Assembly: GCA_024710805.1 (NCBI GenBank)
Contig: JANJUB010000090.1
Location: 1-49,619 of the forward strand
Source: Fimbriimonadaceae bacterium
GTDB lineage: Bacteria > Armatimonadota > Fimbriimonadia > Fimbriimonadales > Fimbriimonadaceae
Direction: 5' to 3'
DNA length: 49,619 nt
In this document: piece after piece, positions 1 to 49,619 of the stretch
How the letters are laid out: each line of letters begins with the position of its first letter
Numbering within the stretch: the first letter of the stretch is position 1
The notes under the pieces: model-generated
Database searches by the model: none
The model's input: only the letters and a program-made list of their open reading frames with translations
Told to the model about the DNA's origin: nothing
Translations under genes and position numbers: made by a program

Positions 1-531
1 CATCTGCTCGCTGTTTACGCCGTCGTTGATGTAGTACTCGCGGTGAACCGGATTGCCGGCCGCTTCGAGAACGTTGCAGAGCGTCGAACCGAAGGCGGCG
101 CCTCGGCCGGAGCCGATCGTGATCGGCCCGTTCGGGTTCACCGAGACGAACTCGACGTTGATCCGCTGAGGGTTCGGGTTGCTTTTGCCCGCCGCATGAG
201 CCAGTTGCTCACCTTCGGCGAGCAGCGGAGTCAGCCAGCCCGCGACATAGCCCGGCGTCAGTCGAAAGTTGATGAATCCCGGCCCGGCGACCTCGATGGA
301 TTCAAAAACTGAAACATCGGCAACCGCCTCCCGCACCATTTCGGCGAGTTCGCGCGGGTTCTTTCCGGCCGGCTTCGAGGCCACCAGCGCGAAGTTGGTC
401 GCGAAGTCGCCGTGGGCGGGATCTCTGGGGTCGGCGATCTCGGCGCGAGGAAGGCCCGACGGCAGACGCCCCTCGCGAACGAGTGCGTCGATGGCATGCT
501 GGAGCCGCTGGGTGAGATCGTGCCGAATCAC
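1..531 (-). CDS. argS: Arginyl-tRNA synthetase, N-terminal part (cut by left edge)
   Basis: Class I aminoacyl-tRNA synthetase that charges tRNA-Arg in the cytoplasm. The visible 177 residues hold the N-terminal additional domain and the start of the catalytic domain; the stretch INVEFVSVNPNGP followed by GRGAAFG is the typical ArgS nucleotide-binding entry. The start is a GTG at 531; a TGA lies in frame just upstream. The position of the HIGH signature reads T138-I-G-S141, so neither histidine is present (see findings). The KMSKS loop and anticodon-binding domain lie outside the window. secG ends 34 nt upstream on the same strand, so the two may be co-transcribed. Confidence 0.93.
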   Translation of the reverse strand, partial: MIRHDLTQRLQHAIDALVREGRLPSGLPRAEIADPRDPAHGDFATNFALVASKPAGKNPRELAEMVREAVADVSVFESIEVAGPGFINFRLTPGYVAGWLTPLLAEGEQLAHAAGKSNPNPQRINVEFVSVNPNGPITIGSGRGAAFGSTLCNVLEAAGNPVHREYYINDGVNSEQM

Positions 532-565
532 CCTAAGGTTGTACCCGCGACAGGTTCAATACGAC

Positions 566-805
566 TTACGATGGCAGGTTGTTGCCGACGACGTCGAGGA
601 TGATCGTGAGCACCATGAAGCCGATGCCCAGGCCAAGGGTGAGCCGAGAAATCAGGTCGTCGATGCTGGCTTTGCCCTTGAACGACGTGCGGATGCTTCC
701 ACCGCCCGACATGGCGTCGCCCTTACCCGTGGCAAACACGAGCAAAGCGAACAGCACCGCCACAGCGACGGCTAGACCAAACAGGATGTTGTAGAAGACC
801 AGCAC
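566..805 (-). CDS. secG: Protein translocase subunit SecG
   Basis: Small inner-membrane subunit of the SecYEG preprotein channel. The 79-residue product has two hydrophobic segments (about residues 3-24 and 51-72) joined by a glycine/serine-rich cytoplasmic loop containing MSGGGS, the SecG layout. The GTG at 805 was chosen because it leaves a hydrophobic N-terminus of normal SecG length; the reading frame stays open further upstream, but that part would be encoded by a G-rich repeat. A TATACT box ends 9 nt before the GTG and there is no ribosome site, which suggests a leaderless message. argS follows. Confidence 0.9.
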   Translation of the reverse strand: MLVFYNILFGLAVAVAVLFALLVFATGKGDAMSGGGSIRTSFKGKASIDDLISRLTLGLGIGFMVLTIILDVVGNNLPS

Positions 806-814
806 GGCTCGCGG

Positions 815-820
815 AGTATA
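815..820 (-). promoter_or_regulatory. Candidate -10 box of secG
   Basis: TATACT on the minus strand, 9 nt before the secG GTG. No Shine-Dalgarno sequence lies between, consistent with a leaderless transcript. Confidence 0.5.
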
Positions 821-830
821 CCCGTGAGCG

Positions 831-892
831 AACTCCCCCTCTCCGCGAGTGGCTCGTCTCGCGGGGAGGGGGTCGGGGGGTGGGGTCAAGCC
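831..892 (+). repeat. Hairpin plus G-tract repeat, copy A
   Basis: Inverted repeat with arms CCCCCTC-CCGCGAG and CTCGCGG-GAGGGGG, followed on the plus strand by a tail of four close G-runs (GGGGAGGGGGTCGGGGGG, then TGGGG). The arms and tail match the copy at 7732-7788 closely in the opposite orientation. This copy is the only one of the set that is not just downstream of a stop codon on its own strand. Confidence 0.75.
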
Positions 893-1002
893 AGATGTTA
901 CCGAGACCACGAGGCGCGGGTTGGCCGGTTGCCCTTCGCGCAGGGCCTCGTTCACTTCGTGACTCGAAACCTGCGCCTAACACGTGTAGCCTCAACCACT
1001 TT

Positions 1003-1053
1003 CCTCTCCACCCCCAACCCCCTCCTCTCACCGGAGTGAAAGGAGGGGGCTCG
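1003..1053 (-). repeat. Hairpin plus G-tract repeat, copy E
   Basis: Read on the minus strand it begins 3 nt after the asparaginase stop: an arm AGCCCCCTCC, a loop, then the complementary arm GGAGGGGG, then TTGGGGGTGG. It is most like the copy after pyrG at 25838-25888. Confidence 0.7.
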
Positions 1054-1056
1054 GAT

Positions 1057-2133
1057 TCAGAACGCGGCCACGAGGTCCTCGTGCCGGGGGCCGGCCTCGT
1101 CGCAAACCGCGTATCGTCCTCGCCCAAACATCACCACCCCCGCGTGGCGGCCCTTCGCGTCCAGCACATAGAACTGCAGGTTGAATCCCGGACGCCCCGA
1201 CTCATGCTGCAGTCGCTTCTCGGTGTTGGCCGCGACCCGCTTCAGAGCCGCGATGCCCGCATCCTTGGGATGCGCGCCGCGCCGAAGCTCCTCCACGATC
1301 AGGTAAGAACTCAGGTTGTAGAGGTTGGCTTCGCCCCGACCCGTCGAGCCCGCCGCGCCCACCGCGTTATCGACATAGAGCCCCGCGCCGAGGATGGGCG
1401 AGTCGCCTACGCGGCCGGGAATCTTGAAAGCGAGACCACTGGTCGTCGTCACGCCAGCGACGTCGCCCTTGTCGTTGATTCCGTTGCAGTTGATGGTTCC
1501 GTAATAGTGCTCGGGGTCGATCCAGCCGTCCTCGATCATCGACCGCGCCACCGCATCGCCGTCGCGCTTGGCAGGGTCCAGATAGTGGCCGGGGTCGGTG
1601 CGCCGCATCCATTCCAGCCACGCCCTGCGGGAAGCATCGGTGTTCAAGTCGGTTTCGATGGTGAACCCCATGCGGCGGGCGAACTCCCGCGCCCCGGGGC
1701 CAACCAAGAGGTGGTGGTCGGTGTGCTGCATCACGGCCCGGGCGACCAAACTCGGCGTCCGAACGCCCTCAAGACACGCGACGCCGCCCGCCCACTTCTT
1801 GCGTCCGTGCATCAGGCAGCTGTCGAGCTGGACAACGCCCTCGGCGTTCGGCAATCCGCCGTAGCCGACCGAGGTGTCCGCCGGATCGAGCTCGACGATG
1901 TTCACCCCCGCGACCAGCGCATCCAGCGCGTCGGTGCCACCGGTCATCATCCGAAAGGCGCGCTGGACGCACGTCTCGTTCGTGTCGTGCTTGACCGTGT
2001 TGCCGTTGCCCGAGGCGATGACGACGGGCTTGATCGACGACTGGGGAACCCAAATGTGGGGGAAGCTCTTGACGACCGGCGCGGCGGTGAGCCCCGCTGC
2101 GGTGGCAATGAGTTCGCGACGCGTGATGCTCAT
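1057..2133 (-). CDS. Exported N4-(beta-N-acetylglucosaminyl)-L-asparaginase (isoaspartyl peptidase/Ntn hydrolase family)
   Basis: An Ntn-hydrolase of the asparaginase-2 family, expected to hydrolyse the Asn-GlcNAc link of glycoasparagines. The 358-residue product starts with a twin-arginine-like signal (TRRELIATAAGL), so it is probably exported folded. The proenzyme cleavage point is expected before Thr213 in YYGT-INCNG; the later KIPGRVGDSPILGAGLYVDN and GAAGSTGRGE blocks match the substrate-binding part of human and Flavobacterium glycosylasparaginases. A TAAACT box lies 6 nt before the ATG. The gene is divergent from the photolyase gene. Natural substrate is not shown by the sequence. Confidence 0.9.
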   Translation of the reverse strand: MSITRRELIATAAGLTAAPVVKSFPHIWVPQSSIKPVVIASGNGNTVKHDTNETCVQRAFRMMTGGTDALDALVAGVNIVELDPADTSVGYGGLPNAEGVVQLDSCLMHGRKKWAGGVACLEGVRTPSLVARAVMQHTDHHLLVGPGAREFARRMGFTIETDLNTDASRRAWLEWMRRTDPGHYLDPAKRDGDAVARSMIEDGWIDPEHYYGTINCNGINDKGDVAGVTTTSGLAFKIPGRVGDSPILGAGLYVDNAVGAAGSTGRGEANLYNLSSYLIVEELRRGAHPKDAGIAALKRVAANTEKRLQHESGRPGFNLQFYVLDAKGRHAGVVMFGRGRYAVCDEAGPRHEDLVAAF

Positions 2134-2139
2134 GGCGCC

Positions 2140-2145
2140 AGTTTA
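2140..2145 (-). promoter_or_regulatory. Candidate -10 box of the asparaginase gene
   Basis: TAAACT on the minus strand, 6 nt before the ATG at 2133, without a ribosome-binding site between. Confidence 0.5.
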
Positions 2146-2178
2146 GCGGAATCCGAAATCTTCTTTGGCAGGGTCTCG

Positions 2179-2184
2179 TAGTTT
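2179..2184 (+). promoter_or_regulatory. Candidate -10 box of the photolyase gene
   Basis: TAGTTT 6 nt before the ATG at 2191 and no Shine-Dalgarno sequence. The box for the divergent asparaginase gene is only 33 bp away, so both promoters share a 57-bp region. Confidence 0.45.
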
Positions 2185-2190
2185 CCCGTT

Positions 2191-3597
2191 ATGGCTGCGA
2201 AAATGGCACTGGCTTGGATCCGCCGCGACCTACGGTTGTCGGATCACGCGGTGCTATCCGAGGCCACCGCCGCGGCCGATCAGACGGCGGTCCTGTTCGT
2301 CTTCGACACGAACATTCTCAACTGCCTGGAGCGCGACGATCGCCGCGTCACCTTCATTCGCAAGTCGCTGATCGAAGTGGATGAGGGGCTTCGCCGGGCG
2401 GGCTCGCGACTGATTGTGCGCATCGGCGATCCGCTCGTCATCGTGCCCGAAGTTGCCCGACAGCTCGGCGTGGATTCGGTCTACGCCGGGCGTGACTTTG
2501 AGCCGTACGCGATCGAGCGCGATGCCGACGTGGGCTGTCTGCTGAGCCGCCACGGCATCCGCTTCGAGCAGCCGTTGGATCACGTGATCCAAGGCGCGGA
2601 CGAACTGTTCAACCAGACCGGCGAGCCGTTCCGCGTGTTCACCCCCTACAGCAAGGCATGGTTGGCGCGATATCAACCGGAGATGGCCGCCGAGCGGGTG
2701 GTCGATCTGGGCAAGCTCGTGCCGGCCGACCAGCTCGAGGGGCATGGCCAGGCGTGGGATTGGGACGATATTGGGTTCGTCGAGAGCGACCTTTGGGTTC
2801 AGCCGGGCGAGTCCGGGGCGAAGCGCCAGTTCAGGGATTTCCTGCCCGCGATCGAGTCGTACGCCACCCTGCGCGATTTCCCCGCGCTGGAGGCGACCTC
2901 GGGTCTCAGCGTGCACCTGCGGTTCGGCACGCTCTCGATCCGCGAGTGCGTCCGTGAAGCCGTGGCTCGGCTGCCGCATTCGCAGAAGTGGCTGAGCGAG
3001 CTCATCTGGCGAGAGTTCTATTCGATGATTCTCGGACAGTTCCCGCATGTGGTCGAATCGACGTTCCAACCTGCGTACCGCGAACTGGAGTGGCCCGGCG
3101 ATCCCGCGCACTTCGAAGCTTGGAAGGAGGGTCGCACCGGCTACCCGATCGTCGACGCCGCGATGCGCTGCCTCAACGCGACGGGCTGGATGCACAATCG
3201 CCTGCGCATGGTGGTGGCCTCGTTCTTGACCAAGGACCTGCTCCTCGACTGGCGGCTCGGCGAGGCGTACTTCGCGCAGAAGCTGCTTGATTTCGAACTC
3301 GCCAGCAACAACGGCGGCTGGCAGTGGGCGGCCTCGACGGGCGTCGACGCCCAACCGTACTTCCGCATCTTCAACCCAATTCTGCAGTCGAAGAAGTTCG
3401 ATCCCGACGGCGTGTTCATCCGTCGCTGGTGCCCGGAACTGGCGTCGCTAAAGAACGAGTGGATTCACTGCCCATCCGAGGCGCCGATGTTCAACCAGAT
3501 GGACGCGGGTTGTGAGATCGGGGTCCACTACCCCGCGCCGATTGTCCGTCACGCGGAGCAGAAAGAGCGCGCGGTGGCCTTGCTTGCGCGAGGGTAG
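2191..3597 (+). CDS. phrB: Deoxyribodipyrimidine photolyase (class I CPD photolyase)
   Basis: Light-dependent repair of cyclobutane pyrimidine dimers. The 468-residue protein has the normal length and order: an N-terminal alpha/beta antenna domain beginning ALAWIRRDLRLSDH, then a C-terminal helical FAD-binding domain from about residue 200 with ELIWREFY, the WMHNRLRMVVASFLTKDLL block and NNGGWQWAASTGVDAQPYFR near residues 371-390. These match the FAD and dimer-binding signatures of CPD photolyases rather than (6-4) enzymes. It stands alone, divergent from the asparaginase gene. Confidence 0.95.
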   Translation: MAAKMALAWIRRDLRLSDHAVLSEATAAADQTAVLFVFDTNILNCLERDDRRVTFIRKSLIEVDEGLRRAGSRLIVRIGDPLVIVPEVARQLGVDSVYAGRDFEPYAIERDADVGCLLSRHGIRFEQPLDHVIQGADELFNQTGEPFRVFTPYSKAWLARYQPEMAAERVVDLGKLVPADQLEGHGQAWDWDDIGFVESDLWVQPGESGAKRQFRDFLPAIESYATLRDFPALEATSGLSVHLRFGTLSIRECVREAVARLPHSQKWLSELIWREFYSMILGQFPHVVESTFQPAYRELEWPGDPAHFEAWKEGRTGYPIVDAAMRCLNATGWMHNRLRMVVASFLTKDLLLDWRLGEAYFAQKLLDFELASNNGGWQWAASTGVDAQPYFRIFNPILQSKKFDPDGVFIRRWCPELASLKNEWIHCPSEAPMFNQMDAGCEIGVHYPAPIVRHAEQKERAVALLARG

Positions 3598-3788
3598 GTC
3601 TACCGCCTTCCGCTTAGGCGCGTGAGCGCAAGTGAACTGGAATGGGATGGCGTTAAAGCACGTTGGTGGCTTACCAGGTCTTCCTGATGTCCCAAAAAAT
3701 GACGACACCGGCCATGACTGGTATCAAAGGGGGGCGGGTTACACTCAATACCTCAGGGATCAGCCGTTGAGCCCCGGAGTGTCTGTCC

Positions 3789-6548
3789 ATGAAAGCCCTA
3801 GTCGTGTTCGCTTGTATTGCCAGTCTCGCCGCATCCAGTCTCGGCCAAGATACGTTCTCGTGGCGCTACTATCGGCCCGGCAACACCGGCATTCAGGGCG
3901 ACATTTGCGAAGCGCTCTGGGTCGGACCCGATGGGAACCCGTGGATTAGCGGTTACGATGCCGGGTTTGAAGAAGGGGGAATCGCAAAGTTCATCCAGTC
4001 TGAGAATCGATGGCAGAACCTCTCGAACGTGGATTATCCCGTCATCGGGCACCCCGAAAACACAGGAACCGCCCGGATTTCCGACATCGATATCGATGCC
4101 AACGGAAACATGTGGATGGCGACCGGAACAGGCGGCCTTTTCTACAACCCGTCCGCGGGTCCCAGTTCGCTTCGGCGGTTCGGAGCTGACAACTCCCTGA
4201 TACCCGGCGGGTGGAACCGCGGGGTCGAGGTCGCGCCCGACGGCACGGTGTGGTTCTCGTCATACAGCACGGTCTGGGGTTCAGGTGGCGTCGCGAGATA
4301 CACGCCGGCCACAAATCAATGGCTGGTGTTCGAGTCTTATGGCGGGGGGCCGCTGGCCATCCAGCCCAAACCCGGCAGCGGCTACTACGTCTGGACCATG
4401 CTCGGTCCCGAAGTTGCTCGCTTCGACAGCTCGACCGCGACTTGGACGGTGCTTCCCAAGGTCAACGACAACCCGAGCCATCTCATCGGAAACAACCTGA
4501 CCGATTCAGCGGGCAACACTTGGATGTACAAGTGGACCGATGCGACGATGAATGAGATCCGCTTGGACCTTCGTCGGCCCAATGGCACTTGGGCGAACGT
4601 GCCCCATGCCCCGTTCGATGTTCCCTTCAACAGCGCTCAGGGGCTCCGGACGATCGCACCGAATCAGGCGCTCGTCGTCGATGGCGGGGGAACGGCGTAT
4701 CGGTTCAATGGCACCAGCTGGATCTCGCTAGGCTGGTGGCAGAACACGTCGTGGAACTACGACATCGATCAAGATGCGAATGGCAACGTGTGGGTGTGCG
4801 GCATCGGCGGAGCCGCGAGGCGCGATGCGGTGACCGGCGTGTGGCAGCGCTATCGTCTTACGAACACGAGTCAGTTCGATTCGTTTAACAACGACCTCAC
4901 GTTGGGAGCAGACGGCACGATGTACGCGACGGCCAACGCAGGTCCCGGTTACGGCGGCATGGTGAAGTTCGACGGCCAGCGCTGGGTGGGCTTCAACAAC
5001 CACCACTACGGCTTGGGTATCGACTGGCCGTTCCCGACCGACAACAGCGAGCGGGTGTACAAGCGCCCTTCCAACGGAGAGTTGGTCGTCAACCCGATGT
5101 TCAACGGCCTGCATAGGTTTGACGGCACTAGCTGGTTCAACCTCAACGTGGGGACCGACTCAGTCGATGACATCGTCGAGGACTCACTTGGCCGGCTGTG
5201 GGTGACCTACTACGGCAACCTGAAGTTCCTGTCTGGAAGCGGTTGGGTCCAAGTCGCGAACGACATCCTCGGCGACAAGCTAAGAAGTGATCCGAGTCGA
5301 CCGGGGACGGTGGTAGCTATGGGCTGGACGAGCATCATCCGGACGGACGGCTTGACGACCCGCACATGGACCATTGAAGACTTTCCGATGCTTGACCCCC
5401 AGAGCGATCAGTTCAAAGGCATCGCGGTCGCGGAAAACGGGATTCTGTGGATCGGTGCCTACACCGTCAATCTGCCCGACAACAGCGTGATCATCAAGCT
5501 GAACATGAATAGTGGCGCCTACACGACCTACCGAGAGAGCCAAGGGTGGCCCTTCCCCGGCGAGTATGCCATGCCCCTCGCGGCGACGCCCGACGGCAAG
5601 GTCTGGATGCAATACGACTCGGACTACTTGGTTGCCCAGCGCGGCATGTTCTGGTTCGACGGCACGAACGTCGGCGTGTTCCCGGCTCCGTCGGGCGGCG
5701 AGCCGCAATGGGGCGGGCTTCCGCATGCGGCAATCTACGATCTCGAGGTCCGGCCCGTCACTTCCGGCTATGAGCTTTGGATGAGCTGCGCCAGCCGAGG
5801 CATTGCCGTTTTGAAAGTGATCAACGCCCAACAGACCCCGGCGATCACAACGATCTCTCCCACCAACGTTGTCGCCAATCAAGGCAACTTCACACTCACG
5901 GTGAACGGTTCGAACTTCGTGAGCGGCACATCTACGGTCCGCTGGAACGGCGTCGCCCAACCGACAACCTTTGTCAGCACAACGCAACTCACCGCTACCA
6001 TCGCGAACTCGACGAACCAGACGATCGCCTTGATCCCGATCACGGTGGCCAACGGAACCCTGGTCTCCAACTCGGTGAACCTGCGAGTTCGAGGAACGGT
6101 CAGTCCGGTTTCATTCGCCGTACCGAAGGGTGGAATTTTGGCCGGTGGCCTTCCCGAGCTCCAAGCGAGCGACGATCTTCGGCTCCGTGTTCGACCGGAC
6201 TTCTCGGGCGCGCGCCTCGATCCGAACATCGTGATCGAAGGCGCCTTCCCGGCGCCCGTGGCCGCGCCGTCGGAGCTTCACTTTAAGGTAGAGCTGAACG
6301 CAACTCAGGGTCCCAATGCGCTGAAGGTACAAGGCTTCGATTACGTGAGCAACGATTGGGTCGATCTCGTGACGACGACGACGAGCATGATCGACACAAC
6401 GTATGTTCATGCGATCACTTCCAATGCGAGCCGATACGTGTCGGGCGGCCAAATGAAGATGCGGGTTTGGGTTCGAGCCCTGGGGACGAATGGCTCGCGC
6501 GGTTGGGAGACCCAAGTCGACCGGATGTTCATTGAAGTTCACCCCTGA
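3789..6548 (+). CDS. Large secreted protein: beta-propeller-like repeats, TIG domain and shared C-terminal module
   Basis: 919 residues with a cleavable signal peptide (MKALVVFACIASLAASSLGQ). Residues about 40-660 contain recurring strands such as GNMWMATGTGGLFYN, GTVWFSSYS, GNVWVCGIGGAARRD and RLWVTYYG, the pattern of two-component-regulator-propeller repeats. Residues about 684-765 form an IPT/TIG immunoglobulin-like domain (ITTISPTNVV, FTLTVNGSNFV). The last ~145 residues from VPKGGILAGG resemble the end of the secreted protein at 46087-47451. Probably extracellular or cell-surface; no enzyme motif is visible. A GGAG lies 9 nt before the ATG. Confidence 0.8.
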   Translation: MKALVVFACIASLAASSLGQDTFSWRYYRPGNTGIQGDICEALWVGPDGNPWISGYDAGFEEGGIAKFIQSENRWQNLSNVDYPVIGHPENTGTARISDIDIDANGNMWMATGTGGLFYNPSAGPSSLRRFGADNSLIPGGWNRGVEVAPDGTVWFSSYSTVWGSGGVARYTPATNQWLVFESYGGGPLAIQPKPGSGYYVWTMLGPEVARFDSSTATWTVLPKVNDNPSHLIGNNLTDSAGNTWMYKWTDATMNEIRLDLRRPNGTWANVPHAPFDVPFNSAQGLRTIAPNQALVVDGGGTAYRFNGTSWISLGWWQNTSWNYDIDQDANGNVWVCGIGGAARRDAVTGVWQRYRLTNTSQFDSFNNDLTLGADGTMYATANAGPGYGGMVKFDGQRWVGFNNHHYGLGIDWPFPTDNSERVYKRPSNGELVVNPMFNGLHRFDGTSWFNLNVGTDSVDDIVEDSLGRLWVTYYGNLKFLSGSGWVQVANDILGDKLRSDPSRPGTVVAMGWTSIIRTDGLTTRTWTIEDFPMLDPQSDQFKGIAVAENGILWIGAYTVNLPDNSVIIKLNMNSGAYTTYRESQGWPFPGEYAMPLAATPDGKVWMQYDSDYLVAQRGMFWFDGTNVGVFPAPSGGEPQWGGLPHAAIYDLEVRPVTSGYELWMSCASRGIAVLKVINAQQTPAITTISPTNVVANQGNFTLTVNGSNFVSGTSTVRWNGVAQPTTFVSTTQLTATIANSTNQTIALIPITVANGTLVSNSVNLRVRGTVSPVSFAVPKGGILAGGLPELQASDDLRLRVRPDFSGARLDPNIVIEGAFPAPVAAPSELHFKVELNATQGPNALKVQGFDYVSNDWVDLVTTTTSMIDTTYVHAITSNASRYVSGGQMKMRVWVRALGTNGSRGWETQVDRMFIEVHP

Positions 6549-6565
6549 CGCTGCGAGTGTATTCT

Positions 6566-6632
6566 GCATCCTTCCCCTGGCAGGGGAAGGCCTGTGAGCG
6601 CAGCGAACAGGGATGGGGTGGGTGTTCAAATC
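6566..6632 (+). repeat. Hairpin plus G-tract repeat, diverged copy F
   Basis: Starts about 18 nt after the stop of the 919-residue gene: hairpin CCTTCCCCT/AGGGGAAGG, a second stretch, then GGGATGGGGTGGG. Same layout as the other post-stop repeats but with different stem sequence. A further hairpin CTCTTCGCG/CGCGAAGAG follows at about 6643-6666. Confidence 0.5.
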
Positions 6633-6698
6633 TCCACCCCACCTCTTCGCGCATGAACGCGAAGAGCCCCTGCAACTGGAGGATTCAGACTGGTTCGC

Positions 6699-6704
6699 TA
6701 CAAT
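6699..6704 (+). promoter_or_regulatory. Candidate -10 box of dus
   Basis: TACAAT 8 nt before the ATG at 6713; no ribosome-binding site between. Confidence 0.5.
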
Positions 6705-6712
6705 TGACTCGG

Positions 6713-7672
6713 ATGCTCGATCCCAATCGCCCCGCGCTGGTCCTCGCCCCGATGGACGGCATCACTGACGCCCCGATGCGGGCGCTACAGGGACTGAGCG
6801 GCGCGTTCACCTACGCGGTATCCGAGTTCATCCGGGTGAGCGGCGAGCCGCTCCCGAGAAAGGTCTTTCTGCGCGAGGTGCCCGAACTCGCCCACGGCGG
6901 GTTGACGCCGACCGGGCTACCGGTTCAGGTGCAGATCCTTGGCGGCGACCCCGAACCGATGTCCGTGTCGGCGGCGAATGCGGTCCGCGCGGGCGCGACC
7001 GCGATCGACATCAACTTCGGCTGCCCGGCCCCTACCGTGAACCGCAACGACGGCGGCGCATCGCTGCTTCGTTACCCCTGCCGCATCCGCGAGATTGTCG
7101 CCGCGGTGAGGGAGTCGGTTCCCGCCGAGATTCCCGTGTCGGCGAAGCTGCGCCTTGGCTGGGATACGACCGATGCGATCTACGAGAACGCGGCGATGGC
7201 CGCCGAAGGCGGAGCTTCGTGGCTCACGATCCACGCCCGGACGCGGGTGCAGAGCTACCAGCCCCCGGTGTACTGGGAGCCCATCCGGCAGGTGCGCGAG
7301 TCACTCGGACTGCCGGTGATCGCAAACGGCGACATCTGGACCCTAGACGACTTTCATCGCTGCCGGGAAATCACGGGCTGCCAGCACTTCATGCTCGGCA
7401 GATCGGCCTTGGCAAACCCGTCGCTACCGGTCTTGATCGCGAAGGAACTTGGCATCGCCCGCGAGGATGCTTCGTCAGAAGTCGATTGGGAGCGGCTCTT
7501 TCGCACGCTGCTGGCGTATGCGGAAGCGTACGGCGATCGGATCAAGCCGCGGTCGCTCATGCGGCTAAAACAATGGCTCAAGATCGCCCACAACCACGGC
7601 AACTTTACGCAGTTCAATGTGCTGAAGCACGCGGAATCGGTGGAGCAGTTCTTCGAGTTGCTTGCTGCCTAG
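6713..7672 (+). CDS. tRNA-dihydrouridine synthase, DusC-like
   Basis: FMN enzyme that reduces uridine in the tRNA D-loop. The 319-residue product begins with LAPMDGITDAPMR, has the catalytic cysteine in INFGCPAPTVNRNDGGASLL, the FMN/phosphate elements VSAKLRLGWD, WLTIHARTR, VIANGDIW and MLGRSAL, and a helical C-terminal domain with RLKQWLKIAHNHGNF. The overall pattern, including TEF/SEFIRV near the start and KQWL near the end, resembles E. coli DusC (U16) more than DusA or DusB. The ATG at 6713 was chosen over an upstream in-frame ATG at 6557 because the upstream part is repeat-derived and the family starts at this position. Confidence 0.88.
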   Translation: MLDPNRPALVLAPMDGITDAPMRALQGLSGAFTYAVSEFIRVSGEPLPRKVFLREVPELAHGGLTPTGLPVQVQILGGDPEPMSVSAANAVRAGATAIDINFGCPAPTVNRNDGGASLLRYPCRIREIVAAVRESVPAEIPVSAKLRLGWDTTDAIYENAAMAAEGGASWLTIHARTRVQSYQPPVYWEPIRQVRESLGLPVIANGDIWTLDDFHRCREITGCQHFMLGRSALANPSLPVLIAKELGIAREDASSEVDWERLFRTLLAYAEAYGDRIKPRSLMRLKQWLKIAHNHGNFTQFNVLKHAESVEQFFELLAA

Positions 7673-7692
7673 CGACGTCCGAAACCTAACGT

Positions 7693-7717
7693 GGGGCAGG
7701 GATGCCTCGTGCCCTGC
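7693..7717 (+). repeat. Short GGCAGGG hairpin, copy 1
   Basis: GGGGCAGGG, a short spacer ATGCCTCGT, then GCCCTGC. The same spacer logic with changed but still complementary arms occurs at 24712-24735 and, inverted, at 25699-25726. Confidence 0.5.
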
Positions 7718-7731
7718 AAAAGCGATCCGCT

Positions 7732-7788
7732 TCTCCCCACCCCCCCAACCCCCTCCCCGCGAGACGATCATTCGCGGAGAGGGGGAGC
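7732..7788 (-). repeat. Hairpin plus G-tract repeat, copy B
   Basis: On the minus strand: arm CCCCCTCTCCGCGA, short loop, arm TCTCGCGGGGAGGGGG, then GGTTGGGGGGGG and TGGGG. It overlaps the last codons and stop of the HAD phosphatase gene, so the repeat supplies the C-terminal residues APPLRE. Confidence 0.8.
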
Positions 7789-8322
7789 CAGCACATAGTC
7801 AACCGCTTCCACCAGCGTCGGGAAGACCGCCTCGGGCGGATAGTTCCAACCGCTGCCGTCTTCTTCTGGGGGTGTTACGCCAGTGTGCACAAGCAGCGGG
7901 CGGCATCCTGCGCGGGCGCCGGCTTCGATGTCCGTCCACTTGTCGCCGATCATGAACGCACCGGCTGGGTCGAAGCCAAACTCCTCGCCGGCAGCGAGGA
8001 TCATGCCCGGCGACGGCTTGCGCCACGGGTGCTTGTCGCGGTCGTGCCAGGTGCAGTAGTAGAACTTCCGAACTTCAAAGCCGCGAGCCCGCAGAGGGGC
8101 CTGGATGGCTTCGGTGATTCGGTCGAGTTCGGCCTGCGTGGTGATGCCGAGTGCGACCCCTTGCTGATTCGAGACGACGTAGATCTCGAATCCCGCGTGA
8201 TGCAGCCGCTCCAGGCAGTCAACGGTATACGGGAAGATCTCAAGTTGCTCGAGTTTCGCAAGATAGGGCGTGATGTCGCGGTTCAGCACGCCATCGCGGT
8301 CGATAAAGATCGGCTTTCTCAT
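7768..8322 (-). CDS. HAD-IIIA phosphatase, D,D-heptose 1,7-bisphosphate phosphatase (GmhB)/HisB-N type
   Basis: A 184-residue HAD phosphatase. Motif I is FIDRDGVLNRD (Asp8 nucleophile, Asp10 acid/base), motif II VVSNQQGV, then RKPSPGM and motif IV GDKWTDIEAG. This is the pattern of GmhB and the HisB phosphatase domain, acting on sugar or histidinol phosphates. The zinc loop seems reduced: YYCTWHDRDKHPWRKP keeps one Cys and two His but lacks the usual later Cys pair. The last residues are read from a G-rich repeat. No heptose or histidine genes are nearby, so the substrate is open. Confidence 0.82.
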   Translation of the reverse strand: MRKPIFIDRDGVLNRDITPYLAKLEQLEIFPYTVDCLERLHHAGFEIYVVSNQQGVALGITTQAELDRITEAIQAPLRARGFEVRKFYYCTWHDRDKHPWRKPSPGMILAAGEEFGFDPAGAFMIGDKWTDIEAGARAGCRPLLVHTGVTPPEEDGSGWNYPPEAVFPTLVEAVDYVLAPPLRE

Positions 8323-8454
8323 ATCTCAGCGTCCTCGGTGCATTTGTAGCCGCCGGATGCCATTGTGCCGGCGTGAACTTTGCGCTAAGTCAGGATCAGC
8401 GAGGGTACGACACATCCCTCGCCCACAACAAATGCGATGGTAGAAATCACGAAG

Positions 8455-8520
8455 TGACCTCTCGAGCTCACCCGAGCCAACGCGCGCCAAACCGTGCCAA
8501 TCCGAGCAAACCCGAAACCA
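8455..8520 (-). repeat. Degenerate TTGGCTCGGGT microrepeat
   Basis: Between the MFS and HAD genes, the minus strand reads a run of related units (TTTGCTCGGATTGGC, TTGGCTCGGGTGAGCTCG). A close match, TTGGCTCGGGTTAGCTCGG, lies at 24474-24498. Nothing else is visible in 8323-8525. Confidence 0.4.
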
Positions 8521-8525
8521 AGATT

Positions 8526-9833
8526 TCATGGCACCCCCTCTAGGTGTCGCCGGTTGCGGTAGCTCCACAGCAGGCCGACCGCCACACAAATGCCGCCGAG
8601 CAGCATGATCAAGGGCACCCCCTGGAACGACGACCTCGGGTCCCCCTTCGACTCCCGCGCGATCCAACCGAAGAGCAGCATGCCGAACGGGCCGATGCCC
8701 GAAATGGCCCACACGTGCATCGAGATGACCCGGCCCCGCAGCCGCTCCGGCGAAAGAAGCTGGAATAGGCTGTTGGTGGTGTTGAACTGGATGATCGAAG
8801 AGCCTCCGAGCACCGCAAACAAGGGGAACGCGACCCACGGTGTGCGGGCAAACGGGATGATCAGCAACCCGACCGCCAGCGAACTCATCGCAATCTGAAT
8901 CAGCCGCGCCTTGCCCGGCAGGTGGGCGACGGCGGTGGTGATGAGAAGACCCAGAATCGCCCCGATGCCGACCGACGTCATCGCGCCGCCGACCAGCTTG
9001 GAGCTGGCCTCGCGAACCTGCTCGCTGCTGAGCGCGGCAAATCCCGCGCCGTATTGAATTTCGACCAGCTGCCGCGCGAAGGCGGGCATCAGCGCCAAGT
9101 ACGCGATGCCGAACGCCGAAACGATGCCTTCCATCACGAACAGCGTGCGCAGCCGCATGTCTTTGAACGTGTAACGCATCCCCTCGAGCATGAGGTCGAG
9201 GATGGGTTGCGGCTCTCGGGCGACCGGTCGTAGGTCCGCACGAATCAGCATCGCCGCCGAGATAAGCCCCAGGTAGCTGAAACCATTGATGGCGTAACAC
9301 ATCTGCGGACCCACCTGCGTGTAGAGGATCGCGCCGATGCCCGGGCCGATGATCCGCGCAACGTTGAACGTAAGCGCATTGAGTGGCACCGCCGCGGAAA
9401 TCTCCTCGGGGGGCACCACCTTGCCGAGAATGGACTGCCGGGTCGGCATCTCGAAACAGCCGACCACGCCGAACGTCAGCGCGACCATGAGGATGTGCCA
9501 GTAGGCGATGAACCCGAAGTAGGCGGCGGCGGCCAGAAAGAGCGCGCCGGTCGCCATCAGGGCTTGAGTCGCGATCAGGATGTTTCGCTTGTTGAAGGTA
9601 TCAGCGAGGGTTCCCGCGAAGGGACCGAGCACCGCCGCTGGCGCCATGCCGCAGAAGGTGACCAGGGCGAGCTTGGCCTCGTCGCCGGTGAGTTCGTACA
9701 CGAGCATGCCCTGCGCGACATTCTGAATCCAGCTTCCCGTGAACGAGAAGAAGGCGCCAAACCACAGCAGGCGGAAGTCGCGATAGCGGAAAACGCGGGC
9801 GATGTTCGATCGAGGGCGGGGATCGTCGCTCAA
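8526..9833 (-). CDS. MFS transporter, EntS-like exporter family
   Basis: 435 residues with about twelve hydrophobic segments typical of the major facilitator superfamily. It starts with FRYRDFRLLWFGAFFSFTGSWIQNVA, the hallmark N-terminus of the MFS_3/EntS group, and the first cytoplasmic loop GPFAGTLADTFNKRNIL matches MFS motif A. QGMLVYELTG and PTRQSILGKVVP further support this group, which includes siderophore and drug exporters. The start appears to be TTG at 9833, with a TAGACT box 8 nt upstream and no ribosome site. Substrate unknown. Confidence 0.88.
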   Translation of the reverse strand: MSDDPRPRSNIARVFRYRDFRLLWFGAFFSFTGSWIQNVAQGMLVYELTGDEAKLALVTFCGMAPAAVLGPFAGTLADTFNKRNILIATQALMATGALFLAAAAYFGFIAYWHILMVALTFGVVGCFEMPTRQSILGKVVPPEEISAAVPLNALTFNVARIIGPGIGAILYTQVGPQMCYAINGFSYLGLISAAMLIRADLRPVAREPQPILDLMLEGMRYTFKDMRLRTLFVMEGIVSAFGIAYLALMPAFARQLVEIQYGAGFAALSSEQVREASSKLVGGAMTSVGIGAILGLLITTAVAHLPGKARLIQIAMSSLAVGLLIIPFARTPWVAFPLFAVLGGSSIIQFNTTNSLFQLLSPERLRGRVISMHVWAISGIGPFGMLLFGWIARESKGDPRSSFQGVPLIMLLGGICVAVGLLWSYRNRRHLEGVP

Positions 9834-9841
9834 CAGGGTGG

Positions 9842-9847
9842 AGTCTA
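9842..9847 (-). promoter_or_regulatory. Candidate -10 box of the MFS gene
   Basis: TAGACT on the minus strand, 8 nt before the TTG start. Confidence 0.45.
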
Positions 9848-9894
9848 CTCGGGGGAGGCGTCAGTGGGTCGCTTACCTCTATACTCGTGGTCTA

Positions 9895-9925
9895 GAGGGC
9901 GTCAAGACGACGCGTCTTGAGGAAA
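9895..9925. repeat. Small perfect inverted repeat in the MFS-DUF6714 gap
   Basis: TCAAGACG-ACG-CGTCTTGA. The gap 9834-10075 also contains the decamer GTCTACTCGG twice (about 9844 and 9934). No gene is visible here; role unknown. Confidence 0.35.
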
Positions 9926-10059
9926 GGAGAGGGTCTACTCGGCGAAAACGTGTCGGCCCTCTTGGGCCTGGGCGTCCCCGGGTCAATCACATGTACAACT
10001 GCTGCTGGCCATGACCTGGGCGCGACCACTCCCATTCCTTGCTCGGGAAGTGCTCGGCA

Positions 10060-10065
10060 TACAAT
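10060..10065 (+). promoter_or_regulatory. Candidate -10 box of the DUF6714-like gene
   Basis: TACAAT ending 10 nt before the ATG at 10076; no clear ribosome-binding site. Confidence 0.4.
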
Positions 10066-10075
10066 AGCGACAGAA

Positions 10076-10537
10076 ATGGACCACACTCCCCTGATTGCCC
10101 GCGTTCGAGCAGCATTCCCCGATCCTGGATGGGCAGCCGAGGAAGACCCAGATGACGGTGCTCCGATGTGCTTGGACCGCAAGTACATCAAGGAGCACTA
10201 TCACAACAAGCGCTGGTGCGAAATTTCGAGCCACGAACTTGGCTGGATGAGCCAAGATGGCTGGGCCTTTTCGGAAGGTGAGCTACTCTACTTCCTACCT
10301 GCTTGGATCATCGACGACCTTCAGCGGGGTTGGGACCACCTGGCCAAGCTTCAGGGCTATCTCGACGAAGCTCGCGACCGGATTGTCCAAGACTTCACCG
10401 ACGAGCAACAAGCGGTGTTGCTCGAAGTCCTCCTGCTCGAGTTCCCCGAGAAGGAACCGTTGTCCCCTGATCGTCTAATCGGGAGGCTTCTCGAGACCCA
10501 AGGCAAGTCGGATGGCCGGCCCACCTTCGACTATTGA
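10076..10537 (+). CDS. DUF6714-like protein
   Basis: 153 residues, cytoplasmic, acidic. The pattern RVRAAFPDP near the N-terminus, WCEISSHEL in the middle and then LLYFLPAWIIDDLQ followed by a charged helical tail resembles the DUF6714 family, whose members are small orphan proteins often seen singly in accessory regions. The function is not known; similar small proteins are sometimes immunity proteins, but no toxin gene is next to it. The ATG at 10076 was preferred over an in-frame ATG 159 nt upstream because family similarity begins at MDHTPLIARVRAAF. Confidence 0.6.
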   Translation: MDHTPLIARVRAAFPDPGWAAEEDPDDGAPMCLDRKYIKEHYHNKRWCEISSHELGWMSQDGWAFSEGELLYFLPAWIIDDLQRGWDHLAKLQGYLDEARDRIVQDFTDEQQAVLLEVLLLEFPEKEPLSPDRLIGRLLETQGKSDGRPTFDY

Positions 10538-10644
10538 AGCCCACGCTGAACGTGCGCTATTCAAGTTCGCTGCCCGGGACTAATCGAATCTCGGCCATTG
10601 GGTCTGGGAGCGTAGATGCGTCGACACGCAACCAGAGATGTCGA

Positions 10645-10841
10645 CGCCCTCCTCGTCGCGTTCGCTTGAGCCCGGAGGGATCGCAGAGATTAGCCGCGGG
10701 TCGTAGACCCGGGGATTGGAGCCGCCCAGACCCGCACCCTGGAGGGGTGCAATGTCTGCGACCCCGCTGGGGTCGTGGGTTTCGGCGCTGTCCCGGGGTC
10801 TCCCGGAGTCGACCCCGGGCTAATCTCTGGAACCCCTCCGG
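10645..10841. repeat. Hairpin-rich element with 31-bp imperfect terminal inverted repeats
   Basis: Ends 10672-10702 and 10811-10841 are inverted copies of each other with about 25 of 31 bases matching; the core is AGAGATTAGCC against GGCTAATCTCT. Between them are stacked hairpins: CGGGTCGTAGACCCGG, GCACCC/GGGTGC, CGACCCC/GGGGTCG and CCCGGGGT/ACCCCGGG; the right end adds AACCCC/GGGGTT. The left 110 bp, plus 27 bp outside the inverted repeat, recurs at 11257-11363. No coding capacity. It fills the 10538-10861 gap and ends 9 bp before the -10 box of the next gene. Confidence 0.7.
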
Positions 10842-10849
10842 GGTTGCCG

Positions 10850-10855
10850 TACAAT
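10850..10855 (+). promoter_or_regulatory. Candidate -10 box of the small membrane protein gene
   Basis: TACAAT 6 nt before the GTG at 10862, directly beyond the right end of the repeat element. Confidence 0.45.
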
Positions 10856-10861
10856 GAAGGC

Positions 10862-11200
10862 GTGAAGCGGCGGACCAAAGCTTTCCTCGGCCTCATCTTC
10901 ACCCTTCCTCTTGTGGCTTTCGTTGGCCAGTGCCTATTCGTTTCGAAAGTTATCGACCCTGGCTGGGGACCGCACGGGGACAGGCCTTGGAGTCAGCCCC
11001 AGTGGCTCGCCCGCTACGGTCTCTCAGACGCGGCCGTTTGGGACTTCCCGTCAAGAATGGCAATGGCACTGGCGATTACCGGCTTGGTCATCCTCATCGC
11101 GTCCTTCGTGCGAAGGAACGCCTTGTTTGGGTTCGCCGGTGCGCTGTGTGTTGTGGCTTCGCCGCTGCTGTGGCTCCACTTTATGATTGTCAGCTTCTGA
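10862..11200 (+). CDS. Small membrane protein, unrecognised
   Basis: 112 residues with three hydrophobic segments: about 8-27 (AFLGLIFTLPLVAFVGQCLF), 66-82 (MAMALAITGLVILIASF) and 88-110. Basic residues (KRRTK at the N-terminus, RR between segments 2 and 3) suggest a cytoplasmic N-terminus. I do not recognise a family. The GTG start was chosen because it opens the hydrophobic N-terminus, has a TACAAT box 6 nt upstream, and the frame before it runs through the repeat. Copies of one repeat lie on both sides of the gene. Confidence 0.6.
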   Translation: MKRRTKAFLGLIFTLPLVAFVGQCLFVSKVIDPGWGPHGDRPWSQPQWLARYGLSDAAVWDFPSRMAMALAITGLVILIASFVRRNALFGFAGALCVVASPLLWLHFMIVSF

Positions 11201-11256
11201 GCAACGTACAAAGTAGCACTGAAGCGGCGGCGGTGGTGGTTCATCAGTCTTGCCAT

Positions 11257-11363
11257 CGCCCTCCTCGCCGCGTGCGTTTGATCCCGGAGGGATCGCAGAA
11301 CTTAGCCGCGTGGTCGAAGACCCGGGGTTGTTCGCCACCCACGGCCGCACCCTGGAGGGGTGC
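11257..11363. repeat. Partial second copy of the hairpin-rich element
   Basis: Matches the left part of the element at 10645-10757, from CGCCCTCCTCG through CCGGAGGGATCGCAGA and TAGCCGCG to the hairpin GCACCC/GGGTGC, then stops. The right inverted repeat is missing, so this is a truncated or differently bounded copy. Confidence 0.7.
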
Positions 11364-11391
11364 TAGAACATCAGTCTCCCGACCAGGCTAG

Positions 11392-12711
11392 GTGCCAGCT
11401 CAAGGCCAAGGAACCGGGGGCGCAAGTCAATTAACGGTGAACCCAGCTTCCTTCCGGCGCGTCAACATAGTTATGGGAGACTGCTACCCACCCCCTTCGG
11501 GCGACGGCACGTGCAACAACTACTCAACGTATCAGTACCTCCACTCCAGCGTCGATGGTGCAGACAATAACGTCTTCACGTTCGATTCGCGGAGCGGCCC
11601 GCACCTCATCGTGTCCAACAGCCCCGAGACCATCGGGGGCAGCGGCCTCTCGGTCTCTTCGTGGATCAACCTGTACAAGGCGCACATCCCCATTCCCGCT
11701 GGGACGACCACTTTCCGAGTCTTCTTTTGGCACGTCAACGACTACACGTCAGGCGACACGCAGTTCAACCTCTACGTGTCGATTCCAGGAGGCGGATCGA
11801 TTTCATCGAGGAAGCGGAAGCTATACAACGGCGCTTACAAAGACATATTGTCCCGCGGAATGTGCCTTGCGGAAAAGCAGCTCTACGCTGAGTTGGACAC
11901 GGTCTCGGGGACCTTGACCGTTCCATCCTCGGGCGAGGTCGCGCTCTGGGCGGCGGTGACGGCGGAAGACAAGCAAAGCGACAAGTTCAGCCTCGTCGCC
12001 TGCGTGGAAGAGTTCACAGTCAGCGTTTCGGAGGCGACCTACCTTAACTTCCGATCCGTCGTCAGCCGCGATGGGACCTGGGGAGATTGGGGGACGTATG
12101 ACGGCGGTTCCGACAACGTAGCCACTGTGGGTGCTGCTCCCCGAGGATGGTGGCCGTATTCAAAGCTGGTTATGACTCATGAGACTGAGTTCAACTGCGC
12201 CTTAATCGGCAGCCATCCAGTCTGGACCCAACTCAGCATCTGCTATGACGAGGGCGTGGAGATCAGCTCAGATGGATTTGCCGTGCAGACCGGCACCAAT
12301 CCCGATTCGACCCCGGCCGACAAGTACGGGAAGAGAAACAAAGGTGCCTATGGAGCAAATCTCGAATACAAGCTAAGAGCAACGGCAACGGGCAATTCTG
12401 GGCGTCTCTATATCGGCCTCCTCGGCTATGAGACTATGAAGTTCGCTGGCGCCGGCAGGATCATATCACCTGACACTCTTCCCAAGCTCTGCGTCCCGAA
12501 GTTCCGATGTGAAGAAGATGGGGAAGCAGATGGACACCGGAACTGTCTTGATCTCTTACAGCAGAAGTCGCCAAAGTATTACTCGATCGGCGTTGGGGAG
12601 CATTTTGAGGCGCGACTTGACTTCGCCGTGGGCGGCGCCGCCACGACTCCCGTCAACGTCCTCCTTGCCCGAGAAGGGCTTTGGGCTGTGCCTGCACAGG
12701 GAGGCAGTTGA
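11392..12711 (+). CDS. Large orphan protein, possibly secreted or surface-exposed
   Basis: 439 residues with no family I recognise. It lacks long hydrophobic segments and has many Thr/Ser/Gly/Tyr residues, beta-strand-like patterns (TTFRVFFWHVND, TQFNLYVSIPGGG) and about ten cysteines, which would fit a disulphide-stabilised beta-rich protein. A stop codon immediately precedes the GTG at 11392 and no signal peptide is visible, so the N-terminus could have been lost at the adjoining repeat; an alternative start is the ATG in NIVMGDCYPP near 11473. Its stop is 1 nt before the next ATG, so the ankyrin gene is probably translationally coupled. Confidence 0.55.
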   Translation: MPAQGQGTGGASQLTVNPASFRRVNIVMGDCYPPPSGDGTCNNYSTYQYLHSSVDGADNNVFTFDSRSGPHLIVSNSPETIGGSGLSVSSWINLYKAHIPIPAGTTTFRVFFWHVNDYTSGDTQFNLYVSIPGGGSISSRKRKLYNGAYKDILSRGMCLAEKQLYAELDTVSGTLTVPSSGEVALWAAVTAEDKQSDKFSLVACVEEFTVSVSEATYLNFRSVVSRDGTWGDWGTYDGGSDNVATVGAAPRGWWPYSKLVMTHETEFNCALIGSHPVWTQLSICYDEGVEISSDGFAVQTGTNPDSTPADKYGKRNKGAYGANLEYKLRATATGNSGRLYIGLLGYETMKFAGAGRIISPDTLPKLCVPKFRCEEDGEADGHRNCLDLLQQKSPKYYSIGVGEHFEARLDFAVGGAATTPVNVLLAREGLWAVPAQGGS

Positions 12712-12712
12712 G

Positions 12713-13516
12713 ATGAGAATGCTCCCCACACTTCTTGTTGGGCTGTCGGCCCTAGCTTTGCAACTCACTTACCAGCGTCCAACCCAAGCACAGTTGGACG
12801 TTAATCGAGCCGTAGATCGCTTGGACATTGCTTCGGCCAGAGCTTATCTTCAGCGTGGCCTTCGTCCGCAAAGTATCGCTCAGGTCGTCAACGGCCGCGA
12901 CCGTGAGTCTGAGCGCATCGCGATGCTCGAACTGCTCGCCGAGTTCAGGTTCGACTTCCTGGATGATCAGTTGACGACCTGGGGCTCTGCAGCAAAGAAG
13001 GGCTCCCCAAAGATCGTCGAGTGGCTTCTCGATCATGGGATGCCCATTGAGCCGATCCGTAATCGCTGGCTCCCATTGCACAATGCCCTAATCGCCAATG
13101 AGGTCGACGTTGTCGAGCTGTTGTTGAAGCGAGGAGCCAGTGCGACCGAAGCCTGTATGGATCGAGGAAACGTAGCCGGTTTCATGGAGGAGCTTGAAAA
13201 CGGGAAGGCGAACTATCGATACGATTCCAACTACAAGAGCGTCGCCGAGTTCCCCCTTCAGGTCGCCGCCGGAGCTGGCAATTGGCGGGCGGTTGAGGTG
13301 CTTGTCAAGTATGGAGCGAACGTCAATTTCGAAGATTTCGAAGGTGAAACCGCCCTGCATTGTGCAGCCATGAGGCCCGACAACGGCCGGGTGATTCGGG
13401 AACTGGTCGTGCGCGGTGCCGATCGACGCATCCTCTCTCGGATCGGCGAAACGCCGCTCCAAGTCGCCCAAAGACTCAAACACGAATCGAACGTCCGCTC
13501 ACTCTTGCGGCCTTAG
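12713..13516 (+). CDS. Exported ankyrin-repeat protein
   Basis: 267 residues beginning with a signal-like segment (MRMLPTLLVGLSALALQLTY), then an alpha-helical ankyrin array. Recognisable units include SAAKKGSPKIVEWLLDHGMP, LHNALIANEVDVVELLLKRG, LQVAAGAGNWRAVEVLVKYG and TALHCAAMRPDNGRVIRELV. Ankyrin arrays bind other proteins; no catalytic domain is attached. It begins 1 nt after the stop of the orphan gene upstream, and the pair probably works together. The aminotransferase gene downstream has its own promoter. Confidence 0.8.
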   Translation: MRMLPTLLVGLSALALQLTYQRPTQAQLDVNRAVDRLDIASARAYLQRGLRPQSIAQVVNGRDRESERIAMLELLAEFRFDFLDDQLTTWGSAAKKGSPKIVEWLLDHGMPIEPIRNRWLPLHNALIANEVDVVELLLKRGASATEACMDRGNVAGFMEELENGKANYRYDSNYKSVAEFPLQVAAGAGNWRAVEVLVKYGANVNFEDFEGETALHCAAMRPDNGRVIRELVVRGADRRILSRIGETPLQVAQRLKHESNVRSLLRP

Positions 13517-13553
13517 GTTGTCACCATTGAAGTTGGGATTTCGTCATTCCGTG

Positions 13554-13559
13554 TAGACT
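13554..13559 (+). promoter_or_regulatory. Candidate -10 box of the aminotransferase gene
   Basis: TAGACT 7 nt before the ATG at 13567. The spacer includes AAAGGG, which could also act weakly as a ribosome site on a longer transcript. Confidence 0.4.
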
Positions 13560-13566
13560 GAAAGGG

Positions 13567-14784
13567 ATGCTCGGCCTCTCAAAGCGCGCCCAGGCCATGC
13601 CGCCGTCGCCCATTCGGAAGCTCGCACCTTTTGCCGCGGCTGCCAAGGCTCGCGGCGTCGAAATCTTCCACCTGAACATCGGCCAGCCCGATGTGCCCAG
13701 CCCCGAAGGCTTCTGGCGAGCCGTCCGCGAAACGCCGCTCGATGTGCTCGAATACAGCCCGTCCGACGGCATTCCCGAACTCAAGACTAAGGTCGCCGGC
13801 TACTACCGCTCGATCGGGCTCGAAGTCGGCCCCGAGAACGTGATTGTCACCACCGCGGGCAGCGAGGCGCTCAGCTTTGCCCTGCTCAGCGTGCTCGGCG
13901 AGGGCGACGAAGTCATCATCCCCGAGCCGCTCTACGCGAACTACATCGGCTTCGCGACCGCCGCCGGGGTCAAGGTTCAGCCCCTGCGCACCTATCTGGA
14001 CGACGACTTCCGACTGCCGGGCATCGAAGCCTTCGAAGCCGCGATCACCCCGCGCACGAAGGCGATCCTCGTGTGCAATCCGGGGAACCCGACCGGCGCC
14101 GTCTACACGCCCGACCAGATGGAAGCCCTCCGCGACCTCTGCCTCAAGCACAGCCTCTATCTTATCGGCGACGAGGTGTACCGCGACTTCAACTACACCG
14201 ACGAGCCGGTGCTGTCTGTGCTCAACCTCAAGGGCATGGAAGAGCAAGCGATCATGATCGACTCGGTCAGCAAGCGTTATTCGCTCTGCGGGGCTCGGGT
14301 CGGCTTCTTGGTGACTCGAAACAAGGACATCTTGGACGCGGCTTTGCGTATGGCCCAAGCCCGGCTCTCGCCGCCGACGCTCGAGCAGATTGGCGTGATC
14401 GGTGCGCTCGACACCCCGGCGTCGTACTTCCACGACGTACGCGAGGAGTTCCGCCACCGCCGCGATACGCTAGTGCGTCGGCTGCGCGCAATGCCCGGCG
14501 TGAAGGTGCCGCAGATCAATGGCGCGTTCTACGCCACCGTCCGATTGCCGATCGACGACTCCGACCGCTTCTGCCAGTGGCTGCTCGAATCGTTCAACCA
14601 CAACGGCAAGACGGTGATGCTCGCCCCGGCGACCGGGTTCTACTCGACCCCCGGTGCCGGAACTGACGAAGTCCGCATCGCATACGTGCTGCGCGCGGAG
14701 CGGTTGGAAGCGGCCATGGACGTCCTTGAGGCGGCTCTGGCTGTCTATCCGGGCCGCCGCGAAGCCGTGGGAGGCAAAGTCTAA
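13567..14784 (+). CDS. Class I/II PLP-dependent aminotransferase (aspartate aminotransferase fold)
   Basis: 405 residues. PLP-site elements are intact: TTAGSEALSFAL, NPGNPTGAVY (171-180), GDEVYRDF with Asp202 and Tyr205, the Schiff-base lysine in SVSKRYSLCGARVG (Lys236) and a C-terminal arginine region EVRIAYVL. These assign it to fold-type I subgroup I-alpha/gamma; the amino acid substrate cannot be read from the sequence. The stop TAA overlaps the ATG of accA (TAATG), so the two are translationally coupled, an unusual pairing that does not by itself reveal a shared pathway. Confidence 0.9.
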   Translation: MLGLSKRAQAMPPSPIRKLAPFAAAAKARGVEIFHLNIGQPDVPSPEGFWRAVRETPLDVLEYSPSDGIPELKTKVAGYYRSIGLEVGPENVIVTTAGSEALSFALLSVLGEGDEVIIPEPLYANYIGFATAAGVKVQPLRTYLDDDFRLPGIEAFEAAITPRTKAILVCNPGNPTGAVYTPDQMEALRDLCLKHSLYLIGDEVYRDFNYTDEPVLSVLNLKGMEEQAIMIDSVSKRYSLCGARVGFLVTRNKDILDAALRMAQARLSPPTLEQIGVIGALDTPASYFHDVREEFRHRRDTLVRRLRAMPGVKVPQINGAFYATVRLPIDDSDRFCQWLLESFNHNGKTVMLAPATGFYSTPGAGTDEVRIAYVLRAERLEAAMDVLEAALAVYPGRREAVGGKV

Positions 14785-15785
14785 TGGCCGCCAAATCTTG
14801 GAAAGAGTGGGAAAAGCCCCTCATCGAGCTTGAGGACGCGCTGACCAAGCTGGTCGAGCGCTCCAAGGTCGCGCCCGAAGCCGAGCGTGCCGAGATCGAA
14901 GCCAAAGTCGCCGAGTACGAGCGGCGTCGCGATCACTACATCGATGTGATGTACAGCCGCCTCGGCCCGTGGGAGAAGGTGCTGGTGGCGCGGGCGGAGA
15001 AGCGCCCGTACACGCTGGACTACGTGCAGGCGCTCTTTACCGACTTTATCGAACTCGACGGCGACCGCCGCTACGGTGCTGATCATGCGATTGTCGGCGG
15101 ACCGGCGATGTTCGAAGGTCGACCCGTGATGGTCGTCGGACACCAGAAGGGGCGGAACATCCAGGAGCGCCAGTTTCGCAACTTCGCGATGGCCAAGCCC
15201 GAGGGCTACCGCAAGGCGATGCGCCTGTTCGAAATGGCGAATCGCTTCGGCCTGCCCGTGGTGACGTTTGTGGATACGCCCGCCGCCGACCCGGGGGTCG
15301 AGAGCGAGGCGCGGGGCATCTCCGAAGCTCTGGCGGCTTCGATGCTGCGCATGTTTGAGCTGCGCGTGCCCACGATTTCGGTGGTCGTAGGCGAGGGCGG
15401 TAGCGGCGGTGCGCTCGCGATCGCGGTCGCGAACTCGATTTTGATGCAGGAGCACGCGATCTACTCGGTCATTCCGCCCGAAGGTTGCGCGGCGATCTTG
15501 TGGCGGGCCCCCGAAAAGGCCCCGCAAGCCTCGGCGGCGCTTCGTCTGACCGCCCAAAGCGCGCTCGAACTGGGGTTGATCGACGGCATTCTCCCCGAGC
15601 CTCGCGGTGGAGCGCATCGCGATCCTGCCGAGGCGGCGGCGATCATCCGAGAGGCTCTTCGAACCCAGCTGGACGACCAATCGAAGCGTTCAGGTGACCA
15701 ACTCAAGGCCGAGCGCTACGAGAAGTTTCGCGCGATGGGCCACTTAATTTCGCCTCCGGTCGAGCAGCCTCCGCTCATCGCGTAG
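14784..15785 (+). CDS. accA: Acetyl-CoA carboxylase carboxyltransferase subunit alpha
   Basis: One half of the carboxyltransferase that moves carboxyl from carboxybiotin to acetyl-CoA, the first step of fatty acid synthesis. The 333-residue product is close to the E. coli length (319). It has the helical N-terminus of AccA, then the crotonase-fold core with DRRYGADHAIVGG, GHQKGRN, PVVTFVDTPAADPGVESEARG, VVGEGGSGGALAIAVAN and YSVIPPEGCAAILW, all standard AccA blocks including the oxyanion-hole glycines. The partner accD is not in the window. Translation is coupled to the aminotransferase gene. Confidence 0.97.
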   Translation: MAAKSWKEWEKPLIELEDALTKLVERSKVAPEAERAEIEAKVAEYERRRDHYIDVMYSRLGPWEKVLVARAEKRPYTLDYVQALFTDFIELDGDRRYGADHAIVGGPAMFEGRPVMVVGHQKGRNIQERQFRNFAMAKPEGYRKAMRLFEMANRFGLPVVTFVDTPAADPGVESEARGISEALAASMLRMFELRVPTISVVVGEGGSGGALAIAVANSILMQEHAIYSVIPPEGCAAILWRAPEKAPQASAALRLTAQSALELGLIDGILPEPRGGAHRDPAEAAAIIREALRTQLDDQSKRSGDQLKAERYEKFRAMGHLISPPVEQPPLIA

Positions 15786-15912
15786 GTTCAATCCGACGTA
15801 AATGCGTGTCCGTACCCTCAATTTCGTTTGACATTCTGCGTCAAAAGCCGGGTAAACCTCGTCTTGTGCAAAAGAAGCGCAAAAATCAGGTTCGTTTGAA
15901 TCTGATATGCGT

Positions 15913-15918
15913 TATACT
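15913..15918 (+). promoter_or_regulatory. Candidate -10 box of the 64-residue gene
   Basis: TATACT, 57 nt before the ATG at 15976. The matching -35 is weak. A TTGACA at about 15829 could serve a second upstream promoter. Confidence 0.45.
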
Positions 15919-15960
15919 CAGCACGTTGGATGAAGTCGGGAAACCGGCCATCCGTATAGA

Positions 15961-15967
15961 GGAGGAG
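15961..15967 (+). promoter_or_regulatory. Strong ribosome-binding site
   Basis: AGAGGAGGAG ending about 8 nt before the ATG at 15976, the strongest Shine-Dalgarno match in the window. Confidence 0.8.
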
Positions 15968-15975
15968 TTAACGAA

Positions 15976-16170
15976 ATGAAGTTCTACAACCTCAAGACTC
16001 GTTCGCACGTCGAAGTCGCGGACGACCAGGTTATGAAGACGAAGATGGTTCGCAAGACGAAGTCGGGCGAGCAGACGCGATACGCGTTTACGGCGCAGTA
16101 CGAGGGTGTCAAGCTCTACAAGTTTGTCAACGAGAAGGACTACAAGGCCAGCAGCGCCAAGGAAGTCTGA
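15976..16170 (+). CDS. Small basic protein with strong expression signals, unrecognised
   Basis: 64 residues, lysine-rich (MKFYNLKTRSHVEVADDQVM, then MKTKMVRKTKSGEQ), with alternating strand-like residues in RYAFTAQYEGVKLYKF, suggesting a small beta-barrel or nucleic-acid-binding fold. The layout distantly recalls DUF5679-type proteins but the cysteines of that family are absent, so I do not assign it. It has its own promoter candidate, the best ribosome site in the window and a strong terminator 15 nt after its stop, which together point to a highly expressed single gene. Confidence 0.8.
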   Translation: MKFYNLKTRSHVEVADDQVMKTKMVRKTKSGEQTRYAFTAQYEGVKLYKFVNEKDYKASSAKEV

Positions 16171-16185
16171 TCACAACAAGAAAGT

Positions 16186-16225
16186 AACGGGCCCGATGCA
16201 GAAGCATCGGGCCCGTTCTTTTTTT
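16186..16225. terminator. Strong intrinsic terminator
   Basis: Perfect 14-bp stem AACGGGCCCGATGC/GCATCGGGCCCGTT with loop AGAA, followed by C and seven T. It terminates the 64-residue gene on the plus strand; the convergent M48 gene ends at 16232. Confidence 0.92.
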
Positions 16226-16231
16226 GCCCGA

Positions 16232-18031
16232 CTAGCGCGGGCTGACCGGCGTGATGGTCAACGCTTTGACCTTGTCGCCTTCGAAGAGGACGCCAAGGCT
16301 CAGGGGGCTGAAGTAGACCCAGTTCTCCACCTTGCCCATGTCTGAGAGTTCGGTCTCGGCGCCGATCTCGATCGGCAGAATCGCATTGAACTCCGCCTTC
16401 GTCATGCCGACGCGAAGGGTCATCGATCGGCGCACCGACTCATCCGTCGGGCGAATAACCACCGTCGAGCCCGGCACATACGAGGTCACGCGAACGAGCT
16501 GATCGTCCTGCGTGTACGCCCGAATCGCCCCTGCTTGCCACCGGATCTCCATGACGTCGGGGTACCGGTCATCGAACCGGATCCGCGCGTCCGGATTGCC
16601 GAACGAGGCGACGGCGTCGTCGTAGGCCATCAACGCGCTCAGCATCTTATCGCCGATGTTGATCGAGATCCCCGAGGTCAAGTACATGGGCGGGGCATCG
16701 ATTTCCTGCGCCTTGATGTTGAGCGACTTGCACCCGGCCTGGTAGTTCGCATGGACGACTGCCCAGTTCGGAGCTTCCTTCGGCGAGTTCTTCAGCCAGG
16801 TGTACATCACGTCGACGGCCAGTGCTTCGAGTTCCTTCGAGCGGCCCTTGACTTGAAGCCTTCCCAAGTTCTCGGCCAGGGACGCGTTGTACGTCCGATT
16901 GCCCTGCTGGGCGGTGATGATTGCCTCGTACGCCTTCTGAAGCTGGTTCAGCCGATGGTAGCCAACCGCGGCGTTGTTCGCGTAGCGCATCTTGGTGGGC
17001 ACATCTTTGGCACGGCTGGCTTGGTCGGCGAGCCAAGCCGCTCCCTTCTGCACCGCGTTGGCGTTGCCATCGGGCTCGAGCACCTGGGCGATCGCCATCA
17101 ACTCGGCGATGCGGGCATTTCCAGGAAGCTTCTTCGAGGCCTCGTTCAGCCGAGTGATGACCTCCGCATAGCGGCGGCGGTTCTGATCGGTGATCATGTC
17201 GTCCTTCGAGGTGCCGACGCCGGGATCCTTGAGGATGGGGCCGAAGTCGACCCGGAACCACTGCTCGCGGAGCTTGGATGACAGCTCGTCGTAATACTGC
17301 ATCAGGTTCGATTGAGCGGCGTTGATCACCGCTTCGCGCAGCTTCGGCTCAAGCGTGGCGGCCTTATCGAAGGCGTACACCGCACCGCCAAAATCGCGGC
17401 GATCCATGAACGCCAGGCCCGCATCAAAAGCGAGCAACGACCTCAGTACGGCCGGGTCGTCGCTGATCCGCGCGGCGCGGGCCTTGGGGTCGGGATGTGT
17501 GCCGGTGAGCCGCTCAAACCACCCGCCGCCTTTGCGGCCGCGTATCTCTTCGAGCTTCAGGAGCATGTCGACCATGTCCTTCTTCGAATAGCCGGCGCGC
17601 TGCAGCAAGATCGCGCCGCTCGTGTCGGCTTCGGTTTCTTGAGCGCGGTTCCAGAACTGGCTCAGGTCTTCGGCCCGTGGGACAGAACTGTACACATGTC
17701 CATCCGACAAGTGAGAAATCTCATGGGCGACGACGGCGCGGATGATCCGCTGATCTCCCTTGACAAAGTCCACGAGCCCAGTGAAGATCACCATCTTCGC
17801 TTGCGGCTTGGCCTTCTCGTCTTCTTTGTTGAAGACCGCGGTCGCGTAGGCGTTAACGCTGTCATCCTCTTCGATCTCGCACTGGATCGGATACTGATAC
17901 CGTGGGTTCTGGGGTGCGAATGCTTCAAGCTCACGGACCATCTTTTCAAGGTCGGCCTTCGTAAAGTTGGCGGACAGCGATAGCGACGCGAGGCCGCTCA
18001 GCAAAACAAGAGACATTAACTTAGATTTCAA
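16232..18031 (-). CDS. Exported M48-family zinc metallopeptidase with helical repeat region
   Basis: 599 residues. A signal peptide (KLMSLVLLSGLASLSLS) is followed by an M48 catalytic domain with zinc motif HEISH (103-107) in VVAHEISHLSDGH and the third ligand Glu134 in QETEADTSGA. Residues about 175-400 are helical, TPR-like (GLAFMDRRDFGGAVYAFDKA). The last ~80 residues include RVGMTKAEFNAILP, a small-lipoprotein-A-like turn. The layout is like BepA/YfgC periplasmic proteases that check outer-membrane assembly, though the C-terminal part differs. The start is TTG at 18031 with GGAGGGAG 4 nt upstream. It converges on the 64-residue gene. Confidence 0.87.
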   Translation of the reverse strand: MKSKLMSLVLLSGLASLSLSANFTKADLEKMVRELEAFAPQNPRYQYPIQCEIEEDDSVNAYATAVFNKEDEKAKPQAKMVIFTGLVDFVKGDQRIIRAVVAHEISHLSDGHVYSSVPRAEDLSQFWNRAQETEADTSGAILLQRAGYSKKDMVDMLLKLEEIRGRKGGGWFERLTGTHPDPKARAARISDDPAVLRSLLAFDAGLAFMDRRDFGGAVYAFDKAATLEPKLREAVINAAQSNLMQYYDELSSKLREQWFRVDFGPILKDPGVGTSKDDMITDQNRRRYAEVITRLNEASKKLPGNARIAELMAIAQVLEPDGNANAVQKGAAWLADQASRAKDVPTKMRYANNAAVGYHRLNQLQKAYEAIITAQQGNRTYNASLAENLGRLQVKGRSKELEALAVDVMYTWLKNSPKEAPNWAVVHANYQAGCKSLNIKAQEIDAPPMYLTSGISINIGDKMLSALMAYDDAVASFGNPDARIRFDDRYPDVMEIRWQAGAIRAYTQDDQLVRVTSYVPGSTVVIRPTDESVRRSMTLRVGMTKAEFNAILPIEIGAETELSDMGKVENWVYFSPLSLGVLFEGDKVKALTITPVSPR

Positions 18032-18167
18032 TCGACTCCCTCCGAGTACGTTGCCCTCAGGGCTGACTCACGGCGATTCCGACGCGCCATCGCGGGCAGC
18101 GTTCCGTCCAGCCATAAAGATAGGTTCCATTGTATCCGCCGAAACTGAGATGGACGGGGCAACAGGG

Positions 18168-18173
18168 TAGCCT
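18168..18173 (+). promoter_or_regulatory. Candidate -10 box of nadB
   Basis: TAGCCT 8 nt before the ATG at 18182 without a ribosome site between. Confidence 0.35.
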
Positions 18174-18181
18174 CTGGCCCT

Positions 18182-19672
18182 ATGGCATCTTATGTCGCGG
18201 TCGGCAGCGGACTCGCTGGGCTCGCCTTCGCCCTGAGGGTTGCGGAGTCTGGCCATCGAGTCACGGTTTTGACCAAGGCCCAGGTGGCCGAGGCCAACAC
18301 CAGCTATGCGCAAGGTGGAATTGCCGCCGCGGTTGGAGAGGCTGATTCTTGGAAGCTCCACGAGCAAGACACGTTGACCGCTGGGGCTGGACTCTGCGAT
18401 CCGGCCGCCGTTCGCTTCCTAGTGCAGCATGCTCCGGCAGCCATCGACTGGCTGAAGGCGGTCGGAACCCGATTCGATACCGAAGCGGATGGCGACCTCG
18501 CCCTGGGACGTGAGGGAGGGCATTCGCGCCATCGGATCGTGCATTATGCCGACCGTACCGGCTGGGAAATCGAGCGTGCAGTCGTTCAAGCCGTCCGTGA
18601 GCATCCGAGCATCGAGGTGATCGAACACGCGTTTGCGACGGCGTTGCTCGTTAAGGATGGCGTTTGCCATGGCGTCCGCGCGGTGGTGAGCGAACTTGGC
18701 GAGCGCACGTACCTTGCGCACGGAACGCTGATTGCCACCGGTGGTTGCGGGATGATGTATCAGCACACGACGAACCCGCGGGTCGCAACGGCGGACGGCA
18801 TCGGGCTAGCCTCGGATGCGGGTGCGGCGATCGCAGACATGGAGTTCATGCAGTTTCACCCGACGACCCTCTACCACCCTCAGCTGCGCAGCTTCCTGAT
18901 TACCGAAGCAGTGCGCGGAGCGGGGGGAACTCTGCGCAACCACGAGGGCCGGCGCTTCATGTACGACTACGATCCGCGCCTCGAACTTGCCCCGCGCGAC
19001 GTGGTCGCCCGGGCGATGGAAGCCGAAATGCAGCGGTTGGGAACGTGGTGCCTCTATCTCGACCTCACGCACCTCGACCCGGAGAAGATCGAGCACGAGT
19101 TTCCGACGATCTACGCCAAGCTGCTTGAGCTCGGCTTGGACATCCGGAAGGAGTGGATTCCGGTCGTGCCGGCCCAGCATTACTCCTGCGGAGGCATCAT
19201 CACCGACCTGGGTGGGCGCTCGAACCTCCGCGGCCTGTACGCCGCCGGAGAAGTGGCGCGAACTGGAGTTCACGGGGCCAATCGCTTGGCGAGCAACAGC
19301 TTGCTCGAGGCGGTTGTGTTCTCGCAGGCCGCCGCGCGTTCGGCTCTGGCGGATCCGGTGGAGCCGGCACCCATCGAGGTGGCCGAACCTCAGTCGGTGG
19401 CGGAATCGGAAGCGGTTCGAATCCGACACGCGTTGCAGAGCATCATGACGCAACGGGTGGCGGTCGTGCGCTCGAACGAAGGTCTCAAGCAGGCAGAGTC
19501 AACCGTCGAGGGTCTGATCGAGTCTTACCGTGATGGGTTGAAGGCACCGTTCAGCCAGTACGCGCTGGAAACCCGAAATCTGCTGCTGGCCGCGCGTCAC
19601 GTGGTTCAGGGGGCTCGAGCCCGCACCGAGAACGTCGGCCTCCACTACAACGTGGACCTAGAAAAAGAGTGA
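18182..19672 (+). CDS. nadB: L-aspartate oxidase
   Basis: FAD enzyme that oxidises L-aspartate to iminoaspartate for NAD synthesis. The 496-residue product has the dinucleotide-binding GSGLAGLAFALRVAE near the N-terminus, the succinate dehydrogenase/NadB blocks SYAQGGIAAAV, GREGGHSRHRIVH, TGGCGMMYQHTTNP, MEFMQFHPTTLY, AQHYSCGGI and GEVARTGVHGANRLASNSLLEAVVF, and a C-terminal helical domain. The HSRHRI and GREGGHS patterns distinguish NadB from SdhA/FrdA. nadA and nadC are not nearby. Its TGA lies inside the left arm of the following terminator. Confidence 0.96.
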   Translation: MASYVAVGSGLAGLAFALRVAESGHRVTVLTKAQVAEANTSYAQGGIAAAVGEADSWKLHEQDTLTAGAGLCDPAAVRFLVQHAPAAIDWLKAVGTRFDTEADGDLALGREGGHSRHRIVHYADRTGWEIERAVVQAVREHPSIEVIEHAFATALLVKDGVCHGVRAVVSELGERTYLAHGTLIATGGCGMMYQHTTNPRVATADGIGLASDAGAAIADMEFMQFHPTTLYHPQLRSFLITEAVRGAGGTLRNHEGRRFMYDYDPRLELAPRDVVARAMEAEMQRLGTWCLYLDLTHLDPEKIEHEFPTIYAKLLELGLDIRKEWIPVVPAQHYSCGGIITDLGGRSNLRGLYAAGEVARTGVHGANRLASNSLLEAVVFSQAAARSALADPVEPAPIEVAEPQSVAESEAVRIRHALQSIMTQRVAVVRSNEGLKQAESTVEGLIESYRDGLKAPFSQYALETRNLLLAARHVVQGARARTENVGLHYNVDLEKE

Positions 19673-19701
19673 CGCCGCTGGGAAGTCCCAGCGGCGTCAC
19701 T
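19668..19701. terminator. Intrinsic terminator between convergent genes
   Basis: Perfect 16-bp arms AGTGACGCCGCTGGGA/TCCCAGCGGCGTCACT with a 2-nt apex. On the minus strand the stem is followed by CTTTTTC, so it best terminates the protease gene; on the plus strand it overlaps the nadB stop codon and lacks a T-run. Confidence 0.85.
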
Positions 19702-19723
19702 TAGAACCCTCAACCCTGAAGGG

Positions 19724-22700
19724 TTACGGATTCACGTTCAGCAATGCCCCTGCACCCTTGTTGGCATACAGGGCCCAGACTCCGACGAAGACCTGACTGG
19801 AGTAGGTCCGGGTCGTGATCTGGAAGGTGCCCGAGGTTGCTCCCGCGGGGACAACCACGAACTGCGGCACTTGAACGATGCCCGGAACGCCCGATCGGAT
19901 TTGGACGGTGAGGCCGCCCGCCGGAGCCGGACCGTTCAGCGTGAACGTGCCGGTCGAACCTTGGCCGCTATTGACCGAGCTCGGGTCGAGCGTCATCGTG
20001 ATCGGCTGCGGAGGAATCACCGTTACCGAACCCGACACGCTTAGTCCGTTGGCGGACGCGGTGATCGAGCAGAGTTGCGTGGAAGCAACCGGATTGCTGT
20101 TCACCGTGAACACGCCACTGTACTTGCCGGCGGCTGCGGTCACCGATCCGGGGATCGAGATCGCGGCATTGTTCGATGAGAGCGTGATGTTCAGACCACC
20201 CGCAGGAGCCGGAGCATTGAGATACACCGCCGCCGTGGCCGCCTGGCCACCCGTCAGCGATCGCGGGAAGACCGCTATCGAGGTCGGGCCATTGGCGACG
20301 ATGGTGAACGTCTGCGCGGCGGTGGTACCGCCGCCCGGGGCCGGATTCACGACGCGGACCTGAGCGGTTCCCGCGGTCGCAATTTCTGCGGCGCTGATCG
20401 TCGACTTCAGCTCGGTCGTGCTGATGAAGGTCGTGGATCGCTGAACGCCATTCCACGAGATCTTCGAACTGCTCACGTAGTTCTTGCCCTTCACGGTAAG
20501 CGTGAACGCCCCCGCACCGGCGGCTCGGACTGCCGGGGCAATCGAATCGAGCGTGGGAACCGGGTTGTTGATCGTGAAGTCACGCTCGTTCGAGGCACCG
20601 CCGCCCGGAGGAGGCGTGACCACGCGAACCTTGACGATCTGGGCAAATGCGATATCGCTTGCACTGACCGTCGCGGTGAGCTGGTTGGCATTCACGAAGG
20701 TGGTCGGGCGGTTGGCGCCGAACCACTGAACCGTGGAGTTCGGAACGAAGTTCTCACCGTTGACGGTCAGCGTGAACGCGGCACCACCAGCGGTGGCGCT
20801 CGTCGGGCTGATCGAGGTGACGACCGGTACGCCAGCCGACGTGTCGGGGGTCACGGTGAAGTCTGCGTTCGAGATGTCGTAGAAGCCGCTTCCCGCCGAG
20901 CTCTCGACGATGATGCGCGCGTTCGTGGTGTCGATGTTGTTGGGAAGCAGGACCGTTTCGCTTCCGTCGTTCGGCGTGTTGGTGGCCAGCACCAGCGCGG
21001 TGCCGTTGCCGTAACTGTTGCCACCGTCGGTCGAGAGCAGGATGTTGACGGTCGGTGCGGTGCTGCCGCCCTTGTCCCAGGTTACGGTCGGTGACGAGTT
21101 GCCGAGCCAAGATTCGCCACCGTTCGGCGACGTCACCGAGAACGGGGCACCGACGACGGTGATATTCATATCATCGATCGCGTGGCCGCCGCCGCTCGGG
21201 CGCGTGTCTCGAACCGTGATTCGGAACTTCATGCTGCGATCGACGGCCGGAAGCGCTTCCCACCGGTCGGTCGTGCCCGCCAGCACGGTGCTGAGCTTGG
21301 GGAAGAACCGGGTGTTCGAAGCGCTGGGGTTGATCGACCGGAACAGAACGCCGGTGACCGACGAGTTGCCGAGGTCAAACTGCTCCCAGCAGAAAGTGAT
21401 CGGATCGTTGTCAGGATCGGATCCCGTGGCGCGCAGCTTGAACGGAGTGTTGCGCGGGATCGTGATGTCCGCGTTGGCGTTCGCCGTGGGAGGCGCGTTA
21501 AGGTTGACCGCTTCCGATCCACCCGAAGCGGAGTTGTTCCGCCACGCCACGATCTGATCCAGATTGTGGGTGTGGAAGTAGGGATCGGAGTTCATCTGAA
21601 CGTTATCCCCACCGCAGATGCCGGCGTACGCCATGATCGTTGTGCCGGAGCCCGGCTCATAGTCGTTGCCCGGATCGTTGCCGCCTTGGCAGTTCGCAAA
21701 CGTATGTCGACCGCCGAACTGGTGTCCCATTTCGTGGCAGACATAGTCCACATCGAATGGGTCGCCGACGGGCTGGGGCAAGCCGGTTACGCCCTGCGCC
21801 TTGATCCCCGCAACGCCAACCGAGTTCAGGGCAGCTACGCCGCCATCGCCCGTTCCAAAGACGTGGCCCATGTCGTAGTTCGTGTTGCCGACGGAAGCAT
21901 CCGTTTCGGTCTGATTCTCGGCCAGCATCGCAAACACGTTGTTGTTCGTGTAAGGATCGGTGTTCGGGTCGGTCCACGCCTTCGAGTAAATGATGTTGAG
22001 GCGGATGGCGACGTCGACCATGTAGATGCTGTTCACGCGGTTAACCGTCGTAGCGATGGCCGCCAGCGCAGGGACTTCGCCGCCGTGAAAGGCGGTGTAC
22101 TCGCCCGTCGCGTTCATCGCAAGCCGATACGACTTGAGCGTGCCGCCGACGTTCATGATCGTGAACAACGAGGGATCTCGGAAGTTGAATCGATAGCTCG
22201 AGCCTTCTTGAGTGAGACAGCGCAGTTGTCGGGGAATCGTGTTGTCGCGTCGGTAGTAAACAAAGACGCCGTCCTTCCGACCCTGGGCGACCGGCTCGAT
22301 GACGAACGAACCGCCGTCCGTGCCGCGCACGAAACCATGGAACCCATTCGGGCCGAAGTCGATCCGCCCGGTCTCCCGCGGGTTGTCGATCGACTGGACC
22401 ATGTAGGTCTTCACTCCGATCTTCTGCTCGAGTTCGGGCGAGAGAATCGGCGACTCGACGACTTTATACTTTCGCATGGAGCCGTCCGGCATCGGGAGGT
22501 CCATCACGGAGAAGTTGGTCATGCCCGCGCCAGACTCGCGAGGGGCCAAGCCAAGCTGGGCCTGAAGAGAGCCTACATCGACTCGAAAAGTCTGGTAGTT
22601 CTCGATCCAGGAGGCGAAGGGCTTCGATCGGGAATCGACTTCAAGCGTGGCTCTCCGCCACGTTGCCGACCCGTCGGAGACCTGCGCCGAACCTGTGACC

Positions 22701-22750
22701 GAAGCCACCGTCGCCAGTGCGGCGAGCATCATACAAAACGTATTGCGCAT
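19724..22750 (-). CDS. Secreted reprolysin-like zinc metalloprotease with TIG domains
   Basis: 1008 residues with a signal peptide (MRNTFCMMLAALATVASVTG, then SAQ). The catalytic domain has the metzincin zinc motif HEMGHQFGGRH (339-349) and a Met-turn in TTIMAYAGICG, as in reprolysin-like M12 peptidases. After a PKD-like stretch near 430-540 come two IPT/TIG domains with VTSISPTSA, FTLTVNGENFVPNS and FTLTVKGKNYVSSS (about 665-840), then two repeats containing APAGGL and GGQAATAAV-like text. The ATG at 22750 was chosen because it starts the signal peptide and has GGAG 10 nt upstream. Substrates are unknown. Confidence 0.88.
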   Translation of the reverse strand: MRNTFCMMLAALATVASVTGSAQVSDGSATWRRATLEVDSRSKPFASWIENYQTFRVDVGSLQAQLGLAPRESGAGMTNFSVMDLPMPDGSMRKYKVVESPILSPELEQKIGVKTYMVQSIDNPRETGRIDFGPNGFHGFVRGTDGGSFVIEPVAQGRKDGVFVYYRRDNTIPRQLRCLTQEGSSYRFNFRDPSLFTIMNVGGTLKSYRLAMNATGEYTAFHGGEVPALAAIATTVNRVNSIYMVDVAIRLNIIYSKAWTDPNTDPYTNNNVFAMLAENQTETDASVGNTNYDMGHVFGTGDGGVAALNSVGVAGIKAQGVTGLPQPVGDPFDVDYVCHEMGHQFGGRHTFANCQGGNDPGNDYEPGSGTTIMAYAGICGGDNVQMNSDPYFHTHNLDQIVAWRNNSASGGSEAVNLNAPPTANANADITIPRNTPFKLRATGSDPDNDPITFCWEQFDLGNSSVTGVLFRSINPSASNTRFFPKLSTVLAGTTDRWEALPAVDRSMKFRITVRDTRPSGGGHAIDDMNITVVGAPFSVTSPNGGESWLGNSSPTVTWDKGGSTAPTVNILLSTDGGNSYGNGTALVLATNTPNDGSETVLLPNNIDTTNARIIVESSAGSGFYDISNADFTVTPDTSAGVPVVTSISPTSATAGGAAFTLTVNGENFVPNSTVQWFGANRPTTFVNANQLTATVSASDIAFAQIVKVRVVTPPPGGGASNERDFTINNPVPTLDSIAPAVRAAGAGAFTLTVKGKNYVSSSKISWNGVQRSTTFISTTELKSTISAAEIATAGTAQVRVVNPAPGGGTTAAQTFTIVANGPTSIAVFPRSLTGGQAATAAVYLNAPAPAGGLNITLSSNNAAISIPGSVTAAAGKYSGVFTVNSNPVASTQLCSITASANGLSVSGSVTVIPPQPITMTLDPSSVNSGQGSTGTFTLNGPAPAGGLTVQIRSGVPGIVQVPQFVVVPAGATSGTFQITTRTYSSQVFVGVWALYANKGAGALLNVNP

Positions 22751-22916
22751 AGTGATCCTGCTCCCAATTCCTTGAGGTGCTTTAGTATAGGCCGAACGGC
22801 GGCCCAAGTCAAGGAGAATTACGGGTTCTACCCCTAGGTTTGGACGGATTCAGGGAGTCCAGTCGTTCGCCGCCGCAGTCTCGCCGGGTTGTTAAGCTTG
22901 CCGAACCTTCAGTTCT

Positions 22917-22944
22917 TTGGCGAAACGCCGACAGAACATATAGG
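22917..22944 (+). promoter_or_regulatory. Candidate promoter of the nucleotidase-domain gene
   Basis: TTGGCG, 16-nt spacer, TATAGG; AAGGAAG follows about 8 nt before the ATG at 22966. The rest of the 22751-22965 gap shows no gene. Confidence 0.4.
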
Positions 22945-22965
22945 GTCAAATAAAGGAAGACAGAA

Positions 22966-23559
22966 ATGCGCAAGCTCATGTTGGGTTCGTTGTTCCTCAG
23001 TCTCGTCGCTTACGGAGCGGCTCAGGCGGGCCGTACCCCGGCGAGCAACCCTGAAGCAGGGCCGCACCTGCCCAGCCAAGCTGCCGCAGATGTGTTGCGT
23101 GAGGTTGCCGGCACGGATGGCGCCTTTATTCCCGCCCGGTCGATTTCGGCAACCTATGATCCCAACAACTTGGCGGCGATGCTCCAGTTCCCGACCGACG
23201 ATATCGTGGTCGTCAAACTGACGGGCCGCGATCTGCGCGCCGCCTTCGAGCGATCGGTTTCGCTCTATCCGCAACCGAACTCCAGCTTCCTGCAGCTTTC
23301 GGGCTTTGTCGTGGAGTTCTCGGCGGCCGGAGCCCCCGAAAGCCGAGTGATGAATGTGACGGTCAACGGCTCGGCGCTCGATGAGAACCGAACCTACACC
23401 GTGGCCATGCCCGGCTCGCTTGGGCGCGGCGGGATGGGATACTTCAAGATATGGGACAAGTCGAAGATCGAACGAACCCTGCCGGGCGCGACGCTCGAAT
23501 CGGTGCTCAAAGGCCGCAAGTACGCCGCTACCTCGCCGCGCTGGGTGTCGCGGCCCTAG
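22966..23559 (+). CDS. Exported solo 5'-nucleotidase C-terminal domain protein
   Basis: 197 residues: a signal peptide (LMLGSLFLSLVAYGAAQA) and then only the substrate-binding domain of UshA-type nucleotidases. Matching blocks are SQAAADVLREVAGTDGAFIP, LQFPTDDIVVVKLTGRDLRAAFE, SFLQLSGFVVEFS and the final NRTYTVAMPGSLGRGGMGYF. The metallophosphatase domain that performs hydrolysis is absent, so it is probably a nucleotide-binding protein or a partner of an unseen enzyme. The gene overlaps the next gene in a different frame by about 109 nt, which implies co-expression. Confidence 0.8.
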   Translation: MRKLMLGSLFLSLVAYGAAQAGRTPASNPEAGPHLPSQAAADVLREVAGTDGAFIPARSISATYDPNNLAAMLQFPTDDIVVVKLTGRDLRAAFERSVSLYPQPNSSFLQLSGFVVEFSAAGAPESRVMNVTVNGSALDENRTYTVAMPGSLGRGGMGYFKIWDKSKIERTLPGATLESVLKGRKYAATSPRWVSRP

Positions 23560-24461
23560 CCACGGCGGCGGTTCTCGTGACGGCGGCGGCTCGCCCGTCT
23601 GCTGAACCTGAGGTGAAGTTCGATTCCGCGACCGCTTGGAAGCACCTGATCAAGCAGTGTGAGTTCGGTCCGCGCTTTCCCGGGAGCGAGGCCCATAAAT
23701 CCACCCGCGACTGGCTCGTCGACCGGCTGAAGGAGTCGTGCGAGAACGTCCGAACCCAAGAGTTCACCCACCAATGGTCGGTGGGCGAGAAGAAGATCAC
23801 GATGTGGAACGTGATCGGCGATGTCAACTGGAAAGACGCCAAGACCCGCGTGCTCCTGCTTGCCCACTGGGACACGCGTCCCTACGCCGACCAGGACCCC
23901 GATGACCGCAACCGCGCCAAGCCGATCGTCGGCGCGAACGACGGCGCCAGCGGCGTGGCCGTGCTGCTCGAGGTGATGAACGCGGTTAAGGGCCGGCTCC
24001 CCAAGGATGTCGGCGTGATGGTGCTGCTCACCGATGGCGAAGACCTTGGCCCTGGGCTGGACGAAATGTTCCTCGGCGCCGCGCACTTCGCCAAGAACAT
24101 GCCCACGCCGAAACCGGACTACGGAATCTTGTTGGACATGATTGGCGACAAGGATCTGCGGGTGCCGATCGAGCGAAACAGCTACGCGTATGCGCCGCGC
24201 CTGATTCGCGAGTTGTACGCTCACGCCGCGACGGTTGGGCTATCTGAGACGTTTCCGAATGTGCTTGGCCCGTGGATCGAAGACGACCACATCCCGCTGA
24301 ACGAAGCTGGCCTGCCGACGATCGACCTCATCGACTTCACCTATGAGCCCTGGCACACGATCCGCGACACGCCCGACAAGTGCTCGGCGGAATCGCTGGG
24401 CAAGGTGGGGAAGCTGATGGAGACGTGGTTGCTGAAGGACCCGCCGTTCAAGATTCGGTAG
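23451..24461 (+). CDS. M28-family peptidase / glutaminyl-peptide cyclotransferase
   Basis: 336 residues, membrane-anchored or exported. The zinc peptidase fold is clear from LLLAHWDTRPYADQDPDD, VGANDGASGVAVLLEV, LLTDGEDLGPG, YGILLDMIGDKDL and DDHIPLNEAGLPTIDLIDF, the closest pattern being bacterial glutaminyl cyclases that form N-terminal pyroglutamate. The start is difficult: the hydrophobic segment YLAALGVAALATAAVLVTAA must be translated, but the only ATG before it is at 23451, inside the upstream gene. The alternative GTG at 23577 would remove the segment. Confidence 0.82.
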   Translation: MGQVEDRTNPAGRDARIGAQRPQVRRYLAALGVAALATAAVLVTAAARPSAEPEVKFDSATAWKHLIKQCEFGPRFPGSEAHKSTRDWLVDRLKESCENVRTQEFTHQWSVGEKKITMWNVIGDVNWKDAKTRVLLLAHWDTRPYADQDPDDRNRAKPIVGANDGASGVAVLLEVMNAVKGRLPKDVGVMVLLTDGEDLGPGLDEMFLGAAHFAKNMPTPKPDYGILLDMIGDKDLRVPIERNSYAYAPRLIRELYAHAATVGLSETFPNVLGPWIEDDHIPLNEAGLPTIDLIDFTYEPWHTIRDTPDKCSAESLGKVGKLMETWLLKDPPFKIR

Positions 24462-24473
24462 GGTCTTTGGCAT

Positions 24474-24498
24474 TGGCTCGGGTTAGCTCGGGTTAGCA
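24474..24498 (+). repeat. TTGGCTCGGGTTAGC microrepeat
   Basis: TTGGCTCGGGTTAGC followed by TCGGGTTAGC, related to the microrepeat at 8455-8520. It is the first of four repeat types packed into the gene-free stretch 24462-24787. Confidence 0.4.
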
Positions 24499-24502
24499 TC
24501 GG

Positions 24503-24548
24503 ACTCCCCCTCGCCTCGCTTGCGGGGAGAGGGGCTGGGGGGTCAGGG
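24503..24548 (+). repeat. Hairpin plus G-tract repeat, copy C
   Basis: CTCCCCCTCGCC, loop, GGGGAGAGGGG, then CTGGGGGG. It begins about 42 nt after the M28 stop codon in the same orientation. Confidence 0.7.
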
Positions 24549-24616
24549 ATTATCACTGTAGCCCACGAGCGCGAGGATGGTTTGTGCCTCGCATCCAAAC
24601 TGGGGTGCCAGCAAGA

Positions 24617-24641
24617 GGCTCCGACAGAGCGGAGCCCTCCC
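24617..24641 (-). repeat. Dispersed RAYT-type REP hairpin
   Basis: On the minus strand: foot GGGAGG, arms GGCTCCG/CGGAGCC, loop CTCTGT. It differs by one loop base from the copies downstream of the RAYT gene 17 kb away. Confidence 0.8.
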
Positions 24642-24711
24642 GCGTCGGGATGAACCCACCGACGACCTCAGTGCTCGGGTAAGAGCTGATGCTGCTTGGT
24701 CAACGACGTGG

Positions 24712-24735
24712 GGCAAGGATGTTCTTGTGCCTTGC
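24712..24735 (+). repeat. Short GGCAAGG hairpin, copy 2
   Basis: GGCAAGG, spacer ATGTTCTTGTG, CCTTGCC. Compared with the copy at 7693 both arms have changed together, keeping the pairing. Confidence 0.5.
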
Positions 24736-24787
24736 CGGATGGGCACGAGTTCGCATGGGGGTGAGGGGCGATTGGCGGTGCGGTCGG

Positions 24788-25213
24788 TCACTTGAGCAAG
24801 GGAAGATAGTCACTAATCTCGATCGGGGGCAACTGACCACAGCGAGCACTCATCGTATCCAGTGCCGTGGTGTCTGCTTCCCTCGAAACCCAATATAGCG
24901 CGCGCTCATCTCCCACAATCCACACGTGGTGTAAGACCTGGACGTGGAGTTCACGTTGACCCAGCAAGTAGGCCTTTAGGTCGTCAGAGGGCACCTCGAT
25001 CCGGAGCCCCGACGATGAATGAACACCCCATAGTTCATCGTCGCTCAACCCTTCAAATGGGAACGTCGAAAAGCAGTTGCGGTCTTCGTCCCACCAAGTC
25101 AGATCGAGCGATGCGAGCGGTGCAAACTGATTCATCACGAGTGGCTCCTCGAACTCGAACATGTAGCAGGCTTGCCCGCTTGCGTCATGGCGAAAAAGTA
25201 ATCGTTGGATCAT
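24788..25213 (-). CDS. Hypothetical protein, unrecognised
   Basis: 141 residues, soluble, acidic, tryptophan-rich (LDLTWWDEDRN, ELWGVHSSSGL, HHVWIVGD). Strand-like patterns suggest a small beta-rich fold. I recognise no domain. A clear AGGAGGG lies 5 nt before the ATG. It follows the lipoprotein gene by 44 nt on the same strand, so the two probably form an operon. The pair sits between two clusters of repeats, which may mean it was inserted as a unit. Confidence 0.65.
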   Translation of the reverse strand: MIQRLLFRHDASGQACYMFEFEEPLVMNQFAPLASLDLTWWDEDRNCFSTFPFEGLSDDELWGVHSSSGLRIEVPSDDLKAYLLGQRELHVQVLHHVWIVGDERALYWVSREADTTALDTMSARCGQLPPIEISDYLPLLK

Positions 25214-25257
25214 AAATCCCTCCTGCTGCGGCAGACGGAGGCTCCAAGAGAGGTCGC

Positions 25258-25596
25258 TCAGCGACCTTGTGACTCAGCGAGGTCTCTCAACTCTCCAATC
25301 GAGGGTGCGGTAGGTGTTATCCGGGTGTGATGCAGCACCCCGTCCTCGAATCCGATTCGGAGACCCCCGTCTGGATACTCGTAGACGAGGATCCAGAGAT
25401 CACGACCCGGTGGCCGAGTGACGCGCTCATCCATGAGCGTCCTGTTGCCCAGGACCGCCTTGACTTCCGCAATCGTCATCCCGGGCTTGACCAAGGACGA
25501 TGCGTCCTGTACCGACTTGACCGACGATCCTGGATTGCTACACCCAACCATAGTGAGCGATTGAAGAATGGCCGCAATACACCACGAACATCTCAT
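25258..25596 (-). CDS. Probable lipoprotein with SmpA/BamE-like turn
   Basis: 112 residues. An N-terminal hydrophobic stretch ends in the lipobox-like LTMVGC (Cys19). The segment LVKPGMTIAEVKAVLGNRT is the helix-turn typical of SmpA/OmlA (BamE-like) small domains, followed by beta strands LWILVYEYPDGGLRIGFEDG. BamE proteins help outer-membrane protein assembly, but this fold is also found in unrelated envelope lipoproteins, so the role is open. First gene of a two-gene unit. Confidence 0.7.
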   Translation of the reverse strand: MRCSWCIAAILQSLTMVGCSNPGSSVKSVQDASSLVKPGMTIAEVKAVLGNRTLMDERVTRPPGRDLWILVYEYPDGGLRIGFEDGVLHHTRITPTAPSIGELRDLAESQGR

Positions 25597-25698
25597 CTGA
25601 CTTTCCGCCCATCAGGCAAAAACTGAATGATCAGCGGCTGGGATCTCATCAATCCATCATAACACGTGCTCGACGGGCAGGGCGTGACCTTGCTGAGC

Positions 25699-25726
25699 CG
25701 ACGTGAGGCACGAGTCATCCCTTGCC
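25699..25726 (-). repeat. Short GGCAAGGG hairpin, copy 3
   Basis: On the minus strand GGCAAGGGATGACTCGTGCC, matching the spacer of the copy at 7693 (GGGATG, CTCGTGCC). The rest of 25597-25837 shows no gene. Confidence 0.4.
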
Positions 25727-25837
25727 GGGCGACCGCCTCCCTTCCCGCCACCGCCGCACGGTCGCGGGCCATCGAATCTGAGCTCATCAGCTTCTCATCA
25801 CACGGGAACCTGGGGATGTCGAGCCAACCGCGGGCTC

Positions 25838-25888
25838 TCTCCCTCCCCAACCCCTCCCTCTGGCAGGAGCGAAAGGGAGGGGCTTGGC
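25838..25888 (-). repeat. Hairpin plus G-tract repeat, copy D
   Basis: Read on the minus strand, it begins 3 nt after the pyrG stop: arm AAGCCCCTCCCTTT, loop CGCTCCTGCCAG, arm AGGGAGGGG, then TTGGGGAGGG. Confidence 0.75.
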
Positions 25889-25891
25889 AAG

Positions 25892-27511
25892 CTATCCTGC
25901 GGCGACTTTCGCCTTGCGGGCGATCGCCGCCTTCACCAAGCCGCTGAACAGCGGATGCGGGCGGTTCGGGCGGGACTTGAACTCGGGGTGGGCCTGCGTC
26001 GCCAGGAAGTACGGGTGGTCGGGCAGTTCGATCATCTCGACCAGGCGGTAATCCGGCGACACGCCGCTGATGACCATGCCGTGCTCGGCCAGCTTCTCGC
26101 GGAAGTCGTTGTTCACCTCGTACCGGTGGCGGTGACGCTCGGTGATGCGGGTCGTTCCGTAGAGCTTGGCCGCTTTGGTGCCGGTGACGAGATTGCAGGG
26201 CCAGGAGCCCAGCCGCATCGTTGCACCCTTGTCGGCGACGCCCTTCTGCTCGGGCAGCAAGTGGATGACCGGGTAGGCCGGATCATCGAGAACTTCTTCG
26301 CTATTCGCACCGCTGAGGCCGCACACATTTCGGGCGAACTCGATGACCGAAATCTGCAAACCGAAGCAAATCCCCAAGAACGGCAGGCCGGTCTCGCGAG
26401 CGTACTGAACCGCGCGGATCTTACCTTCCACGCCCCGACCGCCAAAGCCCGGCGCAACGATCAGACCATCCACCCCTTCGAGGAACTCCTCCGGCGGGCG
26501 GCCGTTCTCCAGCGAGTCGCTTTCGATCCACCGAACATCGACGCGGGCGTGGTTCGGGATTCCGGCATGAATCAGCGCCTCGTTGATCGACTTGTAGGCG
26601 TCGCCGTTGCTCGTGTACTTTCCGACGACGGCGATTCGGCACGACTCGCGGGGATCTTTGAGCACGTCGACGAGCCCCTTCCACTCCGCGGATTGGGGCT
26701 CGCGCGGCTCCATGCCCAGCTTCTCGATGACGTAGTCGCCGAGCCCGGCTTCCTCGTAGGCCAGGGGCACCTCATAAATCGTCTCGACATTCATCGACTC
26801 CACGACGGCTCGACTGGGCACGTCGCAGAAAAGGCTGATCTTCTCCTTGACGTCGTCGTCCAGCGGCACCTCGGTGCGGCATACGAGCACATCGGGCGAG
26901 ATGCCGATCTCTCGGAGTTTGTACACGCTGTGCTGGGTGGGCTTGGTCTTGACTTCGCCCCATGGCCCAATCTGCGGGATCAGCGTCACGTGGACGTACA
27001 TCGTGTTCTCGGGGCCGACATCCTTGCGCATTTGGCGGATGGCTTCGAGGAAGGGCAGGCTTTCGATGTCGCCGACCGTGCCGCCGATCTCGGCGATGAC
27101 CACATCGGCCTCTTGTTCTTTGGCCACCTGGAGGATCGTGCGCTTGATCTCGTTGGTGACGTGCGGGATGACCTGGACCGTGCCGCCGAGGTAGTCGCCG
27201 CGGCGTTCGGCTTGGATGACGGAGAGGTAGACCTTGCCGGTGGTGATGCTGGAGGCCCGCGTACAGGCGACATCCATAAACCGCTCGTAGTGGCCGAGGT
27301 CGAGGTCGGTTTCCGCGCCGTCTTCGGTCACGAACACTTCACCGTGCTGATACGGGTTCATCGTGCCCGCGTCGACGTTGATGTAGGGGTCGAGCTTGAC
27401 GGGGGCGACGCTAAACCCGCGATTGCGAAGCAACCGCCCAAGGCTCGCGGTGGTGATGCCCTTGCCGATCGAACTGACGACGCCTCCGGTTACAAAAATG
27501 AACTTGGTCAC
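25892..27511 (-). CDS. pyrG: CTP synthase
   Basis: Converts UTP to CTP with glutamine as nitrogen donor. The 539-residue protein has normal length: an N-terminal synthetase domain starting [20 protein letters not shown] with the P-loop-like [10 protein letters not shown], followed by [11 protein letters not shown], and a C-terminal class I glutamine amidotransferase domain with GFGGRG and [11 protein letters not shown] (nucleophilic Cys) and final HPEF. The GTG at 27511 was preferred over the ATG at 27532 because family members begin at TKFIFVTGG and GAGGGTGG lies just upstream. A TATAAT box is about 75 nt upstream. Confidence 0.97.
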
Positions 27512-27586
27512 GGCTTCACCACCCTCATCCAAGGACGCAATGCGAGCCGCGATGGGCGCATCGAATCAACGAAACGGGATACGCGA

Positions 27587-27592
27587 ATTATA
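27587..27592 (-). promoter_or_regulatory. Candidate -10 box of pyrG
   Basis: TATAAT on the minus strand with a leader of about 70 nt before the GTG. Confidence 0.5.
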
Positions 27593-27598
27593 GCCGGG

Positions 27599-28165
27599 TT
27601 AGTCGTCCAATGCCCGGCCGTATCCGTCGTACTTCAGCCCGCCGACCAACATCACGATGCCGTCGATCAAGGACCACAGGTACAGCACGCCGCAAGTTCC
27701 CAGACTCAAAACCAGCTGAAGCACGCCATATGCGGCGTAGCCGAGATAAATCCGGCCGATTCCTCCGGGAGGAATCAAGTTGAGCAAACCGGCGACAACT
27801 CGGCTCCGGTCGCTCTTGAGCACATGCATCGGGTGGGTGTGGGCGGTGGAGGCCAGCGGCAAGCCCGAGCCGTACTGGGTGGTGAAGTCGCCCATCGACA
27901 TCGTCGAGGTCGGCGCGGTCATCCCCTGAGCGACCGGAGTCATCGGCATCGGGGGCGGCGGAGGAGACATGTACGGATCCGCCAGTCGGAACGAGTTGCT
28001 CAGTTCACCGACCGATCCGGCAAGCTGCCAAGACGACATGCCGCCCTTCCACACGTACGTCTCTCGTGTGATGACCCCGCCCTCGATCAACTCGTCGATT
28101 TGTTCGCGAGTGAGCGGTCCCAGTTGCCCGTAGTGCCCGATGTAGTACCAATCCACGCTGAACAC
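27599..28165 (-). CDS. GYF_2 plus TM2 domain membrane protein
   Basis: 188 residues. Residues 4-60 form a GYF_2 domain (WYYIGHYGQLGPLTREQI, VWKGGMSSWQ), a small module thought to bind proline-rich peptides. A proline/methionine linker (MSPPPPPMPMTPVA) follows, then a TM2 domain of two membrane helices with LLNLIPPGGIGRIYLGYAAYG and LWSLIDGIVMLVGG. Such proteins are common but poorly understood. The start is GTG at 28165. Confidence 0.85.
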   Translation of the reverse strand: MFSVDWYYIGHYGQLGPLTREQIDELIEGGVITRETYVWKGGMSSWQLAGSVGELSNSFRLADPYMSPPPPPMPMTPVAQGMTAPTSTMSMGDFTTQYGSGLPLASTAHTHPMHVLKSDRSRVVAGLLNLIPPGGIGRIYLGYAAYGVLQLVLSLGTCGVLYLWSLIDGIVMLVGGLKYDGYGRALDD

Positions 28166-28222
28166 TCATTGTACTAGCGATCCAGCGTCGCTAGGCCCTT
28201 GGGTCCCATTGCGTTGCCGAAG

Positions 28223-29140
28223 CTAGAGCCCATATTGGGCGGCGATCTGCGGATTCGCCTTCTGATGGGCTCGAATCTCCGCCTCGGTGGGCACACGGTC
28301 GGTAGCGCCCACATACTGGCACTTCAGGCAACCCGCGGCGGAGGCATAGGCGAGACACTCCTCGAATCGCCAGCCTCGGTCAAGACCGAAAAGCATGCCC
28401 GCCCGAAACATGTCACCGGCTCCTGTCGAGTCGACCAGCGCCGGGCAAGGGAAGGGAGGATAGCCCTGGGCGCGGCGTTCCGGCGAGCCCGCCACAAGCC
28501 CGTTCGGCCCGTCGCTGAGGATGATCGTCGCTCCCCAGGCGTCAACCTGCTTCTGAACCCAAGTGACGTTCTTCTGGGTGTTGCCGCGAACGCCAAACCA
28601 GTCAGTGCTGCTCTGCCAGTAGCCGGGATGGTTGGATCTTGAGAAGAGGTCGGCGGGTCGCTCGACGTCCATCAAGTACAGCCGCATCCCGGTGTCCGCG
28701 GCGCGCTCGATGCACGTACGGCCGACGTCGCCGAAGTTCATGTCCGCGGTGAACCAGGCGCCTTCTCGAAGCGGGAGCGCGGTAGGATCGATCGAAGCCG
28801 CCATCTCGCTGAAGCCGATGCCGAACATGGTCCGATCACCGTCGGGCGTGAGGTAGATGTCGCACATCGGGGTCGGGGTGGAGGATCGATGTGCGATCGA
28901 TTCCGGCAGCCCGTGGTCTCGGAGCAGATTGGCCAGCCGGTCCGCCCGGTAGCCGTCCCCGATGCCGTTCGTAAAAGTCTCAACATCGGCACCCCACGTG
29001 AGCAGGGCATGGGTCGTGTTGGCGGCTTCACCGCCCAAGTGGTCGGTTTCTTCCGTGATGCTGACATACCCGCCTTGTTGGGGGAGGCTGGGGACGCGCC
29101 GCATCCGGTCGACGCAGACGGTGCCAAAGACGACGATCAT
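28223..29140 (-). CDS. PfkB-family carbohydrate/nucleoside kinase
   Basis: 305-residue ribokinase-fold kinase. It begins [20 protein letters not shown], has the substrate-side [12 protein letters not shown] and the C-terminal PfkB signature [17 protein letters not shown] with the catalytic base Asp in GAGD. The substrate cannot be assigned; the family phosphorylates sugars or nucleosides. Its ATG overlaps the stop of the HD gene (ATGA), making it the last gene of an Lrp-HD-PfkB operon. Confidence 0.9.
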
Positions 29141-29685
29141 AGGCCGAGTTCGGTGGCGCGGGCGCGAAACGCGGAGATCAGGTTCCCGATATGCTCGTCG
29201 AGCGGCAGGCCGATCAACTCCGCGCCGACTCGCACGTCATCTCGGCTGACCCCGGCAGCGAACGACTTGTCCTTGAGCTTCTTGATGACGCTACCGGGTT
29301 CGAGGTCCATCACCGACTTCGACGGCCGCACATAGACGCACGCGGTGATCAGGCCGCTGAGTTCATCGCAGGCAAACAGATACCGCTCGAGCGGCGTCTC
29401 GATCGGCAGCCCGAGTGCCGGGTTGTGAGTCCCAATGGCGTGGACCATTTCCTCGGGCCAACCGAGCTCTCGCAGCTTGGCCATCCCCCAGCGCGGATGG
29501 CCATCGGGATGTTGTTCGTAGTCGAAGTCGTGGAGTAGCCCGGTGTTGCCCCACAACTCCACGTCCTCGCCGAGGCGCTCGGCGTAGAAGCGCATCCCGG
29601 TTTCCACCGCCAAGGCGTGGCGTCGGAGAGAATCGCTCGGCGTGTGTTCGCAGAGCAGGGCAAAAGCGGCGGCGCGGTCGTGCAT
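29137..29685 (-). CDS. HD-domain phosphohydrolase
   Basis: 182 residues with a compact HD domain: [15 protein letters not shown] supplies the first histidine, [15 protein letters not shown] the HD pair, and [18 protein letters not shown] the distal Asp. This is the HDIG-like small hydrolase pattern, often nucleotide or phosphate ester hydrolases. The ATG at 29685 was preferred over an in-frame upstream ATG that would overlap the Lrp gene. The gene starts 7 nt after the Lrp stop. Confidence 0.87.
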
Positions 29686-29692
29686 AGGGGGG

Positions 29693-30154
29693 TTAGATGG
29701 GGAGGACGGTGCTCTCTTTGAAGCTGCCCAGGACGAAGGAGCTGCGAATCTGCCCAACGCCCTTGATGCGCAGGATCTTCTCGCGAAGCAGCGCCTCGTA
29801 AGCGCGCATATCCTCGACGACGATCTTCAGCAGAAAATCGAACTCGCCGCTCACGTGGTGACACTCGACGACTTCGGGAATCTCCCTGAAGCTGCCGATC
29901 ACCTTTTCGAGCGATTGTTCTTGATGGAGGGCGAGAGACACGAGGGCGAGGACCTTGATCTTCAGGTTCAGCTTCTCTGCATCGAGGTGGGCATAGTAGC
30001 CTTGGATGAAGCCCGCCCGTTCCAGAAACCGGACGCGCTGCAACACGGATGGCGGCGAGAGACTCACGCGCTTTGCCAACTCGGCATTCGTGATTCGCCC
30101 GTCCTGCTGGAGGATGGAGAGAATCTCATAGTCCTTGTCGTCGAGTTGCTTCAT
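29693..30154 (-). CDS. Lrp/AsnC-family transcriptional regulator
   Basis: 153 residues: an N-terminal winged helix ([39 protein letters not shown]) and a C-terminal RAM ligand-binding domain ([31 protein letters not shown]). Such regulators sense amino acids and form oligomers on DNA. It heads the operon with the HD and PfkB genes, so it may regulate them as well as itself. Confidence 0.93.
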
Positions 30155-30260
30155 GAGCGCCGCGATGGATCGTACCACGAGCCTCGAACATAGCCTCCTT
30201 TTGGTTTCCTTTGAACCTGGTTTCACGGCCGTCCCGTAGACTTGATGGAGAGGTGAGTCT

Positions 30261-30917
30261 ATGAATCGAGTCTTGATGCTCTTGATCTCGGGTGGCTTGG
30301 CGGGCTCTGCCGTCGCAAGTCCGATGTTTTTTAACTCGACAACCTTCGCGGGAAACGCGGCGGTGCGGGATGCGTGGTTGGGTGCGATTGGGATCACGAG
30401 CGGACAGTTTCTTGTGGACTTCGAGTCCATTTCTGTCGGCACGAATGTCAACGGGCTGGATTTGGGTGGCGGTCTGACGATCGTTCATCCGAGCGGCAAC
30501 GCCTTGGTGCAGAGCAACGCCTCGTTCTTTGGTTCGTCCAACCCGATCGGCACACGGGCCGTGGCTCTGCAGGAAGTGGCTGGAACGATCACCCTGAACT
30601 TCACCTCACCAGTCGATTATGTCGGTGGATTCGACATCGACATGCCGGGAGCAACCTTGCGGGCGACTTTTGCCGACAACTCGACGGCTCAGATCTCGCT
30701 AGATACGACGGGCAGTTCCGGCGACACGGCCGAGTTCTGGGGTGTCTGGCGGAATGATGCCGCCGCGATCACGAAGCTGGAGTTCATCGGCACCAGCGGA
30801 GGCGACGGAGAGTGGGGCCTCGATAATCTCGAATACGGCGCGGTTCCTGAGCCGGGAACCTTGGTCGCCATTGGAGCGGGTTTGACCCTTGCCCGACTTC
30901 GCCGCCGCCGCCGCTAA
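30261..30917 (+). CDS. PEP-CTERM sorted exported protein
   Basis: 218 residues with a signal peptide (MNRVLMLLISGGLAGSAVA) and a classical PEP-CTERM tail: VPEPGT, a short hydrophobic helix LVAIGAGLTLA and RLRRRRR. The mature part is Ser/Thr/Gly-rich and beta-like with no known catalytic motif (VDYVGGFDIDMPGATLRATF). PEP-CTERM proteins are cleaved by an exosortase and moved to the cell surface or matrix. No exosortase gene is in the window. GGAGAGG precedes the ATG and a TAGACT lies about 20 nt upstream. Its stop overlaps that of recR. Confidence 0.9.
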   Translation: MNRVLMLLISGGLAGSAVASPMFFNSTTFAGNAAVRDAWLGAIGITSGQFLVDFESISVGTNVNGLDLGGGLTIVHPSGNALVQSNASFFGSSNPIGTRAVALQEVAGTITLNFTSPVDYVGGFDIDMPGATLRATFADNSTAQISLDTTGSSGDTAEFWGVWRNDAAAITKLEFIGTSGGDGEWGLDNLEYGAVPEPGTLVAIGAGLTLARLRRRRR

Positions 30918-31504
30918 AGCTCGCGCCGGTAGTTGAGCGCGCTGAGCAGGGTGGCGGAGTCGGCATAGTCGAGTTCGCCGCCCACCGGCATCCCGTGGGC
31001 GAGCCGGGTCACCTTGATGCCGAGTGGCTTGATCAGCTTGGCGATGTACAGTGCGGTCGCGTCGCCTTCTGTCGTCGGGTTCGTCGCGAGAATGACCTCT
31101 TCGACGCCCTCCAATCGGTTCAGCAGTTCTCGGACCCGAAGCTGTTCCGGGCCGACGCCATCCATCGGGCTGAGCAAACCATGCAGCACGTGGAACTGCC
31201 CCCGAAATTCGTGGAGCCGTTCGATGGCCGCGATGTCGCGCGGTTCGGCGACGACGCAGATTTGATGGCTGTCTCGTCGGGGATCGCGACAGATCTCGCA
31301 CCGCTCATGCTCGCTCACGTTCTGGCACAGCTCACAGAACCGGAGCTTGGCCTTAGCGGCAAGGATGGCCTGGGCTAGCCGCTCAGTATCGGCGGAGGGC
31401 AGCCGCAAAAGATGGTAGGCAAGACGCTGGGCCGACTTGGGGCCAATCCCCGGAAGCCGTTCGAGTTCCGCAATGAGGTCGGCAAGGGGCCGAGCAAAGA
31501 GCAT
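30914..31504 (-). CDS. recR: Recombination protein RecR
   Basis: Recombination mediator that acts with RecF/RecO at single-strand gaps. The 196-residue product has helix-hairpin-helix text LERLPGIGPKSAQRLAYHLL, a C4 zinc finger in CELCQNVSEHERCEICRD, a TOPRIM domain (ICVVAEPRDIAAIE, VILATNPTTEGDATALYI) and the final Walker-B-like LAHGMPVGGELDYADSATL. The ATG overlaps the ybaB stop by one base. Confidence 0.97.
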   Translation of the reverse strand: MLFARPLADLIAELERLPGIGPKSAQRLAYHLLRLPSADTERLAQAILAAKAKLRFCELCQNVSEHERCEICRDPRRDSHQICVVAEPRDIAAIERLHEFRGQFHVLHGLLSPMDGVGPEQLRVRELLNRLEGVEEVILATNPTTEGDATALYIAKLIKPLGIKVTRLAHGMPVGGELDYADSATLLSALNYRREL

Positions 31505-31830
31505 TACAGGCCGAGATCGGGCATATCCGGCATGATCTCTTTCATCTTCTCTTCGCGACGCGCAACCGCTTCTTGGAAGCCCGAGCGCACCGCGCTTAAG
31601 ATGAGATCTTCCAACGCCTCCACATCTTCGGGATCCACAACGGCCGGATCGATCTTCAGTCCGTGGAGCTCGCCGAGGCCGTCAAAGACCATCTTGACTG
31701 GGCCACGGTCGATCATGACGCGCTCCATCGCCAGCTCTTCATTGAGGGTCTGAGCTCGCGCCATGGCGGCTTGCGCCTTTTGGAGCATTCCCGAAAAACC
31801 TTGTCCGCCGAATCCTTTGGGCAATTTCAT
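31504..31830 (-). CDS. ybaB: YbaB/EbfC nucleoid-associated protein
   Basis: 108 residues, short even for the family. A Met/Gln-rich N-terminus (GFGGQGFSGMLQKAQAAMAR) leads into a coiled helix, then strands MVFDGLGELHGLKIDPAVV and a C-terminal helix DLILSAVRSGFQEAVA, the YbaB fold that binds DNA as a dimer. It lies between dnaX and recR with 4-nt and 1-nt overlaps, the conserved order in many bacteria. Confidence 0.95.
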   Translation of the reverse strand: MKLPKGFGGQGFSGMLQKAQAAMARAQTLNEELAMERVMIDRGPVKMVFDGLGELHGLKIDPAVVDPEDVEALEDLILSAVRSGFQEAVARREEKMKEIMPDMPDLGL

Positions 31831-33434
31831 GATGAACCTTTCGCGACCTCTTCGGAAACCGCCTCGTGCAGGGCTTTTCCTTCCAGCGGTAATTCTACCG
31901 CCTTAGCTTCGGGTTCCCGACGAGTTCGTTTCGCAACTGTGAACTTCAACTCCGTATCCGACCGCACGGTTTGGGCAGACTTGGTCAGATAGGCGGTCCG
32001 CCGGGGATCGTCCTGGAGCCAGTCCGCGATCATCTGAGACCGCACGGCGACGGTCAGCACATTGCCCTCGAGCGAAACCCCCTTTGACTCAGCCAGCTTG
32101 AGCAGAATCGGCGCATTCTCGGGGAGCTGAGCCAACGTGCGCTGCCAGAGTTCGTCCTCGGCCGAAGATGGAGTGCTGGGTTCCGGCTTCGGAGTTGCGA
32201 CGGGAGCAGCCGGCGTCGGAGTGGAGGCAGCAGCGGGTGCGGGCGTAGGTGCCGGAGTGGGCTGGGGGGTGGCCACCGGGGCAGGTTGTCTCGCGGCCGG
32301 AGTCTCGATTCGCGGTGCGGCCGCGGCTGCGGCTGACGGAGCTGGAGCGATAAGCATCTGGGCGATCCGGATCAACTCGGACTCGAGCCACAGCCTGGGC
32401 AGCGTAATGTCCCGAATGACCTTGTGCGCTTCCGCCAATGCGCCGCGCATGACCAGCAGTTCGTTCTGCCCAAGCTTGACCGCGGTATCGTGCAGCGCCG
32501 CTCCGCTTGTCGCGTCGCCGATTTCCATCACCTGCAGACCATAAGCGCTGCGCGTGAGGTCCGATAGACGGTACAGCAGCGACTCCAAGATCGAACGTGG
32601 GTCGCGCCCACGGCGGGTTAGCTCGGTGATGTGTTCGAGAATGGCTTCGACCTTTACTTGGCGAATGGCGAGCAACAACTCATCGACGACATCGTCACCG
32701 ACGAGGCCAAGTTGATCGTACACCGTCGTCAGCGAGATCGTTCCTTCGTTGGTGAGCATGGCCTGCTCAAGCAAGGTGAGGGCGTCGCGATAGCCGCCGT
32801 CGGCCATTCGCGCCATGGCGGCCAAGGCTGCTGGCTCGGCCTCGATCTTCTCTTGTTCGCAAACGAAGGAGAGCCGTTGTACGAGGTCCGCCATGGTGCC
32901 CCGGTGGAACTCGAACTTCTGGCAACGGGAGCGGATCGTCGGCGGGACCTTGTTGTATTCGGTGGTCGCCAAGATGAACACCACGTGTTCGGGCGGTTCT
33001 TCGATCGTCTTCAGCAAGGCGTCGAAGGCTTTCGTCGAAAGATCGTGGACTTCGTCGATGATGAAGACCTTGTAGCGAGCCGCCGCAGGCTTGTATTCGG
33101 CGACCTCGACGATCGTCTCGCGGATGTCGTCGACGCCCGATTCGCTGGCCGCGTCGAACTCGTGGACGTCGATGTTCGATCCCTCGGTGATGCTCACGCA
33201 CTGGTAGCATTCGTTGCATGGTTCGGCGGCAGGGCCTTTCTCGCAGCAAAGCGCCTTGGCAAGCAACCGAGCGGATGAGGTCTTGCCGGTGCCGCGCGGG
33301 CCGGTGAAGAGGTACGCGTGGGCGATCTTGCCCGACGCAATCGCCGATTGCAGCGTACGCACGACGTGGTCCTGCCCGATCAGATCGGAGAAGGACTGGC
33401 TGCGATACTTGCGATACAGAGAGACGTAGGCCAC
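31827..33434 (-). CDS. dnaX: DNA polymerase III subunit gamma/tau
   Basis: Clamp-loader ATPase of the replisome, 535 residues. Domain I-II has Walker A GPRGTGKTSSARLLAKAL, the zinc module (CCEKGPAAEPCNECYQC), DEVHDLSTKAFDALLKTIEE and FILATTEYNKVPPTIRSRCQ. After the oligomerisation domain a long Pro/Ala linker (about 385-445) leads to a short tau-like C-terminal domain containing WQRTLAQLPENAPILLKLAE. The start is GTG at 33434. The SRP RNA gene is immediately upstream. I see no obvious slippery site for a shorter gamma form. Confidence 0.96.
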   Translation of the reverse strand: MAYVSLYRKYRSQSFSDLIGQDHVVRTLQSAIASGKIAHAYLFTGPRGTGKTSSARLLAKALCCEKGPAAEPCNECYQCVSITEGSNIDVHEFDAASESGVDDIRETIVEVAEYKPAAARYKVFIIDEVHDLSTKAFDALLKTIEEPPEHVVFILATTEYNKVPPTIRSRCQKFEFHRGTMADLVQRLSFVCEQEKIEAEPAALAAMARMADGGYRDALTLLEQAMLTNEGTISLTTVYDQLGLVGDDVVDELLLAIRQVKVEAILEHITELTRRGRDPRSILESLLYRLSDLTRSAYGLQVMEIGDATSGAALHDTAVKLGQNELLVMRGALAEAHKVIRDITLPRLWLESELIRIAQMLIAPAPSAAAAAAPRIETPAARQPAPVATPQPTPAPTPAPAAASTPTPAAPVATPKPEPSTPSSAEDELWQRTLAQLPENAPILLKLAESKGVSLEGNVLTVAVRSQMIADWLQDDPRRTAYLTKSAQTVRSDTELKFTVAKRTRREPEAKAVELPLEGKALHEAVSEEVAKGSS

Positions 33435-33451
33435 GAGGTTTTACGGTGCTC

Positions 33452-33553
33452 CGACGCCGGGAATGATGCGTCGCTCAGCGAGTCGACTTACCGTTGCTGC
33501 CTTCCGGCCCTGGCGGGGTTCACCGATCGTCTGCCGCGCAGTTCCCGGCGGAG
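33452..33553 (-). ncRNA. ffs: Signal recognition particle RNA, small 4.5S type
   Basis: On the minus strand the core GGTGAACCCCGCCAGG, then GCCGGAAGGCAGCAACGG, contains the conserved domain IV with its GGAAGCAGC-like asymmetric loop and GNRA-type tip where Ffh binds. The ends pair: CGCCGGGAA (33550-33542) with TTCCCGGCG (33463-33455). About 100 nt, with no Alu domain, so it is the short form. It lies just upstream of dnaX-ybaB-recR, the same neighbourhood as scr in Bacillus. Exact ends are estimates. Confidence 0.93.
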
Positions 33554-33576
33554 TGCTTTGATTCTAGCACTCCGCC
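33547..33576. other. Perfect inverted repeat at the ffs promoter/5' end
   Basis: GGCGGAGTGC/GCACTCCGCC with a 10-nt loop. On the minus strand the loop begins with TAGAAT, a likely -10 box for ffs with a start near 33554. It may alternatively act as a terminator for the upstream TPR-like gene that ends at 33592, though there is no T-run. Confidence 0.55.
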
Positions 33577-33591
33577 AGGCCGGCGTCGGGG

Positions 33592-35103
33592 CTACCGTGG
33601 GGTGGTGCCGGGGGCCCCTTGTATGGCCTCCTGCTCCTTTTCGGGATTCGCGCCGGGTCGCGGAGCACTGCTCCGAAGCGTCGGCACGTCAATAATGTCT
33701 TCGGTCGTCACCGAGAATCGGCTGGCGTCGAAGTTCGACGTCTGCACAATCGGGGTCTTGTCGATCCAGTCACCCTTTCGCAGGATCTGATCACGGCTCA
33801 GCTTGAGCGACGTGTAGACGATCCGTGCGGGTGGCGTCTGGCGCTCTTGGAGCTTCCATCCGTCCGTGTACTTGCCGTTCTTCTCTCCCGGCACCCACTC
33901 GTAGTCCTTGCGGACGTCGGTGCGGAGAAACGCCTTGTCGGTCATGCCCTCGCCGTTCCAGCCGAACTTGTCCTGAACGTGGAGCGAGGCCGATCGCGGG
34001 TTGTAGTAGAACTCGACAAGGAAGTTTTCGGACTTGCGCGAGAACGGATACATCGTCGGGTCTTTGCTCATGTCGATCCGCTTGTTGAATCGGCGGTTCT
34101 TGACAAAGCCCTGATCCTGCAGATATGTGGCATCGCGCTCGGGGTCGAGCACGACCTCATTCTGGCCGTCCCAATCCATCGCAGCAAGCGTGAAGTTGGG
34201 GTTGTCGGCGTCGCGGACAATGATGCGGATGCGGGTTCCAACCGGAAGGACGTTCCACGTGCCCTGAACGCGAATGACCTTGGGCTCGTCCACGATGACC
34301 CGGGCGGTGAAGCCAACGTCAAACGGCTCCGTGGTGTCGTAGACCGTCTGGCTGGCGTCTCCACGCTCTTGGGCAAGCCAACCCCGCTGGACCATACGAA
34401 CGATCATCGTGTCCAGGTTCTGCTCGAGGGTCTCCTTCTGCTGGAAGAGCTGATAGATGTCCTTCTGCTTCTCGTAGTCTGCGGCAGTCTCGGCATACAG
34501 CTTCCAATAGTGCTCTAAGCCCTCTCTGACCTGGTTGTTTCGCTGAAACGCGTTAGCGAGCAGGTTGCGGCGAGCCGGGAGCATATCCTCGCGCTCTTGG
34601 GCTTGGCGGAACCACTTGATCGACTGGTGATAGTCATCGTCGATCTTGTGATACCAAATCCATCCCGTCTCGAAGAACAGTTCGTAGGTGTTCGGATTCT
34701 GCCTGGAGCCTTCCTTACCAAGCGCCAGCGCCGACGGGATGTACCGGCGGTCGGAGCGCTGCTCTTCGTCGGTGAAGTTGTAGGCGATGTGCCACATGCC
34801 CGTCGCGTAAATGTCGATTTGCTTCGGGTCGAGGATGGTACAGAGTCGGATGATCGGCAACACCGCGTCGTAGTTGCCTTCATCGAAGAACGAGTCAGCG
34901 CGAACCCACAAGATGCCCGCCAGGAACTCGCGGAAGCCAAACAGCTGCAGCAGCGTCTGGTCCGGCGACAGGGATTCGGCGAATCCTTGCCCCGACCAGT
35001 AGTTCTTCTTCCAGAAGTCCTGGATAGCGCCGACCTGCAGGGCCATCTGCCCCACAAACGTCGCGGCCAAGATTCCAAGCAGTTTGCTCTTTGTCGGTCT
35101 CAT
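33592..35103 (-). CDS. Membrane-anchored TPR-like protein of an ABC operon, unrecognised
   Basis: 503 residues. An N-terminal hydrophobic anchor (LLGILAATFVGQMALQVGAI) is followed by helices resembling tetratricopeptide repeats (FFDEGNYDAVLPIIRLCTIL, SIKWFRQAQEREDMLPARRN) to about residue 230, then a beta-rich part with VGTRIRIIVRDADNPNFTLA. I do not recognise a named family for the whole. It starts 7 nt after the permease gene and is the last gene of the ATPase-permease-TPR operon, so it probably acts at the membrane with that transporter. Confidence 0.7.
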   Translation of the reverse strand: MRPTKSKLLGILAATFVGQMALQVGAIQDFWKKNYWSGQGFAESLSPDQTLLQLFGFREFLAGILWVRADSFFDEGNYDAVLPIIRLCTILDPKQIDIYATGMWHIAYNFTDEEQRSDRRYIPSALALGKEGSRQNPNTYELFFETGWIWYHKIDDDYHQSIKWFRQAQEREDMLPARRNLLANAFQRNNQVREGLEHYWKLYAETAADYEKQKDIYQLFQQKETLEQNLDTMIVRMVQRGWLAQERGDASQTVYDTTEPFDVGFTARVIVDEPKVIRVQGTWNVLPVGTRIRIIVRDADNPNFTLAAMDWDGQNEVVLDPERDATYLQDQGFVKNRRFNKRIDMSKDPTMYPFSRKSENFLVEFYYNPRSASLHVQDKFGWNGEGMTDKAFLRTDVRKDYEWVPGEKNGKYTDGWKLQERQTPPARIVYTSLKLSRDQILRKGDWIDKTPIVQTSNFDASRFSVTTEDIIDVPTLRSSAPRPGANPEKEQEAIQGAPGTTPR

Positions 35104-35110
35104 GGACTGA

Positions 35111-35899
35111 TCAAACCTCTCGCTTGTCGAAGATCACCATGCCCGCAACCAGCAGGCCGGCCGAATACAGGATCGCGTAGAGAACGATGTAGATGAAATA
35201 CTTCTGCTCGTTCTCGATGACCTGGCCGGGGTTGATGATTGGGTTCTTGACGTCGTAGTTCGAGAACGCCGGCATCGCACCGGTCACGAACTTCGCCACG
35301 CTCTGCATGATCGGACTGGCGCCGGAGTTGCTGGCGATCGAAGAGTAGAGCGGGCTCAACACCGTTCCCACGCCCCAGATGCCGATCGACAAGAAGAAGT
35401 TGACCAGCGGGGTCGTAAAGGTCGAGAAGAAGATGCACACCGCAGCGAGCAGCATCATCTCGAGGAAGTAGAAGAACGGCTGGCGAGCCACTTCCAGCAG
35501 TCGCTCGGGCGATGGTTGCTGGAAGATGTAGAACAGCAAGACCATGACGCTCGACATCAGTACGATCATCAAGCCGAGAGCCAAAACGGCACCCATGAAC
35601 TTGCCGACCAAGAACTGCCAACGCATGACCGGCTTCGAGAGAATCGTGTAGATCGTTCGCCGCTCGATCTCGTTCGGGATCATGTAGATCGTCAAGATAA
35701 TCGCGATGAGCGCGCTGGTTCCACGAAGAACCGCGTACATCGTCGAGATCATCGTGGACTGCTCGGATCGAGCCGTCAACACGGAGAGCGACGGAATGAT
35801 GCTGAGCAGCAGCACGCCGATAAACAGAATGATGAGCAGCACGCGGCGGCGAATCGCTTCGCCCACCGTCGTGGTGGCAATGGCCATGATCGGTCTCAT
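35111..35899 (-). CDS. ABC-2-type transporter permease
   Basis: 262 residues with six hydrophobic segments, for example RRRVLLIILFIGVLLLSIIP and ALIAIILTIYMIPNEIE. The latter, with RRTIYTILSKPVMRWQFLVGKFMG, matches NosY/ABC-2 permeases, in which a short helix follows the first membrane span. The substrate is unknown; the family includes exporters and gliding-motility or copper-enzyme maturation transporters. The gene overlaps the ATPase stop by 4 nt. Confidence 0.88.
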   Translation of the reverse strand: MRPIMAIATTTVGEAIRRRVLLIILFIGVLLLSIIPSLSVLTARSEQSTMISTMYAVLRGTSALIAIILTIYMIPNEIERRTIYTILSKPVMRWQFLVGKFMGAVLALGLMIVLMSSVMVLLFYIFQQPSPERLLEVARQPFFYFLEMMLLAAVCIFFSTFTTPLVNFFLSIGIWGVGTVLSPLYSSIASNSGASPIMQSVAKFVTGAMPAFSNYDVKNPIINPGQVIENEQKYFIYIVLYAILYSAGLLVAGMVIFDKREV

Positions 35900-36861
35900 T
35901 GGGCACCTCCAACTTCGGCGGCAACCGCAGCCGGCTTCTTCTTGCTCGCATCATCGTCGCGGACCGTCTCGATGAAGAGGTCCTCGAGACGCTTTCGGCG
36001 AGGAGTGAGCGAGATGATCCGACCCTTGGTGCTGCGGATCGAGTCCACCACCGAGTTGGGATCTTGCTCGTCGGACATATCGACGATCAGGCGGCCATCG
36101 TGGAACGAGACCGTCGCATCGGTCGTGCCCTTGACTTGGTCGGCGATCTCCTTGGAGACGTCATCGGCGATGATCTCGATACGGCCGCCGCTCAGAAGAT
36201 CATCGAGCTTGCCCTGACGGACGATAATGCCCTTGTTGATGATCGCGACGCGGTCGCAGATTCGCTCGACTTCGCTGAGCTCGTGGCTCGAGATGAACAC
36301 CGTTCGACCCTCATCGCGGAAGTTAAGAATAAGGTCTCGGATTTCGATATGGGCGATCGGATCGAGGCCACCGGTCGGTTCATCGAGGAAGAGGAGCTTC
36401 GGGTCGTTGAGCAGCGATTGGGCGAGGCCGATGCGCTGCTGCATGCCCTTGGAGAATTGAGAAATCGTCTTCGACTTATCGGCGGCAAGGTTCACCCGCT
36501 CCAAGAGCTGGTTGAACAGGGCCTCGTCCTTGATGCCGAACAGCGCGCCATAGAACCGGAGGATCTCCAATCCGGTCATGTGCTCGTAGTAATACGGCCG
36601 CTCGGGGAGGTAGCTGATGATCCGGTGGACATCCATGTCGCCGATCTCTTTGCCGAGGACAAAGCCCTCGCCTCCCGTCGGGTAGATGATGCCAAGGAGC
36701 ATCTTGATCGTGGTCGTTTTGCCGGCACCATTAGGGCCGAGAAATCCGAAGATCTCGCCTTCCTCGACGGTCAGGTCGAGGTCTTGGACGACGTTGATAA
36801 GGCCATGAAGTCGAGACTTGTAGGTCTTGGTTAGTTTGCGTGTCTCAATGGCGGCGGCCAA
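35896..36861 (-). CDS. ABC transporter ATP-binding protein
   Basis: 321 residues. Walker A GFLGPNGAGKTTTIKML, Q-loop SYLPERPYYYEHMTG, signature FSKGMQQRIGLAQSLL, Walker B KLLFLDEPTGGLDP and switch His in VFISSHELSEVERICDRV are all intact. The SKGM signature is usual in the CcmA/NosF exporter group. About 80 C-terminal residues form an extra domain. The start is TTG at 36861 with GGGAGG 11 nt upstream and a TATACT box near 36897-36902. It heads the three-gene operon. Confidence 0.93.
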   Translation of the reverse strand: MAAAIETRKLTKTYKSRLHGLINVVQDLDLTVEEGEIFGFLGPNGAGKTTTIKMLLGIIYPTGGEGFVLGKEIGDMDVHRIISYLPERPYYYEHMTGLEILRFYGALFGIKDEALFNQLLERVNLAADKSKTISQFSKGMQQRIGLAQSLLNDPKLLFLDEPTGGLDPIAHIEIRDLILNFRDEGRTVFISSHELSEVERICDRVAIINKGIIVRQGKLDDLLSGGRIEIIADDVSKEIADQVKGTTDATVSFHDGRLIVDMSDEQDPNSVVDSIRSTKGRIISLTPRRKRLEDLFIETVRDDDASKKKPAAVAAEVGGAQ

Positions 36862-36990
36862 AAGCTGCGCACCTCCCGGGTGAGTTGGACGTGAAGTATA
36901 CCGGAGGGTCTAGACCCCCCGATTCCGTGAGTCTAAACAGCCCTTACGACGGTTTAGTTCGCACTCTCTCGAAGAATTTTGAAAAATTGT

Positions 36991-37019
36991 TTGGAATTTC
37001 ACAAAGGTGTGGCTATAAT
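36991..37019 (+). promoter_or_regulatory. Near-consensus sigma-70-type promoter
   Basis: TTGGAA, 17-nt spacer, TATAAT, preceded by A/T-tracts (AATTTTGAAAAATTGT) like an UP element. The strongest promoter I can see in the window; it reads into the candidate RNA, not directly into a gene. Confidence 0.85.
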
Positions 37020-37025
37020 GCTCTT

Positions 37026-37142
37026 CGTCAACGACCTTGAGCCCTCGGAGATCTTAGGGACCAATGAGAAGGGCAAAAGTCGTTTGGCCGAGCCTTAGCG
37101 GGAATGCTCTTTGCTCTCCTTTCAGCGTTCCCGCATTTTTTT
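37026..37142 (+). ncRNA. Candidate structured small RNA or leader, unknown class
   Basis: About 117 nt bounded by a consensus promoter and an intrinsic terminator, with no credible coding sequence. Visible pairing: AACGAC (37030-37035) with GTCGTT (37079-37084), GCCC (37041) with GGGC (37071), and an alternative CTCGG (37044) with CCGAG (37088). I cannot match it to 6S, tmRNA, RNase P, 5S or a riboswitch I know. The next gene starts 38 nt beyond the T-run, so it could be an attenuated leader or an independent sRNA. Ends are predicted. Together with the promoter it accounts for most of the 36862-37179 gap. Confidence 0.65.
37098..37142 (+). terminator. Intrinsic terminator of the candidate RNA
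   Basis: GCGGGAATGCT/AGCGTTCCCGC with one G-T pair, 15-nt loop, followed by A and seven T (37136-37142). Confidence 0.88.
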
Positions 37143-37179
37143 GCCTGGACCCCGGCCCCGTCAGCGTCATACTTATCTC

Positions 37180-38091
37180 ATGATTGCCTGGCTCGCGATC
37201 CTCGCGTTTCCTCAGAGTGAGCCTGCAAAGCTCGACCTTAAGCCCATCGCAACGGTCCGCCACCCGGGTGCGAGCGAGATGAGCGGCATCGTCCAGAGTC
37301 GCCGGTATCCGGGCGTCTTCTGGGTTCACAACGACTCGGGCGATAAGGCGCGCATTTTTCCGATCAAGCTGAGCGGCGACGTGATCAAGCCTCCTTATGA
37401 AGGCGGCTTCTGGGTGAACGCTCCCGAAGAAGGCAAACAGGAATGGCCAGGGATCGAGATTGCCAACGCCACCAACGTGGACTGGGAAGACGTCGCGCTC
37501 GATGGCGACACGCTGTATCTCGCCGACGTGGGCAACAACGGCAACGCCCGCCGCGATTTAGGGGTGTACGTGGTTCCAGAGCCCAACCCCGAGGCCACCG
37601 GAGTCGTTCGGGCGCTGAAGTTCTTGCCCATCCGCTATCCGGACCAAGGTGCGTATCCCCCGAAGGATTGGTTCTTCGATTGTGAGGCGATCTTCATTCA
37701 TCGGGGCCGCGTGCACTTGGTGACCAAGCATCGCAAGAACGGCAACTTCGCCATTCCGGACGTCGGCGCGAAGCTGTACCGGCTGGATTCCCAACACACC
37801 GATCGGCCGAACTTGTTGCGCAAGCTGGACGAGAAGAGCGACCTCGGAGGGTGGGTGACCGCGGCCGACCTTTCTCCCAATGGGCGCACGCTCGCCGTTC
37901 TGGTCCAAGCCCCGGTCGCTTCGGTCTGGTTCTTCGACATCTCGCGGTCCGGCGAAAAGATGCTCAGCGGCCCGAGTCGTCGGCTCATGCTGAGCGGGGC
38001 CAAGCAAGCCGAAGCCATCGCGTTCATCGACGACCGAACCGTGGTTGTGACCAACGAACAACGGGACGTGTTCCGGATCGCCGTGCCCTAG
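37180..38091 (+). CDS. Probable exported beta-propeller-like protein, unrecognised
   Basis: 303 residues. A short hydrophobic N-terminus (MIAWLAILAFPQS) may be a signal peptide. The body has propeller-like strands (GVFWVHNDSGDKARIFPI, DWEDVALDGDTLYLADVGNN, WVTAADLSPNGRTLAVLV), with WEDVALDG and DCEAIF conserved-looking acidic patches as in calcium-binding esterase-like phytase/SdiA-regulated folds. I cannot assign an activity. It begins 38 nt after the terminator of the candidate RNA and is followed 33 nt later by a GNAT gene. Confidence 0.7.
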   Translation: MIAWLAILAFPQSEPAKLDLKPIATVRHPGASEMSGIVQSRRYPGVFWVHNDSGDKARIFPIKLSGDVIKPPYEGGFWVNAPEEGKQEWPGIEIANATNVDWEDVALDGDTLYLADVGNNGNARRDLGVYVVPEPNPEATGVVRALKFLPIRYPDQGAYPPKDWFFDCEAIFIHRGRVHLVTKHRKNGNFAIPDVGAKLYRLDSQHTDRPNLLRKLDEKSDLGGWVTAADLSPNGRTLAVLVQAPVASVWFFDISRSGEKMLSGPSRRLMLSGAKQAEAIAFIDDRTVVVTNEQRDVFRIAVP

Positions 38092-38110
38092 CCAGGTCCG
38101 TGGGCTCATG

Positions 38111-38116
38111 TAAGCT
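38111..38116 (+). promoter_or_regulatory. Candidate -10 box of the GNAT gene
   Basis: TAAGCT 8 nt before the ATG at 38125 without a ribosome site. Confidence 0.35.
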
Positions 38117-38124
38117 CTGCTTCG

Positions 38125-38568
38125 ATGGATCCTGCCGTACGCTACTCACTGGATGAGCGATTGGAGTTCGCCGAGTATCGGGAGTTCCTCACGCGCACCG
38201 ACTTAGGTTCGCAGTATCCGAAGAAGAACTTTGAAGCGAGAGTCAGCCGCGTGCTGCAAACGGTCGATATCTGCGTGACCGCGCGGAACGAAGCCGGGCG
38301 ATTGATCGGGATTTGCTTCGGCCTCACCGACTTTGCTTACTTCCTGTTCTTGACGGATCTCGGCGTCGATCGCGACTACGCGCGGCGAGGGATCGGAAGC
38401 GAGATGTTGCGATTGGCGGTCGAGCAAGCAGGTGGTCCAGACGACATCACCGTAGCGACGATCTCCAATGACGAGGCCATTGACTTCTATAAGCGGTGCG
38501 ATTTGGTCAACGAACCCGCCCTCGTCGTTCGCTATTGCCGCGACTGGGAGTCGTTCGTGGTGGAGTAG
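38125..38568 (+). CDS. GNAT-family N-acetyltransferase
   Basis: 147 residues. The acetyl-CoA binding motif A is FLFLTDLGVDRDYARRGIGSEMLRLAVEQ, with the R-R-x-G-I-G signature, followed by ISNDEAIDFYKRCDLV, the typical motif B helix and strand. Substrate unknown. It lies between the exported protein gene and alaS and does not appear to be part of the alaS unit, which has its own ribosome site. Confidence 0.9.
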   Translation: MDPAVRYSLDERLEFAEYREFLTRTDLGSQYPKKNFEARVSRVLQTVDICVTARNEAGRLIGICFGLTDFAYFLFLTDLGVDRDYARRGIGSEMLRLAVEQAGGPDDITVATISNDEAIDFYKRCDLVNEPALVVRYCRDWESFVVE

Positions 38569-38624
38569 CAGCCCGAGCCCGTCCGAGGCAAATCGAACCG
38601 TGCTGGTACCCTAGGAGCACATTT

Positions 38625-41468
<2,844 letters not shown>

Positions 41469-41471
41469 ACG

Positions 41472-41496
41472 GGAGGGCGCTGCTTTGTCAGCGCCT
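41472..41496 (+). repeat. REP hairpin 1
   Basis: Foot GGGAGG (contains GGAG), arms GGCGCTG/CAGCGCC, loop CTTTGT. Confidence 0.85.
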
Positions 41497-41511
41497 GCGT
41501 GGAGCCAATCG

Positions 41512-41536
41512 GGAGGGCGCTGCTTTGTCAGCGCCT
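41512..41536 (+). repeat. REP hairpin 2
   Basis: Identical to hairpin 1, 15 nt downstream in the same orientation. Confidence 0.85.
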
Positions 41537-41565
41537 AAGAAGCACTCGTCAGGGAAGGGTTCGCC

Positions 41566-42036
41566 ATGAACAGGAAGAGACCGGCTCACACGGAGAACAA
41601 GGTTCTTCTCAATCGCTCGACCATCGTCTTCATTAACTTCTGCTCCAAAGACCGCAAGCCGATACTTGCACATGAAGATGTGCATCGGTGCCTGTTAAAT
41701 GCGTGGGAGCAGGCCGATGGCTGGCTTGTGGGCAAGTACATCATTCTGCCAGACCATATCCACATGTTCTGCAGCCCTCGTGAAGACGATGGCCGAAGGC
41801 TCGGAGCCTGGGTCAAGTACTGGAAGGCTCTTGCTTCGCGCGCCTGGCCAAGACCGAGCGAACAACCGGTGTGGCAGCGCGACTTCTGGGATCGTCAGCT
41901 ACGCCAAGGCGAGGTCTATGAACTGAAATCGGAGTATGTGAAGTCGAACGCACGTCGCCGTGGGTTTGTCGAGGAGGTGGGAGACTGGCCCTTCCGCGGC
42001 GAGATAAACCAGCTAGTGTGGGAAGAAATCCGCTGA
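41566..42036 (+). CDS. REP-associated tyrosine transposase (RAYT, Y1/HUH family)
   Basis: 156 residues. The HUH motif is H64-I-H66 in LPDHIHMF, and the likely catalytic tyrosine is Tyr124 in SEYVKSNARRRGFV, aligned with the YIHNNPVRAG motif of RAYTs. RAYTs cut single-stranded DNA at REP hairpins and are thought to spread them. AGGGAAGGG precedes the ATG. The protein appears intact, and its stop codon lies at the edge of the first downstream repeat unit. Confidence 0.92.
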   Translation: MNRKRPAHTENKVLLNRSTIVFINFCSKDRKPILAHEDVHRCLLNAWEQADGWLVGKYIILPDHIHMFCSPREDDGRRLGAWVKYWKALASRAWPRPSEQPVWQRDFWDRQLRQGEVYELKSEYVKSNARRRGFVEEVGDWPFRGEINQLVWEEIR

Positions 42037-42040
42037 TGTT

Positions 42041-42065
42041 GGCTCCGACAAAGCGGAGCCCTCCC
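42041..42065 (-). repeat. REP hairpin 3
   Basis: On the minus strand: GGGAGG, arms GGCTCCG/CGGAGCC, loop CTTTGT. Compared with hairpins 1 and 2 both arms are changed at matching positions, so pairing is kept. It is part of a longer unit beginning GCTGATGTT. Confidence 0.85.
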
Positions 42066-42089
42066 AATTCGTCGGCCTAGGCTGATGTT

Positions 42090-42114
42090 GGCTCCGACAA
42101 AGCGGAGCCCTCCC
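42090..42114 (-). repeat. REP hairpin 4
   Basis: Same as hairpin 3, with the same GCTGATGTT preceding and TTCGTCG following on the plus strand. Confidence 0.85.
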
Positions 42115-42126
42115 ATTTCGTCGACT

Positions 42127-42519
42127 CTAGGCCCGTCGCCCGATCAGCCAGGCGCCCACCAGACTGAGTACCGCCATCGTAGCCGATCCGATCTTCACAA
42201 GTCCGGCGACATAGCTGACCGTCTTCTCCTGGAGGGGGTAGACCCCCTTCTCCAGCATCAGCGTGTCGTTTACGAATCGCTGGCCCTGGTCACCCTTGCC
42301 GGGAAGGATGACCGAGGTGTCGTCGATGATCATGCTCTGCGGTTCTCCAATCGGCGTGCCCACTTCGCCCAGCAACTCGGCCATCGCGGGGTCATGCGGC
42401 TTGATGCGCTGCGTGAGTTCCGCCTTTCCAGTGAGCGAACTCTCCTGCCAGAACGCGCCGCCCAAGACGACCAGACTCACCACCGCGAGAATCCGCAGCG
42501 GCATGATCAGCTTCTTCAT
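42127..42519 (-). CDS. Small membrane protein, unrecognised
   Basis: 130 residues with two hydrophobic segments (MPLRILAVVSLVVLGGAFW at the N-terminus, VSYVAGLVKIGSATMAVLSL near the C-terminus) enclosing a hydrophilic middle with STTLTG-like and MIIDDTSVILPGKG text. No family recognised. It begins 3 nt after the YceI stop, so it is co-expressed and may be a membrane partner. Confidence 0.7.
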   Translation of the reverse strand: MKKLIMPLRILAVVSLVVLGGAFWQESSLTGKAELTQRIKPHDPAMAELLGEVGTPIGEPQSMIIDDTSVILPGKGDQGQRFVNDTLMLEKGVYPLQEKTVSYVAGLVKIGSATMAVLSLVGAWLIGRRA

Positions 42520-42522
42520 GGT

Positions 42523-43116
42523 TTAGCCTGTGGTCCCGAACACGCTGAGCTTGATCGTGACGACCTCGCCCACCTTGCCCTTGGCCTGCGCGGGGATTTG
42601 GACGTTGTAGTCCGAAAGTCGGATCTTGAACTCAGTCTTCACATTGACCAAGTCACCCTTGAACCGGGCGGCGCGGGTCTGCTCGCTCTCCTTGATGAAT
42701 CGGACCGTCGCGTTCGTGGTGATCACCTTCGTGACGCCCTTGAGCGTGAGATTGCCGGTGACGCGGTAGTTGGTACCGCTCACGAACTGGACGCGCGTGG
42801 TCTCGAACGTGGCATTAGGGAACTTGTCGGTGCTCAGCCAGCCTTCGGACCGCATGTGCTCATCCCTCAGATCGATGCCCGTCTTGATGCTCGCGACGTT
42901 GATCGTCAGCTTGCCCGAGCCGGTTCGCTTGGAAGGATCGAAAACGACGGTGCCGGTGATGACGTTGGTGGTGCCCGTGAAGTCCTCGAAGTCGGCGGTG
43001 CTGTCCACGGTGAACGACTGCATGGCGGGACTGCCGCCTCCGATCTTGAAAGTCGTGGGCTGGGCAGCCGAGATGCCGGCGGCGAGAATCAAGCTTGCGA
43101 AGAGTAGGGGTTTCAA
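42523..43116 (-). CDS. YceI-family periplasmic protein
   Basis: 197 residues with a signal peptide (LLFASLILAAGISAAQ) and a YceI lipocalin-like barrel: FTVDSTADFEDFTGTTNVIT, SIKTGIDLRDEHMRS, FPNATFETTRVQF and GNLTLKGVTKVI are standard YceI blocks. YceI proteins bind isoprenoid-like lipids in the periplasm. The start is TTG at 43116, with AGGAGG 9 nt upstream. First gene of a two-gene operon. Confidence 0.92.
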   Translation of the reverse strand: MKPLLFASLILAAGISAAQPTTFKIGGGSPAMQSFTVDSTADFEDFTGTTNVITGTVVFDPSKRTGSGKLTINVASIKTGIDLRDEHMRSEGWLSTDKFPNATFETTRVQFVSGTNYRVTGNLTLKGVTKVITTNATVRFIKESEQTRAARFKGDLVNVKTEFKIRLSDYNVQIPAQAKGKVGEVVTIKLSVFGTTG

Positions 43117-43166
43117 AGTGTAGGGTTCCTCCTGCGATGAGTGATCGCTATATTTTATAACGCGCT

Positions 43167-43709
43167 ATGTTTCAGGAAGTTCCCGCTGAGACGTTTTTCT
43201 TTTTCTACGTAATCACCTGTGTGCCTGTTGTGCGCTACGAGTCTGTCTTGCGTTGCTCTCCGGAAGCGGTGTGGGCGTTTCACGCCTCTCCTGCGGCGCT
43301 GGAGCGGTTGACGCCCCCCGACCGGAATCTGGAGTCCGCCGCGTCGGAAGGGGGCACCGGCGATGCCGGCTTGCCGCTCGTGGATGGAGCGTTGCACATC
43401 CTACGGTTTCGCTTGGGGCCGTTTCGGATGGAGTGGCGCGCGAGGATCAGCGAGGTCGATCCGCCGAACGGCTTCACCGACACCGCCGAAAAATCGCCCT
43501 TCAGCAGTTGGCGGCATCGGCATGGCTTCCTGCCCCATGAAGCTGGATGCCTGCTCGTGGACGAGATCGAATACGAGCTGCCGTTCGGGGTTTTGGGCCG
43601 GATTGCTGGACCCCTCGTGCGTCGCGACATCGATCGGCTTTTCGCGTTTCGACATCGCGAGACCCGCAAATACGTCGACGGCCCCGGAGAGACCCCGGAG
43701 CCGTCGTGA
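43167..43709 (+). CDS. SRPBCC-family ligand-binding protein
   Basis: Up to 180 residues. The core VRYESVLRCSPEAVWAFHAS, then PAALERLTPP, and SPFSSWRHRHGFLPHE with DEIEYELPFGVLG is the START-like SRPBCC fold of the COG4276 type, a hydrophobic-ligand cavity often fused or linked to sugar epimerase proteins. The real start could be the GTG near 43230, since family members begin at the strand VRYESVL and the 21 residues before it (EVPAETFFFFYVITC) look unlike the family. No clear ribosome site supports either start. Confidence 0.8.
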   Translation: MFQEVPAETFFFFYVITCVPVVRYESVLRCSPEAVWAFHASPAALERLTPPDRNLESAASEGGTGDAGLPLVDGALHILRFRLGPFRMEWRARISEVDPPNGFTDTAEKSPFSSWRHRHGFLPHEAGCLLVDEIEYELPFGVLGRIAGPLVRRDIDRLFAFRHRETRKYVDGPGETPEPS

Positions 43710-43727
43710 TGAGTAAGCTGAAAGAGC

Positions 43728-44063
43728 TTAGTGACCTTCGCCCGGAGCATGGTTGTGTCCGGTGTGGTCCTCTTCCTTCTTCTCGCCTGCCGCGGCGTCA
43801 TCCGCCTTCGGCTCGGTCGGAGTGCCCTCGCTCGCAGGAGCGGTTTCTCCGGCCGGCTTCTCCGGCATATCGTCGGCCGTGCCCGGCTTAGCTCCGCCGC
43901 CACCGGCCATCGGGGTCGCCGTGGGCGTGGTGGTCGCGGTGCCGTCGGTGGTCGCCGTCGGCGTTCCCGTTGCGGCGGTGTCGCCTTCTTCCTTCGCCGC
44001 GCAGCCGGCGATGATGCCAGCGGCCATGATGCCGAGTACCAAAACGATCAGTGACTTCTTCAT
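43728..44063 (-). CDS. Low-complexity lipoprotein with His-rich tail
   Basis: 111 residues. The signal ends in the lipobox IIAGC (Cys20). The mature part is Thr/Pro/Ala-rich (TPTATTDGTATTTPTATP), then Glu/Ala/Lys-rich, ending in DHTGHNHAPGEGH. The six His/Asp ligands at the end could bind a divalent metal. Low complexity blocks any family call. The ATG at 44063 was chosen because it starts the lipoprotein signal and GGAGGTG precedes it. Confidence 0.75.
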   Translation of the reverse strand: MKKSLIVLVLGIMAAGIIAGCAAKEEGDTAATGTPTATTDGTATTTPTATPMAGGGGAKPGTADDMPEKPAGETAPASEGTPTEPKADDAAAGEKKEEDHTGHNHAPGEGH

Positions 44064-44141
44064 TGCGTAAACACCTCCAAGGTGAACGAGATGCGCTCTT
44101 GGACGCACTCTAAAGCTGAAACGCAATTCGTGGCCGATAAG

Positions 44142-44639
44142 TTACATTCCGCCCGAAAACTGGCCCCGAACTTCTTCGACAACCTCTGCGGGAATCTCGA
44201 CTTTGGTCAGTCGCCACTGCTTGGCGGGAAAGATCAGCCACTTGCGACTCTCTTCCTTGCTAAACGACAACGTCACCTGGCTGATCGTGTAACTCACGGG
44301 CGGGAGAGAGACGGAGAGGCGTACCGGACTCGTGATTGTGGCCGACTCGCCGGCGATCAGCGGCTCTCGGGTCTCCAACTCGACATTGGGCTTGAGGTCG
44401 CGGATCGTCTTGGCAATGTCCCGCGTCCCGAACTGCTCCTCGTTCACGCTGAAGTTCTTGCTGAGGTATTCGAGCACGCCACCTGGACGGCCTTCTCGGC
44501 TGGCGGCAACCGATTCGGTAAGGGCTTGATCGATCAGCTCGCGATCGCTTGGGCCGCCAAAAACGCCCGAGCCGATCAGCCCCACGACAAGCACGATCGC
44601 CGTACCCGCGGCAATTGCAATCTTGGTCAAACTGTTCAC
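44142..44639 (-). CDS. Membrane-anchored protein, possibly NTF2-like fold
   Basis: 165 residues: an N-terminal anchor (IAIAAGTAIVLVVGLIGSGV), then a domain beginning DRELIDQALTESVAASREGR, with GVLEYLSKNFSV and later strands VRLSVSLPPVSYTISQVTLSF and WRLTKVEIP. The helix-then-sheet order resembles NTF2/SnoaL folds, but this is a guess. It begins 1 nt after the ribF stop with a GTG, hence is translationally coupled to ribF. Confidence 0.65.
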   Translation of the reverse strand: MNSLTKIAIAAGTAIVLVVGLIGSGVFGGPSDRELIDQALTESVAASREGRPGGVLEYLSKNFSVNEEQFGTRDIAKTIRDLKPNVELETREPLIAGESATITSPVRLSVSLPPVSYTISQVTLSFSKEESRKWLIFPAKQWRLTKVEIPAEVVEEVRGQFSGGM

Positions 44640-44640
44640 G

Positions 44641-45543
44641 TCACCCCCGGGCGGCTTCGACGTCTCGTCCCATCTGCTCCTTAAGGGCCTCGAGAGAGTC
44701 GAACTTCTCTTGACCTCGAAGTCTGCGCCGCAGTTGCAGCGTGATGGACATTCCGTACAGCGAATCGCCCTTGTAGTCCATCAGGTACGCCTCAATGGTC
44801 CGCGTTGTTGCGTCGATGGTCGGGCGGACGCCGACACTTGCCGCGGCGGGATAGGTGCCGTGGGGGGTGATCGCCGTCGCCGCGTACACTCCATCCGGAG
44901 GTTCGACCTGACGAATGCTCCGCGCGAGGTTCGCCGTCGGGTAGCCGAGCGTGCGTCCCAGCTTAGCTCCTTCGACGACCACGCCTTCGATTGCGTAAGG
45001 TCGGCCAAGCAGCCGTTCGGCTTCTTCGAGTCGCCCCTCCATGACCGCTCGGCGGACTTCCGAACTGCTCACCCGCCGTGAATCGAGCTCAAATGGGGGC
45101 ACGATTACAGTTTCGATCCGTTCCGACAGCCAGGCTGCGGTGCCGACGCGATCCTTCCCCATCGCGAAGTCATGACCCACGACCGCCATCTCGGCTCGGA
45201 GCTGGCCCTGCAAGAAGTGATGCAAGAAGGTCTCGGCCGCAGTCGCAGCCAACTCCTGATTGAAAGGAAGCACGATGGTGATCGGAACCTGGATCTCACG
45301 CAGGAAGTGGAGTTTCCCGCCCATCGACAAGATCGCGGGCGGGCAGCGCTCGGGAGCGAGGGTCGCGGCGGGATGCCGGTCAAAGGTGACCACAACCAGC
45401 GGTAGGGAGCGGGCGTGAGCCGCTTGCTCGGCCGAGGCGATGACCGCCTGGTGTCCCAAATGGACGCCGTCGAAGGTGCCAATGCAAACCACAGAACGCG
45501 GCCACTCGGCGTGCAGCAAATCAAGGCCAAAGTGAACTTGCAT
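44641..45543 (-). CDS. ribF: Bifunctional riboflavin kinase/FAD synthetase
   Basis: Makes FMN from riboflavin and FAD from FMN. The 300-residue protein has the usual length. The N-terminal adenylyltransferase domain has CIGTFDGVHLGHQAVI, GHDFAMGKDRVG and SSSEVRRAVMEGRL; the C-terminal kinase domain has LGRTLGYPTANL, the conserved GxPTAN phosphate loop, and ATRTIEAYLMDYKGDSLYG. Second gene of a three-gene operon (membrane protein, ribF, anchored protein). Confidence 0.96.
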   Translation of the reverse strand: MQVHFGLDLLHAEWPRSVVCIGTFDGVHLGHQAVIASAEQAAHARSLPLVVVTFDRHPAATLAPERCPPAILSMGGKLHFLREIQVPITIVLPFNQELAATAAETFLHHFLQGQLRAEMAVVGHDFAMGKDRVGTAAWLSERIETVIVPPFELDSRRVSSSEVRRAVMEGRLEEAERLLGRPYAIEGVVVEGAKLGRTLGYPTANLARSIRQVEPPDGVYAATAITPHGTYPAAASVGVRPTIDATTRTIEAYLMDYKGDSLYGMSITLQLRRRLRGQEKFDSLEALKEQMGRDVEAARG

Positions 45544-45550
45544 CAGGCGG

Positions 45551-45982
45551 CTATGAGGATACCGACTCGCGGGCGGTCGACCGCCGAAAAGCGAGCAGAA
45601 CGGCGATGATCACGGCTTCAGTGACCCCGAGCAGAATCAGCGGGCGAGGCTGCAGCCAGTAGATCAGCGGCGTCGCCGCTTCGTGGGGGGCGACCATGAC
45701 ATTCGGTCCCGTCATCAGCATTCGTGAGATCATGAGGGTGAAACTCACGTGGACGGCCGGCCAACTGATCGCTTGGCTGAGGGTCGCGGGTTGAGGCACG
45801 GCATCGGGGATCGAGCCGAGGACCAGCACCGCGAGCAACATCGCGGCTACGGGCGCAAACAGGCTCAAGACGACGGCCACGACATCCAAACCGGAACGCC
45901 AAGCCTCGTGCCCGGCGAGGGCGATAGCGACAATGAACCCAATCGTCGCGTATTCGGACACCGCGCTCATCCGTTTCAACAT
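45551..45982 (-). CDS. Four-helix membrane protein, unrecognised
   Basis: 143 residues with about four hydrophobic segments (YATIGFIVAIALAGHEAW, VVAVVLSLFAPVAAMLLAVL, HVSFTLMISRML, LILLGVTEAVIIAVLLAF). No family recognised. The ATG at 45982 has a TACTTT box 5 nt upstream and no ribosome site. It ends 7 nt before ribF. A flavin-related transport role is conceivable from context only. Confidence 0.65.
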   Translation of the reverse strand: MLKRMSAVSEYATIGFIVAIALAGHEAWRSGLDVVAVVLSLFAPVAAMLLAVLVLGSIPDAVPQPATLSQAISWPAVHVSFTLMISRMLMTGPNVMVAPHEAATPLIYWLQPRPLILLGVTEAVIIAVLLAFRRSTARESVSS

Positions 45983-45987
45983 TCGCC

Positions 45988-45993
45988 AAAGTA
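45988..45993 (-). promoter_or_regulatory. Candidate -10 box of the ribF operon
   Basis: TACTTT on the minus strand, 5 nt before the ATG at 45982. Confidence 0.35.
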
Positions 45994-46036
45994 TGCCGGA
46001 ACATGAAGACCTGGTAACTCAGTCGTAGAAGTGACT

Positions 46037-46065
46037 TTGCTGTCAGGCAATTCCGCTTGTATAGT
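46037..46065 (+). promoter_or_regulatory. Promoter of the secreted protein gene
   Basis: TTGCTG, 17-nt spacer, TATAGT; then GAGGAG about 7 nt before the ATG at 46087. Confidence 0.65.
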
Positions 46066-46086
46066 GTAAGGGCTAGAGGAGTCACG

Positions 46087-47451
46087 ATGCGTAGGGTTCT
46101 ATCATTGCTATTGCTGGCCGCCGTCTCGATGGTGAGTGCGGCCGATGTTCATCACGGCGAGATGGAGGTCGCGTTCGGCTGGGTTCGAATGCCCGACGGA
46201 TCTCGCAAAGACGTCACGGGGATGAAGTTTCCCTACGTGGCCGAGAGAATCGAGGCCACCAAGCTGAACGCGGTCGATGCGCTCCGCAAGCGCCACAACT
46301 TCCCGGGTTTCAGTGCCGCCCGAACGGGCTCTCCGATTATTGAGACCTTTGTGCGCTCGGGTTTCCGCTTTGGTCCCGAGGCGCTGCAGATGGCGTACAA
46401 GAACGATTTCGGCGGCTACGCGATCCTCGACCCGAATGAGTTCGACGATCCGAGTTCGCTCGATGACATCACGATGACCTCGATCGGCCTCAACCGCTCC
46501 TGGCGACAGCTGACCATGGGTTACCACTGGGATGGTTCAAACGCGAATCGAATCATCATTCGGTGGCGCATCTGGGACAACAACGTCGATATGCCGGAAG
46601 GTCAGAACGACTTCACCGGCGAGTTGGGCGACTTCGGTGGGTACTTCACCGCCGCGGAGGCGGGCACGTACAAGGTGACCTTCGACATCACAGTTGCCGG
46701 TATGACCGCTCCCGACACGGGCATCTTCATGGCTCAGCAGTTCCGAACCGACCAGCCCAATGGCGAGGGTCCCTTCAGGACGGACTACCGCAACGTGTAC
46801 AGCTACGTTCAGCCCCCGCAGATCGGAACCAGCATGAACCAGTGGTGGTTCGACTGGGATAATGGCGGCCCGGACGGAATCTATGAGAACACCGAGATCG
46901 ATGTGCTCAGTGACGGCTTCTCCAACATGCTGTATGTCATCGAGGTCGAGTCCAACTCTCAGCAGCTCTTCGGCTACCCCAACACCGTGAGTGTTCCGAA
47001 GGGGCAGCTGAAGCTGGGCGACAGCCTCTCGCTCTGGTATGACCAGGACAACGACTACCTCAGCGTTGGCGAGGCTCGCACCCCGCGCCCTTCAAATCCG
47101 GTGGCAATCATCGAGATCGGTGGCCGGCTGATTTCAGCGAATGTCTCGGCGATCACGCTTCAGTCGTCAGCGAGGGCGACGCAACCCGGCAGCAGCTATC
47201 AGCTGCAGATGTATCGCTACGGTGGCGGAACGCCTGGCTGGGTCAATCTCGGTACGCCGAATCCGCTGACCGCGACCTTCCAGCCGATCCAGTACACCTA
47301 TGGGGGGACGATCCCGATCAGGGACTTCGTCAACCAGACGACTCGAGATGTGCGGGCTCGCATCCTGGTGACGCGAGCGACCGTTGCCGGGGCGATCTCA
47401 CCGAGGGAGTACCACATCGACAAGCTAAACTGGCTGTACATCACCCCGTAG
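46087..47451 (+). CDS. Secreted protein with shared C-terminal module, unrecognised
   Basis: 454 residues with a signal peptide (VLSLLLLAAVSMVSAAD). The N-terminal 300 residues include strands such as RIIIRWRIWDNNVDMPEGQN and FGGYFTAAEAGTYKVTFDIT, which look carbohydrate- or matrix-protein-like. From VSVPKGQLKLGDSLSL to the end (about 301-454) it matches the C-terminus of the 919-residue protein at 3789-6548: SDD/QDND near the start, ATQxGxxxxLQ, WVxL and VRARILV. No catalytic motif. Own promoter and terminator. Confidence 0.75.
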   Translation: MRRVLSLLLLAAVSMVSAADVHHGEMEVAFGWVRMPDGSRKDVTGMKFPYVAERIEATKLNAVDALRKRHNFPGFSAARTGSPIIETFVRSGFRFGPEALQMAYKNDFGGYAILDPNEFDDPSSLDDITMTSIGLNRSWRQLTMGYHWDGSNANRIIIRWRIWDNNVDMPEGQNDFTGELGDFGGYFTAAEAGTYKVTFDITVAGMTAPDTGIFMAQQFRTDQPNGEGPFRTDYRNVYSYVQPPQIGTSMNQWWFDWDNGGPDGIYENTEIDVLSDGFSNMLYVIEVESNSQQLFGYPNTVSVPKGQLKLGDSLSLWYDQDNDYLSVGEARTPRPSNPVAIIEIGGRLISANVSAITLQSSARATQPGSSYQLQMYRYGGGTPGWVNLGTPNPLTATFQPIQYTYGGTIPIRDFVNQTTRDVRARILVTRATVAGAISPREYHIDKLNWLYITP

Positions 47452-47469
47452 TTGGCCAGCCGCTAGGGT

Positions 47470-47505
47470 CGAGGGCCAGTCGCTGGGCGACTGGCCCTCG
47501 TGTTT
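47470..47505. terminator. Intrinsic terminator overlapping the rqcH start
   Basis: Perfect 14-bp stem CGAGGGCCAGTCGC/GCGACTGGCCCTCG, loop TGG, then TGTTTTA. The rqcH ATG begins at 47507, inside the tail. Confidence 0.8.
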
Positions 47506-47506
47506 T

Positions 47507-49030
47507 ATGAAACCCATTCCCTTTGATAATCTCTGCTTGGCGGCGGTGGTCGCCGAGCTGAGGCCCTGGATTGGGGCCAAGATTCAGCGCGTCAGCCAGC
47601 CGCTCGAAGACTGTTTGGTTCTCGAGATTCATCGCGGGCAGTCGGCGTGGTTCCTGATTTCCGTCCATCCCGTCTACTGTCGAGCCCACTTTTCAACTCG
47701 CAAGCCCGCCAATCCGGTTCCGACTCCCGGACTCTGTGCGGCACTTCGCGGCCGGATGGAGGGGGCCTTCATCGAGGACGTCAGTCAGCCGAATGGCGAT
47801 CGGGTGCTCGTACTGACGATCCGCGCGGGTGAAGCACGATTTCACTTGGTTGCCGAACTGCTTGGGAAGCACGCGAACCTGATTCTCCTCGACGATCGGC
47901 CCGCAGTCGTGGCGGCACTGCATTCTTACGGCCCGAACCGAAGCACGCGGCCCGTCCAGATGGGGCAGCCCTACCCGCCCCTGCCGGCACCCTCCGACCC
48001 GCGTTCGCCGTTCCTGAGGCGTTGGCTTGAAGCAGGCGGTGATGAGAGGTTAGTCGAACAAGTCGGTCGCTTGCCCGCAAGCTATGTGCCCGGGGTGGGC
48101 GCGTATCCGCTGCCGCTCGAGAATCTCGGCTACCCGGCGATCCCTCGAGACTCGATCTCGGTTGCGCTAGAACAGGCGTTTGAGTCGCGTATCGCAACCG
48201 AGCGCACGGAGCGGATGCGGCGCGAACTGCTTCAGCCGCTCAAGCGTATCGAACTGGCCCGGGAAGTGGCGATTCAGGACCTCTACGAAGCCAGGGGCCT
48301 CGGCCAGCGCGCGAATGCGCTGCAGCGACAGGGCGAGCTCATCCTCGCGTATGCCCACGAATGGCAGGGAGAGAGGCAATGGATCCGCGAGGACTACGAT
48401 GGCACGCCGCTGACGATCCGGATGGACCCGGAGCTCAGCGCCCACGACAATGCGAAACGGATCTTCGACAAGGCGAAGCGGGCGAAAGCTCGTCAGCCGA
48501 TGGTGGAAGAGCAGCTGTTACGATTGGAGGAGGACCTCGCTGCATTGCGTCGATCCATCGAACTGGCGGAAACGGCCTCGGAAGCCGACCTCGCCAAGAT
48601 CGCCGAGGAAGCCGACCGACGCCGGTGGCGGCATGCCCGGGTTGCCGCGACGAAACCCGAAGAGCGCCCGTTCGAGGGGCACCGCATTCGCGAGTACCTC
48701 GGCCCCGCGGGATTCACCGTTCTGGTGGGTGAGAATGCTCTCGCAAACGACTACTTGACGCTTCGCGTGGCGAAGCCAGACGATTGGTGGCTCCACGTGC
48801 GTGGGGCAACCTCCGCGCATGTGATCATCCGAACGAACAAGCGGCCGGAACGGGTGAGCAAAGAAGTGTTCGAGTTCGCGGCGAAGCTTGCCGTGCGCCA
48901 CAGCACGCAAAAGCACGCGTCGTATGTGCCGGTAGATATCACTCAGCGCAGGTACGTGCGGCGGCTGAAGGGCTCGGCCCCCGGAACCGTGCAGTACACG
49001 CATGAGCGCACGATTCACGTAGAGGTGTAG
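47507..49030 (+). CDS. rqcH: Ribosome quality control protein RqcH (NFACT, Rqc2 homologue)
   Basis: Adds C-terminal alanine tails to stalled nascent chains on 50S subunits. The 507-residue product has the NFACT-N domain with Asp98-Arg99 in PNGDRVLVL, the NFACT-C/M helical coiled coil (about 230-370) and the NFACT-R domain (WWLHVRGATSAHVIIRTNK, KLAVRHSTQKHASYVPVD). Length is a little below that of Bacillus RqcH (about 570). The start codon lies 6 nt after a terminator hairpin and has no ribosome site. Confidence 0.92.
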   Translation: MKPIPFDNLCLAAVVAELRPWIGAKIQRVSQPLEDCLVLEIHRGQSAWFLISVHPVYCRAHFSTRKPANPVPTPGLCAALRGRMEGAFIEDVSQPNGDRVLVLTIRAGEARFHLVAELLGKHANLILLDDRPAVVAALHSYGPNRSTRPVQMGQPYPPLPAPSDPRSPFLRRWLEAGGDERLVEQVGRLPASYVPGVGAYPLPLENLGYPAIPRDSISVALEQAFESRIATERTERMRRELLQPLKRIELAREVAIQDLYEARGLGQRANALQRQGELILAYAHEWQGERQWIREDYDGTPLTIRMDPELSAHDNAKRIFDKAKRAKARQPMVEEQLLRLEEDLAALRRSIELAETASEADLAKIAEEADRRRWRHARVAATKPEERPFEGHRIREYLGPAGFTVLVGENALANDYLTLRVAKPDDWWLHVRGATSAHVIIRTNKRPERVSKEVFEFAAKLAVRHSTQKHASYVPVDITQRRYVRRLKGSAPGTVQYTHERTIHVEV

Positions 49031-49070
49031 CGAATGCAATCGGGCAGGGTCGAGCGGCGTAGGACCCTAG

Positions 49071-49619
49071 ATGAGAAGGCGTTTAGGAAGTGGATTTCGG
49101 CTGCTGCTTGCGGGGGGTGTGCTTGGCATGCTCGCCATCTTGCTTACGCAATCGCCTTCTCGTGCGCAGGCGAGCTATGCGGCACCTCTCCTCGAGAAAG
49201 TCCAAGCGTTGGGCAATCTGCACGTCGTGAAGTACACGTACCGTGACATCAAGGATTTCGAGACATCTCGCGAGCCGGTCGCCTGGCTGAGTTCCATTCC
49301 CGGCGGGCGTGATCTGGTGGCGTCGGCCACCCGGAATCGTACGACGTTGAGCTACACGGGCGCCGTGGAAGCGGGCATCGATCTCACCCGGGCGACGATC
49401 CGAAAGAGTGCCTCCGGCATCGAACTGGTCTTGCCTCAGCCGGTCATTTACCGTCCGAATGTGGCGGCCCAAGTCCACGATTTGAAGCGGGGCCTCTTCT
49501 GGCGGGACGAGAACATTGTCCCGACCGCGATTGAGCAGGCGAAGGATCGGCTTCAGGACACGGCCCGGCGACAGGGAATCCTGGGCGAGGCGAGAGAGAA
49601 TGCGCGTACGCGCGTCGAG
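49071..49619 (+). CDS. DUF4230-like exported protein (cut by right edge)
   Basis: 183 residues are visible and the frame is open to the edge. An N-terminal hydrophobic anchor (LLLAGGVLGMLAILLTQ) is followed by LHVVKYTYRDIKDF, LSYTGAVEAGIDLTRATIRK and GIELVLPQPVIYRPNV, the pattern of DUF4230, an uncharacterised envelope domain. It starts 40 nt after rqcH and is probably in the same transcript. Confidence 0.75.
   Translation, partial: MRRRLGSGFRLLLAGGVLGMLAILLTQSPSRAQASYAAPLLEKVQALGNLHVVKYTYRDIKDFETSREPVAWLSSIPGGRDLVASATRNRTTLSYTGAVEAGIDLTRATIRKSASGIELVLPQPVIYRPNVAAQVHDLKRGLFWRDENIVPTAIEQAKDRLQDTARRQGILGEARENARTRVE

Follow-up and report, generated by a model that had tools for sequence, protein, structure and literature searches.

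The short trans-acting sRNA alpha-r14/NfeR1 of rhizobia silences mRNAs with an ultraconserved, unpaired anti-Shine-Dalgarno motif that is carried in three hairpins, while its stems vary (PMC10746234). The multicopy sRNA LhrC of Listeria monocytogenes has three redundant CU-rich sites, one each in a loop, in a single strand and in the terminator loop (PMC4132741). Yfr1 and Yfr10 occur nearly phylum-wide across cyanobacteria and present one conserved motif in two architectures, as a single strand in Yfr1 and in a stem loop in Yfr10 (PMC6778093). For Armatimonadota, no study of small regulatory RNAs was found in the literature searched, and the loop motif described below was found in no paper of the open-licence literature.

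The DNA under study is a 49,619-nt stretch (hereafter, the window) from a Fimbriimonadaceae bacterium, in which an original prediction had placed a small RNA gene that stands alone between a promoter and an intrinsic terminator of its own. Comparison with related genomes argues that the gene is real and conserved; conservation and compensatory changes, whose absence would have spoken against an RNA, were both found. The RNA occurs in two architectures, type A (that of the window RNA) and type B, which share a terminator hairpin with a CU-rich loop. By analogy, the RNA plausibly works like NfeR1, LhrC and Yfr1/Yfr10, yet forms a separate family. It shares with NfeR1 the short length, the conserved unpaired motif and the variable stems. 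NfeR1, however, displays CCUCCUCCC in each of three hairpins; the window RNA, from another phylum, has two stem domains and a single CU loop, with CUCUCCUUUC in the terminator loop, and its pairing is predicted. Type B is like LhrC in combining a CU-rich single strand with a CU-rich terminator loop, but LhrC differs in motif (CUCCC...UUUU), sequence and phylum, and type A exposes one CU-rich site. As with Yfr1/Yfr10, to which the CU-loop RNA is unrelated in sequence, one motif is kept in two architectures, but here it lies in the terminator loop in both.

Results

Predicted gene structure

The features of the locus are collected in Table 1. On a scripted re-read, the promoter TTGGAA-17-TATAAT of the original prediction proved correct base for base, and the 11-bp stem and the seven T that it had described were both located as listed. 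The promoter match was 10/12, with one observed versus 0.3 expected from shuffling, and many type A relatives have a TATAAT-like hexamer at about the same distance. The predicted transcript is approximately 116 nt long, in good agreement with the ~117 nt without a credible reading frame that had been proposed, and a scripted check of the window RNA found no start codon that opens a frame within it. A simple terminator scan of the window made no call on the hairpin preceding the T7 tract, because its 15-nt loop (15~17 nt among relatives) exceeds the 8-nt limit of the scan.

Table 1. Predicted features of the RNA gene and its context
Feature	Position	Strand	Basis
ABC transporter ATPase gene, divergent from the RNA (context only)	35896-36861	-	neighbour conservation
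-35 element TTGGAA	36991-36996	+	scripted re-read, promoter scan
-10 element TATAAT	37014-37019	+	scripted re-read, promoter scan
5' domain, two helices P1 and P2	37027-37088	+	MFE fold, covariation in 16 relatives, combined fold z
Outer helix P1, GUCAACGAC with GUCGUUUGGC	37027-37035 with 37079-37088	+	MFE fold, covariation
Inner helix P2, GCCCU with AGGGC	37041-37045 with 37070-37074	+	MFE fold, covariation
Linker, 5' domain to terminator hairpin	37089-37097	+	sequence, fold
Terminator hairpin, covarying stem	37098-37134	+	DNA search, alignment, covariation, covariance model
Hairpin arms GCGGGAATGCT and AGCGTTCCCGC	37098-37108 and 37124-37134	+	11 bp including one U.G
CU-rich loop CTTTGCTCTCCTTTC (conserved form CUUUGCUCUCCUUUC, nearly invariant)	37109-37123	+	alignment of relatives
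T7 tract of the intrinsic terminator, preceded by a single A after the hairpin	37136-37142	+	scripted re-read
Type B RNAs, widespread in the phylum	loci L060, L064, L070, L075, L078, L080-L092, L160, L168, L170		

Taken by itself, the RNA sequence of the window folded with an energy only mildly better than that of shuffled sequences (z -1.6), so the case for an RNA rests on comparison among genomes. The loop core CUCUCCUUUC is unpaired in the computed folds. Pairing of the loop with the 16S locus, the SRP RNA and the RNA's own 5' domain was also looked for, and the longest complements were 7, 5 and 5 nt, respectively. A bacterial small SRP RNA (RF00169, 57.6 bits) lies on the minus strand at 33452-33550 of the window, three genes from the sRNA.

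Conservation of the terminator hairpin

A DNA search of 41 relatives showed that the whole RNA is kept in the sister species (96%), and that its last ~50 nt, the terminator hairpin, match in many other genera. In an alignment of hairpin sequences from 20 genomes, the loop columns were nearly invariant and lay between covarying arms; this oversized terminator loop, overlooked in the original prediction, is the most conserved part of the RNA. Standard pairs made up 97% of the stem, and 9 of its 10 pairs had double-sided changes. Double-change cells numbered 24 against 4 expected, a level reached by 0 of 500 shuffles, and controls with slid partners were only 38~56% paired.

A covariance model of the hairpin, R1, was searched across genomes of the order and the phylum. 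It matched 81 of the 113 genomes of the order; those of the window's family usually have a single copy, and those of another family up to six. Phylum-wide, 99 of 291 genomes matched at E<=0.001, and beyond the order, loops or leaders that are clearly related occur in four families (f12, f13, f14 and f19). Ordinary terminators account for some of the low-scoring matches. The low matches L093, L094 and L096-L098, from which the CU loop is absent, were set aside as chance or ordinary terminators, as were two in the window itself (16184-16223 and 19662-19703). Viral contigs scanned with an 18-mer pattern gave no match.

The window's family can do without the RNA, for some of its members lack it. 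Some loci of this family that fail the hairpin search nevertheless retain a diverged RNA. At one syntenic type A locus (L132 in genome G020), the stem is retained and the loop is altered to CTGCATGCACACGCTCAG.

Two architectures

Type A comprises the window RNA and RNAs of families f1, f3 and f5, usually in one copy. Its 5' domain covaries in both helices among 16 relatives: P1 is paired in 77 of 80 cells with 25 double changes, and P2 in 74 of 80 with 23, counts that are favoured by the placement of P1 and P2 by hand. This covariation was reached by none of 2000 shuffles. Independently of this placement, type A 5' domains folded better than dinucleotide shuffles, with a mean z of -1.8 and a Stouffer z of -7.9, uncorrected for relatedness. 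The original prediction had offered two mutually exclusive folds. The one with AACGAC/GTCGTT and GCCC/GGGC is supported by the relatives, but the alternative pairing CTCGG/CCGAG is not conserved. Both halves of the latter are present together in just 3 of the 23 sequences, among them those of the window and of its sister species, and the sequences compared thus lend no support to a conserved two-state switch.

Type B, of ~70 nt, consists of a 24-nt single strand containing CGAGUUCACCUUCCUUCC, followed by the CU-loop hairpin. The single-stranded leader, GAGUUCACCUUCCUUCC, is a second exposed CU-rich stretch besides the loop, and leader and hairpin co-occur in distant families of the phylum. Three loci of one genus (L164, L165 and L166) retain the type B leader and have lost the CUCUCCUUUC CU loop. 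By eye, many type B loci are preceded by boxes such as CCTGAAGAAC and GCCGATAAT, which resemble an ECF sigma promoter. Near-identical copy sets with the loop GATCCTCCTTTC and common upstream flanks occur within one genome (L062/L063 and L067/L068/L069), and could be a dispersed repeat carrying the hairpin.

Genomic neighbourhood

In 27 of the 29 type A loci, the upstream neighbour is an ABC-transporter ATPase gene on the opposite strand. The gene that starts at 37180, in contrast, has homologues in the sister species only, that is, within the genus. In some families type B RNAs are next to parB- and yajQ-like genes, and in one other family next to a gene for a macB-like permease (names assigned by eye from protein sequences). 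Since the upstream neighbour is conserved, the downstream gene is not and type B sits beside other genes, the RNA is a free-standing gene and not a leader.

The original prediction had kept an attenuator or riboswitch as its alternative, and the terminator does end 38 nt ahead of the start codon (ATG at 37180). That the RNA is a cis-acting leader of this gene is nonetheless very improbable, given that homologues of the gene are confined to the sister species whereas the RNA spans the order, and that the alternative fold is not conserved. The conserved divergent neighbourhood could suggest an antisense or cis-acting regulator of the ABC-transporter operon. This too we consider quite unlikely: the RNA points away from the ABC gene and stays clear of its coding region, other genes flank the type B copies, and the ABC gene is also present at loci that lack the RNA. 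At loci of the window's family that fail the hairpin search, it is mostly other sequence that follows the ABC gene.

Comparison with known families

Rfam covariance models gave no match at the gathering cut-off to the window RNA or to type A and type B loci, and the 6S model (RF00013) did not match the window RNA. The covariance searches called for in the original prediction thus bore out its statement that the RNA fits no known class, and the new model built from relatives gave the matches described above. The RNA family is new to Rfam. In favour of a diverged housekeeping RNA such as 6S is that no 6S match was obtained in those genomes of the window's family that were sampled. But no Rfam model matched at a useful score, genome G026 has a 6S RNA alongside type A and type B, and the 6S shape is not that of a 116-nt RNA built of two stem domains, which leaves this explanation scarcely credible. 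A separate 6S RNA was matched in G025 as well as in G026. As to 6S itself, 13 genomes of the window's family (G000-G012) gave no Rfam match while other families of the order did; 6S is lost or strongly diverged in the window's family.

Discussion

The RNA has the features of a trans-encoded sRNA: its own predicted promoter and terminator, no conserved ORF, no conserved downstream linkage, and a conserved structure with compensatory changes. Its loop core is complementary to GAAAGGAGAG, which is Shine-Dalgarno-like, and shares CUCCUU with the 16S 3' end of this genome, GGATCACCTCCTTAAGG (tail GGAUCACCUCCUUAAGG). The unpaired CU-rich motif is, in other words, complementary to Shine-Dalgarno sequences. 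Summed over 41 genomes, GAAAGGAGA occurs 3~11 nt before ATG 158 times versus 44 in the reversed control (~3.6-fold), an excess expected of any Shine-Dalgarno sequence. Hfq-family genes were found in the genomes of 20 out of 21 relatives. The complementarity, the GAAAGGAGA excess and Hfq together favour an sRNA that covers ribosome-binding sites. We accordingly hold, with moderate confidence, that the putative transcript acts in trans as an sRNA, pairing through its CU-rich loop with the Shine-Dalgarno regions of putative targets and lowering their translation.

In the mechanism proposed, a vegetative-type promoter would drive an RNA of ~116 nt that ends at its own intrinsic terminator. The 5' domain would form a stable two-helix stem-loop, and the 3' terminator hairpin would display the CU-rich loop of 15~17 nt, CUUUGCUCUCCUUUC, held open as a seed. 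In several mRNAs, this loop may pair with a purine-rich Shine-Dalgarno region of the GAAAGGAG type and, by covering the ribosome-binding site, would reduce translation. Hfq is probably bound at the U-tail.

A crude target test showed no sign of specificity. On crude translation starts, 25 of 100 and 42 of 100 composition-shuffled loops did as well as the real one, and no common target family was found among 18 candidate target ORFs. The full loop complement, with up to one mismatch, had no match in the window's genome besides the RNA itself; sought as one perfect target, it gave only the RNA loci and scattered one-mismatch sites. The loop could instead be a protein-binding site, with the RNA as a sponge or scaffold that regulates a CU-binding RNA-binding protein and not mRNAs by pairing. 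Its failure to outdo shuffled loops would fit such a site, as would its almost letter-perfect conservation phylum-wide, which is stricter than pairing with varied mRNAs would need. We regard protein binding as unlikely, however, for the copies vary their flanks yet retain CUCCUUU, including variants like GATCCTCCTTTC, as a Shine-Dalgarno-pairing seed should, and in type B there is a CU-rich single strand besides the loop.

A broader form of the pairing reading is that the RNAs are a phylum-wide, ancient family of global translation regulators, in which one ancestral hairpin was joined to two 5' domains and two promoter classes. The terminator loop, plus the 5' tail in type B, would then mimic the anti-Shine-Dalgarno tail of 16S rRNA. 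We offer this tentatively and with considerable doubt.

The CU-loop RNAs provide a defined, covariation-backed RNA family in the under-studied phylum Armatimonadota, with a loop that gives a simple target prediction. Because two RNA architectures have retained the one seed loop, they may serve as a natural experiment, like that of Yfr1/Yfr10, but within an intrinsic terminator.
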